This document shows positions 1 to 64,000 of a stretch of DNA of 64,000 nucleotides, piece by piece (position 1 is the stretch's first letter; every line of letters begins with the position of its first letter). A model generated the notes under the pieces. It made no database searches. It saw only the letters and a program-made list of their open reading frames with translations, and was not told the DNA's origin. A program made the translations under genes and the position numbers. This DNA comes from Bryobacterales bacterium (GTDB taxonomy: Bacteria; Acidobacteriota; Terriglobia; Bryobacterales; Bryobacteraceae): positions 1 to 64,000 of the forward strand of contig PNAJ01000047.1 of assembly GCA_003170295.1 (NCBI GenBank), read 5' to 3'.

Positions 1-30
1 GCTTGCAGCGTCGGCTTAAGCCGACGTTCC
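1..30. repeat. Dispersed 30-nt palindromic repeat, copy A
   Basis: The core is a self-complementary arm pair around CGTCGGCTTAAGCCGACG. The whole 30 nt is the reverse complement of 4863-4892 with a single mismatch, so the two copies face each other across the BNR gene and the ethanolamine operon. It resembles REP-type intergenic palindromes. Function unknown. Confidence 0.8.
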
Positions 31-282
31 CCCTTGGCCCTACAATCCGACTCAGAATAACAGCCGCTTCCATTAGTGGCGTTACTCGTCCACGCGTGCG
101 GATACTGCTTCGGCTCGTAGACGATAACATACTTTATCGTCGAATAAAAGAACGAACGGTTGTCCAACCTCGGTGGACACCGCGCAAGTCTCGCGGTTCG
201 TTCTTAGCCAATTGTTTCTTTCCGAAACCAGTTGGCGCGTGAGGAGCCGCAACATTGTACGCTGAGTTTGGGGGACGCTGGG
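31..282. other. Upstream region without a supported gene
   Basis: Only short overlapping frames occur here and none resembles a protein family. An imperfect hairpin lies at 208-235 (CCAATTG and GTTTC arms pairing with GAAAC and CAGTTGG). A purine-rich GGGGGA stretch at 270-275 sits about 8 nt before the GTG start at 283 and probably serves as its ribosome binding site. Confidence 0.4.
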
Positions 283-1335
283 GTGAAAAAGCCTGTAGCG
301 ATGATGTTCGTGCTGGCACAACTTGTTTCGGTCGGGTATGGGCAAGACCAAAAGGCGGTAAACGCTCCCTTCACGCTGACCTGGAGTGTGGGTAAATGCC
401 TCGGGTGCAAGATCGCCGCTAGGCTCGGAGAGATTCAAGTCGTCAGTCGTAGCGAAGTGTGGGCCGTTGGCTCCGAGGATCATCCAGGTGGAGTGAATAC
501 TATCGTTGTCCATAGCACCGATGCCGGCCGAACTTGGAGAGAAGTGCCCCAGACCGAAAAGTACACCGACCCAGACGCGCAACTCGCCTTCTCGTTCCTG
601 GACGTAGCGCGCGGCTGGGTCGCGTTGTGGGGCCTCGCGGGCGAGCCAGAGATGATCAGTACGCGGGACGGCGGTCAGCATTGGCAAAGCTCGTCCCAAC
701 AATTCTTGCAAAGGATGCAGTTCATCGATGATAGCCATGGGTACGGAACCGTGGCCGACGAGTTCTTTCGTACGAATGACGGAGGCCGCTCCTGGGTGAA
801 AACCAAGATCCCGCATATCGGTTTTATCGATCGCATGGTCTTCCTAACGCCCGACAATGGATGGATCGCCGGCACCACGGGGATGGACGGAAAGGACCTC
901 CTGGTGTTCCGAACCGTCAACGGAGGCAGGGACTGGGAAGAGTTCCGAACGACTCCTCCGCAACAACCGCAACGAGTACGTGATCTGTTCTTCCTCGATC
1001 AACTGCACGGCTGGCTCATCACTTGGAATCAAATCGGTGAGGGCACCTATTTGTATTCCACTGTTGACGGCGGAAAGCATTGGACGCCGGATCCTGATTT
1101 ATCGTTTCAAGGGAAGGACAAGCAGGCAAACGTAGTTCGATTTACTTCCAGAGAAAGAGGCTTCGTCTTTTTTCTTGAAGGCGCTCGAAACAAGCTTGCG
1201 TACACCATGGATGGGGGCAGACATTGGTACAAGCAGGCGTTGCCGAGATACGTCGATGATTGTCAGGTCTTCGAAGCCGATCTCTTGTGCAGTTCTGCGG
1301 GTGGATTCCGACTCTTGACCTTACATCCAAAGTGA
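283..1335 (+). CDS. Exported YCF48/BNR-repeat beta-propeller protein
   Basis: A secreted or periplasmic repeat protein. The motif DGG-x-x-W recurs at about residues 80, 129, 166, 213, 262 and 310, the signature of BNR/sialidase-type and YCF48 (HCF136-like) propeller blades. The chosen GTG start (283) gives a 21-residue signal peptide, MKK followed by a hydrophobic stretch ending VGYGQ, and has a GGGGGA ribosome site; an in-frame ATG at 232 would add 17 residues that hide the signal peptide. YCF48 proteins of plants help assemble photosystem II, but in heterotrophic bacteria such proteins have no settled role. It stands alone, convergent with eutC. Confidence 0.8.
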   Translation: MKKPVAMMFVLAQLVSVGYGQDQKAVNAPFTLTWSVGKCLGCKIAARLGEIQVVSRSEVWAVGSEDHPGGVNTIVVHSTDAGRTWREVPQTEKYTDPDAQLAFSFLDVARGWVALWGLAGEPEMISTRDGGQHWQSSSQQFLQRMQFIDDSHGYGTVADEFFRTNDGGRSWVKTKIPHIGFIDRMVFLTPDNGWIAGTTGMDGKDLLVFRTVNGGRDWEEFRTTPPQQPQRVRDLFFLDQLHGWLITWNQIGEGTYLYSTVDGGKHWTPDPDLSFQGKDKQANVVRFTSRERGFVFFLEGARNKLAYTMDGGRHWYKQALPRYVDDCQVFEADLLCSSAGGFRLLTLHPK

Positions 1336-1555
1336 CACCGTGCGCGATCATTGGCCTCCGGATGGAGTAATCCAGCACAACCGTCCAAGCCACGCACATG
1401 GCCGAGAAACGCCGATCCGTCGGAAATGAAGCCGGGTTTCCCGCCCAACTCGGCCACTCCCCAAGGTGCAGTCTGCCCCACTTCCGATAATCCGAGCATA
1501 TGTTAACTGGCACCCCGTCCAAACTTCGTTCGTTCGAGAGGTGAGGCCTAAAAAA

Positions 1556-2227
1556 TCAACTTCCATCGTCGGCCAACATTGAGGTGCCGCTCAGACGAAC
1601 CCCGGTTAGTTTTTGTCCTCGAGCCGCCCTCATCAACATCGCAATCCTCTGCGCCGCAAGACCCGGCTTCAGCCCTTCTTCACGAATATTAGAAACGCAA
1701 TTCCGCTCCGCATCCGTGCGGTCCACGCGAGGCGCCCAAGTTAGATACGCACCGAGACTATCCGGCGAACTCAGCCCCGGGCGCTCGCCAATTAAAATGA
1801 CACTCATCTTCGCGCCGAGTAATTCTCCAATCTCATCGGCGATCGCGACCCGCGCCTGCTGAGCGACAACGATCGGCGCAAGCTTCCATCCTTCAAGCAA
1901 TGGCAGCAGCGCATCGAGCACCGGTGCGGCATTACGATGAACCGCGGTCGCCGAAAGTCCATCGGCGAGAATCAGAACCGCATCGTAATCTCCACGCTTC
2001 AGAAGATGAGGGTTGGAAAGCCGCCGCCCAAGATCCGGGCGACGCAAATAAACAGTGCGATTTAGTGCAGAACTATGGACGATTAAGGGCTCGTAGCGTG
2101 CGAAAAACGTGCAATTAAGGTCGTTTAAGACCGCATCACGCGCCTTAGCATGCGCCAATTGGAACGCCAACAGCTCCTTCGTAGGCAAACTATGACCCAC
2201 GCGCCCGAGCGAAATGCGCGCTAGCAT
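1556..2227 (-). CDS. eutC: Ethanolamine ammonia-lyase small subunit
   Basis: EutC forms with EutB the adenosylcobalamin-dependent enzyme that converts ethanolamine to acetaldehyde and ammonia. The N-terminus reads GRVGHSLPTKELLAFQLAHA, which is highly typical, and the NCVSNIR-EEG motif and a GxRLSGT-like end are present. At 223 residues it lacks the longer N-terminal extension of the enterobacterial protein (about 295 residues), as most non-enteric EutC do. The ATG lies inside the last codons of eutB (7-nt overlap, ATGCTAG), so the two subunits are translationally coupled. Confidence 0.93.
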   Translation of the reverse strand: MLARISLGRVGHSLPTKELLAFQLAHAKARDAVLNDLNCTFFARYEPLIVHSSALNRTVYLRRPDLGRRLSNPHLLKRGDYDAVLILADGLSATAVHRNAAPVLDALLPLLEGWKLAPIVVAQQARVAIADEIGELLGAKMSVILIGERPGLSSPDSLGAYLTWAPRVDRTDAERNCVSNIREEGLKPGLAAQRIAMLMRAARGQKLTGVRLSGTSMLADDGS

Positions 2228-3489
2228 TCGAGCGCCTTCTGGATCGCGGCCGAGCTCATCCGTTCAAACCAAGCCTCAAACTCCGGCGCGGGCCGGAGCT
2301 TCAATAAATCGCGCGCATACAGCGCATCGTGAAACGACGTGCTCTGGTAATGCAGCATGATGTCGTCCGCCCCCGGCACGCCCATAATGTAGTTGCATCC
2401 CGCTGCACCCAAGAGCGTTAGCAGAACGTCCATGTCGTCCTGATCGGCCTCGGCATGGTTGGTATAGCACACGTCGCAACCCATCGGCAGCCCCAGCAGC
2501 TTTCCGCAAAAATGGTCCTCCAACCCCGCGCGCGTGATTTGTTTTCCATCATATAGATACTCCGGGCCGATGAACCCGACCACCGTATTCACCAGCAGCG
2601 GCGAATATCTTTTCGCGACCGCGTAAGCCCGAGCCTCGCACGTCTGCTGATCGATCCCGTGATGCGCGTTCGCCGAAAGCGCGCTGCCTTGCCCGGTCTC
2701 GAAATACATAACATTTGCACCAGGATGGCGGTCGCGCGCAGCCTGCCAAGCTTCATCGAGCATCTTTAGGTCAATCCCAAAAGCCTTGTTCGCGGCTTCA
2801 GTTCCGGCAATCGACTGAAACACCAGATCCACCGGCGCGCCTCGCCGCATCGCTTCCATTTGCGTGGTGACATGCGCGAGCACGCAAGTCTGCGTGGGGA
2901 TCTCCAGCGTTTCCCGGATCTTGTCGAGAAGATGCAGCAGCGTCTCGACGGACCGCACATCGTCGGATGCGGGATTCACGCCAATCACCGCATCGCCGCT
3001 CGCGTACATCAATCCATCGACGATGCTAGCCGCAACTCCACGCGGGTCATCGGTTGGATCGTTCGGCTGCAAGCGCGTCGACAAACGTCCCGGCAAACCG
3101 AGAGTGTCGCGAAACTTGGTGACCACGCGAATCTTCGCTGCGACGGTTATTAAATCCTGCACCCGCATAATCTTCGATACCGCAGCCGCCATCTCCGGCA
3201 TGATGGAAAGAGAAGCGATCGCATCGCCATTCGCTTGAAGCAGCCACTCGCGAAATTCTCCGACACTCAAATGGGCAATGGGGCGAAACGCCTCGGCGTT
3301 ATGTGTATCTACAATCAAACGCGTCACTTCATCGTTGACTAAAAGCTCATTTTTAAATCGAGTGAGCGGAGTGTCCGCAAGAAGCATCTGCGCCGCGACG
3401 CGTTCTTCCGCCGATTCCGCCGCGATGCCGGCCAACTGGTCGCCGGACCGCAGAGGAGTCGCTTTCGCGAGCAAAGTCTTCAGTTCCAT
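2221..3489 (-). CDS. eutB: Ethanolamine ammonia-lyase large subunit
   Basis: EutB carries the active site and the adenosylcobalamin-binding face of ethanolamine ammonia-lyase. Recognisable segments include LRSGDQLAGIAAES near the start, LQPNDPTDDPRGVAASI, YFETGQGSALSANAHHG and CDVCYTNHAEADQDD. The open frame extends upstream to 3648 in the frame of the permease gene, but family alignment puts the start at the ATG at 3489 (422 residues; E. coli has about 453). This ATG overlaps the permease stop by 10 nt. No eutA reactivase or microcompartment shell gene is nearby. Confidence 0.93.
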   Translation of the reverse strand: MELKTLLAKATPLRSGDQLAGIAAESAEERVAAQMLLADTPLTRFKNELLVNDEVTRLIVDTHNAEAFRPIAHLSVGEFREWLLQANGDAIASLSIMPEMAAAVSKIMRVQDLITVAAKIRVVTKFRDTLGLPGRLSTRLQPNDPTDDPRGVAASIVDGLMYASGDAVIGVNPASDDVRSVETLLHLLDKIRETLEIPTQTCVLAHVTTQMEAMRRGAPVDLVFQSIAGTEAANKAFGIDLKMLDEAWQAARDRHPGANVMYFETGQGSALSANAHHGIDQQTCEARAYAVAKRYSPLLVNTVVGFIGPEYLYDGKQITRAGLEDHFCGKLLGLPMGCDVCYTNHAEADQDDMDVLLTLLGAAGCNYIMGVPGADDIMLHYQSTSFHDALYARDLLKLRPAPEFEAWFERMSSAAIQKALEC

Positions 3490-4847
3490 TTGATTGCGAA
3501 TTCTTCTTCCGGCGATAAAACCAGCCGTTTTCGGGCATATAAGGCGAAATAAGCGATTCCCAGTGCGAACCAAATCGCCGCGCCCCAAACCCCGGGATTT
3601 ACGAGCAGCACAATCAACGTGATCGCGGAAATAATGAGCGCGATCCACGCGCCCGCTCGACCGAGCGGACTGACGTAAGGCCGCTCCAGGTTTTTCGTCC
3701 GCAGAATCAGAAACGACGCCATCTGCAAAATATACGCGATAACGGCCCCAAAAACGGCCATATTCAAGAGGATGGCACCAACCTGACTATCTTGCCCGAA
3801 CAGGTAAATCGCAAAAGCCGCGGCGAGGCCAAGGACCGATCCGGAGATCAGTGCGCGCACCGGAGTTTGGTGGCGCGAACTGGTAACCGATAGCCAGCGC
3901 GGAAAATATCCGGCGCGAGAGAGCGAATAAATCTGGCGACCATAAGCGTAGAGAATCGTATGAAAGCTCGCGATCAATCCAATGCACGCGACTACGGCAA
4001 ATAGCTTGGTCCACTGGGAACCGGCAATCGTTTGAAAACTCAACACGAGTGGCTCCTGCGATGCGCCGAGCTTCGCCGCACCGGGCGCGATGGCGGCGCT
4101 CAGAATCACGGTGAGAAAAGAGCACACGATGAGCGTTAACAGCCCATAAAGAATGCCTTTAGGCATGTCGCGCCGCGGGTCGTGCGATTCTTCGGCGGCG
4201 AGAGGAAGTTGTTCAATGCCCAAGTAAAGCCACAACGCGAAAGGCAATGCCGGCAGCCAGCCTATTGATGGCACATCGAACGCATAGCGCTTAAAATCGA
4301 CGTGAGGGATGGCTCCGATCCAGAACACAATCAACACGATCAATGCCGCAAGCGCAATGAAGACGGAGAATCGAAACGACAGCGCAACACCGAAAACATT
4401 CAGCCCGACGAATACGGCGTAGCAGACCACCCACCATCCAGGCTCCCACGATTTCGGAGTATGAAAAATTGAGCCGAGATACCCGCCGATGCCAACCACA
4501 ATGGTCGCCGGCGTGAGAATATATTCCATATTTTCAGCGAGTCCGGTGATGTATCCACCCCAGGGCCCCATCGCAGTCCTCGCGAAGGAATACGCTCCGC
4601 CAGTATGCGGCAACGCAGGAGACATTTCCGCAATCGAAAAGCAGAGTCCCGCATACATTGCGGTCATGACGACGGTCGCGATGAGCATCCCGGAAAAACC
4701 TCCGGCGGCGAGTCCGAAGTTCCAGCCGAAGAAATCGCCGGAGATGACAGCGGCGACTCCGAGAGCCCACAAGTGAAGCACGCGGGCGTGGCGGCGGAGG
4801 GAGCGTTTTTCGAAGTACTCTTCTGGAGGCTTGGAGTAGGCGGGCAA
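3480..4847 (-). CDS. eat: Ethanolamine permease, APC superfamily
   Basis: A 455-residue membrane protein with about 12 predicted segments. HLWALGVAAVISGDFFGWNF and GAYSFARTAMGPWGGYITGL are close to the characteristic ethanolamine permease sequences (TIGR00908). It precedes eutB and eutC in one overlapping operon, which fixes the substrate as ethanolamine with good confidence. The start is a TTG at 4847; no ATG is available before the first membrane segment. A TAGAAT hexamer at 4855-4860 (minus strand) lies only 7 nt upstream with no Shine-Dalgarno, so the message may be leaderless or the start may lie a little downstream. Confidence 0.88.
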   Translation of the reverse strand: MPAYSKPPEEYFEKRSLRRHARVLHLWALGVAAVISGDFFGWNFGLAAGGFSGMLIATVVMTAMYAGLCFSIAEMSPALPHTGGAYSFARTAMGPWGGYITGLAENMEYILTPATIVVGIGGYLGSIFHTPKSWEPGWWVVCYAVFVGLNVFGVALSFRFSVFIALAALIVLIVFWIGAIPHVDFKRYAFDVPSIGWLPALPFALWLYLGIEQLPLAAEESHDPRRDMPKGILYGLLTLIVCSFLTVILSAAIAPGAAKLGASQEPLVLSFQTIAGSQWTKLFAVVACIGLIASFHTILYAYGRQIYSLSRAGYFPRWLSVTSSRHQTPVRALISGSVLGLAAAFAIYLFGQDSQVGAILLNMAVFGAVIAYILQMASFLILRTKNLERPYVSPLGRAGAWIALIISAITLIVLLVNPGVWGAAIWFALGIAYFALYARKRLVLSPEEEFAIKWN

Positions 4848-4854
4848 GGTTTAT

Positions 4855-4860
4855 ATTCTA
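4855..4860 (-). promoter_or_regulatory. Candidate -10 box of the ethanolamine operon
   Basis: TAGAAT on the minus strand sits 7 nt before the TTG start of the permease. The -35 position would fall in the palindromic repeat at 4863-4892. The spacing suggests a very short or absent leader. Weak evidence from sequence alone. Confidence 0.3.
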
Positions 4861-4862
4861 TC

Positions 4863-4892
4863 GGAACGTCGGCTGAAGCCGACGCTGCAAGC
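4863..4892. repeat. Dispersed 30-nt palindromic repeat, copy B
   Basis: An inverted copy of positions 1-30 with 29 of 30 bases identical; core GTCGGCTGAAGCCGAC. It lies immediately upstream of the ethanolamine permease, where it could act as an mRNA or DNA structure, or mark the promoter side of the operon. Confidence 0.8.
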
Positions 4893-5457
4893 TGAAGCTC
4901 GCGCCACCAACATCGCGCTGCCCCACGTATATGGAGAATTGCGATAAATTCCGCGTTGCCATGAAGCCCTACGCTGGCAAGACGTTAAGCACGGCAAAAA
5001 TCACCAACGTCGTTTGGAATCGTTATCCCGAGATGCCAGTCGGAAGCAACAAGCCGAGCGAGCACGCGGATAACACCAACGCCACTCAGGGCGCTTGTGC
5101 TGGAACCCCACGAAGAGTATTCAGCAGAGTCGAACGTGGAGTCTACAGCGTTCGCTCGGTCTAGATCGTGAATCGAGTTTCGCGGACGGGGCGAAAAGTG
5201 GGGACAGACCGCTCCGTCCACCGGCGACGCAGCTGGATGTTGCTCACTGGATCCTGGCGCCTGGGACAGAGTGGTCAGTCCCCATTTTTCGCGGTTTTTC
5301 GCGTTTACTTGTGGTGGTGGATTTCCTAGCTTCAGGCGGCCATGGAAGTATGGTCCGAAATGTCGTATGTAATTCGGCGAAGGCAGGGGGCCGCCCCACA
5401 ACAAGCGAAGATGAGCGAACTCGAAAGTCAGCTGGAGCAGCTCGGGTATAGCGACAG
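4893..5457. other. Gene-free stretch with an inverted-repeat element
   Basis: No reading frame here looks coding on either strand; short overlapping frames have no family resemblance. The main content is the inverted repeat at 5191-5292 (listed separately). The remainder looks like decayed or regulatory sequence between the divergent permease and methyltransferase neighbourhoods. Confidence 0.5.
5191..5292. repeat. 102-bp element with 20-nt inverted ends
   Basis: The left arm at 5191-5210 starts GCGAAAAGTGGGGACAGACC and the right arm at 5273-5292 is its reverse complement with two mismatches. The arms enclose about 62 nt without coding potential. The layout resembles a small non-autonomous mobile element or an intergenic repeat. 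Confidence 0.6.
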
Positions 5458-6102
5458 CTACTTCTTCCGCGCCACCAGCACCCTCGACGGATACCCCGTC
5501 TGCCGCACACACTCATCGGTGACGAGCTTCAACCCGGCCTTATGAATCAAATTCGGCACCGATTGTTCCACTTGCCGCCCCCAAAACGCCGGCACCAGTC
5601 TCCCGCAGACGCCGTATAACCGGTTGAACATCTTCGCGTTTTGCCCGATCACCACCAGCGAAAATCGCCCTCCCGGACGCAGCACCCGAGCGATTTCCCG
5701 CAAGGTCAGCCGGATATCGTCCTGACCCAGCAATTCCAGCAGGTAGCAGCACACTACCGCGTCGAAGCTCGCGTTGCGGAACGGCATACTGCGCACGTCC
5801 ACCGCGCCACAATGCGCCTCCGCCGACGGAAACTCCTTGCGGGCTCTCCGCTGCGTCCGGGCCGCCATATTCGGCGATAGATCCAGCCCGAACGTCTTCC
5901 CCTCGGGATTCTTTTTCACCAGCCGCCGGAACATTTCGCCCGATCCGGTCGCGATCTCCAGCACCTGCATCCCGTTTTCGATCCCGGAGTGACGCACCGC
6001 GCACTCGTGCGCCTTGGAATGGAAGAAAAACGTGCTGGCCGGATAGACCGCCGACAAATGATCGTAGACTCTACGGGTGCGTTCCGCAATCGTGCGCGGC
6101 AT
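5458..6102 (-). CDS. Class I SAM-dependent methyltransferase, UbiE-like
   Basis: The glycine-rich SAM site is VLEIATGSGE at about residues 46-55 from the chosen start, followed by an acidic FGLDLSPNM strand and a motif-IV region FDAVVCCYLLELL. These are typical of UbiE/COQ5-like Methyltransf_11 enzymes; the substrate cannot be told. I start at ATG 6102 because an upstream in-frame TTG (6174) would add a stretch with AT-rich third positions. It lies just downstream of the sensor kinase gene on the same strand. Confidence 0.8.
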   Translation of the reverse strand: MPRTIAERTRRVYDHLSAVYPASTFFFHSKAHECAVRHSGIENGMQVLEIATGSGEMFRRLVKKNPEGKTFGLDLSPNMAARTQRRARKEFPSAEAHCGAVDVRSMPFRNASFDAVVCCYLLELLGQDDIRLTLREIARVLRPGGRFSLVVIGQNAKMFNRLYGVCGRLVPAFWGRQVEQSVPNLIHKAGLKLVTDECVRQTGYPSRVLVARKK

Positions 6103-6160
6103 GCCCTGCGCGCGGGGCAGAGTTATGGAATAATTCAGATCGCTCAAAAAAAGTTCGCCC

Positions 6161-7516
6161 TTACGAACTGCCAACTAACGACTCGGCACTCACTACCCTA
6201 CCACTGACCTGCTCCGGAAGTTCGATCCCGGTGCTGGTGCCTTCTCCCAACCGGCTGTCGATCCACATCTTATAATCGTCTCCGAAAAGGACCTTCAGCC
6301 GCTCGTTCACGTTGCTGACGCCGATCCCCTGTTCGAACAGCGTCGCCAGTTTGGCCTCCGGAATTCCGACGCCGTCGTCTTCCACCAGAATCTGGAGCTT
6401 GCCGGCGGCAGCAATGATTCGGCTGCGAATCCGCACCGTTCCGCCTTCCACCTTGTTCGACAACCCATGCCGGATGCTGTTCTCGACAATCGGCTGCAGC
6501 AGCATGCTCGGCACCAGCATATCGAGCGTTGCGGGGTCGATGTCCTTCACCACCCGCAGCTTCTCCCCGAATCGCACCATCTCGATGGCCAGGTAATCGT
6601 CGATAAACGACAATTCCTCGCGCAACGCCGTCAGATTTTCCTGCTGCCGCAGCAAACGCCGCAGGATTTTCGACAGCTTGTACACCACCTGCCGGGCCTG
6701 GTCCGGGTCCTGACGAATCAGAGACGTTACCGAATTCAGCGTATTGAAAAGAAAATGTGGATTGATCTGCCGGCTCAGCGCCGCGAGGCGAGCCTCGTTG
6801 AGCCGCAACTGCTGCTGTTCGAGCTTCTTCTCGTTGCGATTGCTGTTCCAAACCTTGATCGGCAGGACCGTCGCAAAAAGCGTAGTGGCATACACCGCAG
6901 CGACAATCCACGGCGGCAAATGCACCCATTTTTGTTGCAGCGCGAATACCGGAAGTCCAACATGGGCGATCCCCGTGCGCAACAGTTCAGAAACCAGAAT
7001 CGCCGCGATGCAGGCCAGGCTGAACAGAGGCAGCCGCAGATCGCGCTTGCGCAGCAGCCGGTACAAGGTCAAGTCTGGAAATGGCGAGAACTTCCAGATC
7101 GCTTCCTTGTCTGGCGCCACATCGCGCAGCAGGCCGCCCAGCACTCCCACCGCGGCCAGCAGCGGCATCGACATCAGCTCCCCATTGAACATCGCCGGGA
7201 TGGAGATCAGCACCCCCGAGAGCAGTCCCGTAACGTATCCGCCGAGCATCCCCATCACCAGGCAGCCCTCAAGGCCCAGGTCCACGGCAGCGTACGAGTC
7301 ATGCGTCAGGACGCGCACCGCCACTCCCAAACCGAAGATCACCGCGCACACCACGGCCATCTGGACCCTCTGCGCCAGCGTCCGTTCTTCCCGCAGTAAC
7401 ATCCTCTGGAATCGTTGCGATCGCGTGAGAATACTCGCGAGCGACGCGGCCACCGCCAGCTTCACCAGCAGAATCACGAGGAGCTCTGAGTGCTGCGCGG
7501 GCATGTCCACGTTCAT
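6161..7516 (-). CDS. LytS/YehU-type sensor histidine kinase
   Basis: An N-terminal multi-span region of the 5TMR_LYT type (several hydrophobic helices in the first 220 residues) is followed by a short coiled segment and a His_kinase domain (PF06580). The phosphoacceptor box is RQINPHFLFNTLNSV, and the ATPase N and G1 boxes are PIVENSIRHG and VEDDGVGIP. Such kinases normally pair with LytTR response regulators, but no regulator gene adjoins this one, so it appears orphan. Start is uncertain: ATG 7516, or GTG 7543, which would leave only 2 nt to divergent ribA. Confidence 0.88.
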   Translation of the reverse strand: MNVDMPAQHSELLVILLVKLAVAASLASILTRSQRFQRMLLREERTLAQRVQMAVVCAVIFGLGVAVRVLTHDSYAAVDLGLEGCLVMGMLGGYVTGLLSGVLISIPAMFNGELMSMPLLAAVGVLGGLLRDVAPDKEAIWKFSPFPDLTLYRLLRKRDLRLPLFSLACIAAILVSELLRTGIAHVGLPVFALQQKWVHLPPWIVAAVYATTLFATVLPIKVWNSNRNEKKLEQQQLRLNEARLAALSRQINPHFLFNTLNSVTSLIRQDPDQARQVVYKLSKILRRLLRQQENLTALREELSFIDDYLAIEMVRFGEKLRVVKDIDPATLDMLVPSMLLQPIVENSIRHGLSNKVEGGTVRIRSRIIAAAGKLQILVEDDGVGIPEAKLATLFEQGIGVSNVNERLKVLFGDDYKMWIDSRLGEGTSTGIELPEQVSGRVVSAESLVGSS

Positions 7517-7545
7517 TATAATGAAGTTACTCGTCGTACCCACCC

Positions 7546-8139
7546 ATGCAACTCACCAAAGTAGCGGAAGCAGATTTTCCCAGCCGCTTCGGACAGTTCC
7601 GCATCTACGGTTTCGAAGGTAGATCTGACGGCATCGTCGAAGAGTCCGTCGTCCTGAAGATGGGTGATATCAGTGGCGATGCGCCCCTGGTCCGCGTCCA
7701 TTCGCAATGCCTCACCGGCGATGTTTTTCACAGCCTGCGCTGCGATTGCCGCGCGCAATTGGAACTCGCGCTTGAAACCATCGCGAGCGAAGGCCGAGGC
7801 CTGCTGATCTACGAGCATCAGGAAGGCCGTGGCATCGGCCTCATGAACAAGCTGCGCGCCTATGAGCTGCAAGATCAGGGAGCCGATACGGTCGAAGCCA
7901 ACGAGCAGCTCGGTTTCGAGGCGGACTTGCGCGCCTACCTGCTCCCCGGCGCGATTCTACGCTTTTTCGGTCTGCGGGCCGTGCGGCTGATGTCGAACAA
8001 TCCCGAAAAAATCGAAGCGCTCGAGCGCGCCGGCGTCACGGTCACCGAACGAGTCCCGTGCCTGGTCGCGCCGATGAATTCCACCGAAGAGTATCTCCGC
8101 ACAAAAAAAGAAAAGATGGGCCACCTGCTCGACGTCTGA
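7546..8139 (+). CDS. ribA: GTP cyclohydrolase II
   Basis: Catalyses the first step of riboflavin synthesis, opening GTP to 2,5-diamino-6-ribosylamino-4-pyrimidinone phosphate with release of formate and pyrophosphate. The zinc ligands are Cys55, Cys66 and Cys68 in SQCLTGDVFHSLRCDCRAQ, and the substrate motif YEHQEGRGIGLMNKLRAYELQ-like stretch follows at about 93. The length (197 residues) equals that of E. coli RibA. It is a free-standing RibA, not fused to RibB, and is divergent from the sensor kinase with almost no spacer. Confidence 0.95.
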   Translation: MQLTKVAEADFPSRFGQFRIYGFEGRSDGIVEESVVLKMGDISGDAPLVRVHSQCLTGDVFHSLRCDCRAQLELALETIASEGRGLLIYEHQEGRGIGLMNKLRAYELQDQGADTVEANEQLGFEADLRAYLLPGAILRFFGLRAVRLMSNNPEKIEALERAGVTVTERVPCLVAPMNSTEEYLRTKKEKMGHLLDV

Positions 8140-8151
8140 CGCTCTTGTGGG

Positions 8152-8187
8152 GCCGCCAATTTTGGCGGCAACCGCCCTTTCAGGCGG
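8152..8187. repeat. Tandem GC-rich hairpins
   Basis: Two adjacent stem-loops: GCCGCC-N6-GGCGGC (8152-8169) and CCGCC-N6-GGCGG (8172-8187), just after the ribA stop. They resemble paired REP-type palindromes and may also end ribA transcription, though no T-run follows. Confidence 0.55.
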
Positions 8188-8452
8188 CTCTTGGTTCCCG
8201 CCCCAACTAAAAACTCTATTTCAACCCTTTTCAATAACATCCCACTTTCACCCGCCCCAACCCGCACAATCCTGCCCTAATTTATAGGCAAGGAGTTCAG
8301 GCGCTCTTCCAGCGGAGAGCGGAATCGACCAGTAGGTGTTTATGCTAGCCACTGCACCGATACGGGTCTGTGTGCGTTGGATTGCTGCCAGTCAACGACT
8401 GGTCACTAGGCGGACGGGGTTACGTACGTAGCTTCCAGTTGAGGAAGGGTAA

Positions 8453-8515
8453 ATGAATCAGCTAAAGGCTCCCGATACTAAATTTTGGTTCTTGGAGAAT
8501 TACTTGAATGTGTAA
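8453..8515 (+). CDS. Possible 20-residue peptide, unknown
   Basis: An ATG frame of 20 codons preceded at 5-nt spacing by GAGGAAGGG, one of the better ribosome sites in this window. The peptide starts MNQLKAPDTKFWF and is rich in aromatic residues near its middle. No family is recognised and no modification enzyme is adjacent, so it may be chance. Kept at low confidence. Confidence 0.2.
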   Translation: MNQLKAPDTKFWFLENYLNV

Positions 8516-8565
8516 CGTGAAATAAGGAATAAGGTGGGACAGGCGGTTGCGCCTGCCATCTTCGA

Positions 8566-9740
8566 TCAGGATCTGAACAGTACACTCTCGTTCTCAAACT
8601 GCCTGCTCGCAATCACAAACGCGATCCCTGCGTACACCAGATTCGCCACCGTCATAATCGCAAAGTTGGCCGTAGTCACATCCCCCAGCAGGATGCCGCG
8701 AATCATCTGGCTGGCGTTGAAAATCGGAATCAAACACAACACGGGCGTCATCGCCATTCCCGAGAGCCCTCCCATCAGCGCCGGGAAGATCACAACCATC
8801 AGCAGCGGCATCAGGTAGCTCTGCGCCTCTTTATAACTTCTCGCGAACAGGGCGATGGCGAACATCAAGGACGCCGCGAACATCGCCAGCGGAACCAGCG
8901 TCACACCGATCAGAGTCAGCGTATGGACATCGAGCGGAATCGTCTGCATCATCTCCTGTAACTCCGGCGATTTAGAACTCAAACTGGTGCTCTTGAGCGA
9001 ATACACCAGGCTTCCCAAGGTCAGGATCGCCGTAATTAAGATCGCGGTTACCGCGGCGAAATTTTTTCCCAGTACGATTTCCCGCCGCGACGCCGGCGCC
9101 GAAAGCAGCGCCTCCATGGTCTTGCGTTCCTTTTCGCCCGCCGTCATATCGATAATTGGATACATTCCGCCGGTAAACATCATCAGCAGCAGCAAGTAAC
9201 CCAGCATGCTTCCCCACGCCATCCCCGCCATCTTCCGCGCCCTGCGATATTCACCCGTTTCAATGTGAAGGGCGTCAGCACACTGTCCGGAATTCCGGAA
9301 CCGCGCAGCGATTCGCGCACCTTCTCATCTTTGAAATCGTCTAAAGCCACGCGAACCCGAGCCGCCGCCGCGCTCGAAGTCGGATTGGAGTTGTCCGCAT
9401 AAATGCGAACTTCGACAGGCGTACCCGCAATCTCCTCCACGCCCGCCGCCGCGGTTTTCGTCAGTACAGCGTCTTTCAAATCGTCCTTCTCGACGATCTG
9501 AATCTGCGCCTTTTCAAGCGCTTCGCGAAGAGCGGGCGTCGTCATCCGCACCGCGACCGCCATCGATTTCGCTTCTTCCTCCGACTTCTCTTGAATCCGC
9601 GACATCAATCGCGTACTTACGTTCAGCAGCAGAGGAATCACCAGTACCGGCACCGCGACCATGCTGATCAGCGTCCTCCGGTCCCGCACCAGGTCGAGCA
9701 TTTCTTTGCGGTAGATCGCGTTCACGATGGAGAGTCGCAT
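8566..9740 (-). pseudogene. ABC-2 type permease (NatB-like), frameshifted
   Basis: Two overlapping frames make one ABC-2/NatB-type permease. The upstream frame (9740 down to about 9235) has the N-terminal membrane helix MVAVPVLVIPLLLNVSTRL and the extracytoplasmic domain. It then runs into nonsense after VNIA. The downstream frame resumes at KMAGMAWGSMLGYLLLLMMF and carries TAGEKERKTMEALLSAP and four further helices. One inserted base near 9235-9243 would restore a continuous protein of about 390 residues. It follows natA by 3 nt. Either a true inactivating mutation or a sequencing error. Confidence 0.8.
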
Positions 9741-9743
9741 GCT

Positions 9744-10481
9744 TTAATCCTCCAGCCCCAACAAATCCAGGAAAATCTCGCGCAGCCTTTGCTTTCCAGT
9801 GGCCGCACGCAGCTCCTCCATCGTGCCGATCATTTTCATCTTGCCGCCGCTGATTACTCCGATGCGGTCGCACAAATACTCTGCCTCCTCCATCACGTGA
9901 GTGGAGTAAAGCACGCATTTCCCGGCCTTTTTTGCGTCGACAATCGCCGTTTCGATGGTCCGCGCCGTCGGCACATCGAGGCCGGAGGTCGGCTCGTCCA
10001 GAATCAACACCGCCGGTTCGTGCAGCATCGTGCGCGCGATCGCCGTCTTCTGTTTCATGCCGGTCGATAGCTTGTCCGTGCGCGTTCCGGTGAAGCTCTG
10101 CATGTCGAGCATGGTCACCAAACCTTGAATCCGGCTGGCCCTCCGCGCCGCGTCCATGCCATTCAATTTTCCGAAAAAATCGAGGATTTCAAGCGGCGTC
10201 AAGCGCCCATAAAGACCCATATCGCCCGACAGAAACCCGATCTGTTCCCGCACTTTTTCCGGCTCGCGCGTGATTTCAAATCCGTTGAGCGATGCAGTGC
10301 CGCTCGACGGTTTCAGCAACGTCGCCAGCATGCGCAGCGTCGTTGTTTTGCCCGCGCCATTAGGGCCCAGCAGACCGAACACTTCGCCCGCATGCACGTT
10401 GAAACTCACATCGTCGACGGCAAGCCGGGTCCCGCGCTTCGAGTCTGAAAACGCTTTGGAAAGATGCTCAACGTGAATCAT
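9744..10481 (-). CDS. ABC transporter ATP-binding protein, NatA-like
   Basis: Walker A is GPNGAGKT (residues 39-46), the signature is LSTGM (138-142), and Walker B is [13 protein letters not shown] (from about 157). It resembles NatA-type ATPases that pair with ABC-2 permeases for sodium or drug efflux. The start at 10481 overlaps the carboxypeptidase stop as ATGA; longer upstream frames are only read-through. It would energise the permease immediately downstream, which is frameshifted here. Confidence 0.9.
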
Positions 10482-12007
10482 AGAGCCGACTTGAGGAACT
10501 GAGCGATGTCGTTTTTCAGTTTCTTGTGGGAAGGCACGTCGATGTAGAACATGTGGCCCGCGGTGTAATACTGAAACACAACATTTTTGCGCACGCTCGG
10601 ATGCAGCCCCATGTGGCTGAACGTGTACTCCGCCGCGAAATAGGGCGTCGCCATATCGTAGTATCCGCAGCCGACGAATACCTTCATATGCGGATTTTTC
10701 GCGAACGCGCTGCGCATCGCATCGGACACATCGACGTAGCGATTCTGATTCTGCTGCCCGTAATCCCAACCGAGGATGCCGCCGCCCAGAACATAATAGG
10801 TTGCGTCCGTTTTATAGCCCAACTCGGTGTGCACGTACTGATTGAACATCGCAGTGTACGGAGGGCGAATCGCGGTCATGCTGGGATCGAACTCCGCCGC
10901 CTCCGAGGTATTGAGCGGCGCAGGCCCGACCAGGCGGCTATCGAGCCTTCCCGCGATCATTTTCCGATCGCGCAGCAGCTCCCGCAGATAGTGCGTCAGC
11001 TCCATGCGCAGGTCCGAATTGTCGACGTATTTCTGATCGACTCCGGTCAGCCGCGCGACCTTCGCGACGATGCTCTTGTAGTCCGCATCGGTAAGCTGAT
11101 CGCCTTTGGCGAGCGCTTCGTTATACGCGCCGACCGCCAGTTTTTCGGCCTCTTTCAGCGTGATTTCCAGGCTTTTTTGCAGATCCGGCGGCAGCTTCTT
11201 GTGATAGAACGCCGTCGCCGCATAGCTCGGCAGGTACAGCATGTAGGGAAGATCGTTGCCGTGCGTGAACAGAATTGTCTCGAAGTTCAGCACTGTGGAA
11301 AGCAGCACCACGCCGTTGAATGCGATGCCATTTTCCACCAGATATCCCGAAAGCCCCGCGGCGCGCGTGGTGCCATAGCTCTCCCCGGCGAGAAACAGAG
11401 GCGACGCCCATCGTTCATTGCGGGTCAGAAAGAGACGAATAAACTCGCCCACCGATTCGATGTCGCCTTGCAGCCCGTTGAATTTTCGCTGCAGCGTCTG
11501 ATTTTGAGCGCGGCTGTAGCCTGTGCCCACCGGATCGACGAATACTAAATCGGTCTGATCGAGCCACGTGTTATCGTTGTCGACCAGTTGATAGGGCGCG
11601 GCGGGCAGCGCTCCATCGTCCATCATTTTTACTCTTTTGGGGCCAATGCAGCCCATATGCAACCAGACCGAGGCCGACCCGGGTCCTCCGTTAAACGCCA
11701 CCATCAGCGGGCGCTTCGCAACGTCGGTGGTCCCATCGAGCACGTAGGAGACATAAAAAAGATTCGCCTCGATCTCGCCCTGCGCGTTCTTGATCGGCAT
11801 CATGCCGGCGGTCGCCGTGTAGCTGAGCGTCTTTCCGTTGGCATGAATCTCATGCTTGGTGACGATCGGCTTTTCTTCGACCAGCGGTTTATCGGCCACC
11901 GGCGGCGTAGGCGCGGGAGTTGCCGCGGGAACCGCGCCTCGACCTCCGCCGGGCGGCTGCGAAAAAAGAAGGCCTGTGAAGATCGCAAGCGTTGCTAGAA
12001 CTTTCAT
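10478..12007 (-). CDS. Secreted S10 family serine carboxypeptidase
   Basis: A signal peptide (residues 1-16) is followed by a Gly/Pro/Ala-rich linker to about residue 40, then the alpha/beta-hydrolase domain of peptidase family S10. The oxyanion region is FNGGPGSASVWLHMG (about 106-119), the nucleophile is Ser210 in AGESYGTT, and a C-terminal GCGYYDMATP and AGHM supply likely Asp and His. It probably releases C-terminal residues from peptides in the periplasm or outside. It is followed, with an ATGA overlap, by the NatA-like ATPase gene, an unusual pairing for an export ABC system. Confidence 0.9.
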   Translation of the reverse strand: MKVLATLAIFTGLLFSQPPGGGRGAVPAATPAPTPPVADKPLVEEKPIVTKHEIHANGKTLSYTATAGMMPIKNAQGEIEANLFYVSYVLDGTTDVAKRPLMVAFNGGPGSASVWLHMGCIGPKRVKMMDDGALPAAPYQLVDNDNTWLDQTDLVFVDPVGTGYSRAQNQTLQRKFNGLQGDIESVGEFIRLFLTRNERWASPLFLAGESYGTTRAAGLSGYLVENGIAFNGVVLLSTVLNFETILFTHGNDLPYMLYLPSYAATAFYHKKLPPDLQKSLEITLKEAEKLAVGAYNEALAKGDQLTDADYKSIVAKVARLTGVDQKYVDNSDLRMELTHYLRELLRDRKMIAGRLDSRLVGPAPLNTSEAAEFDPSMTAIRPPYTAMFNQYVHTELGYKTDATYYVLGGGILGWDYGQQNQNRYVDVSDAMRSAFAKNPHMKVFVGCGYYDMATPYFAAEYTFSHMGLHPSVRKNVVFQYYTAGHMFYIDVPSHKKLKNDIAQFLKSAL

Positions 12008-12025
12008 CAGGCCTAGGCTAACACT

Positions 12026-12451
12026 TTACTCCGGCCCGACAATCGAGAGCACATGCCCATCCGGGTCGCGAAAATCGGTTGCCCACGTGGTTCCCGTCAC
12101 GATCCTCGGCTCGCGCTTGAACTCGACGCCGAGGGCTCGCAACGCCTGATAGGCCGGCTTCACATGCTCCACCGCGAAGGCGATCTCAGTGGCGGCCAAA
12201 TCGATTTTATCGGGCTTCGGCAAGCCTGCGCGCAGCGCCAGCGTGAATCCACCTGCATCGAAAAATGCGAAATCCTCGTTGGCGCTCGAGAGTTTTAAGC
12301 CGAGCCGGTCGCGATAGAACTCGACCGCTCGATTCAGATCGGTCACCGCGAGGATCACAATGGACGCCTTCGACAAGCGGAAGCGCGGCTCCGTCTGTCC
12401 GAAGGCGATCAGAGTCAAGAGAGAAAGGCAAGCAAGTTTCGTGAGCAACAT
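12026..12451 (-). CDS. Exported VOC (glyoxalase-fold) protein
   Basis: After a signal peptide ending near IAFGQ, one vicinal-oxygen-chelate module follows: VILAVTDLNRAVEFYRDRLG, then FRDPDGHVLSIVGPE at the end. The fold occurs in glyoxalase I, dioxygenases and bleomycin-resistance proteins; here no specific activity can be assigned. Most VOC proteins are cytoplasmic, so the signal peptide is noteworthy. The stop is 18 nt before the carboxypeptidase start, suggesting cotranscription. Confidence 0.8.
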   Translation of the reverse strand: MLLTKLACLSLLTLIAFGQTEPRFRLSKASIVILAVTDLNRAVEFYRDRLGLKLSSANEDFAFFDAGGFTLALRAGLPKPDKIDLAATEIAFAVEHVKPAYQALRALGVEFKREPRIVTGTTWATDFRDPDGHVLSIVGPE

Positions 12452-12511
12452 GGGGTGATTTTAGCCCGCGCTAGAGAAAACTGCTTCTCGAATCTTGCGA
12501 AGTTTGCCACC

Positions 12512-12575
12512 GCTCCCTGTGGTCACGGCTCGGAAACACGCTGGAAAATTCTACCGAGCCGTGACCACAGGGAGC
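12512..12575. repeat. Perfect 22-bp inverted repeat (64-bp element)
   Basis: Arms 12512-12533 and 12554-12575 are exact reverse complements (GCTCCCTGTGGTCACGGCTC plus GG), with a 20-nt loop. It lies just beyond the lolA stop and could form a very stable hairpin there, although no T-run follows on either strand. Near-copies of one arm occur at 34543-34563 and, inverted, at 23592-23610, so this is a dispersed repeat. Confidence 0.85.
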
Positions 12576-12578
12576 TCT

Positions 12579-13286
12579 CTACGGGTTCTGCGACAAATCC
12601 GAGTAAATCACGCCCAAGGGCGGCGTGAACTTGAACATTGATTCGGCGATGGGCGGGTTCTGTTTCTCCGCCGAAAACGCGAAGTCGAGCTGCGACCCGT
12701 CCTGTCCTTTCACGTTCAGCCAGCGGATCGTGAAATTCGGGTCGACCAGAAACGTCACCTCCGTATAAGGAAGCTTGTCCGACTTCGGAGCCGCGGTGAG
12801 GAACGTGCTCGGCCCATCCGGCAGCGTGCGGAACCCCTGAAAATCCTTTTCAAATTGCAGCTTGCCCAACAGGAAAGCCAACGGAGCACGCATATCTTCC
12901 GTTCCTTTGAGGCTCATCTTTTCGAAACGCTTTTCATCCGGAAAGTAGGAGTACGCATACCTCCCATCGGTGCCGAACAGCTTGCCCGCGGGCGACGAAT
13001 ATTCCCAGCGCATGCGGCCCGGTTTGCGCATATACAGCTCGCCTTTCTCGGTGCGCTTGCGTCCCTTCATGGTGTAGGTTTCGGCGAACGCCACTTGCAG
13101 GCTTTGCGTGTGGTTATACCGCTCCTCCACGCCTTTCAGCATTCTTGTGATTTCCGTATCGGCGGCGAGCGCGTTAGGGAGACAGGCGATCCACGCTCCA
13201 GCTACCATCGCGGCGGCGATAACGCATGCGGTCGTGGAGGCGAAACTCGCCACCCTGCCAGAATTCGATTTCTTTTGGATGGACAC
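12579..13286 (-). CDS. lolA: LolA-like outer-membrane lipoprotein carrier protein
   Basis: LolA shuttles lipoproteins through the periplasm from the LolCDE complex to the outer membrane. The mature part begins ADTEITRMLKGVEERYNHTQ and continues SLQVAFAETYTMKG and MRKPGRMRWEYSSPAGKLF, diagnostic of the family. The GTG start at 13286 is set by a strong ribosome site, GGGGAGG, 5 nt upstream; it gives a 41-residue signal region with KK near the start and an Ala-rich core. The entire signal peptide is encoded inside the 3' end of pdxH in another frame (113-nt overlap). Confidence 0.88.
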   Translation of the reverse strand: MSIQKKSNSGRVASFASTTACVIAAAMVAGAWIACLPNALAADTEITRMLKGVEERYNHTQSLQVAFAETYTMKGRKRTEKGELYMRKPGRMRWEYSSPAGKLFGTDGRYAYSYFPDEKRFEKMSLKGTEDMRAPLAFLLGKLQFEKDFQGFRTLPDGPSTFLTAAPKSDKLPYTEVTFLVDPNFTIRWLNVKGQDGSQLDFAFSAEKQNPPIAESMFKFTPPLGVIYSDLSQNP

Positions 13287-13737
13287 GGAAACCTCCCCAA
13301 TCTATAGGACGTGGCGGATCGCCCTTTGGATACTTTTTCTCAATTTTCTTTAATTCTTTGAGGAGCACATCGCGCGAGGGAATCACCGAGCTCTGTTTCG
13401 AAATAGACGCGCTGAAGCGGCTCCCCAATGGACGGCTGTGAAAATAAACGTCCGATTCCTCCGCGCTCACCTTCGTCACGCGCCCCGTAATGCGGATCTG
13501 CCGTTCCAGCGGTTGCCAGTATAGCACCAGCGCCGCCCTCGGATTCTGTTCCAGTTCCCTGCCCTTGGGGCTTTTGTAATTCGTATAAAAAACGAAACCT
13601 CGCTCATCGAAGCCCTTCAGCAGCACCATGCGCGCCGACGGTTTTCCACGGCGAGTGGCGGTCGCAAGCGTCATCGCGTTGGGCTCTTTCAGGTTCGCGC
13701 GCACAGCCGCGTCGAACCATTTTTTAAACAACCGCAT
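13174..13737 (-). CDS. pdxH: Pyridoxamine 5'-phosphate oxidase
   Basis: Oxidises pyridoxamine/pyridoxine phosphate to pyridoxal phosphate using FMN and O2. Typical stretches are RMVLLKGFDERGFVFYTNY, SPKGRELEQNPRAALVLYW, RPLGSRFSASISKQSSVI and the C-terminal IEFWQGGEFRLHDR with WSVDRLSP, which matches the family end exactly, so the long overlap with lolA is real. The start is uncertain: ATG 13737 (used) or TTG 13755, which adds KLATPDP-like residues seen in homologues. Divergent from msrB. Confidence 0.92.
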   Translation of the reverse strand: MRLFKKWFDAAVRANLKEPNAMTLATATRRGKPSARMVLLKGFDERGFVFYTNYKSPKGRELEQNPRAALVLYWQPLERQIRITGRVTKVSAEESDVYFHSRPLGSRFSASISKQSSVIPSRDVLLKELKKIEKKYPKGDPPRPIDWGGFRVHPKEIEFWQGGEFRLHDRMRYRRRDGSWSVDRLSP

Positions 13738-13776
13738 TGGATCGGGCGTCGCCAACTTCCAGTGTAAGCTGAAGGC

Positions 13777-14160
13777 ATGAAGAAGACGGACGACGAATGG
13801 AAGAAGCAACTCACGCCCGAGCAATATCAAGTCGCGCGCCAGTGCGGCACGGAGCCTCCGTTCACCGGCAAATATTGGAACCTGCACGACGACGGAACCT
13901 ATCATTGCGTCTGCTGTAACGCGAAGCTCTTCAGCTCCGGAACGAAATTCGAATCCGGCAGCGGATGGCCTAGTTTCTATGCGCCGATTGACGATAACAA
14001 TTTAAAAACGATCGAGGATGTTAGCCACGGCATGCGCCGCGTCGAGGTCCAGTGCGCGCAATGCGGAGCGCATTTGGGGCACGTGTTTCCCGATGGTCCG
14101 AAGCCGACGGGCGTGCGTTTTTGCATAAACTCCGCCTCGCTGAATTTCGAAAAGAGTTAG
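13777..14160 (+). CDS. msrB: Peptide-methionine (R)-S-oxide reductase
   Basis: Repairs the R epimer of methionine sulfoxide in proteins. The structural zinc ligands are the pairs Cys44/Cys47 and Cys93/Cys96, the fold marker is [11 protein letters not shown], and the catalytic residue is Cys116 in RFCINSASL (cysteine, not selenocysteine). At 127 residues it is a single-domain cytoplasmic MsrB without MsrA fusion. The TIGR03435 gene follows after 8 nt. Confidence 0.95.
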
Positions 14161-14168
14161 GCTGAATT

Positions 14169-15125
14169 ATGCGGAAATATTTCCTGTTGTTCGTCGCAGC
14201 CGCGGCCGCGTTCGCGCAGACTCCACTCGCCTTCGAAGTAGCATCCGTCAAACCCGCCGCACCTCTCGACCCGGCCGCTATCGCGCAGGGCAAGATGCGT
14301 ATCGGCATGAAGGTGGACGGCGCCATTCTCGACATTGGAAGCTTATCGTTGAGGGATCTGATTCGCATTGCCTATGAGGTCAAGGATTACCAGATCTCGG
14401 GTCCGGATTGGATGGCCGGAATGGGCGGCCCTCGCTTCAACATTCAAGCCACACTGCCGGAGGGCGCCACTGAAAAGCAGGTCCCTCAAATGCTGCAGGG
14501 ACTGCTGGCGGAACGGTTCAAGCTCGCAATCCATCGGGATACTAAGGATCACTCCGTGTACGCGCTCATCGTTGGAAAGGGAGGATTGAAACTGAAGGAT
14601 GCCGAGCCCGATCCTGCGGCTCCGGAAACTCCGCCCGAGCCAAAGAAGGGCGAAACGGTCATGGGCCAAGGAGCGAACCAGGTTCGAATGAGCGGCAGCA
14701 TGGAGGGTGGAAAAGGCATGACTGTTACCAGCGCGGCAACCGGCAAAATGCAGATGTCGATGGTCGACGGCAGGATGCACATGGAAGCCGCGAAGATGAA
14801 CATGACCACATTCACCGAGGTTCTCACGCGGTTTGTAGATCGCCCCGTGGTGGATATGACGGAGCTGAAAGGGAACTACCGAGTGGCTCTGGACCTCTCG
14901 ATGGACGATCTCAAGAACGCCGCGAAGGCCTCGGGGATGGCCGGCGCGATGGGACCGGGACCGGGCGTGGAAGCAGGCAAGGCTCCTGCGGATGCGGCGT
15001 CTGAACCATCCGGCTCCTCGATCTTCATGTCCATCCAGCAAATGGGATTGAAGCTGGAGGCTCGCAAAGCTCCTCTCGCGCTGATCGTGATCGATCATCT
15101 GGAGAAATCTCCGACAGAGAATTAG
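14169..15125 (+). CDS. TIGR03435 family exported protein, unknown function
   Basis: A signal peptide (FLLFVAAAAAFAQ) is followed by FEVASVKPA, which marks the family, then LSLRDLIRIAYEVKDYQISGPDWM, LLAERFKLAIHRDTK and PVVDMTELKGNYRVALDL, and a final LKLEARKAPLALIVIDHLEK. The family is strongly expanded in Solibacter-like Acidobacteria and has no established function. The middle (about 160-215) is Gly/Met-rich, with many methionines, unusual for the genome. Confidence 0.9.
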   Translation: MRKYFLLFVAAAAAFAQTPLAFEVASVKPAAPLDPAAIAQGKMRIGMKVDGAILDIGSLSLRDLIRIAYEVKDYQISGPDWMAGMGGPRFNIQATLPEGATEKQVPQMLQGLLAERFKLAIHRDTKDHSVYALIVGKGGLKLKDAEPDPAAPETPPEPKKGETVMGQGANQVRMSGSMEGGKGMTVTSAATGKMQMSMVDGRMHMEAAKMNMTTFTEVLTRFVDRPVVDMTELKGNYRVALDLSMDDLKNAAKASGMAGAMGPGPGVEAGKAPADAASEPSGSSIFMSIQQMGLKLEARKAPLALIVIDHLEKSPTEN

Positions 15126-15131
15126 ATGCCG

Positions 15132-15180
15132 GACGTCGACACGAATGTCGACGCGGCACGCCTGGAGGCGTGCGCCACAA
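15132..15180. repeat. Dispersed double-hairpin repeat, copy 1
   Basis: Two palindromes, GTCGACAcgaaTGTCGAC and GCACGCctggaGGCGTGC, joined by CGCG. The same compound structure occurs inverted at 61019-61067. It lies between convergent genes, so it may also act in termination. Confidence 0.75.
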
Positions 15181-15207
15181 ACACAAGAATGACTCGGCAA
15201 AGGCGGT

Positions 15208-16608
15208 CTAATCGCGCGCTTTTACTCCCGCACCGGGCTTGACCCCTTCCACAATTTTTCCATCGCGCACAACGAAGGTGCCGTTTACAAGGACGAACGG
15301 GAGCCCTTCGGAGTATTGATCGGGCTTTTCGAACGTCGCTTTATCGATGACATGCACTGGGTCGAAGACGGCGATGTCGGCATCGGCGCCGACTTTGATT
15401 CGACCTTTCGATTGCAACTGGAGTCGATTCGCGGGCAGGATAGTCATTTTGCGCAGCGCGCTCATGAGAGTCAGCGCTTTTTCATCGCGCACGTAATGAC
15501 CGAGCACTCGCGCATATGTGCCCGCGCCGCGCGGATGTCCCTTGCCATTAAAAATCATGCCGTCGCTGGCGACGATCACGTCGGGATTCGCCATCGCCTG
15601 GCGCGCGGCTTCTTCCGGAATCGAGTGAAGGATGACGCTGCCGCCTTGCTTGCGATAGCGCGCGTAGCTTTCTTGAGTGAGACGCTCTCCGGTAGCCACC
15701 CATTGCAGGTCTTTGAAGGTGATGCCGAGCTGCTGCTGCCAGTTGCCATCGAAGACTGCGGAGTCGAGATTGGTCTGGCCCGCTGTATAAGGATAGGCTT
15801 CCGTGGTGATGTCGAGGCCCCGTTTGCGCGCGCCTGCGATCATTTCGAGCATGAGGCCGGTTTGTCCATTCGCCATGCTGGTGATGTGGACGGCGTGAAT
15901 GGACGCGCCGGTGATTGCGGCGTCGGCGATCATCTCCTGAAGCGATTCGGTGACGGAGCCGGGTTCGATGGCGCCGGGGGAACGCATGTGAACGAACACG
16001 GTCGCCTTGCGGTCGGCCGCGATGCGGATGACGTCGAGAATTTCGGGATGCGTCGCGGTGGGGACGTAAGCGATACCCAAGCCGATGCCGAGCGCTTTTT
16101 CGTCGAGGCCGCGGCGGAGTAGGTCCTCGGTGGCGCGCTTTTCTTCCACTGTCGCGCGCCGATGCGCCGCTTCATCGTGCGGCAGGAATGTTCCGGTATC
16201 GTGCATGACGGCCATGCGCGCGGGAATATGACCCGCGGTCGCACCGAAATTTACGAGCGCCTTTCCTTCGCGCGCCGCGTACCAGGCGGCGACGGGCGAG
16301 ACGCCGACTTCCAGTTCCAGCGCGGTGGTGACGCCGTCGCGCGCTTTGAAGCGATAATTTTCGTCGTCCTGACCGTGCGAATGAAGATCGATGAAGCCGG
16401 GCGCGACGACGAGTCCTTTGGCGTCGATCATGGTTCGGCCCTGCAAGGGACTTTGTGAGATGGCCGCGATGCTGCGGCCGCGGATGCCGACGTTGCGGAC
16501 GGCGTCGAGTCCCGATTCGGGGTCCATCACGCGGCCGTTGGCGATCACGATGTCGTAGGTTTGGGCGAACAGCGGAGTAACGAGTAGGGCAAGAGCGGCG
16601 AATCTCAT
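15208..16608 (-). CDS. Exported amidohydrolase, D-aminoacylase-like
   Basis: After a 15-residue signal peptide comes the amidohydrolase start YDIVIANGRVMDPESGLDAV and the metal motif VVAPGFIDLHSHG. Later motifs include VHMRSPG, HAVHITS, an Asp in VIVASDG and a C-terminal KVGADADIAVFDP. This matches N-acyl-D-amino-acid deacylase/dihydroorotase-like family members; the substrate is not determined. The start overlaps the preceding cyclodeaminase stop as ATGA, suggesting a joint role in amino acid or D-amino acid breakdown. Confidence 0.85.
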   Translation of the reverse strand: MRFAALALLVTPLFAQTYDIVIANGRVMDPESGLDAVRNVGIRGRSIAAISQSPLQGRTMIDAKGLVVAPGFIDLHSHGQDDENYRFKARDGVTTALELEVGVSPVAAWYAAREGKALVNFGATAGHIPARMAVMHDTGTFLPHDEAAHRRATVEEKRATEDLLRRGLDEKALGIGLGIAYVPTATHPEILDVIRIAADRKATVFVHMRSPGAIEPGSVTESLQEMIADAAITGASIHAVHITSMANGQTGLMLEMIAGARKRGLDITTEAYPYTAGQTNLDSAVFDGNWQQQLGITFKDLQWVATGERLTQESYARYRKQGGSVILHSIPEEAARQAMANPDVIVASDGMIFNGKGHPRGAGTYARVLGHYVRDEKALTLMSALRKMTILPANRLQLQSKGRIKVGADADIAVFDPVHVIDKATFEKPDQYSEGLPFVLVNGTFVVRDGKIVEGVKPGAGVKARD

Positions 16609-17531
16609 ATGTTTAATCCTTTCCCGGATTCCCTGGCGCGCGTGAGGGCGAGATGCGCGGCGACGACGTCCTCGACGGCGAGACCCATCGATTTGAAAAT
16701 CGTGACTTCGGCATCTGAATTGCGAACAGCCGCGGCCTCGCCGAGCTCGGCCACGATGTGATGGTCGCCGAATGGAATTACGTCACCGGATTCTCTTAGC
16801 GCGGCGGCGCGGGAATCGACGAATAGGCGCGCGTGGGCGACAAGCGCGGGATCGAGCTCCCGTTGCGTGGGACGCGTTGCGCCGATGGAGACGACGTGCG
16901 TGCCTGGCGCGACCCAATCGCTGATTAGAATTGGCGTGTGGGAAGAGGCGGCGACTACGACGACATCGGCGCCGCGCACCGCCGCTTCGGGGGATTCTTT
17001 CGCGATGGCTCCCGTTTCATTCGCGAACGCGTGGAGATTTCTGAGAGTCGGGCTCCAGGCTCGCACTTCGCGAAAAGTTCGCACGTGCTGGAGTGCTTCG
17101 AGATGGCTGCGCGCCTGCACGCCGGAGCCGAGAATCGCCAGCACAGACGCATTTTCGCGCGCCAGCTTCTTTACCGAGACTGCGGAAACGGCGGCCGTGC
17201 GCGCTCCCGTGATGTATCGTCCATCGATAATCGCGGCGAGTGCGCCGGTCTCGGGATCGAGCAGGATGATGGTCGCTAAATGCGTCGGCAGTCCTCGCGC
17301 GGTGTTCGATTCGTAAAGGGTGACGAGCTTTGCGCCCAGCGCCGGGGTCGCCGCGACGTAGGCGGGCATCAGGCCGAAGAAGGCTTTGTGTTCGCCGACT
17401 TCGAGGACGGTTCGCACAGGCTGGACGACCCGCCCGGCTGAGAATCCGGTGAGCGCGGCGTCCATCGCGGCGATCAAATCCGGCATCGTGAGCAGAGCGC
17501 GCACGTCGGTTTCGGTGAGAAGCAACGGCAT
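16605..17531 (-). CDS. Ornithine cyclodeaminase/mu-crystallin family protein
   Basis: An NAD(P)-binding domain with AILGSGVQARSHLEAL at about residues 132-147 is preceded by the family segments FFGLMPAYV, LVTLYESNTARGLPTH and IIDGRYITGARTAAVSAV. Members deaminate ornithine to proline or reduce cyclic imines (delta-1-pyrroline-2-carboxylate reductase-like); which applies is open. It heads a two-gene unit with the amidohydrolase. Its ATG lies in a CATG directly opposite an in-frame ATG of the divergent gene. Confidence 0.88.
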   Translation of the reverse strand: MPLLLTETDVRALLTMPDLIAAMDAALTGFSAGRVVQPVRTVLEVGEHKAFFGLMPAYVAATPALGAKLVTLYESNTARGLPTHLATIILLDPETGALAAIIDGRYITGARTAAVSAVSVKKLARENASVLAILGSGVQARSHLEALQHVRTFREVRAWSPTLRNLHAFANETGAIAKESPEAAVRGADVVVVAASSHTPILISDWVAPGTHVVSIGATRPTQRELDPALVAHARLFVDSRAAALRESGDVIPFGDHHIVAELGEAAAVRNSDAEVTIFKSMGLAVEDVVAAHLALTRARESGKGLNI

Positions 17532-17577
17532 GAGCCTAATACAGTATCATGATGGCTTGCGAAAAGAAGATGTTCCG

Positions 17578-18774
17578 ATGGTGCTGGCCGGAGTGGCGGC
17601 GGTGTTGCCGGTGGTCTCCATCGCGGGATTTGAAATTGTGCTGGGCGCGGCGATTTTGGCGATGATCGTGTTGCGCGTGAAACCCAAATGGCCGCCGATC
17701 TGGTTGCCGATTTCGCTCTTTTTTCTGGGCACCGTGATTTCGTGGCTCGCATCGGGAGACCTGCGCGGAGGGCTTCCGCAGATCAAGAAGTTTTACGTGT
17801 ACGCGATGATGTTCGTGGTGGCGAGCACGTTTCAAAGCGCCGCGCAGATTCGCTGGCTGGCGCTCGGGTGGGCGGCAGCGGCGACTGCATCGGCGGGGCT
17901 CGGACTGTATCAGTTTTACGACAAGTATGAAGACGCGCTCGAAAAACATCAGAAATTTTACGACGCCTACATAGCGGACCGCATCACCGGATTCCTGGAT
18001 CACTGGATGACGTTCAGCGGCGAGATGATGATGGCGCTGCTGGTAATCGCGAGCGTGGTGTTTTTCTGCCGCGACCGGGGATGGGTGGTGTGGCTGCTCG
18101 GTGCGGGTGTGCTGGTTGGAACGGCGTTGGTCGCGGCGGAAACGCGCAGCATGTGGGCGGGCGCGGCTTGCGGCGGAGTTTATCTGCTGTGGTTCTGGAA
18201 GCGATGGACCGTGATCGCGCTTCCGGTGGTGGCGGCCATCTTGATGCTGGTGAATCCGTTCGGCATCGGGGATCGGGAGCGCTCGGTTTTTTCACCGCAC
18301 GGCGACGAAGATTCGAACGCCCACAGAGCTGTGACGCGGCGCATCGGATGGGCCATGATCAAGGCTCATCCATTGCTCGGCGTGGGGCCGGAGCAGGTCG
18401 GCAAGGTGTATAAAAGCTACGTTCCCGCCGACGTGAAGAAGCTGCCGACGGGGTATTATCAGCATCTCCACAACGTCTATATTCACTATGCTGCGGAGCG
18501 CGGTGTGCCGACGATGCTGATGCTGGTGTGGATGCTGCTACGTGCGCTGTACGATTTTATCCGCACACTGCGGAAGCTTCCAAAGGACGCGGAGGAGCGC
18601 TGGGTACTGCACCTGGGCATAGCGGTGATCGTCGCGATCATGATCGCGGCTTGGGAAGAAGTAAACCTCGGAACCAGCGTGGTGCTGGCGATGTTTCTGG
18701 CGATCGTCGGCTGCGGATACGTGGTCGTTACTTCGCAGGAATTACGATCATCCCCGTCGTCTGATCCGCGTTGA
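17578..18774 (+). CDS. O-antigen ligase-like polytopic membrane protein
   Basis: About ten hydrophobic segments with a large extracytoplasmic loop that contains VFSPHGDEDSNAHRAVTRRIGW, AHPLLGVGPEQVG and HLHNVYIHYAAERGVP, the Wzy_C/O-antigen ligase pattern. It may attach or polymerise surface glycans. I prefer ATG 17578 because the codons between an upstream ATG (17530) and this one have AT-rich third positions like promoter sequence. Its last 47 bp overlap the convergent qhpB gene. Confidence 0.82.
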   Translation: MVLAGVAAVLPVVSIAGFEIVLGAAILAMIVLRVKPKWPPIWLPISLFFLGTVISWLASGDLRGGLPQIKKFYVYAMMFVVASTFQSAAQIRWLALGWAAAATASAGLGLYQFYDKYEDALEKHQKFYDAYIADRITGFLDHWMTFSGEMMMALLVIASVVFFCRDRGWVVWLLGAGVLVGTALVAAETRSMWAGAACGGVYLLWFWKRWTVIALPVVAAILMLVNPFGIGDRERSVFSPHGDEDSNAHRAVTRRIGWAMIKAHPLLGVGPEQVGKVYKSYVPADVKKLPTGYYQHLHNVYIHYAAERGVPTMLMLVWMLLRALYDFIRTLRKLPKDAEERWVLHLGIAVIVAIMIAAWEEVNLGTSVVLAMFLAIVGCGYVVVTSQELRSSPSSDPR

Positions 18775-19810
18775 GATCGATGGTGCTGCGGAGCTTCAGC
18801 GTCGCCGGATCGTACACTTCGATGTCATATCCGGCGCCGTAAATATAGAGATCCTTGCCGGTGCTCGACATACCGAAGGTGTAGCGCGCGCGGCCGTCGA
18901 ATTCCTGCGTGCGAATCACTCTGCCAGTGGGAATGTCGATCGCCCAAAATTCGGATCGCTTATTTCCGCCGGTGCCGTTGGTGGTCACGGTGTACCCAGT
19001 TTTATGATCCGGCGTGATCTGCAAACCCTGCATGCTGGCGGCCGCGGGACCGATCGGCGTGAAGTGAAATGTTCGCTTCGCGAGGTCGAAACGCGCGATG
19101 CCGAAAATGTTTTTATGCACCACCGGATCGGACGAGTTGAACAGGCTGACGAGCACGCCTGGCTCCTGCAGCGAATCGAGCTGCTGGCCGAGGTTCACGT
19201 TCTGCATGCCCGGAAACTGGGGCTTGGAAAGCTCAATGGTGTCGACGACTTTGAAATCCGACGTATCGTAAATCGTGATGGTGGCGCCCATGCGATAGAG
19301 GTATTTTCCATCCGGCGAGAAGCGCAGCGAGCCGCCACGTCCACCGCCAGTGGCCGCATCCTCACCGCCGGGCATATCGACAAATTTGACAATCTTCTTC
19401 TGCGCCAGATCGACGATGGCGAATTGCGTTTTGCCAACCTCGAAGCGGTCGATTTTCTTTTCGATCGGGCGCACGATCATATAGAGCGACTTGCCGGTCG
19501 GGTCCGGCGCCCAGGCGCTGAAACGCATCTTTTTGCCGCCCTCGTCGAGAAGGAACGCGTTCGTGACTTTGCGCGTCGCGACATCGATTACTTCGATGCC
19601 GTTTTTCTCGATGGTGGAGGCGTAGATCGTTTTATGGTCGTCGGAAATCTGCATCGAGTGCGACGTGCCGGTCTGCAGCTCGATGTGATCGACGACCTTT
19701 TGTTTCGCCTCGTCCACGACTTGGATCTGATGAGGCCAAGTGCCGACGAAGAGCGTTCCTTGTGCGGCTGCGGTGGATGCCAGCGCGGCGATCGCGAACA
19801 GTTGTTTCAT
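18728..19810 (-). CDS. qhpB: Quinohemoprotein amine dehydrogenase beta subunit
   Basis: A signal peptide (to about residue 16, ASTAAAQG) is followed by a seven-bladed YVTN-type propeller: TLFVGTWPHQIQVVD, SHSMQISDDHKTIYAS, GGSLRFSPDGKYLYRM and similar blades. In the Pseudomonas and Paracoccus enzymes this subunit forms the scaffold around the CTQ-bearing gamma subunit in the periplasm. Its start overlaps the qhpC stop as ATGA. Length (360 residues) fits the family. It closes the operon, with no qhpE, F or G after it. Confidence 0.9.
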   Translation of the reverse strand: MKQLFAIAALASTAAAQGTLFVGTWPHQIQVVDEAKQKVVDHIELQTGTSHSMQISDDHKTIYASTIEKNGIEVIDVATRKVTNAFLLDEGGKKMRFSAWAPDPTGKSLYMIVRPIEKKIDRFEVGKTQFAIVDLAQKKIVKFVDMPGGEDAATGGGRGGSLRFSPDGKYLYRMGATITIYDTSDFKVVDTIELSKPQFPGMQNVNLGQQLDSLQEPGVLVSLFNSSDPVVHKNIFGIARFDLAKRTFHFTPIGPAAASMQGLQITPDHKTGYTVTTNGTGGNKRSEFWAIDIPTGRVIRTQEFDGRARYTFGMSSTGKDLYIYGAGYDIEVYDPATLKLRSTIDLNADQTTGMIVIPAK

Positions 19811-20142
19811 GGAAATACCAGATCGATGTTGCGCCAGTCTTTAGTTGCCGCCGCGCATTTCGCGGTCCAGTCCGGATAATTATTCATGTGATCCGGCACC
19901 TGCGCGGGCCAGTAGCAACTGATGTAGCAATCGTAGAGATCGCGCTCGACAGGCTGGCACAGGCCGGCCGTTCCGCCGGAGGAATCGACTTCCCAACCGG
20001 GTGAAAAAACGATCGAACATCCCATCGGCACGTGGGGACGCTGCCCTGCGGGAGTTGGCGGACCTTGCATGGCGACAACGTCATTCTCGATATGTTCCTG
20101 AATGCGTCGCGCTTTGTGATTCACTGCTCGAAGATGTTTCAT
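19807..20142 (-). CDS. qhpC: Quinohemoprotein amine dehydrogenase gamma subunit (CTQ subunit)
   Basis: This small catalytic subunit carries cysteine tryptophylquinone and three Cys-to-acid thioether bridges. From Cys42 (position 7 of the mature P. putida numbering) all cross-link residues fall at exact spacing: Cys7-Glu16, Cys27-Asp33, Cys41-Asp49 and Cys37-Trp43, within GWEVDSSGGTAGLCQPVERD and the next segment CYISCYWPAQVPD. The C-terminus DWRNIDLVFP is also conserved. The first 28-35 residues (MKHLRAVNHKARR...) form the leader that QhpD recognises. ATGA overlaps on both sides. Confidence 0.95.
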   Translation of the reverse strand: MKHLRAVNHKARRIQEHIENDVVAMQGPPTPAGQRPHVPMGCSIVFSPGWEVDSSGGTAGLCQPVERDLYDCYISCYWPAQVPDHMNNYPDWTAKCAAATKDWRNIDLVFP

Positions 20143-21542
20143 GCTGCGGCTTTCCTATCGGAAAAGTGTCTCAAAAAATCGGGGTTCTGCGCGGCGATCG
20201 CACCGTAGATTTCGAGGCAGATATTGGTCCAGCCGCGAATCCAATCGCAGTAATGAAGATTCGGATGGCCGGTGTCGCCATAGCGCACGTAGGCCTCATG
20301 ATGGCAGCCTCCGGCGCAGAGCGGTCGCGCGAAACAGGTGCGGCAATCGGTCTTCACCTGGATGTGGCCGCGCGATAAAAAATCGTTCTGCTTCGCTTTA
20401 TCGATGCCCGTCGACACATGGCCGAGCGTGTGCGTATCTGAATCGACGAAGCGATGGCACGGCGCAATATCGCCCGACGGTCCGACCCCGACCAGGCCGA
20501 GCGCCGCGCCGCACGGATGCGATTTATTCACGCCCTGATGCAGCTCGGCTAATGTGTCGCTGACGTTCGAGAATCCATGATGTTCGCCGCGCAGCGCATG
20601 ATCGAGATACTCCGACGCGAGGACGCCGAATTGATCGAGCACGGAATCGAGCCCGCGATTATCGATCGAATACAAACGATTCGGAGACGTCGTTACCGGC
20701 GCGAATCCGATCTCGTGAAAGCCGAGATCGTTCTTTAAATGACGATACGTCCCGAGCACGTCCATCGCCTGCGACGTCATCGTCACGCGGGCGACAATGG
20801 GCCGCGTCTTGTGTTCCTTGATCAGCTCGCGCACGCGCGGCTCGATGATATCGTAGCTGCCTTTGCCGTTCGCAAAGACGCGAAATTTATCGTGCGAGGC
20901 CTTGTCGCCATCCATGCTGACGGTGACTCCGATTTCATTCGCGGAAAGATACTCGATGATGGCGGGCGTGAGCAGAGTGGCGTTGGTGGTCAGGCTGAAG
21001 TCGATCGCGCGGCCCTGATCCGCGGCCTTTTGCTTCGCGTAATCGACGACTTTCTTGAGCAGAGGGAAATTCATCAGCGTCTCGCCGCCGAAGAACGTGA
21101 TGTGAACGCCGTGGCGTCCGGCGGACTGCGTGAACAGATAATCGACTGACGCGGAGGCCGTTTCGAAGTCCATGAACTTCGGCTTGCCCTCCGGTGTGGC
21201 GACCTTATCTTCGCCGAATTCGTAACAATACTGGCAGGACAGATTGCACTGATTGGTGAGATTCATCACCATTGTCTGCAGGGGAAAATTGTCGGGAAGC
21301 GGCTGCGGCGGATCGACGAATGCTTCGGTAGTCGCGATGATGCGCGCCTGATATAACTCGCCGATGGTCTCCGCATCGGCGGCCGCCAACAGTTCTTCCT
21401 GCGTCGCTTCCCCCTGCGATAAGCGAGCTAGAACCGCAGCCGATGTGTCGTCGAGCTCGAAAATCCCCGCGCTAGGCACGGTGTACAAAAAACGCCGGCC
21501 GCCGCCTGAAAACGCGTGAAATTCGCCGAGCCGGAAATTCAT
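20139..21542 (-). CDS. qhpD: Radical SAM/SPASM peptide-modifying enzyme for QhpC
   Basis: Installs the intrapeptide thioether bonds in QhpC. The radical SAM cluster is Cys99, Cys103 and Cys106 in CNLSCQYC, followed by TFFGGETLMNFPLL. The C-terminal SPASM region has its cysteines in KSHPCGAALG, IAPCHRF and CRTCFARPLCAGGCHHEAY. An N-terminal 70-residue region resembles the PqqD-like peptide-binding part of related maturases. It lies between qhpA and qhpC with ATGA overlaps, the usual A-D-C-B order. Confidence 0.93.
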   Translation of the reverse strand: MNFRLGEFHAFSGGGRRFLYTVPSAGIFELDDTSAAVLARLSQGEATQEELLAAADAETIGELYQARIIATTEAFVDPPQPLPDNFPLQTMVMNLTNQCNLSCQYCYEFGEDKVATPEGKPKFMDFETASASVDYLFTQSAGRHGVHITFFGGETLMNFPLLKKVVDYAKQKAADQGRAIDFSLTTNATLLTPAIIEYLSANEIGVTVSMDGDKASHDKFRVFANGKGSYDIIEPRVRELIKEHKTRPIVARVTMTSQAMDVLGTYRHLKNDLGFHEIGFAPVTTSPNRLYSIDNRGLDSVLDQFGVLASEYLDHALRGEHHGFSNVSDTLAELHQGVNKSHPCGAALGLVGVGPSGDIAPCHRFVDSDTHTLGHVSTGIDKAKQNDFLSRGHIQVKTDCRTCFARPLCAGGCHHEAYVRYGDTGHPNLHYCDWIRGWTNICLEIYGAIAAQNPDFLRHFSDRKAAA

Positions 21543-23314
21543 TTCGGTCCCTCCGATTCATCCCATCGCACATACAGCGGAATCGCGACCACCAGGTAGG
21601 ATCGCGCGGTCAGCGGCTTGCCTTCCTTGTCCTGCGCGCCTTTGTAAGTGGCCACCGCCCACACGTCGCCATAGTTGTTGCGGCTGAATTTTCGTTTGGG
21701 ATTCGGACCTTCCGCCGACGGCGTGAAGAAACCGGTAGGACCCATAGTGCCGACGAATTCCTTATCGTCGTCGCCGAAGACTGCGTAGAATTCCTCAAGC
21801 GACCACTCGGCGTCTACGCGCCCAAGTTCGACATCATCGGGCGTATTGAGTTTGCCGTCGGGACCGCGATTGTAAGCGATGGCTTCGAATTGCTGATAGC
21901 CCTTGGGGAATTTCACGCCGCCGAGCCTTGCCAGCGCCGTATCGGGCGAAACCTTGATGTAATCGATCTTGTCGAATACCGCAATCGCATTCGGCGCGAC
22001 CGCGCGGCGAATGGAGACATCGCGCTTGCCGACAATCGCTTTCGCATCTACGTCCAATTCGACCACCGCCTGCTGAGCGGTTTGCTCGACGATGCGCTTC
22101 ACGGTCACGCCGGTTCCAAAATCGATGTCGGCCGTGGTGAGCTTGGGAAAATTGTCACCGTAAATTTTTATCTTCTGCGCGCTGGAGCCGGTCTTGATCA
22201 TCGAAAGGTCCGTGCCCATCACAGTCACGCCGTCGTTGGCACGATGCAGCGTCACATCGTAGCCGAACTCCTCGTATCCGCCCCAGAACCAGCGGCCTTC
22301 CATCGAATTCTGGTCGGGTGCGATCCACATTGTCTCGCGCAGTTCGGCGGGCACGCCTCCGGCTTTTTGCGCCGAGGGCTCGGTTGCATTCTTCGTTGTC
22401 GAACGCCCGCGCCACGAGTATCCCGTGAAGACGACCGACTTGCCGGATCGCGTCGCGGTGCTGCCATCCTTTAAATAAGTCAGCTTGACGTTGGTGGTGA
22501 ACTCGTCCTCGGAGGCTCCGGGCTCAATCGCCATTTCGCCGATGACCTTGCCGCGTCCTGCCTGATAACCGCTGATCAACCACCGCCCGGAAAGTTTCGG
22601 CGCGCGCATGCGAGCTCGCCACGCGGCCCAAGCAGCCGTATTCAGAGAATAATCTCTTGCAAGGTACTCGACCGCTTGATCCGACGGAGGCCGCGCATCG
22701 ACAGGCGGAGTTCCCGGCGCAGGCGGAGCAGCAGCTCCACGACCGCCTCCGGCGGCCGCGGCCATAGCGCCTCGACCTCGGAACGATTGTTCGGAGACGA
22801 TGAAATATCCGCGATGCATGTTGACCAGCAGGTCCCACTCTTCTTTGGAGCGATGCCAGGAGCGCGCACGGGCGATGGGATGGCACGCGGCGCATGCCTC
22901 GCGCACGGTGTCGTTCGGGAATTCTTCGTCCTGGATGCGATGCTCGACGAAATACATCACCGGCTTGGCCTCCTCGGGCGCGAGGCCGTGGGTGGCGCTC
23001 AAACTCTTGACGATCGAGCGCGCCTCGTCCGGTTTCAGCTCCAGGCCGTTCAAGCGCACCATGCGTTTGATGGCCTCCTGCCAGCCTTCGGGCGTGGTGC
23101 GTTCCCAGGAAATTCGCGTGAGGTTGCCTTTTTCGTCCTTCTTATGACAGCCGCTGCACTTGGCGATGATCAGCGGATCGGTGACGGGAATGCCATCTTC
23201 CACGACCGGCGCGGGAGTCTGATCCGCGCCTCGAGCGGCAGCTCCGCGGCCGCGGCCGCCTTGCGCCTGCATCAGAATCGGGAGTGCTAGAAAAAGAGTG
23301 ACCAGCAGTCGCAT
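21539..23314 (-). CDS. qhpA: Quinohemoprotein amine dehydrogenase alpha subunit (dihaem)
   Basis: Periplasmic subunit that takes electrons from CTQ and passes them to soluble cytochromes. After a signal peptide (MRLLVTLFLALPILMQAQ) there is a Gly/Arg-rich linker, then haem sites CSGCH (53-57) and CAACH (141-145), and C-terminal beta domains including VMGTDLSMI and IKIYGDNFPKL. Length is 591 residues. The open frame extends to 23458, but ATG 23314 places the signal peptide correctly. A 146-bp inverted-repeat element lies upstream, so the promoter must be in or next to it. Confidence 0.92.
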   Translation of the reverse strand: MRLLVTLFLALPILMQAQGGRGRGAAARGADQTPAPVVEDGIPVTDPLIIAKCSGCHKKDEKGNLTRISWERTTPEGWQEAIKRMVRLNGLELKPDEARSIVKSLSATHGLAPEEAKPVMYFVEHRIQDEEFPNDTVREACAACHPIARARSWHRSKEEWDLLVNMHRGYFIVSEQSFRGRGAMAAAAGGGRGAAAPPAPGTPPVDARPPSDQAVEYLARDYSLNTAAWAAWRARMRAPKLSGRWLISGYQAGRGKVIGEMAIEPGASEDEFTTNVKLTYLKDGSTATRSGKSVVFTGYSWRGRSTTKNATEPSAQKAGGVPAELRETMWIAPDQNSMEGRWFWGGYEEFGYDVTLHRANDGVTVMGTDLSMIKTGSSAQKIKIYGDNFPKLTTADIDFGTGVTVKRIVEQTAQQAVVELDVDAKAIVGKRDVSIRRAVAPNAIAVFDKIDYIKVSPDTALARLGGVKFPKGYQQFEAIAYNRGPDGKLNTPDDVELGRVDAEWSLEEFYAVFGDDDKEFVGTMGPTGFFTPSAEGPNPKRKFSRNNYGDVWAVATYKGAQDKEGKPLTARSYLVVAIPLYVRWDESEGPK

Positions 23315-23406
23315 ATCAACCGTTTGGACTACGATAGCGCATCTCAAACGGGGAGGTCGGGATAGATTATTACGGTACACGAAGAGCGTCGGTTGTGTCA
23401 ATGTGT

Positions 23407-23441
23407 CCGAAGTCTCCGGTGTACGCGCTTGAGGACTTCGG
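23407..23441. promoter_or_regulatory. Inverted repeat in the qhp upstream region
   Basis: CCGAAGTC (23407-23414) and GACTTCGG (23434-23441) form an exact 8-bp inverted repeat with a 19-nt spacer, about 95 bp upstream of qhpA and touching the left end of the mobile-like element. It could be an operator or a hairpin in the leader. On the minus strand a TTGACA and a TAATAAT follow, but their 23-nt spacing is too long for a standard promoter. Confidence 0.3.
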
Positions 23442-23587
23442 CTAGTAAGCTGTCCCAACGATTCTGTTAGCGTGGATTATCACATCTGTCCGCATGCTTA
23501 CGCATGGCGGTTCCGTGTCGAGACTGGCCTAGCAGTGGACAAGGATCGGAACACTGTGCTAACGAACTGACCGGGACAGCTTACTAG
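23442..23587. mobile_element. 146-bp MITE-like element
   Basis: Perfect 15-bp terminal inverted repeats: CTAGTAAGCTGTCCC at 23442-23456 and GGGACAGCTTACTAG at 23573-23587, with further inner complementarity (GTTAGC near 23467 and GCTAAC near 23558). There is no open frame inside. The right end supplies the TAG stop of the neighbouring racemase-like gene. Layout fits a miniature inverted-repeat element; no transposase occurs in the window. Confidence 0.65.
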
Positions 23588-24717
23588 TTGTGAACCGCGA
23601 CCACAGGGAGTGCAAGCGGAATTTCGTGGCCGCGCGCGGTGACATGCTCCACCCCGACCACGCGCCCGCGTTCGACGATCACTGCGTCGTCGAAATTATT
23701 CACCGTTGGACAGACGTGGCGAGGGATCAGGTAGAGCAGTTCGCCGATGGCTGGAACCGCACCGGCCGATACCTCAATGGGAAGGTGCTCCTCGCTGGGT
23801 TTCAACGGTGTGAGATCGGCGCGTCCTGCGACGGAACACGTCGGTATGCCCGCGTCGGCGGACACGCTTTTGTGACCCGCGTCGCAGGTGACGATGTTCG
23901 GTTTCGGGTGGCTCACCACGGTCGAAACCACCAGCGCCGCGGGCTGATATCCCCATTCGGCGGGCAGTTGTTTGATGCTCGTGGCGTCGCTGTACACAAC
24001 CGTACCCGGAGACGTGCGATGCACGAATTTTCCTGACCTGAAGGGCACGTACGTCGCGGCGCAGGGGAACGCGGGAGTGCCAGAAGTGATCACTTCCTCG
24101 ACTGGAAAACCCGTATTCTCCACCGCTGCGACGATCTCCATCAGCCGGTCGTATCCTTTGTGCGCGAGTTTCTCTCTTTCATCAAGCGACGCGGCGGACA
24201 TGTGACCGTCGTAATAATGGAGCCCGCGAAATTGCAATCCTGCGGCGCGCACGAGGTCGAGAATCGCGGCGATACCGTCCTGCGAAATGCCGGTGCGATC
24301 CATGCCCGGGTTCACGTCGACAAAAATCCCGATTCCGCTGCCGGACCACGCCGCGATTTGCTCGATATTTTCGACCAGCACGGAGATGCGGACATTCGGA
24401 TATTGGCCGGCAATTTGAATCACTCGGCGCGCGTTCGCACCCACGACCGCGTAGGCGAGCAAAACGTCCCTCATGCCGGATCCGCACGCCGCGGCGAGCT
24501 CCACCGTGGTCGAACATTTCGCGTGGACCACACCCTGCGCGGCGAGCCTCCGCATGATGAATCCGAGCTTGGCCGTTTTCAGATGAGGCCGCCAGCGGTT
24601 CGCGTCGCCGCCCAACCATCGCAGCGTAGCGGCGATGTTGCTATCGACGATTTCGGGATAAATCACCAGCGCCGGTGTAAGCAGCGCCTCGACATTCTCA
24701 ATCCGATAAGAGGTCAC
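23584..24717 (-). CDS. PLP-dependent D-threonine aldolase/D-serine dehydratase-like protein
   Basis: A fold-type III PLP enzyme with an N-terminal TIM barrel. The Schiff-base lysine is Lys47 in RPHLKTAK, followed by FVDVNPGMDRTGI, GLHYYDGH and SGTPAFP. A C-terminal PRHVCPTVNNFD holds the His and Cys that bind the metal in DSD1/D-threonine aldolase proteins. It probably acts on D-hydroxy amino acids. The C-terminal LALPVVAVHN and stop are written by a dispersed repeat and the end of the mobile-like element, so the native 3' end may have been altered. Confidence 0.85.
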   Translation of the reverse strand: MTSYRIENVEALLTPALVIYPEIVDSNIAATLRWLGGDANRWRPHLKTAKLGFIMRRLAAQGVVHAKCSTTVELAAACGSGMRDVLLAYAVVGANARRVIQIAGQYPNVRISVLVENIEQIAAWSGSGIGIFVDVNPGMDRTGISQDGIAAILDLVRAAGLQFRGLHYYDGHMSAASLDEREKLAHKGYDRLMEIVAAVENTGFPVEEVITSGTPAFPCAATYVPFRSGKFVHRTSPGTVVYSDATSIKQLPAEWGYQPAALVVSTVVSHPKPNIVTCDAGHKSVSADAGIPTCSVAGRADLTPLKPSEEHLPIEVSAGAVPAIGELLYLIPRHVCPTVNNFDDAVIVERGRVVGVEHVTARGHEIPLALPVVAVHN

Positions 24718-25592
24718 TTTAATACTGTAACCGGAATGTTAAAGACCGCTGTGTTGACCACACCTTTGCGTTGGAACTGCACCCACACGCGATAGATGCC
24801 CTCACGCGGAAAAATCAAATTGAACTGGATCTGTTTCACCGCACCGCCCTCCGGATCGGTCACCAGGAACGGATGCGTGTGTATCAGGTCGATCAGGTCG
24901 GAGCTGGCGGCGAGCATATGGCCCATGGCACCGATGTAGGGCTCAATACCCTCGTTGGGCGTGAGCCGGAAAAACATCAGAGTTTTCATGCCCGCGATGG
25001 GTTGCGGAGGCTCCATGGTGAGCGACACTTCGAGGTTTTCGGTCTTATTCGGCACCAGATCTGCGGTCAGTTTCGCCGGCGTCATCTTCATTCCGGCGCC
25101 TGTGACGAACAGCGTGTTCGCAATCAACTGCGGCGTCGCGCCCTTGGGATAAAAATCGCTTAAGACGCGGTATAAGCCCGGGTGAGGAAACTTTACGTCG
25201 AGATCGAAACTGCCGTCTTTCTGCATGATCGGATGGACGTGCTCGAAAAACTGCATGTCCTGGCTGATCAGGAACTGGTGAAACAGTCTCTCGTGCATGA
25301 TCTCGAAATCGCGCACCGTTTTGCCGGTGGAGGGATCTTCGACGTGGAATGTCAGCAGCGTCTCTTCACCCGCCTTCAGGATCTTGGGCGCGGTGGAAAT
25401 GCGGACCGGGAATTCATGCGGATCGGGAATCCCGGCCACCAGTGTCATTCCGCAGATCGGACACTTGCCGGGCTCTTTTGATCGGACGTCCTTATCCATC
25501 GGACAGACAAACTCGACTTCTGGATCTGCCTGCACTTGCACCGGCTGCTGCCACATTAAGGTCGTGAGAAAAAGGACGAATGCGCGGAACAT
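24714..25592 (-). CDS. Exported protein with heavy-metal-binding (YHS-like CxxC) domain
   Basis: After a signal peptide (about 22 residues) comes FVCPMDKDVRSKEPGKCPIC and GMTLV, the heavy-metal-binding domain seen at the N-termini of copper-efflux proteins. The remaining 230 residues look like Ig-type beta domains with many histidines (HERLFHQF, FFEHVHPIM, IHTHPFLV), suitable for metal binding. Function unknown; periplasmic copper or similar metal handling is a reasonable guess. Overlaps the next gene by ATGA. Confidence 0.7.
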   Translation of the reverse strand: MFRAFVLFLTTLMWQQPVQVQADPEVEFVCPMDKDVRSKEPGKCPICGMTLVAGIPDPHEFPVRISTAPKILKAGEETLLTFHVEDPSTGKTVRDFEIMHERLFHQFLISQDMQFFEHVHPIMQKDGSFDLDVKFPHPGLYRVLSDFYPKGATPQLIANTLFVTGAGMKMTPAKLTADLVPNKTENLEVSLTMEPPQPIAGMKTLMFFRLTPNEGIEPYIGAMGHMLAASSDLIDLIHTHPFLVTDPEGGAVKQIQFNLIFPREGIYRVWVQFQRKGVVNTAVFNIPVTVLK

Positions 25593-25638
25593 GGCGGCTG
25601 TTTCTATTATCCCCCGAGTTCATGCCGATGAGGCTCCC

Positions 25639-26088
25639 GTGGAGACCTTATTCGACGAGCCGATTTACAAGGCTGGAAAATACCTGACGTTTCGCGTCGC
25701 GCGGCAGGATTTCGCGATGTATGCCAGCCACGTGTGCGGCATTCTGCCGATGCATGAGCTGACCGCGCTCGAAACCGCTCATGAATGGATCTGCGGATTC
25801 GCCACGCTGAAAGGCCGCGATTTTCCGGTGGTCGATCTCAGGGCGAAACTCGGGATCGCCCACGGATCGCACGGAAGAGAACCTTTTATTATCGTTGTGC
25901 AGACGGAGGCCAAGGCGGGAGGAAAGCTCGTGGGCTTCGTTGCCGACCGCGTTTCAGAGCTGCTCGACCTTCGCCAGCGCGATTTTCGCAATGGTGCGCT
26001 GCGGGGTCACGGACGTCCACGGCGCGTGCTGGAGCCGGATCACATCATGAAAGAAGAAGACTGGTCGGCGTTGTGGGTCAAACCTTAA
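25639..26088 (+). CDS. CheW-like chemotaxis coupling protein
   Basis: The single CheW domain reads KYLTFRVARQDFAMYASHVCGILPMHEL, then CGFATLKGRDFPVVDLRAKLG and IIVVQTEAKAGGKLVGFVADRVSELL. CheW links chemoreceptors to CheA. No CheA or receptor gene is near, although flagellar genes lie 12 kb away. I prefer GTG 25639 with GAGG six nt upstream; an ATG at 25591 would overlap the divergent start codon and add codons of promoter-like composition that include TATTAT. Confidence 0.85.
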   Translation: METLFDEPIYKAGKYLTFRVARQDFAMYASHVCGILPMHELTALETAHEWICGFATLKGRDFPVVDLRAKLGIAHGSHGREPFIIVVQTEAKAGGKLVGFVADRVSELLDLRQRDFRNGALRGHGRPRRVLEPDHIMKEEDWSALWVKP

Positions 26089-26092
26089 GCGT

Positions 26093-26980
26093 TCAGCCCT
26101 TAATTCCGTCGAACGCCTGCTCGATTTCCTTCTTCGCGTCCGGCCCGATCGGCGTCAGGGGCAGGCGTGGTATCCCGCCGTAGTAGCCATTCAAATCCAT
26201 CGCGTATTTCAAACCCGGTACGCCGTACTTCGACGTGACCAGCTGCGCCGCGGGTGCGATGCGGTTCTGCCAGTCGAGCGCCGCCGCTCCCTCGCGCGTC
26301 CGATGCGCCTCGTAAATCGAAATCGCGGAGTACGGAGCCGCATTCGCATACGACAGCACCGCACCGACCGCGCCGACGGCCAGCGACGGCGCGAGCGTGG
26401 GCGCGGAGCCAACCAACACCTGAAACCCCGGCTTGACCTCTCGAATCATCTGCATCACTTTTTCGAGATTGCCCGAGCTTTCCTTAATCGCGATGATGTT
26501 TGGATGATGCGACAGGGCGGCTACCGCATCGGTCATAATGTCGACGCCCGTCACTTGCGGCCAGTTGTAGATTATCAGAGGGATCTTCGATGAATCGGCG
26601 ACAGCCCGGAAGAACAGCATCTGCGCATCGGCCCGATTGATTAGATTTTTGTAGTAGAACGGCGTGCGAACCACCGCCGCTTTGTATCCGATATCGGCCG
26701 CGCGATTGGTCAGCGCGATGGTCTCTCGGACGCCTTCAACTCCGGTTCCCGCCATCAACAATTTTCCCGGCGCGGCGTATTCGGCGGCCCATTCCCACAA
26801 CTGGATCTTTTCTTCCGTCGTGAGATAAACGCTCTCGCCCGTCGACCCGCAGACGACGTATCCGGCAAGACCTGTGCGATTCCACTTCTCGATGTTGTGC
26901 TGGACCTTGACCTTATACAGGTCGCCCAAATGATCGAAAGGAGTCGCGATCGGAGGGAAAATGCCGTGCAGCTTTAACAT
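26093..26980 (-). CDS. DapA/N-acetylneuraminate lyase family aldolase
   Basis: A class I aldolase: GSTGES (45-50) binds the keto acid carboxylate, Tyr138 (IIYNWP) and Lys166 (AIKESSG) are catalytic. The C-terminal MDLNGYYGGIPRLPL is more like 4-hydroxy-2-oxoglutarate or related aldolases than true DapA, so I avoid the name dapA. The ATG at 26980 fits the family, but no Shine-Dalgarno precedes it; instead a hairpin ends 8 nt upstream. Confidence 0.85.
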   Translation of the reverse strand: MLKLHGIFPPIATPFDHLGDLYKVKVQHNIEKWNRTGLAGYVVCGSTGESVYLTTEEKIQLWEWAAEYAAPGKLLMAGTGVEGVRETIALTNRAADIGYKAAVVRTPFYYKNLINRADAQMLFFRAVADSSKIPLIIYNWPQVTGVDIMTDAVAALSHHPNIIAIKESSGNLEKVMQMIREVKPGFQVLVGSAPTLAPSLAVGAVGAVLSYANAAPYSAISIYEAHRTREGAAALDWQNRIAPAAQLVTSKYGVPGLKYAMDLNGYYGGIPRLPLTPIGPDAKKEIEQAFDGIKG

Positions 26981-26987
26981 GAGGGAG

Positions 26988-27012
26988 GGGACCGATGGCG
27001 CGCACCGGTCCC
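26988..27012 (-). terminator. Candidate terminator hairpin between atpE and the aldolase gene
   Basis: GGGACCG (26988-26994) pairs exactly with CGGTCCC (27006-27012). It lies 17 nt beyond the atpE stop and 8 nt before the aldolase ATG. On the minus strand no T-run follows, so termination would be weak or factor-dependent; the hairpin could equally limit translation of the aldolase. Confidence 0.4.
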
Positions 27013-27028
27013 TTATTCTTTCGAAGGA

Positions 27029-27334
27029 CTACTTACCGTAGACAATTGCGAACGTGTAGAGAGCGAGCGACTCGATCAGCGCGAGGCCCAGAATCAGTGC
27101 CAGACGGATCGCGGCGGTATTACCCGGATTGCGTGCCATCGCTTCGCAAGCGCCAGCCGTCGCCTTACCCTGGCCCAAGGCGCACAAGCCCGAGGCGATG
27201 CCCATGCCGATCCCGATGCCGATCCATTTCAACCCGCTCTGGTCGGCGGCCGGGGTAGTCGTCCCCTGCGCGAACACCGGGGTGGCCGCAAGAATCATCA
27301 CCACTAAAATCAGAAACACCAACTTCTTACTCAT
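27029..27334 (-). CDS. atpE: ATP synthase F0 subunit c
   Basis: Two membrane helices form the rotor hairpin: GIGIGMGIASGLCALGQGKA and LALILGLALIESLALYTFAI with the loop ARNPG. The ion-binding carboxylate is Glu88. Gln55, Ser89 and Tyr93 are at the positions that form a Na+ site in Ilyobacter and Propionigenium c-rings. A 22-residue signal-like N-terminus (MSKKLVFLILVVMILAATPV) precedes the hairpin. The start is fixed by AAGGAGAAG upstream of ATG 27334. F1 genes and subunits b and delta are not in the window. Confidence 0.93.
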   Translation of the reverse strand: MSKKLVFLILVVMILAATPVFAQGTTTPAADQSGLKWIGIGIGMGIASGLCALGQGKATAGACEAMARNPGNTAAIRLALILGLALIESLALYTFAIVYGK

Positions 27335-27430
27335 TAGCTTTCTTCTCCTTATTAGATTCCGCCGAGGAGGTGGTGCCACTCCGGTCCTGGGGGGCCGGCG
27401 GCTCACACTCGGCGGACAATCATGCCGTTA

Positions 27431-28165
27431 TTAATGGTCGTGTGCCGTGGCGCCTCTCACATACACCATCGAGAGCAAAGTAAAAATGTAGGCTTGCAGA
27501 AATGCGACGAATATGTGCAGAGCCATGAAAATCACGGGCACCACAATGTAGGTCAGGCCCAAGAATACGCTGGTCACCTGCTCGCCCGCGAACATGTTCG
27601 CGTAGAGTCGCAGCGTGAGCGAAAACGGGCGTGCCAGATGGCTGATAATCTCGATCGGAATCATCAGCGGAAACAGCCACCAGATCGGCCCTACAAACTG
27701 CAACAGATACTTTAGTCCGTTCGAACGGAAGCCCCAGAAGTGGTAATAAAGGAAAGTACACGTTGCCAGTCCCAGTGGCACTGCGACGGTCATCGTCGGT
27801 GATTCAAAAATCGGAATCGCGCCGATCAGGTTCATGAACAGAATAAATATGAAGATGGTGCCGAAGTATGGGACAAACTTCTTGCCATGCTCGATGCCCG
27901 CTTCGTCGACTGTGTTTGCCAGGAAATCGTAGAAGACTTCGGCAAGATGCTGGATCTTGCCCGGCTTATCCACTGAAAGTTTCGTCCGGAGCACCGCAAA
28001 CAACACCAGCAGGAACGCGAACACCAACAACTCCATCACCAGCCAGTTTTGCCACGGTCTTTCGGGATGCTCGGCGGTAATGCGCAACGCGCCTAAAATC
28101 GAGTTCGCCACTTCGGCCAGATGGTCGTTAAACAGCGCAGTGAGCCACAGCTCAGGTTCTTGCAT
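27431..28165 (-). CDS. atpB: ATP synthase F0 subunit a
   Basis: The stator channel subunit with the essential Arg186 in FSLTLRLYANMFAGE. Other family segments are TVDEAGIEHGKKFVPYFGTIF and LMNLIGAIP-like sequence. Length (244 residues) is normal. It overlaps atpI by 14 nt and is followed after 96 nt by atpE, which has its own strong ribosome site, consistent with high c-subunit demand. Confidence 0.95.
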   Translation of the reverse strand: MQEPELWLTALFNDHLAEVANSILGALRITAEHPERPWQNWLVMELLVFAFLLVLFAVLRTKLSVDKPGKIQHLAEVFYDFLANTVDEAGIEHGKKFVPYFGTIFIFILFMNLIGAIPIFESPTMTVAVPLGLATCTFLYYHFWGFRSNGLKYLLQFVGPIWWLFPLMIPIEIISHLARPFSLTLRLYANMFAGEQVTSVFLGLTYIVVPVIFMALHIFVAFLQAYIFTLLSMVYVRGATAHDH

Positions 28166-28520
28166 AGATCAACTCGTACAGGATTTCGATGATGACGGCA
28201 GCCGCGGAAACGGACAGTCCCGCCAGCACAGCCACCAAGGTAACGACTAGAATTTTCACTATAACATAGACCACTCCGCCGACCAGAAAATAGCGCACCG
28301 CGAAGAATCCGGTGGATGCGCCCCCGGAGCCATCCAGGCTTTCCACCAGTCGCTGGAGCGAATAGAAATTGAAGGCCGACAGAACACTTCCCAGCAGGAA
28401 TCCAGCGGCAACGCGCGGACCGTGCAGCGCGAACGTCACGATGGTTCCGATCAGACCCACCGCGATCGTGAAGCGAAAAATCCGCGCCAGAGCCCGTTCG
28501 TAAAACTCGGCATGGCTCAT
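28152..28520 (-). CDS. atpI: ATP synthase subunit I-like protein
   Basis: A 122-residue protein with four hydrophobic helices placed just before atpB, the position and size of AtpI, which helps assemble the c-ring. The ATG at 28520 overlaps the atpZ stop as ATGA; a longer upstream frame is read-through. AtpI sequences vary, so the assignment rests largely on context. Confidence 0.75.
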   Translation of the reverse strand: MSHAEFYERALARIFRFTIAVGLIGTIVTFALHGPRVAAGFLLGSVLSAFNFYSLQRLVESLDGSGGASTGFFAVRYFLVGGVVYVIVKILVVTLVAVLAGLSVSAAAVIIEILYELIYART

Positions 28521-28729
28521 TTGGATTCGTTGCTGAGCGATCGAACCAGTTGCGCGAATCCGGCGGCGCCGCCCAGCATTAGAAAAACCGTTCGCAGGAA
28601 GTGTGTGGAGAACAGATTGTCGAGGCCATAGCCGATCGCATATCCCACCAAGGTCGCGACAGGCAAAAGAATCGCGTAGGAGAGATATCGAACCAGCATG
28701 CCCCACGAATTGTCGTTCCGCGCGCTCAC
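28517..28729 (-). CDS. atpZ: AtpZ/AtpQ-type small membrane protein of the F0 operon
   Basis: A 70-residue protein with two helices: LVRYLSYAILLPVATLVGYA and FLRTVFLMLGGAAGFAQLVR. This pattern matches the short F0F1-ATPase-associated AtpZ family (PF09527), which together with AtpI has been linked to Mg2+/Ca2+ uptake or c-ring assembly. It overlaps hemD (ATGA) upstream and atpI downstream. Confidence 0.75.
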   Translation of the reverse strand: MSARNDNSWGMLVRYLSYAILLPVATLVGYAIGYGLDNLFSTHFLRTVFLMLGGAAGFAQLVRSLSNESK

Positions 28730-29544
28730 TGCTTTGATTCTAGAAGCTGCGCGGCCTTCGCTGCGGCTTCATTCACCAGGAAACCCATTTTCGGATGGGA
28801 CGGCTCCATATCCGGCTCGATTCCGAACTCGCGCAGAGTCTCGCTGGTCGAGGGACCGACCGACGCGATCACGATTTTCTTCATCGCGCGCCGCACCTCG
28901 TCTTCCAGGCCTTCTTCGGCGGCGATCCTCATCAGGTGCGGCACCTGAATCGAGGTCGTGAACATCGCCACGTCGAATTCGCCCGCGGCCAGCCGCTTCA
29001 CGGCCTCGCGCAGAGGACCGCAATCGAGCGGCAGGCCCCATTGATACACCGGCACTGTGGTTACATTTGCGCCGCGTCCGCGCAAGGCATCGATCAATTC
29101 CGTGGCCGGCCGGCCGTACTCCTGCACTACGATTTTTCGCTCGGCGCGGCCCTCAATCGCGGCTAGAATTTCGCGCCATGTGTTTGGCTCGGGTACCATC
29201 ACCTGTGCCGGAATGCCCCATTCGCGAAGAACCGCCATCGGTTTCGATCCACGCACGACAAGGGTCAGCTCGCGTAGAGCGTTCTTGAAACTATCCTCCC
29301 GATAGCGCGTGCTCAGAACATCGTTCAGGAGTCGCGTGCCCACGCCGGTCAGCAGGATCATCATGTCGAAGTCGCCGCGAAACAGTTTTTCGGCGAACTC
29401 GAACGCTTGGGGATTATCGGCGAGAGGCACTTCGCGCATCGAGGGCGCGACAAAAGGCTCCCCGCGCTGGCCGCGGATCAGGCGTTCGATTTCAGTCGAG
29501 CGCCGGCTTTCGAGCGACAGCACCCGCAATCCGTCGAAAGGCAC
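28726..29544 (-). CDS. hemD: Uroporphyrinogen-III synthase
   Basis: Closes and inverts hydroxymethylbilane to uroporphyrinogen III. The protein has the two alternating domains of HemD: LSLESRRSTEIERLI at the start, FDMMILLTGVGTRLL, then VVQEYGRPATELIDALRGRG and VASVGPSTSETLREFGI. Starts with GTG. It is joined to atpZ by an ATGA overlap, an unusual link of haem synthesis with F0 genes; the cytochrome c gene directly upstream makes functional sense of it. Confidence 0.85.
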   Translation of the reverse strand: MPFDGLRVLSLESRRSTEIERLIRGQRGEPFVAPSMREVPLADNPQAFEFAEKLFRGDFDMMILLTGVGTRLLNDVLSTRYREDSFKNALRELTLVVRGSKPMAVLREWGIPAQVMVPEPNTWREILAAIEGRAERKIVVQEYGRPATELIDALRGRGANVTTVPVYQWGLPLDCGPLREAVKRLAAGEFDVAMFTTSIQVPHLMRIAAEEGLEDEVRRAMKKIVIASVGPSTSETLREFGIEPDMEPSHPKMGFLVNEAAAKAAQLLESKQ

Positions 29545-29547
29545 GAG

Positions 29548-29946
29548 TTATTTTGCGGGCGGAGCGGCAGGCTTCGCCTCGGCGGCGGGCGGAGCCATGG
29601 CCGGTTCATGAGTGCCGCGATGGCAGGTGTAGCAAGTGACGTGCTCCTTGCCATCGGGGAACTTGGCGTTGATTTCCTTGGTCATCGTAATCATGTGGCG
29701 CGCGATGACTTTGTGCGGATTCTCGTCGCTTGCAAAATCGCCCTGCATGTGGCACGCCAGGCAGTTGCCCCCCAGCGCGGCCGCGAACTTCATCATGATG
29801 CCGCCGTGAAGTTCCTCCACGGTCAACACCTGCAGATTCTTCGGCGGCGGCTGCGGCTCACGCTTCTGCTTGCCGTCCTGCTGCGGCTGCGCAAGAAGAA
29901 TGGCGGAGAAAATCGCGAGAGAAGCTAACGAAGCGAAGACGCGCAT
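29548..29946 (-). CDS. Dihaem c-type cytochrome, reaction-centre cytochrome-like
   Basis: After a signal peptide (to about residue 20) the protein has two haem sites, CLACH (62-66) and CYTCH (105-109), each preceded by the helix with methionines (MMKFAAALG, HMITMTKEINAKF) typical of the CytoC_RC family (PF02276). Acidobacteria carry many short members that are not part of a photosynthetic centre; they probably serve as periplasmic electron carriers. A TATTAT six nt before the ATG raises the option of a leaderless message. hemD follows after 3 nt. Confidence 0.85.
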   Translation of the reverse strand: MRVFASLASLAIFSAILLAQPQQDGKQKREPQPPPKNLQVLTVEELHGGIMMKFAAALGGNCLACHMQGDFASDENPHKVIARHMITMTKEINAKFPDGKEHVTCYTCHRGTHEPAMAPPAAEAKPAAPPAK

Positions 29947-29993
29947 TTGTCTATAATACAAAACGGCGGGACCGGTGACTAGCAGTACTGCGC

Positions 29994-30022
29994 TTGACAC
30001 GCACAATTCGGAGGACTAGTCT
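29994..30022 (+). promoter_or_regulatory. Candidate sigma70 promoter of the ice-binding-like gene
   Basis: TTGACA (29994-29999), 17-nt spacer, TAGTCT (30017-30022). It faces the PEP-CTERM gene whose coding region starts at 30295, giving a long leader of about 265 nt that contains a small open frame and stable hairpins. Confidence 0.45.
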
Positions 30023-30116
30023 AAAAGACACACTCTTTTTGGGTAGGGCCAAAATATTGAGTATTTGTGAAACAGATTTGGTGTCTGGTTCATCCTTATA
30101 GACACAGCCTGTTTAC

Positions 30117-30145
30117 TAGCATCAGGATACGGAAATCCTGAAGCG
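30117..30145 (+). promoter_or_regulatory. Hairpin in the leader of the ice-binding-like gene
   Basis: TCAGGAT-acggaa-ATCCTGA is an exact 7-bp stem, extended on both sides by GC pairs across an A-A mismatch. It lies just upstream of GGAGGG and the small ATG frame at 30157. Confidence 0.5.
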
Positions 30146-30156
30146 TTGGAGGGAAC

Positions 30157-30228
30157 ATGCGATTCGGGTTACTCAAGAAGCTAAGAGTCGTCGTGCCTGC
30201 GGCCGGGCGGCACCATCGATCTGGGTAA
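30157..30228 (+). CDS. Possible 23-residue leader peptide
   Basis: ATG behind a GGAGGG ribosome site; the peptide begins MRFGLLKKLRVVVPAAGRHH and is strongly basic. Its last codons lie within the hairpin at 30209-30244, an arrangement seen in attenuators. It could also be the remnant of a signal-peptide start. No homologue is recognised. Confidence 0.3.
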   Translation: MRFGLLKKLRVVVPAAGRHHRSG

Positions 30229-30244
30229 CGCCAGGATGGTTGCC
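30209..30244 (+). promoter_or_regulatory. Long hairpin ahead of the ice-binding-like gene
   Basis: GGC-ACCATC pairs with GATGGT-(T)-GCC and an inner stem CTGG pairs with CCAG around the loop GTAACG. AATTTA follows, weaker than a usual terminator tail. Position 51 nt before the ATG and overlap with the small frame suggest attenuation or mRNA protection. Confidence 0.45.
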
Positions 30245-30294
30245 GAATTTACAACTGCCTAAGTCAAAGTCGGAAAAGCGAGAGGTTAACTTTT

Positions 30295-31206
30295 ATGTCT
30301 ATGAAGCTTCTGGGGAGAGGCAGCACTTTCCTGTTTTGCGCGGCTTGCGCTATTTTCCAAATCGCCACGGCGCCGAATGCCTTGGCGGGTGCGATCCTGG
30401 GGCCCAATTTGAGCACTTTCGCTCTGCTGGGTGGAGCGGGAGTGGCCATTAATGGCACCGGGTCCGTGATCACCGGAAGTATCGGCGGCTGCTGTACCGC
30501 CACGGCGGTCACCGGCGTTATTCCAACAAATTTCACAGATTCCGGCGGAACGGTATACAATACCGGATCCCTTCCTACCGCAACCGAGACCGCGGCTAAC
30601 GCTGAATTAAACACGGCGATCACTGCCCTAAACAACATGACGCCCACCTTTGAAGGGACGCTGAATAATATAACGCTCGGGCCGGGCGTCTATTCCATTG
30701 ATGCGACGCCCCTCACGGGAACCCTCACTCTTGACGGTGCAGGCAACGCCAATGCCTTGTGGGTTTTCCTGGAATCGAGTTCGCTCACAACTGCAAGCAG
30801 CTCGAGTGTCATCGTGCAAGGTACAGGTGCAGGTGCAGGTGTGTATTGGGTGATGACGACATCCGCGTCTCTCGGTTCAAACTCTGTGTTCGAGGGAAAT
30901 ATTCTCGCTAATCAGGGGATCCTGGTGGGTACCAACGTGACAGATCCGTGCGGTAGACTCTTGACGCAAGTTGCTGCAGTGACGCTGACTGGTACCGACA
31001 CCATCGGTATCGGGAATAGTTGCACGGGCGCTCTGGCTGGCAGCAACGGCTTGAGTGGCGGCGGTACGCTCGTAAATGGAGTGATCACTCCTCTGCCGTT
31101 TGCCGGCATCGCTACTCCGGAGCCCGGCACATTTTTCCTCTTGGTCCCCGGTCTCGCCGCCTTGGGGATACTGCGGAAACGGTCGCGGTCAAAATCACAC
31201 GCGTAG
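30295..31206 (+). CDS. DUF3494 ice-binding-like protein with PEP-CTERM sorting signal
   Basis: A signal peptide (to about ALAGA, residue 32) is followed by the ice-binding-like beta-solenoid (PF11999): LLGGAGVAINGTGSVITGSI, TFEGTLNNITLGPGVYSI, GAGNANALWVFLESSSLTT and GILVGTNVTDPCGRLL. The C-terminus TPEPGTFFLLVPGLAALGIL followed by RKRSRSK is a PEP-CTERM tail recognised by exosortase, so the protein is probably attached or exported at the cell surface. Members either bind ice or act as adhesins; which applies is not known. A GTGCAG tandem near 30824-30841 encodes GTGAGAG. Confidence 0.9.
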   Translation: MSMKLLGRGSTFLFCAACAIFQIATAPNALAGAILGPNLSTFALLGGAGVAINGTGSVITGSIGGCCTATAVTGVIPTNFTDSGGTVYNTGSLPTATETAANAELNTAITALNNMTPTFEGTLNNITLGPGVYSIDATPLTGTLTLDGAGNANALWVFLESSSLTTASSSSVIVQGTGAGAGVYWVMTTSASLGSNSVFEGNILANQGILVGTNVTDPCGRLLTQVAAVTLTGTDTIGIGNSCTGALAGSNGLSGGGTLVNGVITPLPFAGIATPEPGTFFLLVPGLAALGILRKRSRSKSHA

Positions 31207-31321
31207 CAGACACTGCACGCCTTCCAGCCTGTGCTTTTGGGGGCCTGCTCGCTGACGCAAGTTCAGCGATGCGGGAGGTTCTCCTTTGTACTCTTAGTCA
31301 TACGGGCACGGCATTTTTCAC

Positions 31322-31366
31322 TTGACGAATATAGCAATTTGCGATACGATAATTGCGGATTGCAAT
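31322..31366 (+). promoter_or_regulatory. Promoter and operator of the XRE-NfeD-flotillin-PspA operon
   Basis: TTGACG (31322-31327), exact 17-nt spacer, TACGAT (31345-31350). ATTGC-GGATT-GCAAT (about 31352-31366) is an inverted repeat, and GCAATTTGC lies in the spacer, good candidates for self-binding of the XRE protein. Transcription would begin about 10 nt before the ATG at 31367, which has no Shine-Dalgarno, suggesting a leaderless or near-leaderless message. Confidence 0.6.
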
Positions 31367-31867
31367 ATGAGGCTCGGCGAGAAAATTCGCTATCTGCGCT
31401 TGGTTGAAGGCACCCTCCGGGGGCTTGACCGCGAAATGACGCAGCAGGAAGTGGTTCGCGCCATCGCGCGGCAGATGAAAGGGACCATCAGCCAGTCGTA
31501 TCTTTCCCAAATTGAGAGCGGCGCGCGGCCTCATCTCACCAACTCGACGCGGATGCTGCTGGCGAAGTTTTTCGGCGTTCATCCCGGTTATCTGGTGGAC
31601 GATCCGGAGGGTTTTCATACGGAGCTGGTCAGCGGCGTGCGGGTCGAAGAGGACCAGCTCGACTTATGGCTGATCAGCGGAGCGGAGCGTTTCGCACGCG
31701 ATCGGGAAGTGAGCCGCGCGCTGCTTTCGCTGGCCCGTCACGCCGATTCGCGCAAATGCCTGGTGCTGCTCTACGCGATTCTCGATACGCCGGAGCTGGT
31801 CGACCGGCTGCTCGCGGTGTTAAGCCCCGCTCTGAATCAAGGAGCAAAGCTCAAAGAGGCGGTATGA
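31367..31867 (+). CDS. XRE family transcriptional regulator
   Basis: The N-terminal helix-turn-helix domain covers about residues 1-75: LGEKIRYLRLVEG, MTQQEVVRAIARQ, ISQSYLSQIESGARPHLTNS and LLAKFFGVHPGYLV. A helical C-terminal domain of about 85 residues may sense or dimerise. It heads the NfeD-flotillin-PspA operon and overlaps the NfeD-like gene as ATGA, so it most likely controls this operon, including itself, in response to membrane stress. Confidence 0.85.
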   Translation: MRLGEKIRYLRLVEGTLRGLDREMTQQEVVRAIARQMKGTISQSYLSQIESGARPHLTNSTRMLLAKFFGVHPGYLVDDPEGFHTELVSGVRVEEDQLDLWLISGAERFARDREVSRALLSLARHADSRKCLVLLYAILDTPELVDRLLAVLSPALNQGAKLKEAV

Positions 31868-32430
31868 CCTGGGAAAACTTCTATCTCACTACATTCCTCG
31901 TTGGTTTTCTGTTGAGCGCGGTCTCGTTTTTCGCCGGCGCGCTTCGACTGCCGCATTTTCACGCGCACGCGCACGGCCACGGTTTCGGCAAGGCCGGAGG
32001 AAAGGGTGGGGTGTCGCCGTTCAACTACGGCACCATCGCCGCGTTTTTATGCTGGTTCGGCGGAACTGGATATCTGCTGGAGCGCCACTCGAATGTCTGG
32101 GCGTATCTCGCCCTGCTGATTTCGATGATGAGCGGGATTGGCGGCGCAGCCTTGATCTTCTGGTGTCTCTGGAAGCTGAATAAGCACGAGCAGCCGCTCG
32201 ATCCAGCGGATTACGACATGATCGGGGTGCTCGGAAAGGTCGCCAGCCCGATTCGGCCGGGAGGCACGGGCGAACTGATTTACTCCCGCGCGGGTTCGCG
32301 CCGCTGCGCAGCGGCGCGTAGCGAGGATGGAACGGAAATTGCGCGCGACTCCGAAGTGGTCGTCACGCGATTTGAAAAAGGCATTGTGTACGTCCGCCGC
32401 TGGGATGAGCTCAACGGCGAAAAGCTCTAA
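31864..32430 (+). CDS. NfeD-like membrane protein
   Basis: Three N-terminal hydrophobic segments (LTTFLVGFLLSAVSFFAGAL; FNYGTIAAFLCWFGGTGYLL; YLALLISMMSGIGGAALIFW) with a His-rich stretch HFHAHAHGHGFG between the first two, then a C-terminal OB-fold NfeD domain (IGVLGKVASPIRPGGTGELI). NfeD proteins are encoded with flotillins (YuaF-YuaG in Bacillus) and help flotillin assembly. ATGA overlap with the regulator and 10 nt to the flotillin gene. Confidence 0.82.
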   Translation: MTWENFYLTTFLVGFLLSAVSFFAGALRLPHFHAHAHGHGFGKAGGKGGVSPFNYGTIAAFLCWFGGTGYLLERHSNVWAYLALLISMMSGIGGAALIFWCLWKLNKHEQPLDPADYDMIGVLGKVASPIRPGGTGELIYSRAGSRRCAAARSEDGTEIARDSEVVVTRFEKGIVYVRRWDELNGEKL

Positions 32431-32440
32431 GAAAGGGTAT

Positions 32441-33868
32441 ATGCATATTCCGCAAGAAGTAATCGTGATTGTCGTCCTGGCTCTGGTCGCCATTTTTTTC
32501 CTGATGACGATGTTCGCGCAGTTGTATCGCAAGGCCGGTCCGCATCAGGCGCTGGTGGTTTATGGAATCCGGGGTACACGCATCATCAAAGGGCGCGGGA
32601 CAGTAATTTTCCCCATGCTCGAAACGTATCGCGAGCTGTCGCTGCAACTGATGTCCTTCGACGTCGCGCCGCAGCAGGAGCTTTACACCGCGCAAGGCGT
32701 CGCGGTGACGGTGGAGGCAGTCTCGCAGATCAAAGTTAAATCGGATCCGGAGTCGATCATCACCGCCGCCGAACAATTTCTGACCAAGAATGACGACGAG
32801 CGGCAAGGCCTCATTAAGCTCGTGATGGAAGGACACCTGCGCGGCATCATCGGCCAATTGTCGGTGGAACAGATCGTGAAGGAACCGGAGATGGTGGGCG
32901 ACCGGGTGCGCGCCACTTGCGCCGACGACATGACCAAGATGGGTCTCGAAGTGATTTCCTTCACCATCAAGGAAATTCGCGATAAGAACGACTACATCAC
33001 CAACATGGGGCGTCCCGACGTTGCCCGCGTGAAGCGCGACGCCGAGATCGCCACGGCCGAAGCCGAGCGCGACACCGCGATTAAGCGCGCCGAAGCCAGC
33101 CGTGCCGCGGCCGTCGCCACTGCGCAGGCCGATCAGGAACGAGTGCTCGCACAGACGCTGTCTTTGGCGAAACAGGCCGAATCCCAGCGCGATCTGGAAG
33201 TGAAGAAAGCACAGTATCTCGAACTCACCAAGAGGCAGCAGGCGCAAGCCGACAAAGCGTACGACATCCAGACCAATATCATGCAGCAGCAGGTGGTGGC
33301 GGAGGCCGTCAAGGTCCGTCAAGTGGAAAAAGAACAGGAAATCAAGGTGCAGGAAGCGGAGATTCTGCGCCGCGAAAGAGAACTGACCGCGACCGTGCTC
33401 AAGCAAGCCGACGCGGAGCGCAAGCGCATCGAAACGATGGCGGCCGCCGAGCGCCAGCGGAATATTTTCGAAGCCGAAGGCCGCGCCTCGGCGATTCGTA
33501 CGCAAGGTGAGGCCGAAGCCGAGATCATCCTCAAAAAGGGCGAGGCCGAAGCGAAAGCAATGAGTGTCAAAGCCGAGGCGTATCAGGAATGGAACCAGGC
33601 GGCGGTGATCGACAAGCTGCTCACCAACATGCCTGAAATCGCGAGGGCGCTGGCCGCGCCACTGGCGAACGTCGACAAGATCACGATCGTTTCCACGGGA
33701 AACGGCAATTCCGCCGGAATGCATAAGATCACAGGCGACATGACGGAGATTGCGGCGCAGATACCCGCGCTGTTTGAAACGCTCAGCGGCATGAAGATGT
33801 CGGAGCTATTCGGAAAAGTAAAGACCATCGCAGACACATCAAGCAAAGAAACGCCGGCAAAGGAGTAA
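32441..33868 (+). CDS. Flotillin-like SPFH protein
   Basis: A single N-terminal membrane helix (VIVIVVLALVAIFFLMTMFA) is followed by the SPFH domain (about 50-200) with DVAPQQELYTAQGVAVTVEA and LEVISFTIKEIRDKNDYI. A long coiled coil follows, rich in EAERDTAIKRAEASRAAA-type repeats, and ends with the flotillin C-terminal region (EIARALAAPLANVDKITIV). Flotillins organise membrane microdomains. ATG 32441 has GAAAGGG upstream. It lies between NfeD and PspA genes. Confidence 0.92.
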   Translation: MHIPQEVIVIVVLALVAIFFLMTMFAQLYRKAGPHQALVVYGIRGTRIIKGRGTVIFPMLETYRELSLQLMSFDVAPQQELYTAQGVAVTVEAVSQIKVKSDPESIITAAEQFLTKNDDERQGLIKLVMEGHLRGIIGQLSVEQIVKEPEMVGDRVRATCADDMTKMGLEVISFTIKEIRDKNDYITNMGRPDVARVKRDAEIATAEAERDTAIKRAEASRAAAVATAQADQERVLAQTLSLAKQAESQRDLEVKKAQYLELTKRQQAQADKAYDIQTNIMQQQVVAEAVKVRQVEKEQEIKVQEAEILRRERELTATVLKQADAERKRIETMAAAERQRNIFEAEGRASAIRTQGEAEAEIILKKGEAEAKAMSVKAEAYQEWNQAAVIDKLLTNMPEIARALAAPLANVDKITIVSTGNGNSAGMHKITGDMTEIAAQIPALFETLSGMKMSELFGKVKTIADTSSKETPAKE

Positions 33869-33871
33869 ATT

Positions 33872-34534
33872 ATGGCCCTTTTAGAACGCGTAGCGACGCT
33901 GGTTCGCGCAAATTTGAACGATTTGATCGACAAAGCGGAAGATCCCGAAAAGCTGATCAAGCAAGTGATTCTCGACATGCAGAACCAGCTGCTGCAAGTC
34001 AAAACGCAGGTGGCTATTTCGATTGCCGATCAGCACCTGCTGATCAAGAAGAAGAAAGAGAATGAGGACGCCTCCGAGGAGTGGGTGCGCAAAGCGGAGC
34101 TGGCGGTGGAAAAGAAACAAGACGACCTGGCGCGGGCCGCGCTCGAACGATCGATGACGGCGAAGAGTGTCGCCACCAGTTTCGCTGAGCAGGTGGCAGA
34201 TCAAACGGCGCAGGTCGAGAATCTGAAAACAGCTCTGCGCAAATTGGAAGGGAAGCTCGCTGAGGCACAAAACAAGAGCGACGTGCTGATTGCGAAGCAC
34301 CGGCGCGCGAGAGCTCTCGACCGCGCGAGCGACGCCCAAATCTCGATCGGCGACGGTTCCAAAGCGGCGGCATTCGACCGCGTGAAGGATAAAGTGCATC
34401 ACGCCGATGCGGTGAGCCAGGCGAAATCTAGTATTGCGACGGACGATATCGAGGATCGTCTGGCCGCACTCGGCAAAGAGGACGAGATCGATAAATTACT
34501 GGCGGAGATCAAAAATAGGAAGGGTGTTTCGTAA
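33872..34534 (+). CDS. pspA: PspA/IM30 family membrane-stress protein
   Basis: Almost entirely helical and charged. MALLERVATLVRANLNDLID starts the PspA N-terminal amphipathic helix, followed by KAEDPEKLIKQVILDMQNQL; the rest is the ESCRT-III-like coiled coil. PspA-type proteins bind stressed membranes and stop proton leakage. It is 3 nt from the flotillin gene with AAAGGAG before its ATG, and it ends the operon ahead of a terminator at 34618-34647. Confidence 0.92.
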   Translation: MALLERVATLVRANLNDLIDKAEDPEKLIKQVILDMQNQLLQVKTQVAISIADQHLLIKKKKENEDASEEWVRKAELAVEKKQDDLARAALERSMTAKSVATSFAEQVADQTAQVENLKTALRKLEGKLAEAQNKSDVLIAKHRRARALDRASDAQISIGDGSKAAAFDRVKDKVHHADAVSQAKSSIATDDIEDRLAALGKEDEIDKLLAEIKNRKGVS

Positions 34535-34542
34535 GAGCACCG

Positions 34543-34563
34543 CTCCCTATGGTCGCGGCTCGG
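34543..34563. repeat. Single-arm copy of the CTCCCTGTGGTC repeat
   Basis: CTCCCTATGGTCGCGGCTCGG differs from the arm at 12513-12533 by two bases. The partner arm is not present here; instead TAGAGC and a separate hairpin follow. Confidence 0.65.
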
Positions 34564-34617
34564 TAGAGCATCCGACGTCGAACTGCGGCTCGCCGCAGCA
34601 AATCTGCTGCGGGAAAT

Positions 34618-34647
34618 ACCCGGTATCGAGGTACCGGGTTATTTTTT
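34618..34647 (+). terminator. Intrinsic terminator of the pspA operon
   Basis: ACCCGGTA (34618-34625), loop TCGAGG, TACCGGGT (34632-34639), then TATTTTTT. The 8-bp stem is exact and the T-run is directly adjacent. It lies 84 nt after the pspA stop. Confidence 0.85.
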
Positions 34648-34659
34648 CGACTCGCAGTC

Positions 34660-34845
34660 TTAGGACTGCTGCGGCAGATCCGGGTCGCTTTTGGCGGCTG
34701 CGATGGCGTCCTTGAGGAGTCCCTGACAGAAGTTGAGCATGGCGCTCTGTCCGGCGGTGGGTGGGTTACCGCCGTTGGAGTTGATGGCTGTTTCGACTTT
34801 GCCGGATGCGTCGAGAAGCGATTGTAGTGCTGCTTGGTAGTTCAT
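34660..34845 (-). CDS. Small protein, unknown function
   Basis: A 61-residue, Ala/Gln-rich, probably helical protein with no signal peptide (MNYQAALQSLLDASGKVETA at the start). AAAAGGAAAA upstream of the ATG is a fair ribosome site. It follows the 223-residue unknown gene by 12 nt and is probably cotranscribed. No family recognised. Confidence 0.55.
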   Translation of the reverse strand: MNYQAALQSLLDASGKVETAINSNGGNPPTAGQSAMLNFCQGLLKDAIAAAKSDPDLPQQS

Positions 34846-34857
34846 TTTTTCCTTTTA

Positions 34858-35529
34858 TTATTTCGTCTTGGTCCAAACGATCATCGTGCCGAACAAAAGC
34901 GCTTGCTTGGTCCACTCGCCGGTGAACACTCCGCTCGCGCCGTCCCAGGTATCGCCGATCGCGTAACCGTCATTCGCGATTGCACATCGAAAAACGTCGC
35001 CGACGTAACTCGGCTGCGAGGGAACTTGCGGAATGATTCGAATTCCTACGGGTGACGCTGCTTTTGGATTCGGCGGTGTCACGGGCACGTTCGAGGGCGC
35101 GGGATAGGGAGGATAGTTCTCCACCATCGTGCTGACCTTGATCTGGCCCAGAGGCACGGGCCCTGTGAACATTCCCGGAGTGAGCACCTGGCTCGACATG
35201 ATTTTGCCCATGCCTGCCGGCTCCCACGTTTGACCGTAGAGCTGACGCATGAACATGGTCGTGTATGGATCCATCGCTTCGGCATCGATCTCTTCATCGA
35301 CGATCCAGCCTTGCGCGATGAGCTGACCGACGAGTGCCCACGCCTGGTCCTGCGTGAGCGGGTTCACCGCCGGATTCGCCGATCCGGGACGGCCCTGGTA
35401 CAGCGGCTGAAACGCCGGCGGCTTCGAGACGTAATACGCCGTGTTAAAAAGTGTCTCATATGCGTTGGTGGCGGAGTACACGCCTGGTGTGGGCGCGCCT
35501 CCGCTTGGCGGTAAGATCTGTGTTCCCAT
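34858..35529 (-). CDS. Unknown 223-residue protein
   Basis: Proline- and glycine-rich at the N-terminus and with many aromatic residues; no signal peptide or membrane helix. Notable stretches are NPLTQDQAWALVGQLIAQGW and GDTWDGASGVFTGEWTKQ. Codon composition (GC-rich third positions) supports a real gene. It forms a pair with the small downstream gene. Function not recognisable from sequence. Confidence 0.6.
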   Translation of the reverse strand: MGTQILPPSGGAPTPGVYSATNAYETLFNTAYYVSKPPAFQPLYQGRPGSANPAVNPLTQDQAWALVGQLIAQGWIVDEEIDAEAMDPYTTMFMRQLYGQTWEPAGMGKIMSSQVLTPGMFTGPVPLGQIKVSTMVENYPPYPAPSNVPVTPPNPKAASPVGIRIIPQVPSQPSYVGDVFRCAIANDGYAIGDTWDGASGVFTGEWTKQALLFGTMIVWTKTK

Positions 35530-35660
35530 ATTTCCCCCAAAACCCTCCGGTGGGCTGGGCGCCGATCAGTGCGCCAACCTCTCGACCGAAGGATAGAGTG
35601 GGAATTTGCGGGATGCGGCGAGTGAAAGCGGTAAAGTTAGGAGAGGGAAGGAAAAAGAGT

Positions 35661-35687
35661 TTCACGCAAAGACGCTAAGCTCGCAAA
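35661..35687. repeat. CGCAAAGACGC-type repeat at the yfhO end
   Basis: TTCACGCAAAGACGCTAAG followed by CTCGCAAAG. Similar repeats occur between genes in many unrelated bacteria. Here it overlaps the last codons and stop of the YfhO-type gene. Only one copy is present in the window. Confidence 0.4.
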
Positions 35688-37810
35688 GAGCGGACTGATT
35701 TCTTGCGGAGCACTGCGGACGCTATTCCCAATAGTAGGAGCGTCACGGCACTAACCCAAGCTCCCACTCGCAACATTTTAGGTTGGTATCGGAAGTCAAG
35801 CAAGTGATCGCCTGGCGGTATATGGACACTCTGGAATGCTCCGTGCCAGAGCTGGATCGTCAGAGCTTTACCGTCGAGATGCGCGGTCCAACCCGGGAAG
35901 AATTGCTCTTTTAGGATGAAATCCGCGCTGTGATGTGAGCTCACTCGAAATCGCCTGGTTTCCGGTGTGCGAGTCAAGAGAGCCGCCTCTCCGTCCCAAC
36001 TGAATGGCTCGGAGAATCTTTGGTATTCGAAAACATGAAAGTAAGAATCGGCTCCCAGCGGCTTGAATGCTGGATTGGCGTTGAGGCGGGATAGGAGCGG
36101 ACCGCTCCCACCGGTGATTACATAGCGGACCGCGAGCGCCTGGAGAGCGGGATCGTTGTCGATATCGAAGTCAAAGTCCCGAGTTGTTCGAAAATGGGCT
36201 CCCAGTCCTTTCGCCAAATCCAGATATCGGCGCGAGATAAATGGATCGAAGCCTTGGGGTGACGCCAAGCCATGATGTCTTAACTCCACTGGACTCGGCG
36301 CGTTCTCATCGAGGAGAATCCGATATTCGCGATGAGCGATTAGCTGTTGAAGCGCTGCGGGATCCATGGCTGTAAAACCGTCTTTGAAATAGTTGAGGGT
36401 TGGCCCGGTCGCGGCATTGAACCGCTTGCTTGTACCGAAAGACTTATAGTCGATCGCGGTACTAAGAACCAAGACAGCGGAAATAGCGATCCGCCAGTGA
36501 CCGGATTGGCCTCGGACCGCGAAGATGCACATCACGAATACAACTAGCGTCGCCGAAGCATCGAGCGCGGACCACCAGCCGGCTCGAAACGCCGGTGCAT
36601 GGGGCCGCCACGCGTTCAGTTCATAGATCGCCCAAGCGGCGGCGCACACTACGCAGACTATCGTCCATGCTTTGGAGGATGGTTGTTTTGCGCTGGAAGT
36701 TAGAAACCGATCGATACCGAAGGCGGCCAGGCCGGCTACTGCCGCCGTGACGCCAGCGAGAAAATACCAATCGCGGCAGACTTGAGAGAGGATCTCAAGC
36801 TTTCCGATTACGGCCGAGACTGCGTGAAAGGGATTAGTGAGGAACACGAGGCAGACGAAGCCTGAGGCTAGTAATGGGATGACGGAGCGCCACTGCCGGT
36901 ATTTCAAAAGGGCGGCGATTCCAAATAACGCGGGCGCCCCTAAGTATAGATACTCACGGCCGAAATTCGTGGATGTGGGAATATCGATCCCAAAATTATA
37001 GAAATTGGGGATTAGATACGAGAGGTAAAACGCGATATCCTGAAAACCGTTTCCGTACCGGTTTTCTTTCACCATAAGAGAACTCGCCTCGATGGCAGGA
37101 AGAAGCTGAATCGCGACCAAGGCAAGCGAAGTGCACATAGCTAAAAGAGTCCGCACCGCTACCGTTAACTTTCCTGAGAATAGGGCGTACACACACCAAT
37201 AGATCGCCACTACGAACCAGGTCGGTGGATACCCAGCCAGGAAGCACGCCGCGGAGCTGGCTATTAACTTCAGAGCTCCAGGCCAGCCGCGACCTTTGGT
37301 CATGTCGTCGATTCCCCATAAGCCGAGGGGAAGCCACACATAGCCACACAGCAGGCCCAGATGCTGGAGCTGGAGCATCGCATAACCGCTATACGCAAAT
37401 ATCCCGGCGCCTAATATGCACGCGAGATCGGAGAGGCTTCGCGATCGAAGCCAGCAAAAGAAGAGAAGGAATCCTAACCAGATGTGAGCGAAGACGAACG
37501 CTTCCATCGCGCCATACGCGAGATGGCCTCGCACCGCACTGACCGCGAATAGAATCCAGGTCGGCGGATAAAACAGCGCAGCCTGGACATTGGCTGCGAA
37601 AGGCTGGCCGCAATAAATCGAAGAGTCCCACGCTGGAAAGGAAAAGTGTTTCAGGGCCTGAAATGCGTAGTCCGTGAGCGGATAATGATAACCCCAGAGA
37701 TCGTACGGAATGTGAACTTTACGAAAGGGCGAGAGATATTCGGCGAAAAAAAGATAGGTGAAGACAAGCGAGGTGAGCGCTACGAAGTTGGTGGACAAAC
37801 GTCTGGGCAT
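35675..37810 (-). CDS. YfhO-type polytopic membrane protein
   Basis: About 710 residues with a dozen or more hydrophobic segments in the first 470, then a soluble C-terminal domain and a final helix. The N-terminal segment SPFRKVHIPYDLWGYHYPLT, together with CGQPFAANVQAALFYPPTW, matches bacterial membrane protein YfhO (PF09586), a GT-C-like family implicated in glycosylation of teichoic acid or other surface polymers. The last residues SLRA and the TAG stop fall within a CGCAAAGACGC-type intergenic repeat. Codon use is less GC-rich than its neighbours. Confidence 0.82.
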   Translation of the reverse strand: MPRRLSTNFVALTSLVFTYLFFAEYLSPFRKVHIPYDLWGYHYPLTDYAFQALKHFSFPAWDSSIYCGQPFAANVQAALFYPPTWILFAVSAVRGHLAYGAMEAFVFAHIWLGFLLFFCWLRSRSLSDLACILGAGIFAYSGYAMLQLQHLGLLCGYVWLPLGLWGIDDMTKGRGWPGALKLIASSAACFLAGYPPTWFVVAIYWCVYALFSGKLTVAVRTLLAMCTSLALVAIQLLPAIEASSLMVKENRYGNGFQDIAFYLSYLIPNFYNFGIDIPTSTNFGREYLYLGAPALFGIAALLKYRQWRSVIPLLASGFVCLVFLTNPFHAVSAVIGKLEILSQVCRDWYFLAGVTAAVAGLAAFGIDRFLTSSAKQPSSKAWTIVCVVCAAAWAIYELNAWRPHAPAFRAGWWSALDASATLVVFVMCIFAVRGQSGHWRIAISAVLVLSTAIDYKSFGTSKRFNAATGPTLNYFKDGFTAMDPAALQQLIAHREYRILLDENAPSPVELRHHGLASPQGFDPFISRRYLDLAKGLGAHFRTTRDFDFDIDNDPALQALAVRYVITGGSGPLLSRLNANPAFKPLGADSYFHVFEYQRFSEPFSWDGEAALLTRTPETRRFRVSSHHSADFILKEQFFPGWTAHLDGKALTIQLWHGAFQSVHIPPGDHLLDFRYQPKMLRVGAWVSAVTLLLLGIASAVLRKKSVRSLRA

Positions 37811-37854
37811 CCGCACGAAGCGTACCGCGTTCGGCCAGGCCGATACAAACGCGC

Positions 37855-38109
37855 TTAACGCCGAAGTGCGTCGTTCAAGATGCTGTTCGCGATTTGCGAG
37901 GGCGACACATTGTATGTACCCTCCTGGTAAGCGGCCTGCAACTGGCTTAACTTCGAAGGATCGCTTGAGGCGAGTTGCGATGCAAGGCTCGAGATTTGGA
38001 CCTGATCCTCACCGGTCGACTGGTGCGAAAATCCCTTTGAGCACTGACGGGGTTGGCCGAAGTCCGATGCGACGCTACTTGTTGATTGCAGATTGTTGTT
38101 GATTTGCAT
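37855..38109 (-). CDS. flgM: Anti-sigma-28 factor FlgM
   Basis: An 84-residue protein, disordered and Ser/Gln-rich at the N-terminus, with the sigma-binding C-terminal pattern SKLSQLQAAYQEGTYNVSPSQIANSILNDAL of FlgM. FlgM holds sigma-28 inactive until the hook is complete and it is exported. It overlaps the 3' end of flgJ by 35 nt and closes the leftward flagellar operon. Confidence 0.82.
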   Translation of the reverse strand: MQINNNLQSTSSVASDFGQPRQCSKGFSHQSTGEDQVQISSLASQLASSDPSKLSQLQAAYQEGTYNVSPSQIANSILNDALRR

Positions 38110-38389
38110 TTGCTTGTCCTTGATTAAGCCCTTTCACGATCAACTTCGCGAGCCCGAATCCGCCGTTATTGGCGAGCACTTGAGAAAACTGCTGATCGGC
38201 TACGTCGAGCATGGTCGACGCGGTTGGATCCTCATCTTCGTTGTTTTCGCGCGCGGTGCGCAGCATCTGCGCGATCATCAACGCTTCAAACTGCTTGGCC
38301 GCGCCCTCGACCTTCGATTGCTTGGCCGGACCGGCGGCGGCTCCAACGTTCGACATGGACGGGATGATTGCGCTGAGTGGATTCGTCAT
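38075..38389 (-). CDS. flgJ: Rod-binding protein FlgJ (N-terminal domain only)
   Basis: The Rod-binding domain is EGAAKQFEALMIAQMLRTAR and DVADQQFSQVLANNGGFGLA. At 104 residues it lacks the C-terminal peptidoglycan hydrolase domain of enterobacterial FlgJ, as in many other phyla, so a separate hydrolase must open the wall. The start overlaps the flgI stop as TGATG. Confidence 0.88.
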   Translation of the reverse strand: MTNPLSAIIPSMSNVGAAAGPAKQSKVEGAAKQFEALMIAQMLRTARENNEDEDPTASTMLDVADQQFSQVLANNGGFGLAKLIVKGLNQGQANANQQQSAINK

Positions 38390-39492
38390 CAGATGACCTC
38401 AATTTCTGCATCGAGAGCGTCCGCGGCGCGCATGGCTTGCAGAATCGCCAGCACGTCGCGCGGCGTGGAGCCGATGGCTTGCAGAGCGCGTACTAACTCT
38501 TCCACGGTCGCGCCTTTTTGTAACACCAGAGCTTTCGCTTTTAAGTCCTTCGCGTCGACGGTGGTTTGTGGAACCACGACGGTTTCACCCTTCGACAGAG
38601 GGCCCGGTTGGGAGACTTCAAGTCTGGTGCGAATCTCGACGCTGAGCGCGCCCTGCATGATCGCGACCGGCGTGATCTTCACGTCCTTACCCATCACGAT
38701 GGTTCCGGTGCGCTCATTAATGACGATCTTGGCGGGTCGATCCGCGTCCACGTTCAACGACTCCATTTCCGAGATAAATTCGACGGGGCGGGTGGAGTAG
38801 GAAGGAGGCACGTCCACGATCAGCAGGCCGGAGCTTTCGGCGCGCGCCACCGGCATGCCGGGAGACGCGAATCGTTTATTGATCGCCTCCACCACGCGGG
38901 TCGCGGTAGTGAAATCGGCCTGCCGCAGTTGCAACTTCAAATGCGACGAGGGTTGGATGGAAGGCGGAGCGCGTTCGACAATCGCTCCATCGGGGGTGCG
39001 GCCCACGGTGGGATGATTCGTGGTTTGCGAATTGCCTCCGCGGCCCGCCACAAAGCCTCCGGTGATTACCGGCCCTTGCGCGACCGCGTAGGTTTCGCCG
39101 TTGGCCGCCTTCAACGGAGTGAGCAGCAAAATGCCGCCTTGCAGATTCGAGGCGTCGCCGATCGCCGCCGAAGTGACGTCGATCCGCGTACCGGGCTGCG
39201 CGAACGGGGGCAGCGTGGCGGTGACCATCACGGAGGCCATATTATGCACCTGAATGATGACCGGGTTGACGGTGACGCCCATGCGCTGCAACAGGTTCGA
39301 TAGCGTCTGCGTAGAAAACAGCGTGAGCTGTTTATCGCCCGTGCCGGCGAGGCCGACCACAATGCCGTAGCCAATCAACTGGTTATCCCGTACGCCTTCG
39401 ATGGACGCGAAATCCTTGAGGCGTGCGCCGTCTGCGGAAGCCAGCCTCGCGGCCAAGACTGCAATCGATAGAAAGACGAGGAACTTTTTCAT
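38389..39492 (-). CDS. flgI: Flagellar P-ring protein FlgI
   Basis: A 20-residue signal peptide is followed by the FlgI start ARLKDFASIEGVRDNQLIGY, then GLAGTGDKQ, MASVMVTATLPPFAQPG and the C-terminal LVRALQAIGSTPRDVLAILQ. FlgI polymerises in the periplasm as the bushing around the rod. Full length (367 residues). Its presence with FlgH implies a Gram-negative envelope. Confidence 0.95.
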   Translation of the reverse strand: MKKFLVFLSIAVLAARLASADGARLKDFASIEGVRDNQLIGYGIVVGLAGTGDKQLTLFSTQTLSNLLQRMGVTVNPVIIQVHNMASVMVTATLPPFAQPGTRIDVTSAAIGDASNLQGGILLLTPLKAANGETYAVAQGPVITGGFVAGRGGNSQTTNHPTVGRTPDGAIVERAPPSIQPSSHLKLQLRQADFTTATRVVEAINKRFASPGMPVARAESSGLLIVDVPPSYSTRPVEFISEMESLNVDADRPAKIVINERTGTIVMGKDVKITPVAIMQGALSVEIRTRLEVSQPGPLSKGETVVVPQTTVDAKDLKAKALVLQKGATVEELVRALQAIGSTPRDVLAILQAMRAADALDAEIEVI

Positions 39493-39498
39493 GACAAG

Positions 39499-40097
39499 TT
39501 AGAACGGAAGCAATCCGAGCAGCAAACGATACAAAATATTGGGCCGCCTGACCGCGTCGCCCACCACGCCTTTGCCGGTAACCTTCACTTGCAAGTTCGC
39601 GACCTTCACCGAGCTCACCGTATTTGTGGAGGTCAAGTCTGCCGGCCTCACGAGGCCGCGCACCGTAATCAGTTGTTTATCCGAGTTCACGCCGATGTCC
39701 TTAGTGCCTTCGATCACCAGCGTTCCGTTGGGTTGGACCTCGACCACACGCGCGGAAATCGTTGTTGAGAGCGCCAGATTGCGCGAAGTCGAGCCCTGTC
39801 CGTTTAGCTGGATGTCGTTCGAGGTACCGAGCAAGTTGGTCAACCTCGGGCTGAGGGCTCCAGCAGCTCCGGTGATGGAGGCGGCTACGGAAGATTTACG
39901 CGCGGAATTGGAAACGCCGGAGACCACAGCAGATGCGGCTTCACTCACGACGATGGTGACGATGTCGTTCACTTCACTCGCGCGAACGTCCCGTGCGGAA
40001 TCCGCGAGGCGCCCCGAAGCCGAGTACAGTGAACCGGGCGAGGCTCCCAGTTGGCAAACAGGGAAATAGGAAGTAAGAAGATGATAAGACGTGTCAT
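39499..40097 (-). pseudogene. flgH: Flagellar L-ring protein FlgH, frameshifted after the signal peptide
   Basis: The mature part (SPGSLYSASGRLADSARD, NDIVTIVVSEAASAV, QGSTSRNLALSTTISARVVE, NGTLVIEGTKDIGVN) is intact and full length. In the frame of its reading there is no signal peptide. The other frame begins with ATG 40097, overlapping the flgA stop as ATGA like the neighbouring genes, and encodes a perfect signal peptide MTRLIIFLLPISLFA. One extra C in the CC at 40053-40054 (minus strand) would fuse both as ...SLFAQLGASPGSLY. Real mutation or sequencing error is undecided. Confidence 0.85.
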
Positions 40098-40954
40098 TTT
40101 TCGACCACAACGTGCCCTTTGTCTTGAATTTTTGCCTGGAAAGATCGTCCGTTCTCAGGGTTTTTGACCATAATCGACTCGCCGGTGCGGCCGGAGGAAT
40201 CGGCGGTCGCCTCAAAGTCCAGGATGGCCCGGCCCACTCTGACCTCGACGGACACGTGGTCGCCGCGTTCGACGTCATGCGCGATCATCAGCATGGCCGC
40301 CACGATTTGAGTCCCGGCAGTCAGCATCCGCACGGGCCTTCGTCCGGCTGCGAGATCGACGGATTCGATCGAGGCAGTATCGAAGGGAAATCGCGGACCG
40401 GTTTTGACCATTAGTTGCGATGCCTCGATTACTTTCCCGGCGACGAGTGTTTCGGAGGCTTCCACCCAGTTGCGATCCACGGTAATGCGGGCCTTCACCC
40501 ACACCGGCATGCTGTGGCCCTGCTCGTACAGGACCCGGCCGCGCCACAAACCATTCGGCGACAAGCCGGAGCGTGGAAAGTCGAAAGTGCCCCGCGGAAC
40601 GCCGAAGTGGCTGAAATCGATAATCTCGATTTTCGCGTTGTCGATCGCTAAGGCTTGCTGAAGAATGGGGAGAAGGTTTTTCGCTGTGAGCGGCTCCGTT
40701 GCGCGCTCAAAACAAATCGCACTGGTGGGTCCTGAGAGCACAATGTCGTTCTGCTTCGCCAATCGAACAAGCATGTCTGGACGCAAGATTCGCTGCACTC
40801 CGGCCAGGGGCGAGGCACCGATATCGATACTAGGATCGAGCGCGGCGAATACGGGACTCGCGCTGGCGACATCCTTGCCGAAAATGCGATCGCCTTCGAT
40901 AATGTGACACGCGAACGCCGGCGCGATGGCCGCGAATAGGAATGCGATTCTCAT
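40094..40954 (-). CDS. flgA: P-ring assembly chaperone FlgA
   Basis: A signal peptide (to about residue 15) precedes an N-terminal domain and a C-terminal SAF-like domain with ASETLVAGKVIEASQLMVKT, RRPVRMLTAGTQIVAAMLMI and GDHVSVEVRVGRAILDFEA. FlgA assists FlgI polymerisation in the periplasm. Its start overlaps the flgG stop as ATGA. Confidence 0.88.
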   Translation of the reverse strand: MRIAFLFAAIAPAFACHIIEGDRIFGKDVASASPVFAALDPSIDIGASPLAGVQRILRPDMLVRLAKQNDIVLSGPTSAICFERATEPLTAKNLLPILQQALAIDNAKIEIIDFSHFGVPRGTFDFPRSGLSPNGLWRGRVLYEQGHSMPVWVKARITVDRNWVEASETLVAGKVIEASQLMVKTGPRFPFDTASIESVDLAAGRRPVRMLTAGTQIVAAMLMIAHDVERGDHVSVEVRVGRAILDFEATADSSGRTGESIMVKNPENGRSFQAKIQDKGHVVVEK

Positions 40955-41742
40955 GTCGCGAGGTTATTGACTTGCTGATACATCTCGTCGGCGGCCTTCA
41001 CGACCTTGGAGTTGGCTTCATAAGCGCGCTGGCTGCCGATCATGTTGATGAACTCCTCCACCACGCTGACGTTGGAAGTTTCGAGGTAGCCTTGCTGCAA
41101 TGTGCCGACTCCTTCCTGGCCTCCGGGGACGCCGAGCTGCGCTTCTCCGCTGGCGTCGGTCGGTTCAAAGTATCCGCTGCCGACCGCGTTCAGACCACCG
41201 GGATTGATGAAATTCGCGAGCTGAATCTGTCCCGCGACTTGCGCGGCGGATTGGTTCGGAATGGTGTAACTCACGGTTCCGTCGGAGGCGATGGCAACCG
41301 ATTGCGAAGCCGCCGGGATATTGATTTGCGGCTGCAACGCATTGCCATTGGAATCGACGATGTTGCCGGTGGAATCGAGCTGGAAATTGCCCGCACGGGT
41401 ATAGGCGATGCTGCCCGATGGCAATTTGATCTGGAAAAATCCCTTGCCCTGAATCACTAAATTGAGCGGATTTTCCGTCAACTGAAAAGCGCCTTGTGTG
41501 AATACGATGGAATTCGACGAGGGACGGGTGCCGAGGCCGATTTGCAAGCCGTTTGGCACGATGGTTTGCGATCCGGCCGCCGTGCCGGGTTGCACGACGT
41601 TTTGATAGAGGAGGTCCTGAAACTGGGTACGGCGCGCCTTGTAGCCGGCCGTATTGGCATTGGCAAGGTTATTGGCGATCGTGTCGATGCTGATCTGCTG
41701 GGCGGTCATGCCGCTGGCTGCACTGTATAAAGCTCTGATCAT
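40951..41742 (-). CDS. flgG: Flagellar distal rod protein FlgG
   Basis: The N-terminus MIRALYSAASGMTAQQISID with NIANNLANANTAGYKARRTQFQDLLYQ is a textbook FlgG start, and the C-terminal helix ends NMIGSQRAYEANSKVVKAAD. At 263 residues it is the normal length. FlgG builds the distal rod through the P and L rings. Confidence 0.97.
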   Translation of the reverse strand: MIRALYSAASGMTAQQISIDTIANNLANANTAGYKARRTQFQDLLYQNVVQPGTAAGSQTIVPNGLQIGLGTRPSSNSIVFTQGAFQLTENPLNLVIQGKGFFQIKLPSGSIAYTRAGNFQLDSTGNIVDSNGNALQPQINIPAASQSVAIASDGTVSYTIPNQSAAQVAGQIQLANFINPGGLNAVGSGYFEPTDASGEAQLGVPGGQEGVGTLQQGYLETSNVSVVEEFINMIGSQRAYEANSKVVKAADEMYQQVNNLAT

Positions 41743-41754
41743 TTGGTTAATTTC

Positions 41755-42477
41755 CTAACTTGGCCTTGCGACATCCGTAAGCACCTGTTTATTCATTTCC
41801 GTGCCTAAAGTGATGGCCTTTTGCATCATCTCGAACTGACGCATCACGCTAATGAGTTTCACCGCGGAGTCGCCCGCCGCGACGTTGGACATCTCTACCT
41901 GCCCCTGCAACAGCTCGGTATCCTTCAACGAATATGGCGTGACCGGAGCGGGGAAGTTTTTATCAATCAGCGCGAAGTACGTGCTCCCGAGCTTTTTTAG
42001 AGTATCGGAGGGTGAGGCGGGCTGCGCGATTTCAATCTGGCCGAGATCCTGCCCGCCCTGCCGCACCGTGCCATCCTTCGCGATGTCGATCGCCTGCTTG
42101 GGATCGACCTCAATCGGCTTCCCGTTATCGATCACGTTGCGCAGCGTGTATCCATCCTTCGTCTCCAATTGATTCGCGGTGGAGACGCGGAAATCGCCAG
42201 CGCGTGTATAGACGATGCCTGAAGGAGCGTTCAACGCGAAGAATCCCTTGCCGTTGAGCGCGACATTTAAAGAATTGCCGGTGGTCAGCAACTGGCCTTG
42301 AGAATAATCCGTGTATTGACGCTCGACCATGGGGAGCGATTGCTCATATAGGTTGTAGAATTCACGGTCGGTCTTAAAACCGGTGGTTCCGGAGTTCGCC
42401 ATGTTGTTAGCCAGCATGTCGAGAGAGTCCAGGCGGGCTTTCATTCCGCTGGCGGCTGTGATGAGAAGCTGGTCCAT
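41755..42477 (-). CDS. flgF: Flagellar proximal rod protein FlgF
   Basis: Rod/hook family N-terminus LLITAASGMKARLDSLDMLA and NNMANSGTTGFKTDREFY; C-terminal ISVMRQFEMMQKAITLGTEM. At 240 residues it fits FlgF. ATG 42477 has AGGAAC upstream; a longer frame to 42663 runs into the divergent promoter region. It is the first gene of the leftward operon. Confidence 0.92.
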   Translation of the reverse strand: MDQLLITAASGMKARLDSLDMLANNMANSGTTGFKTDREFYNLYEQSLPMVERQYTDYSQGQLLTTGNSLNVALNGKGFFALNAPSGIVYTRAGDFRVSTANQLETKDGYTLRNVIDNGKPIEVDPKQAIDIAKDGTVRQGGQDLGQIEIAQPASPSDTLKKLGSTYFALIDKNFPAPVTPYSLKDTELLQGQVEMSNVAAGDSAVKLISVMRQFEMMQKAITLGTEMNKQVLTDVARPS

Positions 42478-42684
42478 TTCGGTTCCTGGGGAAGGGTTAG
42501 CAATTGGTACGCCGTTTGATAAAGTTCGGTTAAATAAGGGCGATAAGCAAAGCAGGAGCCGAATTGGCATCGACAAGATCGTGCCGTTTCGGATCGAGCG
42601 CCAATAGTCTGCCGATTTGGGATTCGCTAAGTGACTGAGTTTAGGTTCGCTGACTTTGGGCACTGACCTGCATTTGTCCGGCCC
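42478..42684. promoter_or_regulatory. Divergent flagellar promoter region
   Basis: The 207 bp between flgF (leftward) and fliK (rightward) must hold both promoters. I found no convincing sigma-54 (GG-N10-GC) or sigma-28 box with correct spacing. TTGGCA at about 42570 and GCCGATTT at about 42614 are isolated half-matches only. Confidence 0.35.
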
Positions 42685-44253
42685 GTGAACGCGCTCGCCA
42701 CAACCGGAACAAGCCAGGGAAATCTGCTGGCCGGATTGACGACGCCAGTGCTGACGGCGAACGCCACGCTGGCGACTCCCGCGTTCGTCAGCCTTATTGG
42801 TCTGTTCCTGAGCTCTCCCACTCTGGCATCCCCGCAGCAGCAGACCGCAGCACCGGACACTGCGAAGACCTCGGCCACGGTGGTGTCGCCGGCACAGATC
42901 GCCGATGCGATGATCCGGTCCATGTTGGGAAACCAGTTGGGACAGTTGGGCAATCCGGTAATCGCGACAGCAACCGCGAATCCCGCTCCTCTATTCGTCG
43001 CGACAACGAACCCAATTTATCCTGCGGCTGCGCCATCGGTGACCGATCTCCCGCTCAACATCGCTACCGCGCCTGCTACGACAAATCTTGCGGCAACCCT
43101 CATGACGGTCGCGGCCGCTCCACCGAATGGTGCGAAGCCGAATACGGGGAGTCTGAATCAGGCAATGGCCGAAGCGCCTCGGAAGCAGTTACGGGGTCCA
43201 GCCGACGTGGCGATCATAACCGGCCAAGCAATCGCGCCGGCGGCCGTATTCATCTCATCGTCTGCGGTAGCGTTGCCGACTTCCGCAACGAACGTGGCGG
43301 CGTCATCAGGGCCATTAGAAAACAATACGACCAATTCGCCGGCCAAGACCTCACCCGCGGGCGCGATCGCGTTCACCGCCATATTGACACCTGTGAAAGA
43401 GATGGCGGTGGTCACCTCCGCTCCGGAAACAACCAGGCAGATCGCTATCCCACCGCAGCCGGCGACAAGTGCACCGGCATCGACAACATGGCAGGGCTCG
43501 CAATCCCAGACCGAAAGCCAGGCATCGATCGTACATGCAAATCTTGGAACGGCGGGCGGCGGCGCGCAACAAGGCGGCGACACGTCCCAACAGCATCAAG
43601 GCAATTCACCGGAAACTCCAGCGCCTCTTACCGGCGTCTCCACCGATACGAAGATCAAATTGGCCGTAGTCAAGCAGGACGACGGCGCGACGCAACCGAT
43701 TGCGAGCGCGGCCACGGGTACGTTGCACCCCACACCTATCGCGCCTATCTCATCGATTGCAGATCAGGCCCATGCGGCAACGGCAACGCAATCCGACGCC
43801 ACAGCGACACCGTTCCGCTCCGCAGCGGATGCACTTCGCACTTCCGAACCAAACATGCCGGCCGCTCCGCAGCTACGCACGGGCGCGGTGCAGGAGATCT
43901 CGATCCGCATCGCACCGCCGGACGCACCGCCGGTCGACCTGCGAGTAGTCGAGCGGTCCGGGCAGGTGCATATCGACGTCCGCACTCCGGACGCGGGAAT
44001 GCAAACGTCCCTGCGCCAGGACTTGGGAACGCTTACGAATTCTCTTCAGCGTGCGGGCTATCACACCGAGACATTCACGCCCTCCTCCAGCCTTGCCCGC
44101 GCGGCATCGAGCGCGCAGATGAGCAATCAGGACGACCGCCAAGATCCTTCGCAGAACCGCGGCGGCGCCGGCAACTTTTCCGAAGGCCGCCGTCAACAAC
44201 AACAACAGAAACGTCCGGGCACCCGGCTCGGAGAATTGGAAGATCAAAAATGA
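42685..44253 (+). CDS. fliK: Flagellar hook-length control protein FliK
   Basis: A long Ala/Thr/Pro-rich, low-complexity region (residues 1-400), as expected for a molecular ruler, is followed by the conserved C-terminal Flg_hook domain: ISIRIAPPDAPPVDLRVVER, SGQVHIDVRTPDAG, LGTLTNSLQRAGYHTETFTP. FliK measures the hook and switches export specificity through FlhB. GTG start at 42685. The stop overlaps flgD as ATGA. Confidence 0.85.
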   Translation: MNALATTGTSQGNLLAGLTTPVLTANATLATPAFVSLIGLFLSSPTLASPQQQTAAPDTAKTSATVVSPAQIADAMIRSMLGNQLGQLGNPVIATATANPAPLFVATTNPIYPAAAPSVTDLPLNIATAPATTNLAATLMTVAAAPPNGAKPNTGSLNQAMAEAPRKQLRGPADVAIITGQAIAPAAVFISSSAVALPTSATNVAASSGPLENNTTNSPAKTSPAGAIAFTAILTPVKEMAVVTSAPETTRQIAIPPQPATSAPASTTWQGSQSQTESQASIVHANLGTAGGGAQQGGDTSQQHQGNSPETPAPLTGVSTDTKIKLAVVKQDDGATQPIASAATGTLHPTPIAPISSIADQAHAATATQSDATATPFRSAADALRTSEPNMPAAPQLRTGAVQEISIRIAPPDAPPVDLRVVERSGQVHIDVRTPDAGMQTSLRQDLGTLTNSLQRAGYHTETFTPSSSLARAASSAQMSNQDDRQDPSQNRGGAGNFSEGRRQQQQQKRPGTRLGELEDQK

Positions 44254-44588
44254 GCACCCTACCTATCAGCAGTATCGCGGCGTTATCGCCGTCTCCCTCC
44301 ATCTCACCGTCCGCGAGCAGCGCGGCCTCATCGAGTGGAGCCCCGAGCGCAGCCGCCAATCTCGCCAGCCAGGACGTTTTTCTTCAACTGCTGGTCGCGC
44401 AGTTGAAAAACCAGGATCCCTCACAGCCCACCGACGGGACGCAGTTCGTCACCGAGCTGGCGCAGTTCTCGACGCTCCAGGAGAACACGCAGGCCACCAC
44501 CGATCTGAACGCGCTCGCAGCGGCGCTGCCGGCGCTTACCGCGGCCGCCAACTCGACCACGCCGCCCAGCGGCGTCACAAAACTGTAA
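44250..44588 (+). CDS. flgD: Hook assembly scaffold FlgD, short form
   Basis: The conserved FlgD N-terminal motif is VFLQLLVAQLKNQDPSQPTD followed by GTQFVTELAQFSTLQEN. At 112 residues it lacks the C-terminal Ig-like/tudor domain of enteric FlgD (about 230 residues); short FlgD forms exist in other bacteria. Acts as a cap at the growing hook. Ser/Pro/Ala-rich N-terminal 35 residues. Confidence 0.88.
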   Translation: MSTLPISSIAALSPSPSISPSASSAASSSGAPSAAANLASQDVFLQLLVAQLKNQDPSQPTDGTQFVTELAQFSTLQENTQATTDLNALAAALPALTAAANSTTPPSGVTKL

Positions 44589-44606
44589 TCGACAAAGGAC
44601 AAAATC

Positions 44607-45842
44607 ATGCTTGCCACATTTTCCACCGCACTATCCGCCCTCACGGCCGACGAGACCGCCATCAACGTCGTTGGCAACAATCTCGCGAACCTCAATACAC
44701 CAGGTTTCAAGGACGTAGTTGTCTCGTTTGCCGACCTGGTGACGCAATCGCTTGGCGCGGGTAGCGGCGAGACTCAGGTCGGGGGCGGCGTCGGCCCTCC
44801 GATCACGCTCAAGCAGTTCGCGCAGGGCGCCATTCAATCCACCGGCGGACCGCTCGACGCGGCGATCCAGGGCGATGGATTCTTCATTGTGAAAGGACAA
44901 GAGGGCGCAACGGAGTACACGCGCGGCGGCAACTTCCAGGTGAACTCCGCCGGCACTCTCGAGACATCGACTGGAAATGCGGTGCAGGGCTGGTCGGCGG
45001 TAGGCGGAGTGCTCGTCAATAGCGGACCAACCGGCGATATTACAGTGCCGACGGGCACCCTGACGACTCCGCTCGCTACGACGGCGACCAGTGTGAGTCT
45101 CAATCTGGACGCCACATCCACGGTGGCGACCGGCACCTTCTCGACGGCCCTGACCGCCTACGATTCGCTGGGCGAGACACATATAGTGACGTACACTTTT
45201 ACCCCAAGTGGCACCCCGAATCAATGGAACTACTCTGCGAGCATCCCTGCGGCTGACGCGGCGACCGTTACTCCCGCGACGGGCACCCTGATTTTCGACA
45301 GTAACGGCCTGCTGATCAGTCCTCTGCCGACGGATCCCCAACCGGTGATTGCCGCAACAGGCCTCGTCGACGGAGCTTCGGATATGAGCATCACCTGGAA
45401 CCTCTATAAAAATGGAGCGCCGACCATGACGCAGTTCGCCAAAACCTCCGCGACTTCGGCGGTGACGCAAAACGGCGTGGCGGCCGCGAACTTATCGGCC
45501 GTGAGCCTTGGCACGGGAGGGCAGGTGATCGCGCTCTACTCCAACGGCCAGCAGGTCGTGGTAGGACAGATGGCGATGGTGAGCATTCGCAATCCCGACT
45601 CCTTGATCGGCGCTGGCAACAACAACTACATAGCCAGCGGCCTCACTGCAATACCTGCTGTCGGTCTGCCGGGCACGGCCGGGCGCGGCACGGTACTCGG
45701 ACAATCGGTGGAATCGTCCACCGTAGACATGGCGACTGAATTTACGAATCTGATCGTCTACCAGCGCAGCTATCAAGCGAACGCGCACGTGGTGACGACG
45801 GTAGATCAGCTGAGCCAGGAAACAATCGCGCTAAAGCAGTAA
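44607..45842 (+). CDS. flgE: Flagellar hook protein FlgE
   Basis: N-terminal motif ALSALTADETAINVVGNNLA and NLNTPGFKDVVVSFADL, middle AIQGDGFFIVKGQEGATEYT, C-terminal EFTNLIVYQRSYQANAHVVT. The 411-residue length fits FlgE. It follows FlgD after 18 nt and is cotranscribed with the export genes. Confidence 0.95.
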   Translation: MLATFSTALSALTADETAINVVGNNLANLNTPGFKDVVVSFADLVTQSLGAGSGETQVGGGVGPPITLKQFAQGAIQSTGGPLDAAIQGDGFFIVKGQEGATEYTRGGNFQVNSAGTLETSTGNAVQGWSAVGGVLVNSGPTGDITVPTGTLTTPLATTATSVSLNLDATSTVATGTFSTALTAYDSLGETHIVTYTFTPSGTPNQWNYSASIPAADAATVTPATGTLIFDSNGLLISPLPTDPQPVIAATGLVDGASDMSITWNLYKNGAPTMTQFAKTSATSAVTQNGVAAANLSAVSLGTGGQVIALYSNGQQVVVGQMAMVSIRNPDSLIGAGNNNYIASGLTAIPAVGLPGTAGRGTVLGQSVESSTVDMATEFTNLIVYQRSYQANAHVVTTVDQLSQETIALKQ

Positions 45843-45845
45843 ATC

Positions 45846-46094
45846 ATGACGGCCATTGAAGAAATCGGCCACTTGGCCGACATCCCGGTCGACGTCGATG
45901 TGGAGCTCGACCGGAAGAAGATGAGCGTGCGCGAGATCCTCTCACTCGAGCAGGGCAGCGTCATAAAAATGATGCGGTCGGCCGGCGAAAACATCGATAT
46001 CTACGTGGGGGGAGCGATGCTCGGCTCCGGTGAGATCGTAATCATCGAGGAGGCCGTGGGCGTTCGCATTACGGATTTCAACGAGGAGGACTAG
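45846..46094 (+). CDS. fliN: Flagellar switch protein FliN
   Basis: The C-terminal SpoA/FliN domain: LADIPVDVDVELDRKKMSVR, EILSLEQGSVIKM and GEIVIIEEAVGVRITDF. At 82 residues it is a minimal single-domain FliN without a long N-terminal extension. It would join FliM in the C-ring; fliM and fliG are not in the window. Confidence 0.92.
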   Translation: MTAIEEIGHLADIPVDVDVELDRKKMSVREILSLEQGSVIKMMRSAGENIDIYVGGAMLGSGEIVIIEEAVGVRITDFNEED

Positions 46095-46098
46095 AGAC

Positions 46099-46401
46099 AT
46101 GGATGTCTTGCGTCAGGTATTTTCGGTACTGTTGGTTTTCTCGCTTCTGGGCGCGGTCTTGTGGCTGCTGCGACGGGGCGGAAGAATTTCATTTCGAGGA
46201 TTTGGGAAAGGATTCGCAGGGACGCGGACTCCGGGGCACACCAGGTCGATGGTTGCGGTAGAGCGTATGGCGCTGACGTCCGACCACACGCTGCACATGG
46301 TACGTTTCAACGGACGCGACCTTCTCGTCGCGACGCATCCTCAGGGATGCACGCTGGTCACCGAACAAGTGGCGGAACGCGCGATGGGAGCGGAGGCGTG
46401 A
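46099..46401 (+). CDS. fliO: Flagellar biosynthesis protein FliO
   Basis: One N-terminal membrane helix (VFSVLLVFSLLGAVLWLLRR) followed by a small FliO domain: RSMVAVERMALTSDHTLHMV and RFNGRDLLVATHPQGCTLV. FliO helps FliP assemble. The position between fliN and fliP confirms it. Confidence 0.85.
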   Translation: MDVLRQVFSVLLVFSLLGAVLWLLRRGGRISFRGFGKGFAGTRTPGHTRSMVAVERMALTSDHTLHMVRFNGRDLLVATHPQGCTLVTEQVAERAMGAEA

Positions 46402-47129
46402 GAAGACTGCTGTTGGCATTCGCATTCATCGGCGCGCCGATGATGGCCGCGCAAAGCGATTCCCTGATGGGGATCACGCTGGTGCAAAGTAAGAATGGGA
46501 CGTCGCTCGGCGTGCCTATGCAGATCGTCCTGCTGCTGACCGCTCTGACGATGCTGCCGGCGATCCTGATGTCGGTGACGCCTTTTCTGCGCTCCGTGGT
46601 GGTGCTGCACTTTCTGCGGCAGGCGCTGGGCACGCAGACAACGCCGTCGAACCAGGTGCTGGTCGGCCTCGCGCTGTTCGTTTCGCTGTTGGTGATGCAG
46701 CCGGTGGCCAACGAGGTATATCACAAGAGCTGGGAACCGCTGGAAGCGGGCAAAATCAGTGCCAGCGACGCCTGGGATCTTGCCACACCGCCGATCAAGA
46801 CATTTCTATTGAAGTTCGCTCGCGAAAAAGACATCCGGCTCTTCATCGAGCTTTCCCATTCCCCCGCGCCCGCCAAACCGGAGGATGTACCCATGACCGC
46901 GCTGGTGCCTGCTTACGTGATCAGCGAGCTTAAGGCGTCCTTTCAGATCGGCGCGGTGCTGTTCCTGCCGTTCCTGATCATCGACCTGGTGGTCGCGTCG
47001 ATTACACTGTCGGTCGGCATGGTGCAACTTCCTCCCGTGATGGTATCCGCGCCGTTCAAGATTCTGCTGTTCGTATTGGTGGACGGATGGAATCTGGTGA
47101 TTGGATCTCTGGTGAGGAGCTTCTACTGA
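46398..47129 (+). CDS. fliP: Flagellar export protein FliP
   Basis: After a signal peptide, ALTMLPAILMSVTPFLRSVV and LHFLRQALGTQTTPSNQVLV, then FIELSHSPAPAKPEDVPMTA and LVPAYVISELKASFQIGAVL are diagnostic. FliP forms the core of the export gate with FliQ and FliR. The GTG at 46398 overlaps the fliO stop as GTGA and has GGAG upstream; a longer upstream frame is read-through. 243 residues. Confidence 0.95.
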   Translation: MRRLLLAFAFIGAPMMAAQSDSLMGITLVQSKNGTSLGVPMQIVLLLTALTMLPAILMSVTPFLRSVVVLHFLRQALGTQTTPSNQVLVGLALFVSLLVMQPVANEVYHKSWEPLEAGKISASDAWDLATPPIKTFLLKFAREKDIRLFIELSHSPAPAKPEDVPMTALVPAYVISELKASFQIGAVLFLPFLIIDLVVASITLSVGMVQLPPVMVSAPFKILLFVLVDGWNLVIGSLVRSFY

Positions 47130-47130
47130 T

Positions 47131-47400
47131 ATGACCACCGCTGCGGTTGTCGATTTGATACGAACGGCGTTCGTGACGACGTTCTGGCTGAGCCTGCCGA
47201 TTCTAGCAATGGGATTCGTGATCGGCATCATCATGAGCCTGGCGCAGATCCTCACCTCGATTCAGGATTCGAGTTTTGCCACCGTGCCGAGACTGCTGGC
47301 GTTTCTCGGCGCGTTGCTGCTCGCAATGCCCTGGATGCTCGCGAAGCTGATCGCCTACACCACCACGCTCTTCGGCGATTTCGGGCGATTCGCGCATTAG
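47131..47400 (+). CDS. fliQ: Flagellar export protein FliQ
   Basis: An 89-residue, two-helix protein: TAFVTTFWLSLPILAMGFVI and LAQILTSIQDSSFATVPRLL. Typical size and position between fliP and fliR. Confidence 0.95.
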   Translation: MTTAAVVDLIRTAFVTTFWLSLPILAMGFVIGIIMSLAQILTSIQDSSFATVPRLLAFLGALLLAMPWMLAKLIAYTTTLFGDFGRFAH

Positions 47401-47408
47401 GCATCGCA

Positions 47409-48176
47409 ATGACGGTAGGACTTCCGCTCGGCACAATCTTCGCGTTCCTGCTGGTGCTGTCGCGCGTCGGCGGATTGGTCGCCTTTCTGCCAGTCCCCGC
47501 TTTCCGAAACGCACCCATGATTTTTCGCGCCGTGCTCGCGTTCGTGATGACGATCGCTCTGTTTCCGGTGTGGCCCCATCTTGCGGACGTCATACCTTCG
47601 ATAGGCCAGCTCACGGTGTGGGCGTTTTCAGAAATGGGATTCGGATTAGTGGCGGGGCTTGCCGTCGCGTTTCTTACTGAAGGATTTCAAGTGGGCGCGC
47701 AAGTGTTGGGAATGCCCGCCGGCTTCGGCTACGCGCAGACCATCGATCCGAGCAGCCAGTCCGATTCGAGCGTTCTGCAAGTGCTCACCATGCTAACCAC
47801 TGGACTCCTGTTCTTCTCGCTCGGCCTCGATACGATCGTGATCCGCATTCTCGCCGCCAGCTTTCAAAGGTATCCCGCCGGTTCCTGGTCGCTCTCGGCG
47901 GCGAGCCTCGATAGCATCATCCACTTGGGCGCAGGCATGTTCTCGCTTGGGCTGCGGGTAGCTATGCCGGTGGTTGCGCTGTTACTCCTGATCGACGTCG
48001 CTCTCGCCTTGCTCGGACGTATGCAGCAGCAGCTCCAACTTCTCTCGCTCGCATTTCCGATCAAGATGATGGCCGCGTTGGGCGTTCTTGCCGCGATCGC
48101 TCCGCTTATGCCGAAATTGTTTTCCGGCGCGGCGTCGCATACCATAACCGCGCTATGGCAACTGGCAGGATTCTGA
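47409..48176 (+). CDS. fliR: Flagellar export protein FliR
   Basis: A 255-residue protein with about six helices; SRVGGLVAFLPVPAFRNAPM, FSEMGFGLVAGLAVAFLTEG and GAQVLGMPAGFGYAQTIDPS are family stretches. It completes the FliPQR export gate. flhB begins 1 nt after its stop. Confidence 0.95.
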   Translation: MTVGLPLGTIFAFLLVLSRVGGLVAFLPVPAFRNAPMIFRAVLAFVMTIALFPVWPHLADVIPSIGQLTVWAFSEMGFGLVAGLAVAFLTEGFQVGAQVLGMPAGFGYAQTIDPSSQSDSSVLQVLTMLTTGLLFFSLGLDTIVIRILAASFQRYPAGSWSLSAASLDSIIHLGAGMFSLGLRVAMPVVALLLLIDVALALLGRMQQQLQLLSLAFPIKMMAALGVLAAIAPLMPKLFSGAASHTITALWQLAGF

Positions 48177-48177
48177 A

Positions 48178-49239
48178 GTGGCGGCAGAACAACGATCAGA
48201 AAAACCGACACAGCAACGCCTCAATAAGGCGCGAAAAGAAGGAAATTTCCCAGCCAGCCGCGAGTTTATCTCGGCCGTGCAATTCACCGGATTCGTGACG
48301 CTAAGTGTGACGTTCGGTGGGTCGCTGATGAGGCAAGTGGGAATGCTGATGCGCACCCTGCTGGCCTTCGCATTTACCGGCGAAGTTACCGTAGCGCGCC
48401 TCGTGACGCTGCTGCGATACGAAATCGTTCCCCGTTTTGTGCCGTTGATGCTCGCGGGCTTTGCACTAGTCGTGCTAAGCGTCGTAGCGCAACTGGGGAC
48501 GACGAGGCTTGGCATCTCGCTTGAGAAACTGATGCCGGACATCAAGCGTCTCAACTTTATTAAGAACGTGACATCGCTTCCAGGCCGAAATTTGCCTGTA
48601 TTTCTACAAGCCCTGGCGCTACTTCCCTTGATCGGCTATGTGGTGTACTACGAGGCTTCAGAGAACCTCGATTCTTTTCTTGAGCTGCCGTGGATGGGCG
48701 CGCAACCGGCGATGGCCCGCCTCGGTTCAACGATCGAGACGCTATTATGGCGAGCGGTTGCGCTATTTCTTCTGGTCGGCGTCTGCGATCTGATATGGCA
48801 GAACCATCGTTATACCAAGCAGCTCCGTATGACCAAACACGAGGTCAAACAGGAAGCCAAGGAACAGCAGGGCAGTCCGCACGTCAAGCAGCGCATTCGA
48901 CGCTTGCAGCGCGACATGGCGCGCCGCAGCATGATGAAAGAGATCGAATCCGCGACAGCCGTGATCGTCAATCCGACGCATTACTCCGTGGCGATCAAGT
49001 ACGCGATGGATGGAGCTTCCGCGCCAAAGGTGGTCGCCAAAGGCAAGAACTACCTCGCGGCGCGCATCCGTAAACGCGCCATCGAAGCAGGCGTGCCGAT
49101 TGTCGAGAATCCGCCGCTGGCACGCGCGCTGTACGCATCGGTCGACGTCGGGCAGGAGATCCCGACCCACCTGTATCGCGCGGTTGCGGAGATTCTCGCT
49201 TATATCTATCGCTTGATGAATGGCAAGTTGCCGGGCTAA
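48178..49239 (+). CDS. flhB: Flagellar export switch protein FlhB
   Basis: Starts (GTG) with the signature EQRSEKPTQQRLNKARKEGN, has four membrane helices, and a cytoplasmic domain with the autocleavage motif NPTH (about residue 265) in AVIVNPTHYSVAIKYAMDG and APKVVAKGKNYLAARIRKRA. It changes export specificity together with FliK. The usual partner flhA does not follow; the next gene is convergent with a 4-nt overlap. Confidence 0.96.
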   Translation: MAAEQRSEKPTQQRLNKARKEGNFPASREFISAVQFTGFVTLSVTFGGSLMRQVGMLMRTLLAFAFTGEVTVARLVTLLRYEIVPRFVPLMLAGFALVVLSVVAQLGTTRLGISLEKLMPDIKRLNFIKNVTSLPGRNLPVFLQALALLPLIGYVVYYEASENLDSFLELPWMGAQPAMARLGSTIETLLWRAVALFLLVGVCDLIWQNHRYTKQLRMTKHEVKQEAKEQQGSPHVKQRIRRLQRDMARRSMMKEIESATAVIVNPTHYSVAIKYAMDGASAPKVVAKGKNYLAARIRKRAIEAGVPIVENPPLARALYASVDVGQEIPTHLYRAVAEILAYIYRLMNGKLPG

Positions 49240-50192
49240 AAGGTTGCAAGCTGCTCGAAATCCATATTGCCGCCGGACAATATAATTCCGACGCGTCCGA
49301 GCCCCACAGGCAGTTTCCCGAACATCGCGGCCGCTGCCGAGACTGCGCCGCTGGGCTCCACTAATATCTTCATCCGCGTCAGCAGGAACTTCACAGTGGC
49401 GCGAATTTCGTCTTCGCTCACCAGCACGACTTGCTCGACATGCTTTTGGATGATCGGAAATGTCAGTTCACCCGGCGATGGCGAGCGCAATCCGTCGGCG
49501 ATGGTGCCCGGCGCGGAAATCTCGACCCTTTTCCCAGCCGCCAACGATAGATAAGTGTCGTTCGCGTCCGCCGGCTCGACACCGAAGATGCGGATCGACG
49601 GCTTGAGATGTTTCGCGGCAATCGCGCAGCCCGAGATCAGCCCACCGCCGCCGATACAAACGACTAAGGTATCCAGATCGGGCGCCTGCTCCAGAAATTC
49701 CAGCGCAGTCGTTCCGGCGCCCGCCATGGTCCACGGATGATCGTAGGGAGGCACCAGTGTCGCTCCCGATTCCGCCGATATTTTCGCGCCGATCGCTCCT
49801 CGATCCTCCTTGAACCGGTTGTAGGTAACGATGCGCGGCCCTTGCGCGCGGGTCGCCTCCATTTTCGAGCGAGGTGCGTCCTCCGGCATCACCAAAGTCG
49901 CGGGAGCGCCCACCAACTTCGCCGCCATCGCGACCGCCTGCGCGTGATTTCCCGACGAGTACGCGACCACGCCTCGCGGCAATTCGGCTCTGGGTATCGA
50001 GTAGAGAAAATTCGCCGCGCCGCGAATCTTGAAAGCTCCGCCTTTTTGAAGGTTCTCGCACTTGAAAACAGCGTCGACGCCGGACTTTTCATTGAACGCG
50101 TGCGACGTCATCACCGGCGTGCGCTGCGCGATGCTCTTGATCCGCTCCGCCGCGCGCTGAATGTCTTCGAACGTCACCTCAGTACCCGGCAT
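49236..50192 (-). CDS. PLP-dependent threonine/serine ammonia-lyase family protein
   Basis: Fold-type II PLP enzyme. The PLP lysine is in KCENLQKGGAFKIRGA, with SSGNHAQAVA and the phosphate loop CIGGGGLISGCA. At 318 residues it has no C-terminal ACT/regulatory domain, so it resembles catabolic threonine dehydratase, serine racemase or 3-hydroxyaspartate ammonia-lyase rather than IlvA. ATG 50192 is preferred; it overlaps the dehydrogenase gene by 14 nt, forming a two-gene operon. Confidence 0.85.
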   Translation of the reverse strand: MPGTEVTFEDIQRAAERIKSIAQRTPVMTSHAFNEKSGVDAVFKCENLQKGGAFKIRGAANFLYSIPRAELPRGVVAYSSGNHAQAVAMAAKLVGAPATLVMPEDAPRSKMEATRAQGPRIVTYNRFKEDRGAIGAKISAESGATLVPPYDHPWTMAGAGTTALEFLEQAPDLDTLVVCIGGGGLISGCAIAAKHLKPSIRIFGVEPADANDTYLSLAAGKRVEISAPGTIADGLRSPSPGELTFPIIQKHVEQVVLVSEDEIRATVKFLLTRMKILVEPSGAVSAAAAMFGKLPVGLGRVGIILSGGNMDFEQLATF

Positions 50193-51150
50193 GTTTATCC
50201 ACCACGTTTTCGAGAGGCTCGCCCTTCCTGAAGCGCGCGAAATTATCGAGGAAGCATTGGAACGCGCGATCGCGCCAGCCCAGCGTGTGATCGGCACTAT
50301 GCGGAGAGAGCAGCACATTTTGCAATTTGTAAAATGAGTGACCCGGAGGCAGCGGCTCCACTGTGAAGACATCAAGCGCGGCCCCGCGAATTTTCCCGCT
50401 CTCGAGCGCGGCGACCAGAGCAGGCTCATCGATTACCGGTCCGCGTCCGATGTTGATCACCACGGCGGACGCTTTCAACACCGCGATCTGCTCCGGTCCG
50501 ACCAGTCCGCGCGTTTCCGGCGTCAGCGGCGCGGCGGCCACCACGAAATCGCATGCCGCGAGCATTTCATTAATCTGCGATGGCGCATACGCGCGATCGA
50601 TCAGCGGATCGCCGCCCGAGTTTTCGGGCCTTCGGCGCAGCGCAACAATCTTGCACCCGAAAGGCTTCGCACGCTCCGCGACCGCTCTACCGATTTCGCC
50701 ATATCCCACGATGCCGACCGTCTTCTCGCCTAGCTCCTCGATATCGAAGTCCTCCCAAACGCCTGCTTCCTGTTGGCGCAGCAGCCGTCGATGATTGTAC
50801 AAGAAATGCAGCATCGCGCCGACCGCCCATTCGGCAAGCGGACGACGGAACACCCCGCGTCCATTGGTCAGCGGCACCGGACTCGCGACAATCTCCGGCG
50901 ACAGAATGTGTTCGACACCCGCTGACAGATTGTGGACCCAACGCACGCGCGTCGCGAGCGGAAACGTGTCCTTCAACAACTGCGGATCTTTAAATTCGCC
51001 ATTCAGGATGACATCGGCTTCCGGAGCCGCAGCCGCAAGCGTTGCCCGATCCGCGCTGATAACGATGCGCGTATCGGACGGCAACTGATCGAGCCCTTTC
51101 AAATAGGGAGCTTCAGGATCGGCGGTGACAAGGAGTGTTATGGCAGGCAT
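50179..51150 (-). CDS. D-2-hydroxyacid dehydrogenase
   Basis: An NAD(P)-dependent enzyme of the D-isomer family. The Rossmann motif is KTVGIVGYGEIGRAVAERAK; the catalytic Arg is in VINIGRGPVIDE, the Glu in DVFTVEPLP and the His in LLSPHSADHT. Likely reduces a 2-keto acid such as glyoxylate or hydroxypyruvate; the specific substrate is unknown. Paired with the ammonia-lyase, which yields keto acids. Confidence 0.88.
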   Translation of the reverse strand: MPAITLLVTADPEAPYLKGLDQLPSDTRIVISADRATLAAAAPEADVILNGEFKDPQLLKDTFPLATRVRWVHNLSAGVEHILSPEIVASPVPLTNGRGVFRRPLAEWAVGAMLHFLYNHRRLLRQQEAGVWEDFDIEELGEKTVGIVGYGEIGRAVAERAKPFGCKIVALRRRPENSGGDPLIDRAYAPSQINEMLAACDFVVAAAPLTPETRGLVGPEQIAVLKASAVVINIGRGPVIDEPALVAALESGKIRGAALDVFTVEPLPPGHSFYKLQNVLLSPHSADHTLGWRDRAFQCFLDNFARFRKGEPLENVVDKHAGY

Positions 51151-51185
51151 CGCAATTGATTAGGATAACGTGGGACACTAGAGTC

Positions 51186-51818
51186 GTGCCTGAACGTTGT
51201 ACCTGCGGCGCACAACTCCCTGAAGACGCGCTCTTCTGCCACAAGTGCGGGAAGCCGCAACGGGAGCTTGTGAGTGTTGACGAACCCGAAGTAGTGCTCG
51301 CCCCTCCGCCGATTCCAGCGGCACCCGCCTTAGCGGCTCCACAACCTCCTATCATCAGTTTTCGCAACGGCCCAGCGGTCCGCATTGCACTGGGCATGGG
51401 CGTTCTGGCCTTCATGTGTCTCCTCGTAGTCGGACAACTCGCATTGCCGCAGGCTCTGGTTTTGGTGTGGCTGGTCGCTGCGGGATTTCTGGCCGTATTT
51501 CTCTACCGGCGCAGCACCGGGCAACGGCTATCGGTGATGAACGGAGCGAGGCTGGGCTGGATTTCCGGTATTTTCGGATTTGTAATCGCCACCATTCTTC
51601 TGACGATATTCGTCATCGCACTTTCTGAGCCCTCGTTTGTAGCGACGCTGCGCGAGCAGATAAAGACCCGCAGCCCCGAGGTGAATTTCGATCAAATGAT
51701 CGAGATTGTGCACAGCCCCTCGGGGATTAGCAGCATCCTGGGCATGTTCTTCCTGCTATTCACCGTACTGCCCGCTTTCGGCGGCGCGGTCGGCGCCAAG
51801 CTTCTGGACCGCGACTGA
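51186..51818 (+). CDS. Zinc-ribbon membrane protein, unknown function
   Basis: The N-terminus holds a zinc ribbon, CTCGAQLPEDALFCHKCGK, then a Pro/Ala-rich linker and four hydrophobic segments (two between residues 60 and 105, two between 125 and 205). GTG 51186 is chosen because it begins right before the ribbon and leaves 35 bp to the divergent dehydrogenase. Similar zinc_ribbon_2 plus DUF4199-like proteins are common in Acidobacteria. Its last 63 bp overlap the convergent transporter gene. Confidence 0.7.
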   Translation: MPERCTCGAQLPEDALFCHKCGKPQRELVSVDEPEVVLAPPPIPAAPALAAPQPPIISFRNGPAVRIALGMGVLAFMCLLVVGQLALPQALVLVWLVAAGFLAVFLYRRSTGQRLSVMNGARLGWISGIFGFVIATILLTIFVIALSEPSFVATLREQIKTRSPEVNFDQMIEIVHSPSGISSILGMFFLLFTVLPAFGGAVGAKLLDRD

Positions 51819-52706
51819 TTGCCGCTTCACAATCGCGACTCCGATAAATATCATCGCCATCGCCATGCACTCCCGCACGCCAAACGGCTCGCGGAAAAAC
51901 AACCATCCTAAGGCCACGGCGACTAACGGATTGACGTAATTGTAAAGCGACGCGATCGCGATCGGCAGGTTCGCCATCGAATAAACAAACGCGCTATAGC
52001 CGACGATCCCGCCGAACATCGCCAGATAAGCCACCGCTCCGATGCCCCGCGGACTCCACGTCATCCTGGGATGAAAGACCAGCGTCGCGATGAGAAACAG
52101 GAGTCCCGTCGCGAGTTGCTGCACCGCTCCACTGACGAACGGATGCGCCCGCGACGCCTGCTTGCGTTGCAGTATCGAGCCGAGCGCCCACGCGCCCAGC
52201 CCGAGCTGCAGCAGCGTGAACGCCGTCACCATCGCCGTAGTGGTTCCTGGTGTGGATCCAGATGACGTGAACGCCGTTCGCGCGACCAGAAACAAAACAC
52301 CACCGAGCCCCACCAGCATGCCGAGAATTGTCGGCGCGTGAAGCGGTTCACCTTCGTGCCTCAACGACTCGATGCCGACCATCCAGAACGGCGAGGTGGT
52401 GCAGAACAGCGCCGCGAGTCCGCTCGGAATCGTGAGTTCGGCCCACGAAAGCGTGCCGGTGCCGATGCCCAACGCGAACACGCCGTAGAGCGCCGTCTGC
52501 CATAGTTCGCGGCCGTGCGGCAGATGCACCCCCATGGCTCGCGCGACGATCAGCATCACGCCGCCCGAGATGGTATACCGGATCGCCATCAGCGCGACCG
52601 GGGAAAACGATTCCAGCGCCACGCGGATGCCCAGATACGTCGTGCCCCAGAAAATGCATACGCACGCCAGTGCAAGGTATGCCTTGAATTGTGGATGATT
52701 TCGCAA
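51756..52706 (-). CDS. EamA/RhaT family drug-metabolite transporter
   Basis: Ten hydrophobic segments in two EamA halves: LALACVCIFWGTTYLGIRVA opens the first half and YLAMFGGIVGYSAFVYSMAN lies in the second, with a final PLVAVALGWLFFREPFG. A TTG start at 52706 is used, since the first helix begins soon after. Probable efflux of metabolites; substrate unknown. A TACCATGGTA palindrome at 52715-52724 lies in the 31-bp gap to the divergent kinase gene. Confidence 0.85.
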   Translation of the reverse strand: MRNHPQFKAYLALACVCIFWGTTYLGIRVALESFSPVALMAIRYTISGGVMLIVARAMGVHLPHGRELWQTALYGVFALGIGTGTLSWAELTIPSGLAALFCTTSPFWMVGIESLRHEGEPLHAPTILGMLVGLGGVLFLVARTAFTSSGSTPGTTTAMVTAFTLLQLGLGAWALGSILQRKQASRAHPFVSGAVQQLATGLLFLIATLVFHPRMTWSPRGIGAVAYLAMFGGIVGYSAFVYSMANLPIAIASLYNYVNPLVAVALGWLFFREPFGVRECMAMAMIFIGVAIVKRQSVAVQKLGADRAAESGQYGE

Positions 52707-52737
52707 CCGTTAGGTACCATGGTAACGCGCGACATCC

Positions 52738-53667
52738 ATGATCCTCACCTTAACTATTAATCCAGCGATCGATCGCATCGTCAGCGTCGACAAACTTGTC
52801 TTCGAGGATCGCGCCTACATCCTGGATCAGACGGAGGTGGCCGGTGGACGCGGCGTGAACGCATCCGTCGTACTGCACGCGTTCGGTGGAAAAACGCTGG
52901 CTCTATTGACCTCGGGCGGCGCGGCGGGCGAACGCATGGAGAAGTCGCTCGCCGGCATGGGATTTCCGTTCGAGGTGGTGCGCGTGCGGCCGGAGAGCCG
53001 CACGAATCTGACGATCTCAGACAAGCAGGGGCTCACCGTAAAACTGAACGAGGTCGGTCACGCGCTGGGCGAACCGGAGTTGAAGCAGATCCGGCAGTTG
53101 GTGGAAGCGCGACTCGCAAAGGCCCGCTGGCTGATGATCTGCGGCAGCATCCAGCCCGGCGTGCCCGCGAGTTTTTACTGCGAGATTATCGAGATGGCGA
53201 AGGCTCGCGGAGTGAAGACGTTGCTCGATACCGACGGCGAGGCGCTCGCGCACGCGGTGGAGGCGAAGCCGACAGTGATCACTCCGAATCAGCACGAAGC
53301 GGAGCGATTGCTCGGCCGCGCGCTGCTCACCCGCAGTCAGTTTCTGGAAGCCGTCGACCGCCTGCAAGCCATGGGACCCGAGTCCGTGATTCTCTCGCTC
53401 GGCAGCCGGGGCGCCATCGGATCGGGACCGGATGGAGTCTTCGAGGCGCTGCCACCGCGGGTCGACGCACTATGTCCCATCGGAGCGGGTGATTCCCTCG
53501 CCGCGGCATTCGTCTGGGCGATGGACAAGAAAAAAGCGTTCTATGAGGCCCTGCGCTGGGGAGTCGCGGCAGGCACAGCGTCGGCGGCGCTGCCGGGAAT
53601 GTCGTTCCCAACCGTGGAGCAGACGCGCGCGATTTACAAGCAGGTGGAGGTGCGGCCAGCAAGGTAG
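52738..53667 (+). CDS. PfkB family sugar kinase, 1-phosphofructokinase-like
   Basis: Starts MILTLTINPAIDRIVSVDKL, the form typical of 1-phosphofructokinase, tagatose-6-phosphate kinase and PfkB. AGGRGVNASVVLHAFGG binds the sugar; the ATP-site motif is LCPIGAGDSLAAAFVWA with the catalytic Asp in GAGDS. Phosphorylates a fructose or tagatose phosphate; the exact substrate is not determined and no PTS genes adjoin. Confidence 0.88.
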   Translation: MILTLTINPAIDRIVSVDKLVFEDRAYILDQTEVAGGRGVNASVVLHAFGGKTLALLTSGGAAGERMEKSLAGMGFPFEVVRVRPESRTNLTISDKQGLTVKLNEVGHALGEPELKQIRQLVEARLAKARWLMICGSIQPGVPASFYCEIIEMAKARGVKTLLDTDGEALAHAVEAKPTVITPNQHEAERLLGRALLTRSQFLEAVDRLQAMGPESVILSLGSRGAIGSGPDGVFEALPPRVDALCPIGAGDSLAAAFVWAMDKKKAFYEALRWGVAAGTASAALPGMSFPTVEQTRAIYKQVEVRPAR

Positions 53668-53676
53668 TTGGCGGCC

Positions 53677-54300
53677 CTATTTCCTGACATACCCCGCGCT
53701 CGCCGATCGCTTCGCGTTCTGCCGGTGCGCTTCATCCGACAGTGCGTGCACACCGCTCGCATCCACCCAGCGATTGTAAAAATTGAACAGCGCGCAGACT
53801 GTGATCGCATAGTAGATGACTTCGTCGTCCCATCCCACCGCGTAAAGAGGCTGCGTGTCTTCGCTCGAAATCTCCGCAGAACGCGAATTTACCTTATCGA
53901 CAAAACGGAACAGAGCCTTTTCTTTCTCGTTTAGCGCGGAAGTTTCCAAGTCGCGAATCACACTCGCCACGAACTCTTCACCGTGAAGGTCCGTTCCCCG
54001 CTCCTGCTCCAGCAGCACCGCCGCGACCGCGGCGTGAGACTTCAGTCAAAACGGACAATGATTGCGAGCCGACGTAAACGCCGCAATCAGCTCACGCATC
54101 CCCGGAGTCAACGGCGCCGGCTCGCGCAAAATCTCCTGCGTGAATCGAGCCAGATGATTCGTCGCTTCCGGCTTGAACGCGAACATGTGCCAGATTTTCG
54201 AATATTCACCTCCCGCCTGCATCATGCGAATCATGTCGGCGTAAGGACCGGGCTGCGGATTTTCTTCCACAGCGGGCAGAAACATAGGTGGCGTTTTCAT
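53677..54300 (-). CDS. AhpD-like peroxidase selenoprotein (Sec85 at in-frame UGA)
   Basis: One 207-residue AhpD/carboxymuconolactone decarboxylase-type protein is encoded if UGA at 54046-54048 is read as selenocysteine. The sequence around it is ARNHCPF-U-LKSHAAVAAVLL: Cys82, Sec85 and His89 have the exact C-x-x-C-x-x-x-H spacing of the AhpD active site. A stem with a GGUC loop begins 11 nt after the UGA (54019-54034). Reading frame and codon style continue unchanged after it. The start (ATGA overlap) and four upstream genes suggest an operon with FNR-type reductase. AhpD proteins reduce peroxides with thiol partners. The alternative is a nonsense mutation. Confidence 0.85.
54019..54034 (-). 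promoter_or_regulatory. Candidate bacterial SECIS element
   Basis: Downstream of the UGA, CGCCGC pairs exactly with GCGGCG around the tetraloop GGUC. The loop starts at nucleotide 18 after the UGA; in E. coli fdhF the GGUC of the SelB-binding loop starts at nucleotide 19. Sequence and distance both fit a bacterial SECIS. SelB, SelA and tRNA-Sec genes are not in the window. Confidence 0.75.
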
Positions 54301-54512
54301 TTGCGCCGCTTCTTGAAGAATATGTCGCTCGATTTCATGGTCGTCGATACCAGCACCAGGAACACCACTCCCAGCGACACCAGCGTCGCAACCGAGCCGA
54401 TCACCATGTAATCGGACTCCTTCAGCGGCGACGGCATCACCTTCAGCATGATGACCGCAATCACCACGAACACGCACAACGCTGCTGCGCCCAGCATGAG
54501 TCCGCGTTTCAT
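54297..54512 (-). CDS. Small two-helix membrane protein, unknown
   Basis: A 71-residue protein with helices LGAAALCVFVVIAVIMLKVM and MVIGSVATLVSLGVVFLVLV and a basic tail KKRRK. It lies between the FNR-type gene (1-nt TGATG overlap) and the AhpD-like gene (ATGA overlap), so it is part of the same translationally coupled operon. It may anchor a redox partner to the membrane; no family recognised. Confidence 0.65.
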   Translation of the reverse strand: MKRGLMLGAAALCVFVVIAVIMLKVMPSPLKESDYMVIGSVATLVSLGVVFLVLVSTTMKSSDIFFKKRRK

Positions 54513-55201
54513 CAGTCGTACTTCTCAAAGAGGATTTGCTTGCGGTCGAAACCCATATCCTTCAGGATATTCCTCACATCGTCCACCATCAGCTTCAGAC
54601 CGCAGAGAAATACGTCGACGTCGCGGCGCTCCCCGATCGCTTCGCCAAGATGCATCTGCACGTGACCCGACCGTCCGGTCCAGGATGCGGTGGGACGGCT
54701 TAAAGTCGGCAGGAAGCGAAAGTGTGGAAACTGCCGCGCCATCTCCTCAAACTCCGCGCGATACATCAGATGCGATTCGTGGCGTACTCCGAAGATCAAA
54801 GTGAATGCCTGCGATTTCTCATGCAACTGCGCTTTCAGAATCGAGCGGAATGGCGCAATGCCTGTGCCCGTAGCGATCAAAATCGAATCGCGCGGCGGAT
54901 TGCGCAACACGAACATCCCGAGCGGACGACGAATCTCAATCGTGTCGCCCGGCCGCATCTGAAACAACCGCGGCGAGAGCAATCCTTCGTGCACCAAGTT
55001 CAAACATAACTCGAAACGATTGCTTTCAGATGGCGCGGACGCGATGGAATAAGCGCGCGTAATCTTTTTTTCGTTAATGACCTGGTTCATCGAAACGAAC
55101 TGCCCCGGAACAAACGTGAACCTCCCCACCTCCGGCACTTCGAACACGAAATGACGAACCTCCGGCGCGATTTCTGTCGTCTCTATAAGCTTTGCTTCCA
55201 T
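54512..55201 (-). CDS. Ferredoxin/flavodoxin-NADP reductase-like flavoprotein
   Basis: FAD domain with TRAYSIASAPSESNRFELCL (the RxYS motif), FVPGQFVSM, and a nucleotide-binding domain with ILIATGTGIAPFRSIL and a C-terminal DVFLCGLKLMVDDV and FEKYD. At 229 residues it matches the shorter bacterial FNR class. It could supply electrons to the AhpD-like selenoprotein or to siroheme-linked steps, given its operon partners. Confidence 0.85.
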   Translation of the reverse strand: MEAKLIETTEIAPEVRHFVFEVPEVGRFTFVPGQFVSMNQVINEKKITRAYSIASAPSESNRFELCLNLVHEGLLSPRLFQMRPGDTIEIRRPLGMFVLRNPPRDSILIATGTGIAPFRSILKAQLHEKSQAFTLIFGVRHESHLMYRAEFEEMARQFPHFRFLPTLSRPTASWTGRSGHVQMHLGEAIGERRDVDVFLCGLKLMVDDVRNILKDMGFDRKQILFEKYD

Positions 55202-55557
55202 GACCCTTGTGCCCGTTCGAGAACCGCATCGATCATCGCGGGGTGCCCGTCGAGCGGCGGAGTAACCTCGATACTCAGTCCCGGATGCGAGCTCTCGATC
55301 TCCTTTATCAGACGCGGCAAGTCACGCTGAAGATGCAAGCCGAGCGTCAGAAAATACGGAATCACCACCACCGTCTCCACTCCGCTCCCCGACAATGATT
55401 CGACCGCGCCCTGCAAATCCGGACGCCCTCCTTCGAGAAACGCCGTCTCAACAGCCTCGTATCCGCCGCGTTCTCTCAATTGCGCCGTGACCGCGCGGAC
55501 CGCTTCGTTCGCGCTCTCAACACTCGACCCATGCGCGAAAACAACATAGCCGGTCAT
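55183..55557 (-). CDS. CbiX/SirB-like sirohydrochlorin chelatase
   Basis: A small (124-residue) chelatase: YVVFAHGSSVESANEAVRAV carries the His of the HGS motif, and VVVIPYFLTLGLHLQRDLPR supplies the second conserved His. Such CbiX-small proteins insert cobalt or iron into sirohydrochlorin for cobalamin or siroheme. The cobalamin-dependent EutBC in this window and sulfite reduction both need such products. Overlaps FNR by 19 nt. Confidence 0.82.
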   Translation of the reverse strand: MTGYVVFAHGSSVESANEAVRAVTAQLRERGGYEAVETAFLEGGRPDLQGAVESLSGSGVETVVVIPYFLTLGLHLQRDLPRLIKEIESSHPGLSIEVTPPLDGHPAMIDAVLERAQGSWKQSL

Positions 55558-56150
55558 ACTTGCAAACTCGGCGACGGCTCGGGAAAGTACTTCCTCAGGA
55601 AATCGAAAAATGCCCGCCCCCGCAGCCGGCCGTTATTGTGCTGGATCTCGATTCTCTGCAAGAACACTAGCGTCGCCAGCACGTCGACGTCGCGCAGCGT
55701 CATACTCTTCCCCAATTCCTCAATCGATTTTACGAGCCGTTCCTGAATCCCCGCGGCATACGGGTTCTGCGGACGAGTCTCATAAATCAGTCCCGATTGC
55801 AGCGTGCGATACGTGCGGACCAGCGATTCGATCGCCTCCCGAGCGTCCAGATCCACCGCCTTCTCATGCTCCATCGCGCGCGCCAGTGCGAGGCTCAGCG
55901 TCATCACCTCCTGCTCATGCTCCTCCACGAAGCGTTCTTTCAACGAAATATCCTGATTCGGAATATCCTCTCTGGTCAGCGCCGCTGGCCGTTCATGAAC
56001 CCGCGCTTCTTGCAAAAAAGGACAGTCGAGCGGACAATCGATTGTGATTTCGCGTCCGGTACCGCAGCATTGGGGACAGATATCGGCGCTGACGCCGGGG
56101 CAATGCCTGCGCACACGCCGCTTTTCGCAAAGCTTACAAAGGATACTCAC
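55554..56150 (-). CDS. Cys-rich zinc-ribbon protein, unknown function
   Basis: The N-terminal 50 residues hold at least eight cysteines: CKLCEKRRVRRHCPGVSADI, then CPQCCGTGREITIDCPLDCPF. This suggests two zinc sites. The rest (about 60-195) is helical and ends EIQHNNGRLRGRAFFDFLRK. Similar uncharacterised proteins occur in Acidobacteria. It heads the operon that leads to the AhpD-like selenoprotein, with an ATGA overlap to the chelatase gene. Confidence 0.7.
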   Translation of the reverse strand: MSILCKLCEKRRVRRHCPGVSADICPQCCGTGREITIDCPLDCPFLQEARVHERPAALTREDIPNQDISLKERFVEEHEQEVMTLSLALARAMEHEKAVDLDAREAIESLVRTYRTLQSGLIYETRPQNPYAAGIQERLVKSIEELGKSMTLRDVDVLATLVFLQRIEIQHNNGRLRGRAFFDFLRKYFPEPSPSLQV

Positions 56151-56180
56151 TGCGAGACATCTCTATCGTATCATCGGGAA

Positions 56181-56333
56181 ATGCCGCGGACCGATGTTTA
56201 TTTGAAAGTCGAAATTGATATCGATGACAAGGAGCAGCCCGAGCGCCTCGCCGGAGAAATTTGCCGCCAAATTCGAAGGATTTACGGAGTACGATCGGCG
56301 GAAGTCTCCAACATCATCGAAAAAGAAGGTTAG
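56181..56333 (+). CDS. Small 50-residue conserved-looking protein
   Basis: Begins MPRTDVYLKVEIDIDDKEQP and ends EVSNIIEKEG; strongly acidic and basic residues alternate as in a small alpha/beta fold (beta strand, helix, strand). Codon use is normal for the genome. It is divergent from the Cys-rich gene by 30 bp and overlaps the oxidoreductase gene end by 4 bp. No family recognised. Confidence 0.55.
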   Translation: MPRTDVYLKVEIDIDDKEQPERLAGEICRQIRRIYGVRSAEVSNIIEKEG

Positions 56334-57304
56334 AATTTCAGCACTGCCTTGCCCGAGACCTTGCGCTCCGCCAGATCGCGCAACCCCCGAGGAGCCTCCG
56401 CGAACGGATACACGGCACTAACCGACGGCCGGATTTTCCCCGCTGTATACATCTTCATCAATTCCGCATGCGCTTCCTTTTCGTACGAAGGATGCGAGAG
56501 CACATAGCCTCCCCACAGCACTCCGACAATCGAAATATTCTTCAGCAGCACGCGATTCAGCGCGATCGATGGAATGCGCCCCGCCGCGAAACCAATAATA
56601 AGGATGCGCCCTTCCGTCGCAATGCACTTCGTCGACAAGTCGAAAATATCGCCGCCCACAGGATCGTAAATCGTGTCCGCGCCGCGCCCGCCCGTGATCT
56701 CTTTCACTCGATCCACCCAGCCCGCGTCCGTATAATCGATCGTGTGATCCGCACCCTGCTCGCGCGAGAACGCGAGTTTCGCCTCGCTCCCCGCCGTCGC
56801 AATCACCTTGGCCCCCAGCGCTTTGCCGATCTGAATCGCCGACATCCCCACACCGCTCGCGCCCGCGTGCACCAGCAGCCACTCGCCCTCGCGAAGCTGG
56901 TAGCGATGCGTCATCGCGAAGTACGACGTTTGATAAACGATCGGCATCGCCGCCGCTTCCTCGAACCTCATCGCCTCCGGCATCCCGAACACGCTCGCTT
57001 CCGGCGCATACGAAAACTCCGCGAACGCGCCTCCTCGCGGAATCGCCATCACGCGATCGCCTTCGTTAACCGACGTCACGCCCCATCCGACCGCATCGAC
57101 AATACCGGCCACCTCCGCGCCAGGCGTGAACGGAAACGGCGGCTTCACCTGGTATTTTCCTTGCACCTGCAAGATGTCGAAAAAATTCAGCGCCGCCGCA
57201 TGATTGCGAATCCGTACCTGACCCGCGCCCACTTCAGGCTTCGCGATCTCGTCGAGCGTCATCGTCTCCGGTTCGCCCCAAGCGTGCACTCGCCAAGTCT
57301 TCAT
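56330..57304 (-). CDS. Zinc-independent quinone oxidoreductase (MDR family)
   Basis: NADPH-binding motif LLVHAGASGVGMSAIQIGKA at about residue 140, preceded by NHAAALNFFDILQVQGKY and FTPGAEVAGIVDAVG. No structural zinc cysteines are visible, so it fits the QOR/zeta-crystallin branch of the medium-chain dehydrogenases. It directly follows the enoyl-CoA hydratase gene with no spacer, hinting at acyl-CoA metabolism. Confidence 0.87.
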   Translation of the reverse strand: MKTWRVHAWGEPETMTLDEIAKPEVGAGQVRIRNHAAALNFFDILQVQGKYQVKPPFPFTPGAEVAGIVDAVGWGVTSVNEGDRVMAIPRGGAFAEFSYAPEASVFGMPEAMRFEEAAAMPIVYQTSYFAMTHRYQLREGEWLLVHAGASGVGMSAIQIGKALGAKVIATAGSEAKLAFSREQGADHTIDYTDAGWVDRVKEITGGRGADTIYDPVGGDIFDLSTKCIATEGRILIIGFAAGRIPSIALNRVLLKNISIVGVLWGGYVLSHPSYEKEAHAELMKMYTAGKIRPSVSAVYPFAEAPRGLRDLAERKVSGKAVLKF

Positions 57305-58099
57305 TTATCGACCCTTAAACCGCGGCGCGCGCTTCTCATGAAACGCTGCCGTGCCTTCCTTCACATCGTCGGTATAATTCACCACCAGCGTCGCCATCGC
57401 CGCATCTTCCAGCGCGTGTTCGAGCTGCATCGACCGCTGCTTATACATCATCCGCTTCGTGACGCGAATCGCGATCGGCGGACCTTCCGCGAGTTTTGCC
57501 GCAAGCTCGAAAGCGCGCGTCATCAGTTCCTCGTCAGGCACAACCTCCGTGACCAGCCCCAATTCCAGCGCTTCCCGCGCCGTATAAACCTCCGACAACA
57601 ACGACATCTTCAGCGCGCGGTCGAGCCCCATGAATCGAGGGAAAAAGTACGCGCCGCCCTCGTCCGGAATCAGCCCGAATCTCAGACTCGTGTCGCCCAG
57701 CTTCGCGCTCTCCGCGGCAAAGCGAAAATCGCACGCAAGCGCAAGCGTCAACCCACCGGCCACCGCCGCGCCGTTGATCGCCGCAATCACCGGCTTGTCG
57801 AACCGATCCAGAAAATGGATCAGCACGTGTATGTTCTCCCGCATCTCCAGCATCGATTCCAACCGATGCCCTCGATACCGCGCCGGATACTGAAAATCGC
57901 GGCCGATGTCGCCGCCCGCGCAAAAGCCCTTGCCCGCGCCCGTGAAAATCACGACTCGAATTTCATCGTCGTCGCGAGCATCCGCCAGCGCCTCCAAAAT
58001 CTCGTGGACCATCGTCTCGGAATAAGCGTTGCGCTTCGCCGGACGGTTCAACGTGATCGTGGCAACATGTCCGTCTTTCCCGAAAAGAATCTCCTTCAT
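57305..58099 (-). CDS. Enoyl-CoA hydratase/isomerase family protein
   Basis: Crotonase fold: TLNRPAKRNAYSETMVHEIL, the oxyanion sequences GKGFCAGGDIGRD and AAINGAAVAGGLTLALACDF, and FGLIPDEGGAYFFPRFMG. ATG 58099 overlaps the SDR stop as ATGA; a long upstream frame is only antisense read-through. The exact reaction (hydration or isomerisation of acyl-CoA) is not set by the sequence. Confidence 0.9.
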   Translation of the reverse strand: MKEILFGKDGHVATITLNRPAKRNAYSETMVHEILEALADARDDDEIRVVIFTGAGKGFCAGGDIGRDFQYPARYRGHRLESMLEMRENIHVLIHFLDRFDKPVIAAINGAAVAGGLTLALACDFRFAAESAKLGDTSLRFGLIPDEGGAYFFPRFMGLDRALKMSLLSEVYTAREALELGLVTEVVPDEELMTRAFELAAKLAEGPPIAIRVTKRMMYKQRSMQLEHALEDAAMATLVVNYTDDVKEGTAAFHEKRAPRFKGR

Positions 58100-58854
58100 A
58101 AACTCGGCCCGAGCGTCGCCATGCCGCCGTCCACCACTAGCGATTCTCCCGTGGTGCTCTTCGCGACCGCCGCAAAAAACAGCGTCGCCTCCGCCACATC
58201 TTCCACCGACGCCAATTGCCGAAGCGGTGTAATTTTCTCGGTCGCATCGAACGACTCCTTGGTCCATCCCGCGAACCGCGTCCGCACAAATCCCGGCAGC
58301 ACCACGTTCACGCGAATCCCCGGCGCCAACGCCCGCGCCAGCGATTTCGTCATCGTCACGACCCCCGCCTTCGACGCCGCGTATACGATCGAGCTGCCCT
58401 GCCCCGTGATCGACGCCACCGACGAGATGTTCACGATCGACGAGCCCTGCTGCAGTTTCAGAAATGGAGTCGCCGCGCGCACGCAGTAAAACACGCCGCG
58501 CAGGTTGACGTTCAACGTGTGGTCCCAAATCTCATCCGTCAAATCGCCCAGTTGCGCATGCGGAATGCGCGTGCTCCAGCCGGCGTTATTGATCAGATAG
58601 TCGATCCGCCCGTATTCGCGCTCCGTCGCATCCATCAGCGCCATGGCTTCGGCCTCTTTCGAAACGTCCGCGCCCACCGCAACCGCCGCCCCGCCCTCCG
58701 CCTGAATCGCGGCGACAACTTCCACCGCGGCATCGCGGGAGCTGCTGTAATTCACCACGACTTTCGCTCCGTGGCGCGCGAACAACTCCGCAATCGCGCG
58801 CCCCATTCCAGTGCCCGCGCCCGTAACTACCGCAACTTTGTCGTCGAGTCTCAT
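58096..58854 (-). CDS. Short-chain dehydrogenase/reductase, FabG-like
   Basis: Classical SDR of 252 residues: VAVVTGAGTGMGRAIAELFA (cofactor site), NNAGWST, catalytic Ser-Tyr-Lys in NISSVASITGQGSSIVYAAS followed by K, and a C-terminal TTGESLVVDGG. Probably a 3-hydroxyacyl or secondary-alcohol dehydrogenase. First gene of a three-gene unit with the hydratase and quinone oxidoreductase. Confidence 0.92.
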   Translation of the reverse strand: MRLDDKVAVVTGAGTGMGRAIAELFARHGAKVVVNYSSSRDAAVEVVAAIQAEGGAAVAVGADVSKEAEAMALMDATEREYGRIDYLINNAGWSTRIPHAQLGDLTDEIWDHTLNVNLRGVFYCVRAATPFLKLQQGSSIVNISSVASITGQGSSIVYAASKAGVVTMTKSLARALAPGIRVNVVLPGFVRTRFAGWTKESFDATEKITPLRQLASVEDVAEATLFFAAVAKSTTGESLVVDGGMATLGPSL

Positions 58855-58998
58855 GTCGCCATCATATTAGTACGAATTCGATGCCCGCTTGTGCGATCAT
58901 CGTTTTTAGCGCCGCTCCTTGGGCGGTTCGGCGTCACGGAACCGCCATGCGTCAGCATGCGGATAGGCGTGTATGATTCTATCGAGGAACCAAGAAAC

Positions 58999-59667
58999 AT
59001 GAGAAAAGTGATCGTCGCAATGAGCCTGAGCGCAGCCTTTCTATCCGCCGAGTCCGACGCCCCCAAGCGCCTGCAGGCCGCCGCGGATGTTTTCAAGGAA
59101 GTGATGGGTATTCCCGACAAGTCGATTCCCCAGGATCTGCTCAACAAGGCGCAATGTATCGTCATCGTGCCCGGCCTGAAGAAAGGCGCGTTTATCGTCG
59201 GCGCGAAATATGGAAAAGGATTCCTCTCCTGCCGCCACAAGAGCGGCGCCGGCTGGAGCGCTCCGGGCGCGGTTCGCGTCGAAGGCGGCAGCTTCGGTTT
59301 TCAGATCGGCGGATCCGAAACGGATGTGATCATGCTCGTGATGAATAGGAGCGGTATGAATCGCCTGCTCAGCACCAAGTTCACTTTGGGTGGCGATGCC
59401 ACCGTCGCGGCGGGCCCCGTCGGCCGCTCTACCCAAGCCGAAACCGATGCCGCCATGACCGCCGAAATTCTCACCTGGTCGCGCGCCCGCGGCCTCTTCG
59501 CGGGCATTTCGTTAAGCGGCGCTACTCTACGTGAAGATTCCGATTGGAACAACGATCTCTACGGACGCAAGATCACTAATCGTGAAATTGTCACGTCCAC
59601 CATCGCCTCTCCCGCTCCCGCGAAGCCTCTGCTCGCGGAGTTAAACCGCTATTCCAGCCGCAAATAA
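58999..59667 (+). CDS. SYLF-domain lipid-binding protein
   Basis: After a short signal peptide (MRKVIVAMSLSAAFLSAES) the SYLF domain (DUF500) follows: QDLLNKAQCIVIVPGLKKGA, FIVGAKYGKGFLSCRHKSGA, SFGFQIGGSETDVIMLVMN and LFAGISLSGATLREDSDWN. Such proteins bind phospholipids. GAGGAA upstream of ATG 58999 supports the start. A hairpin GGCGGTTC/GAACCGCC (58921-58945) lies in the upstream region. Confidence 0.9.
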   Translation: MRKVIVAMSLSAAFLSAESDAPKRLQAAADVFKEVMGIPDKSIPQDLLNKAQCIVIVPGLKKGAFIVGAKYGKGFLSCRHKSGAGWSAPGAVRVEGGSFGFQIGGSETDVIMLVMNRSGMNRLLSTKFTLGGDATVAAGPVGRSTQAETDAAMTAEILTWSRARGLFAGISLSGATLREDSDWNNDLYGRKITNREIVTSTIASPAPAKPLLAELNRYSSRK

Positions 59668-59669
59668 AT

Positions 59670-60992
59670 ATGCCAGACGCCTCAAACCCAGGTGAGGTTT
59701 CCGAGCGCATGCGCGACGATTGGAACGCTCGCGCCCGCGAAGATGCCGGTTATTTTGTGGCGTTCGGACGACGCGATCAGGACGACGCGGAGTTTTACGC
59801 GACCGCGACTGAAATGGTGACGAGCCTCGAATCCGAGCTGCGCCGCGTCCCCTTGTCGGAGCGCGGAGCTTGGCGAGCGCTCGAAATCGGTTGCGGCCCC
59901 GGCCGACTCATGCGCCCCATGAGCCGCCACTTCGTCGAGATCGATGGCGTCGACGTGTCGGATGAAATGATCGCTATCGCGAAGGAGCGTCTGAAAGACC
60001 TTCCCAACGCGCATCCTCATCACACCGACGGGGCAAGCCTGTCGCTCTTCCCTGACCAGACGTTCGAGTTCGTTTACTCCTACGCGGTGTTTCAGCACAT
60101 CCCCAGCCGCGAAGTGGTGGTCCAGTATCTCCGCGAAACGCATCGCGTGATGAAAACCGGAGGCCTCGCCCGTCTGCAATTTAACGGACTGCCGCAAGGT
60201 GTCGGTGCCTCCTACGACACCTGGGCCGGTGCGCGTTTCTCCGCGAACGAATTGATGGATTTCGCCAAAGAGTACGATTTGCAAGTGCTCGCGCTCGAAG
60301 GCGTCGGCACGCAGTACATGTGGACCTCATGGCGCAAACAACCGAGCGGTTGGAGCCAGGCGCAGGAATCGCGCGAGGCAAAAACGGAGATGCGCATTCG
60401 GCGCATCACGAATGCATCGAGTTCGGAGCCTGTCGCGCCGTCGCGCGGACGCTGGGCGTCCATCTCGATCTGGGTAGAAAATCTGCCATCAGACGCGGGC
60501 CTGCAGCATTTGCGAGTCACCGTCGGCAGCTCGTTCGGAACCATCACATATATAGGTCCGCCCGATAACATCGGCCTGCAGCAGTTAAACGTGATCCTGC
60601 CGGAGTTGGAGGAAACCGGTCTGCTGCCAGTCGAAGTGCAATGGTTCGGTCAGCGTATTTCTCCCCCCGCGGTCCTGCGAGTGATCCCGCCAGGCCCCTC
60701 TGTGCCGAGCGTAGCGTCGGTCAGCGACGGAATCAATCTAGTAGCCGGCAAGCGCATTGAAACGCGCATGATAAAAGTGACGCTAGAAGAAATCTCGCGC
60801 CCGCACGAGCTCGAAGCATCAGTCGACGGCCACCCCGTCTCCGATCTAGAGTTTTTCTGCGTCGATCCGCGCCCGCAAAAATTCGAAGTGAACTTCCGCC
60901 TGCCCGAACAGATCGGCGTAGGTCCGCATCAACTAGAACTGCGAATGGGCCGCCGAAAGCTCGCCCCCATAAACATCGAAGTAGTGGCGTGA
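59670..60992 (+). CDS. SAM methyltransferase with C-terminal beta-sandwich extension
   Basis: Residues 1-240 form a class I methyltransferase: LEIGCGPGRLMRPMSRHFVE (about 70-90), GVDVSDEMIAIAKERL, TFEFVYSYAVFQHIPSREVV. Residues 250-440 look like two Ig-type beta domains (SISIWVENLPSDAGLQHLRV; a second ending GPHQLELRMGRRKLAPI), resembling IPT/TIG-like segments common in Solibacter proteins. Such a fusion of a cytoplasmic methyltransferase with beta-sandwich domains is unusual. 2 nt after the SYLF stop. Confidence 0.82.
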   Translation: MPDASNPGEVSERMRDDWNARAREDAGYFVAFGRRDQDDAEFYATATEMVTSLESELRRVPLSERGAWRALEIGCGPGRLMRPMSRHFVEIDGVDVSDEMIAIAKERLKDLPNAHPHHTDGASLSLFPDQTFEFVYSYAVFQHIPSREVVVQYLRETHRVMKTGGLARLQFNGLPQGVGASYDTWAGARFSANELMDFAKEYDLQVLALEGVGTQYMWTSWRKQPSGWSQAQESREAKTEMRIRRITNASSSEPVAPSRGRWASISIWVENLPSDAGLQHLRVTVGSSFGTITYIGPPDNIGLQQLNVILPELEETGLLPVEVQWFGQRISPPAVLRVIPPGPSVPSVASVSDGINLVAGKRIETRMIKVTLEEISRPHELEASVDGHPVSDLEFFCVDPRPQKFEVNFRLPEQIGVGPHQLELRMGRRKLAPINIEVVA

Positions 60993-61018
60993 TCAGTTGT
61001 GCCCGTCCCATTCCGCGC

Positions 61019-61067
61019 TTGTGGCGCGCGCACTCGTGCGTGCCGCGTCGACACTCGTGTCGCCGCC
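61019..61067. repeat. Dispersed double-hairpin repeat, copy 2
   Basis: TGTGGCGCGCGCACTCGTGC followed by GTGCCGCGTCGACACTCGTGTCG: an inverted copy of 15132-15180 with compensating-type changes in the loops. It lies between the convergent methyltransferase and TSUP genes. Confidence 0.7.
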
Positions 61068-61137
61068 CGTCGACCGACTCCAGCCAGTCGCGCCATGCCG
61101 CGGGAGTCGCGAAGAACTTCGGTTTCATCCTTACAGA

Positions 61138-61869
61138 TTAGTGGGAAACGAGCCCCTTCCAGCAGATCTGCGCGCCGAGCACCACCATCACCAACGACAA
61201 TGCGTAACGCAGTTTTTTCGAAGGCACTCGCGACGCAAGAATCGATCCCGTGATCGCGCCCGGAATGCCGCCGATCAGCAGTTTCACGATCACGGCGCTA
61301 TTGAAGCTACCAAGCGCCGCGTGAATTCCTCCGCCTACCAGCGACAGCGCAAGCCCGAAACACAAATCCGTCCCGACCACTTCAGCCGAGCTCAACGGCG
61401 TCAGGCTCAGCAGTGCCAGTGCGCCCAGCGCTCCAGATCCGGCGGAAGAAAATCCAACTTCAGCGCCGATCGGCAAACCCACCAGCGCCAGCCACTTCGT
61501 CCGATCCGGCCGCAGCCCGCTAGAAAATCGAAATAAATTCAGAAGAGCAACGCTCATGATGGTAAATCCGATGAGCGCCATCATTACACCTGTTCGTATT
61601 CCGTGGAGCAATAGTGATCCCGCGAGCACTCCCGGCAACCCCGTCGCCAGCAGGTACGCTAGCGCGCGCCAGTTCACCTGTCCCCGAGCCCAGTAAAGTG
61701 GCGCGGTGATGAGTTTCACCACCGCACCGAAAATCAGCGAAGTGCCCACGCACTCCGCCGCAGGCAGCCCAAGGAGCAGGATCAACAAGGGAGTTGTGAG
61801 CGAACCCGCGCCAACCCCAGTCAGCGCGATCGCAACGGCGATAACGAATCCGAGAGTTACCTCAATCAT
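61138..61869 (-). CDS. TSUP (TauE/SafE) family anion exporter
   Basis: A 243-residue protein with about seven hydrophobic helices: VIAVAIALTGVGAGSLTTPL, CVGTSLIFGAVVKL, GFSSAGSGALGALALLSLTP and SEVVGTD-like repeats of the TauE domain. The ATGA overlap with cysH places it in the sulfate-assimilation operon, so export of sulfite or another sulfur anion, relieving sulfite toxicity, is the likely role. Confidence 0.85.
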   Translation of the reverse strand: MIEVTLGFVIAVAIALTGVGAGSLTTPLLILLLGLPAAECVGTSLIFGAVVKLITAPLYWARGQVNWRALAYLLATGLPGVLAGSLLLHGIRTGVMMALIGFTIMSVALLNLFRFSSGLRPDRTKWLALVGLPIGAEVGFSSAGSGALGALALLSLTPLSSAEVVGTDLCFGLALSLVGGGIHAALGSFNSAVIVKLLIGGIPGAITGSILASRVPSKKLRYALSLVMVVLGAQICWKGLVSH

Positions 61870-62495
61870 GATTCCGCCTGAATATGAATTCCGCACTCCA
61901 GCTTTTTGCCGTGCCAGCGGCCGGAGCGCGCATTTTCGGGATCGAACGGCAGTTCCGTGCAGGGCGCGCAGCCGATGCTGGTGTAGCCTTTTTCATACAG
62001 CGAGAGCGCCGGAATATCGTGAGCTTGCAGATATATCCAAACCTCGCGATTGGTCCACGCGGCAAGTGGACTGACTTTTTTCAGTTCTTTTCCGCCCGGA
62101 AGTTTGAACGTCTCAATAGTTTGCAGGTTTGCACGCGTCGGAGATTGCTCGCGGCGCAGGCCCGTCAGCCAGGTGTCGTACGGCGCAAGTCCTTCAAACA
62201 GCGGCGTCACTTTGCGGAAGCCGCAGCAGCGGTCGGGGGCCGTTTGATTGAGAATGCCGAACTGCGCTTCCTGTTCGGCGACGCTCTGGTCCGCGCTTAG
62301 ATTCTGAAGGTTGAGATTCCACAGCGCGGCCATTTCATCGCGGTACGCGAGCGTTTCCGGGAAGTGATAACCAGTCTCGAGAAACAACACCGGAACATCG
62401 GGACGGTGCTGAATGACCTGATGCAGCACGACCACGTCTTCCGCTTGAAAACTGCAGGTGATGCACGCGTTCGTAAGATCCAGAGTCTCTATCAC
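61866..62495 (-). CDS. cysH: Adenylylsulfate (APS) reductase
   Basis: Reduces activated sulfate to sulfite with thioredoxin. Two cysteine pairs, Cys90/Cys91 in DRCCGFRKVTPL and Cys176/Cys179 in GCAPCTELPF, mark a [4Fe-4S] APS reductase rather than the cluster-free PAPS enzyme of E. coli. The catalytic cysteine is Cys201 in LECGIH. The start is GTG, overlapping cysN as GTGA. No cysC kinase domain is seen, in line with direct use of APS. Confidence 0.92.
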   Translation of the reverse strand: MIETLDLTNACITCSFQAEDVVVLHQVIQHRPDVPVLFLETGYHFPETLAYRDEMAALWNLNLQNLSADQSVAEQEAQFGILNQTAPDRCCGFRKVTPLFEGLAPYDTWLTGLRREQSPTRANLQTIETFKLPGGKELKKVSPLAAWTNREVWIYLQAHDIPALSLYEKGYTSIGCAPCTELPFDPENARSGRWHGKKLECGIHIQAES

Positions 62496-63730
62496 TTGAT
62501 CATACCAGCGGCAGCGGTCGCATTGGTCTCACGGTCGATCAGAATGAAACTGCCCGTCGTACGATTCGATTTATACGGGTCAAAAAACAACGGCTGCGCA
62601 AGCGCGATCCGCACTGCGCCGATGTCGTTCATTTTGAGTTCAGTATCGTTTGCAACTCGCGCGCGAATCGTCTGCGTGGTGTGTTTCAGCAGGTACTCTT
62701 TCGAAGGATCGAGAGGAGTTCCGTCGAACCACACGACCGTCGCTTCGATCGAGCGAGCCGTTTGCGGTTCGACGCCTGCGGCCAGCATGTCGCCTCGGCC
62801 GATATCGATCTCGTCTTCGAGCGTAAGTGTCACGGAAAGAGGAGCATGCGCAATTTCCAGATCGCCGTCATAAGTAACAATCCGCGTCACTCGGCTCTTT
62901 CGGCCGGAAGGTAGAGCCAAAATCTCGTCCCCGGGGCGAATCACACCCGACGCGATTTGGCCGGCATAGCCCCGAAAAGTCTGGTCCGGACGAACGGCGC
63001 GCTGCACGGGCATCCGGAATGCGGCGCTGATGGGTTTTTCTACCTCAATGCTTTCCAAATGTTCTAAAAGCGGCGCACCCGCGAACCACGGCATATTGGC
63101 GCTTCTCTCAACGACGTTATCGCCTAAAAGCGCGCTCATGGGCAAAAAGTACGGTTCTACGACGCCTAACGAGTCTAAAAAGGGCTTAAAGTGCTCGAAA
63201 ACGTCGTGGAAAACGTCTTGTTTGACCTTAATTAGATCCATTTTATTGACTGCGATTACAAAGTGGCGGATGCCCAAAAGCGCCGCAATCGAGGCATGCC
63301 GCCTGGATTGGTCCGTCAAACCACGCGTGGCATCTACTAAGATGATGGCCAGGTCCGCGGTCGATGCGCCGGTTGCCATATTGCGCGTGTACTGCACATG
63401 GCCGGGCGTATCGGCGAGAATGAATTTGCGTTTCGGCGTCGCGAAGTAGCGATAAGCAACGTCGATGGTGATGCCTTGCTCGCGCTCCGCGCGCAGACCA
63501 TCGGTAAGCAGCGCGAAATCGATGACGCCGTCGGCGCGGCGTACGGATTTCAGTTGATCTTCGTAGGCTCCGCGCGCATCGTGCAACAGGCGGCCGATGA
63601 GAGTGCTCTTGCCATCATCAACGCTTCCTGCAGTGGCAAGGCGCAACAGATCCTTCGATAGCTCCCCGGCGAGGAATGCCTCAATATCGAATTGCTCGTC
63701 TTTGCTTAGTTGCTCCGGCGGTGCGATCAC
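62492..63730 (-). CDS. cysN: Sulfate adenylyltransferase GTPase subunit
   Basis: GTPase of the EF-Tu family that drives APS formation by CysD. The P-loop is GSVDDGKS (35-42), with ADTPGHVQYTRNMATGASTA as the G3 region and VNKMDLIKV as G4. The C-terminal beta domains end GSFILIDRETN. At 412 residues there is no fused CysC kinase. GTG start; cysD ends 1 nt upstream. Confidence 0.95.
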   Translation of the reverse strand: MIAPPEQLSKDEQFDIEAFLAGELSKDLLRLATAGSVDDGKSTLIGRLLHDARGAYEDQLKSVRRADGVIDFALLTDGLRAEREQGITIDVAYRYFATPKRKFILADTPGHVQYTRNMATGASTADLAIILVDATRGLTDQSRRHASIAALLGIRHFVIAVNKMDLIKVKQDVFHDVFEHFKPFLDSLGVVEPYFLPMSALLGDNVVERSANMPWFAGAPLLEHLESIEVEKPISAAFRMPVQRAVRPDQTFRGYAGQIASGVIRPGDEILALPSGRKSRVTRIVTYDGDLEIAHAPLSVTLTLEDEIDIGRGDMLAAGVEPQTARSIEATVVWFDGTPLDPSKEYLLKHTTQTIRARVANDTELKMNDIGAVRIALAQPLFFDPYKSNRTTGSFILIDRETNATAAAGMIK

Positions 63731-63731
63731 T

Positions 63732-64000
63732 TTAAAAATATCCTTCGCGCTTCTTCATCTCCATCGAGCCTTCGCGGTCGTGATCGATCACCCGGTTTTC
63801 ACGCTCCGAGTTCCGCACGGCGACGAGCTCGGCGATAATCTTCGGAACCGTATCGGCGTCAGAACGGATTGCGCCGGTACACGGCGAGCAGCCAAGAGAA
63901 CGCATGCGGCAACGGACGGTCTGTTGCGGACCGGGTGGAATGAAATCGAGTTCAGGTAGCGTGAGCGAGTTGCCGCGCACGAGCATGGTTCGCTCCTTGG
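63732..64000 (-). CDS. cysD: Sulfate adenylyltransferase small subunit (partial, runs off the window)
   Basis: Only the C-terminal 88 or so residues are present; the 5' part lies beyond the window end. The family tail is clear: [39 protein letters not shown] and [20 protein letters not shown]. CysD binds ATP and sulfate to form APS. It is the first visible gene of cysD-cysN-cysH-TSUP. Confidence 0.93.

Follow-up and report, generated by a model that had tools for sequence, protein, structure and literature searches.

A predicted AhpD-like selenoprotein with a covarying SECIS hairpin in Bryobacterales-type Acidobacteriota

The original prediction for the locus described here held that AhpD-like selenoproteins were already known from environmental sequences, and the literature bears this out: as far as the accessible text of the papers cited in this study goes, AhpD-like COG2128 proteins with a CxxU motif are represented by 27 sequences in the Sargasso Sea data (PMC1088965) and by 299 sequences in the GOS data (PMC2398784), and a 2026 review lists CxxU selenoproteins under the family model TIGR01926 (PMC13188914). 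The same review gives a consensus for the bacterial selenocysteine insertion element (bSECIS), comprising a loop of 3–9 nt, an upper stem of 4–16 bp, a G in the first two loop positions, a spacing of 16–37 nt and an MFE of ≤ −7.5, and its published loop pattern includes a pair between two loop bases. In the fdhF SECIS of Escherichia coli, a bulged U17 binds SelB together with G23 (PMC8659212). On the protein side, AhpD has been described as an adaptor for AhpC, with a relay in Mycobacterium tuberculosis AhpD made up of Glu118, Cys130, Cys133 and His137 and with His132 or Tyr50 as the third relay residue in the AhpDs described (PMC3141380). For the phylum concerned here, the accessible parts of Zhang 2006 report four selenoproteins from three families in Acidobacteria, and those of deep-Sep report three selenoprotein genes in one Acidobacteriota genome, in neither case by name; the idea that this might be the first selenoprotein reported in Acidobacteria was therefore dropped.

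An AhpD-like frame with a single in-frame UGA

The DNA analysed, referred to below as the window, is a stretch of 64,000 nt from a Bryobacterales bacterium. On its minus strand, two adjacent frames join through one in-frame UGA into a protein of 207 residues, as had been claimed (Table 1). The TGA at codon 85 is the sole interruption of the frame, and translation gives the motif E70-x11-C82-P-F-U85-L-K-S-H89, with C82, U85 and H89 exactly where the original prediction had placed them and the UGA at the second Cys of the AhpD motif. The hairpin proposed immediately downstream is likewise present: bases 12–17 after the UGA pair with bases 22–27 in a 6-bp stem, and the GGTC loop occupies bases 18–21. 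The minus strand of the window has two perfect 6-bp stems with a GGTC loop (54034 and 3668) and the plus strand has none; one of the two has a TGA 11 nt before the stem. A joined TGA is weak evidence in itself: counting both strands, the window contains 48 TGAs that are flanked on both sides by more than 70 open codons. The fold of 48 nt as a single sequence is unremarkable (z = −0.33; 62 of 200 shuffles as good), and that of the 19-nt hairpin core is unusual (z = −2.86). The joined TGA and the 48-nt fold being insufficient on their own, it is conservation across homologues that lifts the UGA above chance. Gene callers that take UGA as a stop only would annotate a pair of broken genes, both in the window and in many relatives.

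Table 1 Features of the locus in window coordinates
Feature	Coordinates	Strand	Description	Basis
Predicted AhpD-like selenoprotein gene	53677..54300	(-)	207 codons + stop, ATG at 54298-54300	translation with TGA=U, TIGR01926 score, orthologues
In-frame UGA, predicted to be read as selenocysteine	54046..54048	(-)	residue 85; motif C82-P-F-U85-x3-H89	coordinates; TGA at the same codon in family hits and GTDB loci
SECIS hairpin	54019..54034	(-)	16 nt, 6-bp stem + 4-nt loop (GGUC at 54025-54028)	covariation, synonymous-site constraint, RNAalifold consensus
Small membrane-like protein	54297..54512	(-)	71 residues; stop overlaps AhpD start (ATGA)	hydrophobic sequence; no Pfam match
FAD/NAD(P)-binding oxidoreductase	54512..55201	(-)	one-base overlap with small protein	PF00970 and PF00175

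The joined protein scores 87.8 bits against TIGR01926 (NCBIfam), above the curated cut-off of 81.8, and thus belongs to that family; against NF041238, AhpD_rel_CFYUT (seleno)proteins, it scores 38.1 bits, below the cut-off of 175. All 52 members of a homologue alignment (A2) match TIGR01926 at E ≤ 1e-3, the cut-off score being given for the first only. The structure model of the protein (pLDDT 95.2) finds its best PDB match in Deinococcus radiodurans AhpD (6k40), followed by peroxidase-related proteins, and the solved structures closest to it carry the names AhpD, peroxidase-related or antioxidant defence protein. The 66 GTDB-based sequences of A3 all have E70, C82, F84, C/U85 and H89, and E70, C82, C/U85 and H89 are likewise invariant in the 52 sequences of A2, whose rows were preselected for the motif, so that C82, C85 and H89 are invariant there by construction. 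Outside the alignments, the relay departs from this pattern in two T-P-F-C copies of one genome (L173 and L175, G136), which have Thr at 82 and have thereby lost the first active-site Cys while keeping the second, and in a degraded copy (L185, G124), in which Cys82 is replaced by Tyr and a second TGA is present. Another copy (L177, G219) is broken, being split around an N gap.

Conservation of the UGA and of the hairpin in homologues

Within the same family, 121 of 237 genomes contain a match at E ≤ 1e-20. Among the 142 matches listed, 115 have exactly one TGA and 27 have no stop; 120 further loci were fetched and 124 read in all, which cover 129 of the 142, one genome with one TGA (G175) and 12 stop-free places being left unfetched. 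The second motif position in the 143 hits from the loci read, a set that counts some genomes repeatedly, is TGA in 113 (that of the window included), TGC in 22, TGT in 3 and unassigned in 5, among them L173, L175 and L185; because of the 12 unfetched stop-free places, the count of 113/143 leans towards TGA. All 113 readable one-TGA motifs, that of the window included, place the TGA at codon 85, and no other stop lies inside these hits. Conservation continues beyond the UGA as far as the end of the protein, where G203 and Y204 are invariant. A search for homologues with Cys at position 85 had been proposed as a check, and 25 of the 143 hits carry Cys there, next to the 113 with TGA; eight of them exceed 150 bits, the other 17 being paralogues at 50–80 bits. 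Codons other than TGA at this position encode Cys only, in these 25 hits and in the two T-P-F-C copies, and Trp was seen in none.

The GTDB collection, whose loci overlap heavily with the genomes of the family search, contains 246 stretches that encode a relative, and the best 80 of the 246 have TGA in 79 cases and TGC in one. These relatives are labelled mostly Bryobacterales, Bryobacteraceae, Solibacteraceae, Terriglobia or Acidobacteria. Four loci with TGA carry other labels (Proteobacteria L194, Chthoniobacterales L240, Cyanobacteria L257 and Gemmatimonas L263), which may reflect binning errors or transfer. An even draw of 396 genomes from the phylum gave 14 matches at E ≤ 1e-40, with one TGA in 10 (that of the window included) and none in 4, the position of the TGA being read for the copy of the window only.

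At seven loci (L019, L134, L140, L162, L165, L166 and L169), more distant Cys-type AhpD paralogues share the locus of the main gene, some directly adjoining it, and a genome of the same genus as the window (G001) encodes, besides its orthologue, a distinct AhpD-family protein whose motif is C-E-Y-U (L028:1501-1938), likely another selenoprotein.

A tree of 119 rows (109 Sec and 10 Cys; root not fixed) requires at least four changes between the Sec and Cys states. Rows with Cys are placed within or adjoining Sec clades, one join involving long branches, and the pattern fits repeated replacement of Sec by Cys on this unrooted tree. In the genus of the window, the orthologue is distributed patchily, in 4 of 23 genomes (three TGA, one Cys), and the copy of the window falls together with the Cys copy of G005 and with genes from other genera, and apart from that of G001, a member of its own genus; grouping and patchiness together suggest loss and transfer.

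For analysis of the hairpin, 111 distinct sequences of the 113 were aligned (A1), L177 and one identical row being dropped. With bases 18 and 21 taken as a pair, 97.9% of the cells are paired, against a shuffled mean of 93.7%, and 50 cells are changed on both sides, against 17.3 in shuffles (0 of 500 as high), with double-sided changes at three pairs. Two of the five shuffle measures were undecisive, namely the number of pairs with double changes (56 of 500 as high) and of further pair types (62 of 500), and in versions of the hairpin slid along the alignment 27–82% of the cells pair. The loop (n = 112) reads GGTC in 65 sequences, AGTT in 36, AGGT in 4, CGGT in 4 and three others once each, around a G19 that is invariant in 113 of 113; bases 18 and 21 (n = 111) are G-C in 65, A-U in 40, G-U in one and unpaired in 5. 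Mapped on the tree, the two sides of the 18-21 pair underwent 15 and 14 changes, and in independent contrasts on well-supported branches they changed together in 6 cases, oppositely in none and remained unchanged in one (p = 0.03). For the covarying pairs 15-24 and 12-27, the events are too few for this contrast test, which used the 104, 107 and 102 rows that remained once those with other letters at the pair in question had been removed.

Constraint is also visible at synonymous sites. The third-position entropy of the four-fold codons 90–94 averages 0.70 bits compared with 1.50 outside codons 86–96 (105 sequences; p = 2e-6), codons 90, 93 and 94 lying below every other column and codons 91 and 92 inside the range of the others, which indicates that the constraint acts on RNA. 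The hairpin agrees with the bSECIS consensus (loop of 4 nt, 6 bp, G18/G19, 17 nt spacing, −12.4 kcal/mol), and an Rfam scan of the window at the gathering threshold returned no match. A comparable hairpin is absent from the Cys form of G005 (−1.8 kcal/mol).

Selenocysteine machinery and gene neighbourhood

The genome of the window encodes a tRNA-Sec (64.9 bits; called tRNA-SeC by ARAGORN), selA (461.9 bits) and selD (362.5 bits). A search for the sel genes had been part of the original prediction, which named the absence of selB and tRNA-Sec as evidence against it; formally half of this was found, tRNA-Sec being present and selB not found in the assembly, which is 82.86% complete. The best matches to the selB model in this genome are a CysN-like protein (window 62492-63730), followed by IF-2-like, CysN-CysC fusion-like and LepA-like proteins (names by sequence). 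The additional absence of EF-Tu was considered as an argument on the missing selB and dropped, as an EF-Tu-like match (E about 1e-49 to 1e-58) is absent also from 12 others of the 23 genomes of the genus.

Across the 237 family genomes, 186 have selB and 187 have selA over cut-off. The 110 genomes with the Sec form (own included) comprise 97 with selB and 101 with selA at thresholds of E 1e-65 and 1e-60, respectively, at which a gene cut short by a contig end may be scored as absent; a selB match is thus missing in 13 of them. At least one of the two genes was found in 109 of these 110 genomes, the exception being G163 (85% complete), compared with 99 of the 127 others (Fisher p = 1e-7); in this table the Sec status of G175 was taken from its TGA count alone, and G124 is represented by its degraded copy. 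A natural control is provided by G005, which belongs to the same genus, is 97% complete and has neither selA nor selB at threshold: its Cys form, in a relative where the two genes were not found, offers a natural comparison for the Sec form.

The selenoprotein gene closes a tightly packed run in which the oxidoreductase, the 71-residue protein and the selenoprotein follow each other with overlapping stops and starts. The oxidoreductase is a possible electron donor, in a context that is not conserved. The operon context of the selenoprotein gene had been singled out as undescribed, which is not borne out in the sense of a system: the arrangement recurs in none of the other 120 loci examined (flanks 1.5 kb in some), the 71-residue protein was not seen beside orthologues, and the oxidoreductase was matched at its own locus only among 121 loci. 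When 13 neighbours from the window were searched in the 121 loci, hits beyond the own locus were scattered (SDR 4, quinone-reductase-like 3, CysN 1). These loci, with flanks of 1.5 kb in some, therefore give no support to a dedicated oxidoreductase–membrane protein–AhpD system or conserved operon, and the neighbourhood looks incidental. In 24 of the 121 loci a TonB/Oar-like gene lies directly upstream in the same orientation, and in 26 an MFS-like transporter gene follows directly downstream; these are the commonest neighbours (names by sequence).

Elsewhere in the window, a TauE-like exporter, a PAPS-reductase-domain protein (CysH-like) and a CysN-like GTPase lie in a row at 61138-63730 (CysH and CysN names by sequence), probably an assimilatory sulfate cluster. 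Positions 46161-49239 carry flagellar-export-like genes, which we take to resemble fliP, fliQ, fliR and flhB, and positions 55554-56150 encode a protein of 198 residues that is rich in Cys at its N-terminus and matches no Pfam model at E 0.001.

Proposed mechanism and comparison with known systems

The exchange of TGA and Cys at one codon, the covariation of the RNA and the presence of Sec machinery support the predicted AhpD-like selenoprotein with a downstream bacterial SECIS. A dead gene, in which a Cys codon (TGC/TGT) was mutated or misread as TGA, would take a single point change from TGC, and two degraded copies exist elsewhere (L185, L177); set against this, 113 of the 143 hits have TGA at this codon and no other stop, the sequence beyond the UGA is conserved as far as the invariant G203 and Y204, and the hairpin covaries, so that we give a pseudogene or sequencing error practically no credence. 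Very improbable, too, is a UGA that acts as a true stop ahead of a separately started 3′ half, or that is read as Trp or by plain read-through. The lack of selB in an assembly 83% complete would suit such an explanation, whereas the replacement of TGA by Cys (25 of 143 hits and the two T-P-F-C copies) and never by Trp, the coincidence of the UGA with an active-site residue, the presence of tRNA-Sec, selA and selD, and the covarying RNA hairpin after the UGA all argue against it.

A selenoprotein whose main substrate is not peroxide is a much more serious contender, although we lean against it. It could serve a separate peroxiredoxin as a thiol-disulfide adaptor, or be some other redox enzyme of the AhpD fold, for example a dehalogenase: the fold is common to proteins of the carboxymuconolactone decarboxylase family and to the Bmp8 debrominase (3lvy, 6ohj), AhpD itself is described as an AhpC adaptor, and where the accessible account of AhpDs has His132 or Tyr50 as third relay residue (PMC3141380), the protein here has the invariant Phe84. 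Retention of the relay E70, C82, U85 and H89, and the naming of the nearest structures as AhpD, peroxidase-related or antioxidant defence proteins, speak for peroxide. As a whole, the explanation that we consider very probably correct is a selenoprotein of the AhpD-like, peroxidase-related family TIGR01926, in which Sec85 would be inserted through the SECIS and SelB and would attack peroxide.

In the mechanism that we propose, tRNA-Sec would be charged through SelA with selenophosphate from SelD, and SelB would deliver it to the UGA at codon 85 upon binding the hairpin, whose first base is the 12th after that codon. The tip of the hairpin would display G19 and the next base (mostly U20), closed by the 18-21 pair. 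The protein would adopt the all-helical AhpD fold, with E70, C82, Sec85 and H89 as the known proton-relay site. Sec85 may then attack the peroxide, with C82 as the resolving residue, a scheme that follows the AhpD literature; the catalytic cycle would be completed by a thiol or dithiol as reductant. Tentatively, and with almost as much readiness as doubt, we extend this to an AhpD selenoprotein found throughout Bryobacterales, in which the SECIS tip is a covarying pair that closes a two-base display headed by the invariant G, one SelB reads both GGUC and AGUU, and Phe replaces the third relay residue, for which Sec may compensate. One genome (G037) has one GGUC copy, one AGUU copy and a single selB match. 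With their invariant G and covarying loop pair, the 111 distinct natural hairpins form a test bed for the reading by SelB outside E. coli.

The hairpin was originally called fdhF-like, which is apt in part. The E. coli element has a GGUC loop too, at nearly the same distance from its UGA, the loop in the window lying about 1 nt closer. Loop and place are thus close, but the fdhF element as described has the bulged U17 (PMC8659212), which has no counterpart in the uninterrupted stem of the window. The relay of M. tuberculosis AhpD has the same spacing as E70, C82, U85 and H89; however, that protein is a weak fold match (Foldseek E 0.08 or worse), its accessible description puts the helix pair elsewhere in the chain, and Phe84 occupies the place of its His132/Tyr50 (PMC3141380). 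D. radiodurans AhpD 6k40 shares the fold (Foldseek E 5e-9, with 26% identity) and matches in sequence over residues 58-184; it has Cys where the protein of the window is predicted to have Sec.

A literature search of partial coverage found no description of this acidobacterial AhpD-like gene. By their accessible descriptions, the published AhpD-like CxxU selenoproteins combine an AhpD-type domain with Sec in place of the second Cys of CxxC and a downstream bacterial SECIS, as here; the Sargasso and GOS sets are marine, whereas the relatives of the window are mostly labelled Acidobacteriota and have one dominant hairpin. With CxxU selenoproteins of TIGR01926 and COG2128 already in print, the kind is known and the gene is a further member of it; as far as the searches go, what it adds is the spread among Bryobacterales-type Acidobacteriota and the covarying SECIS loop.
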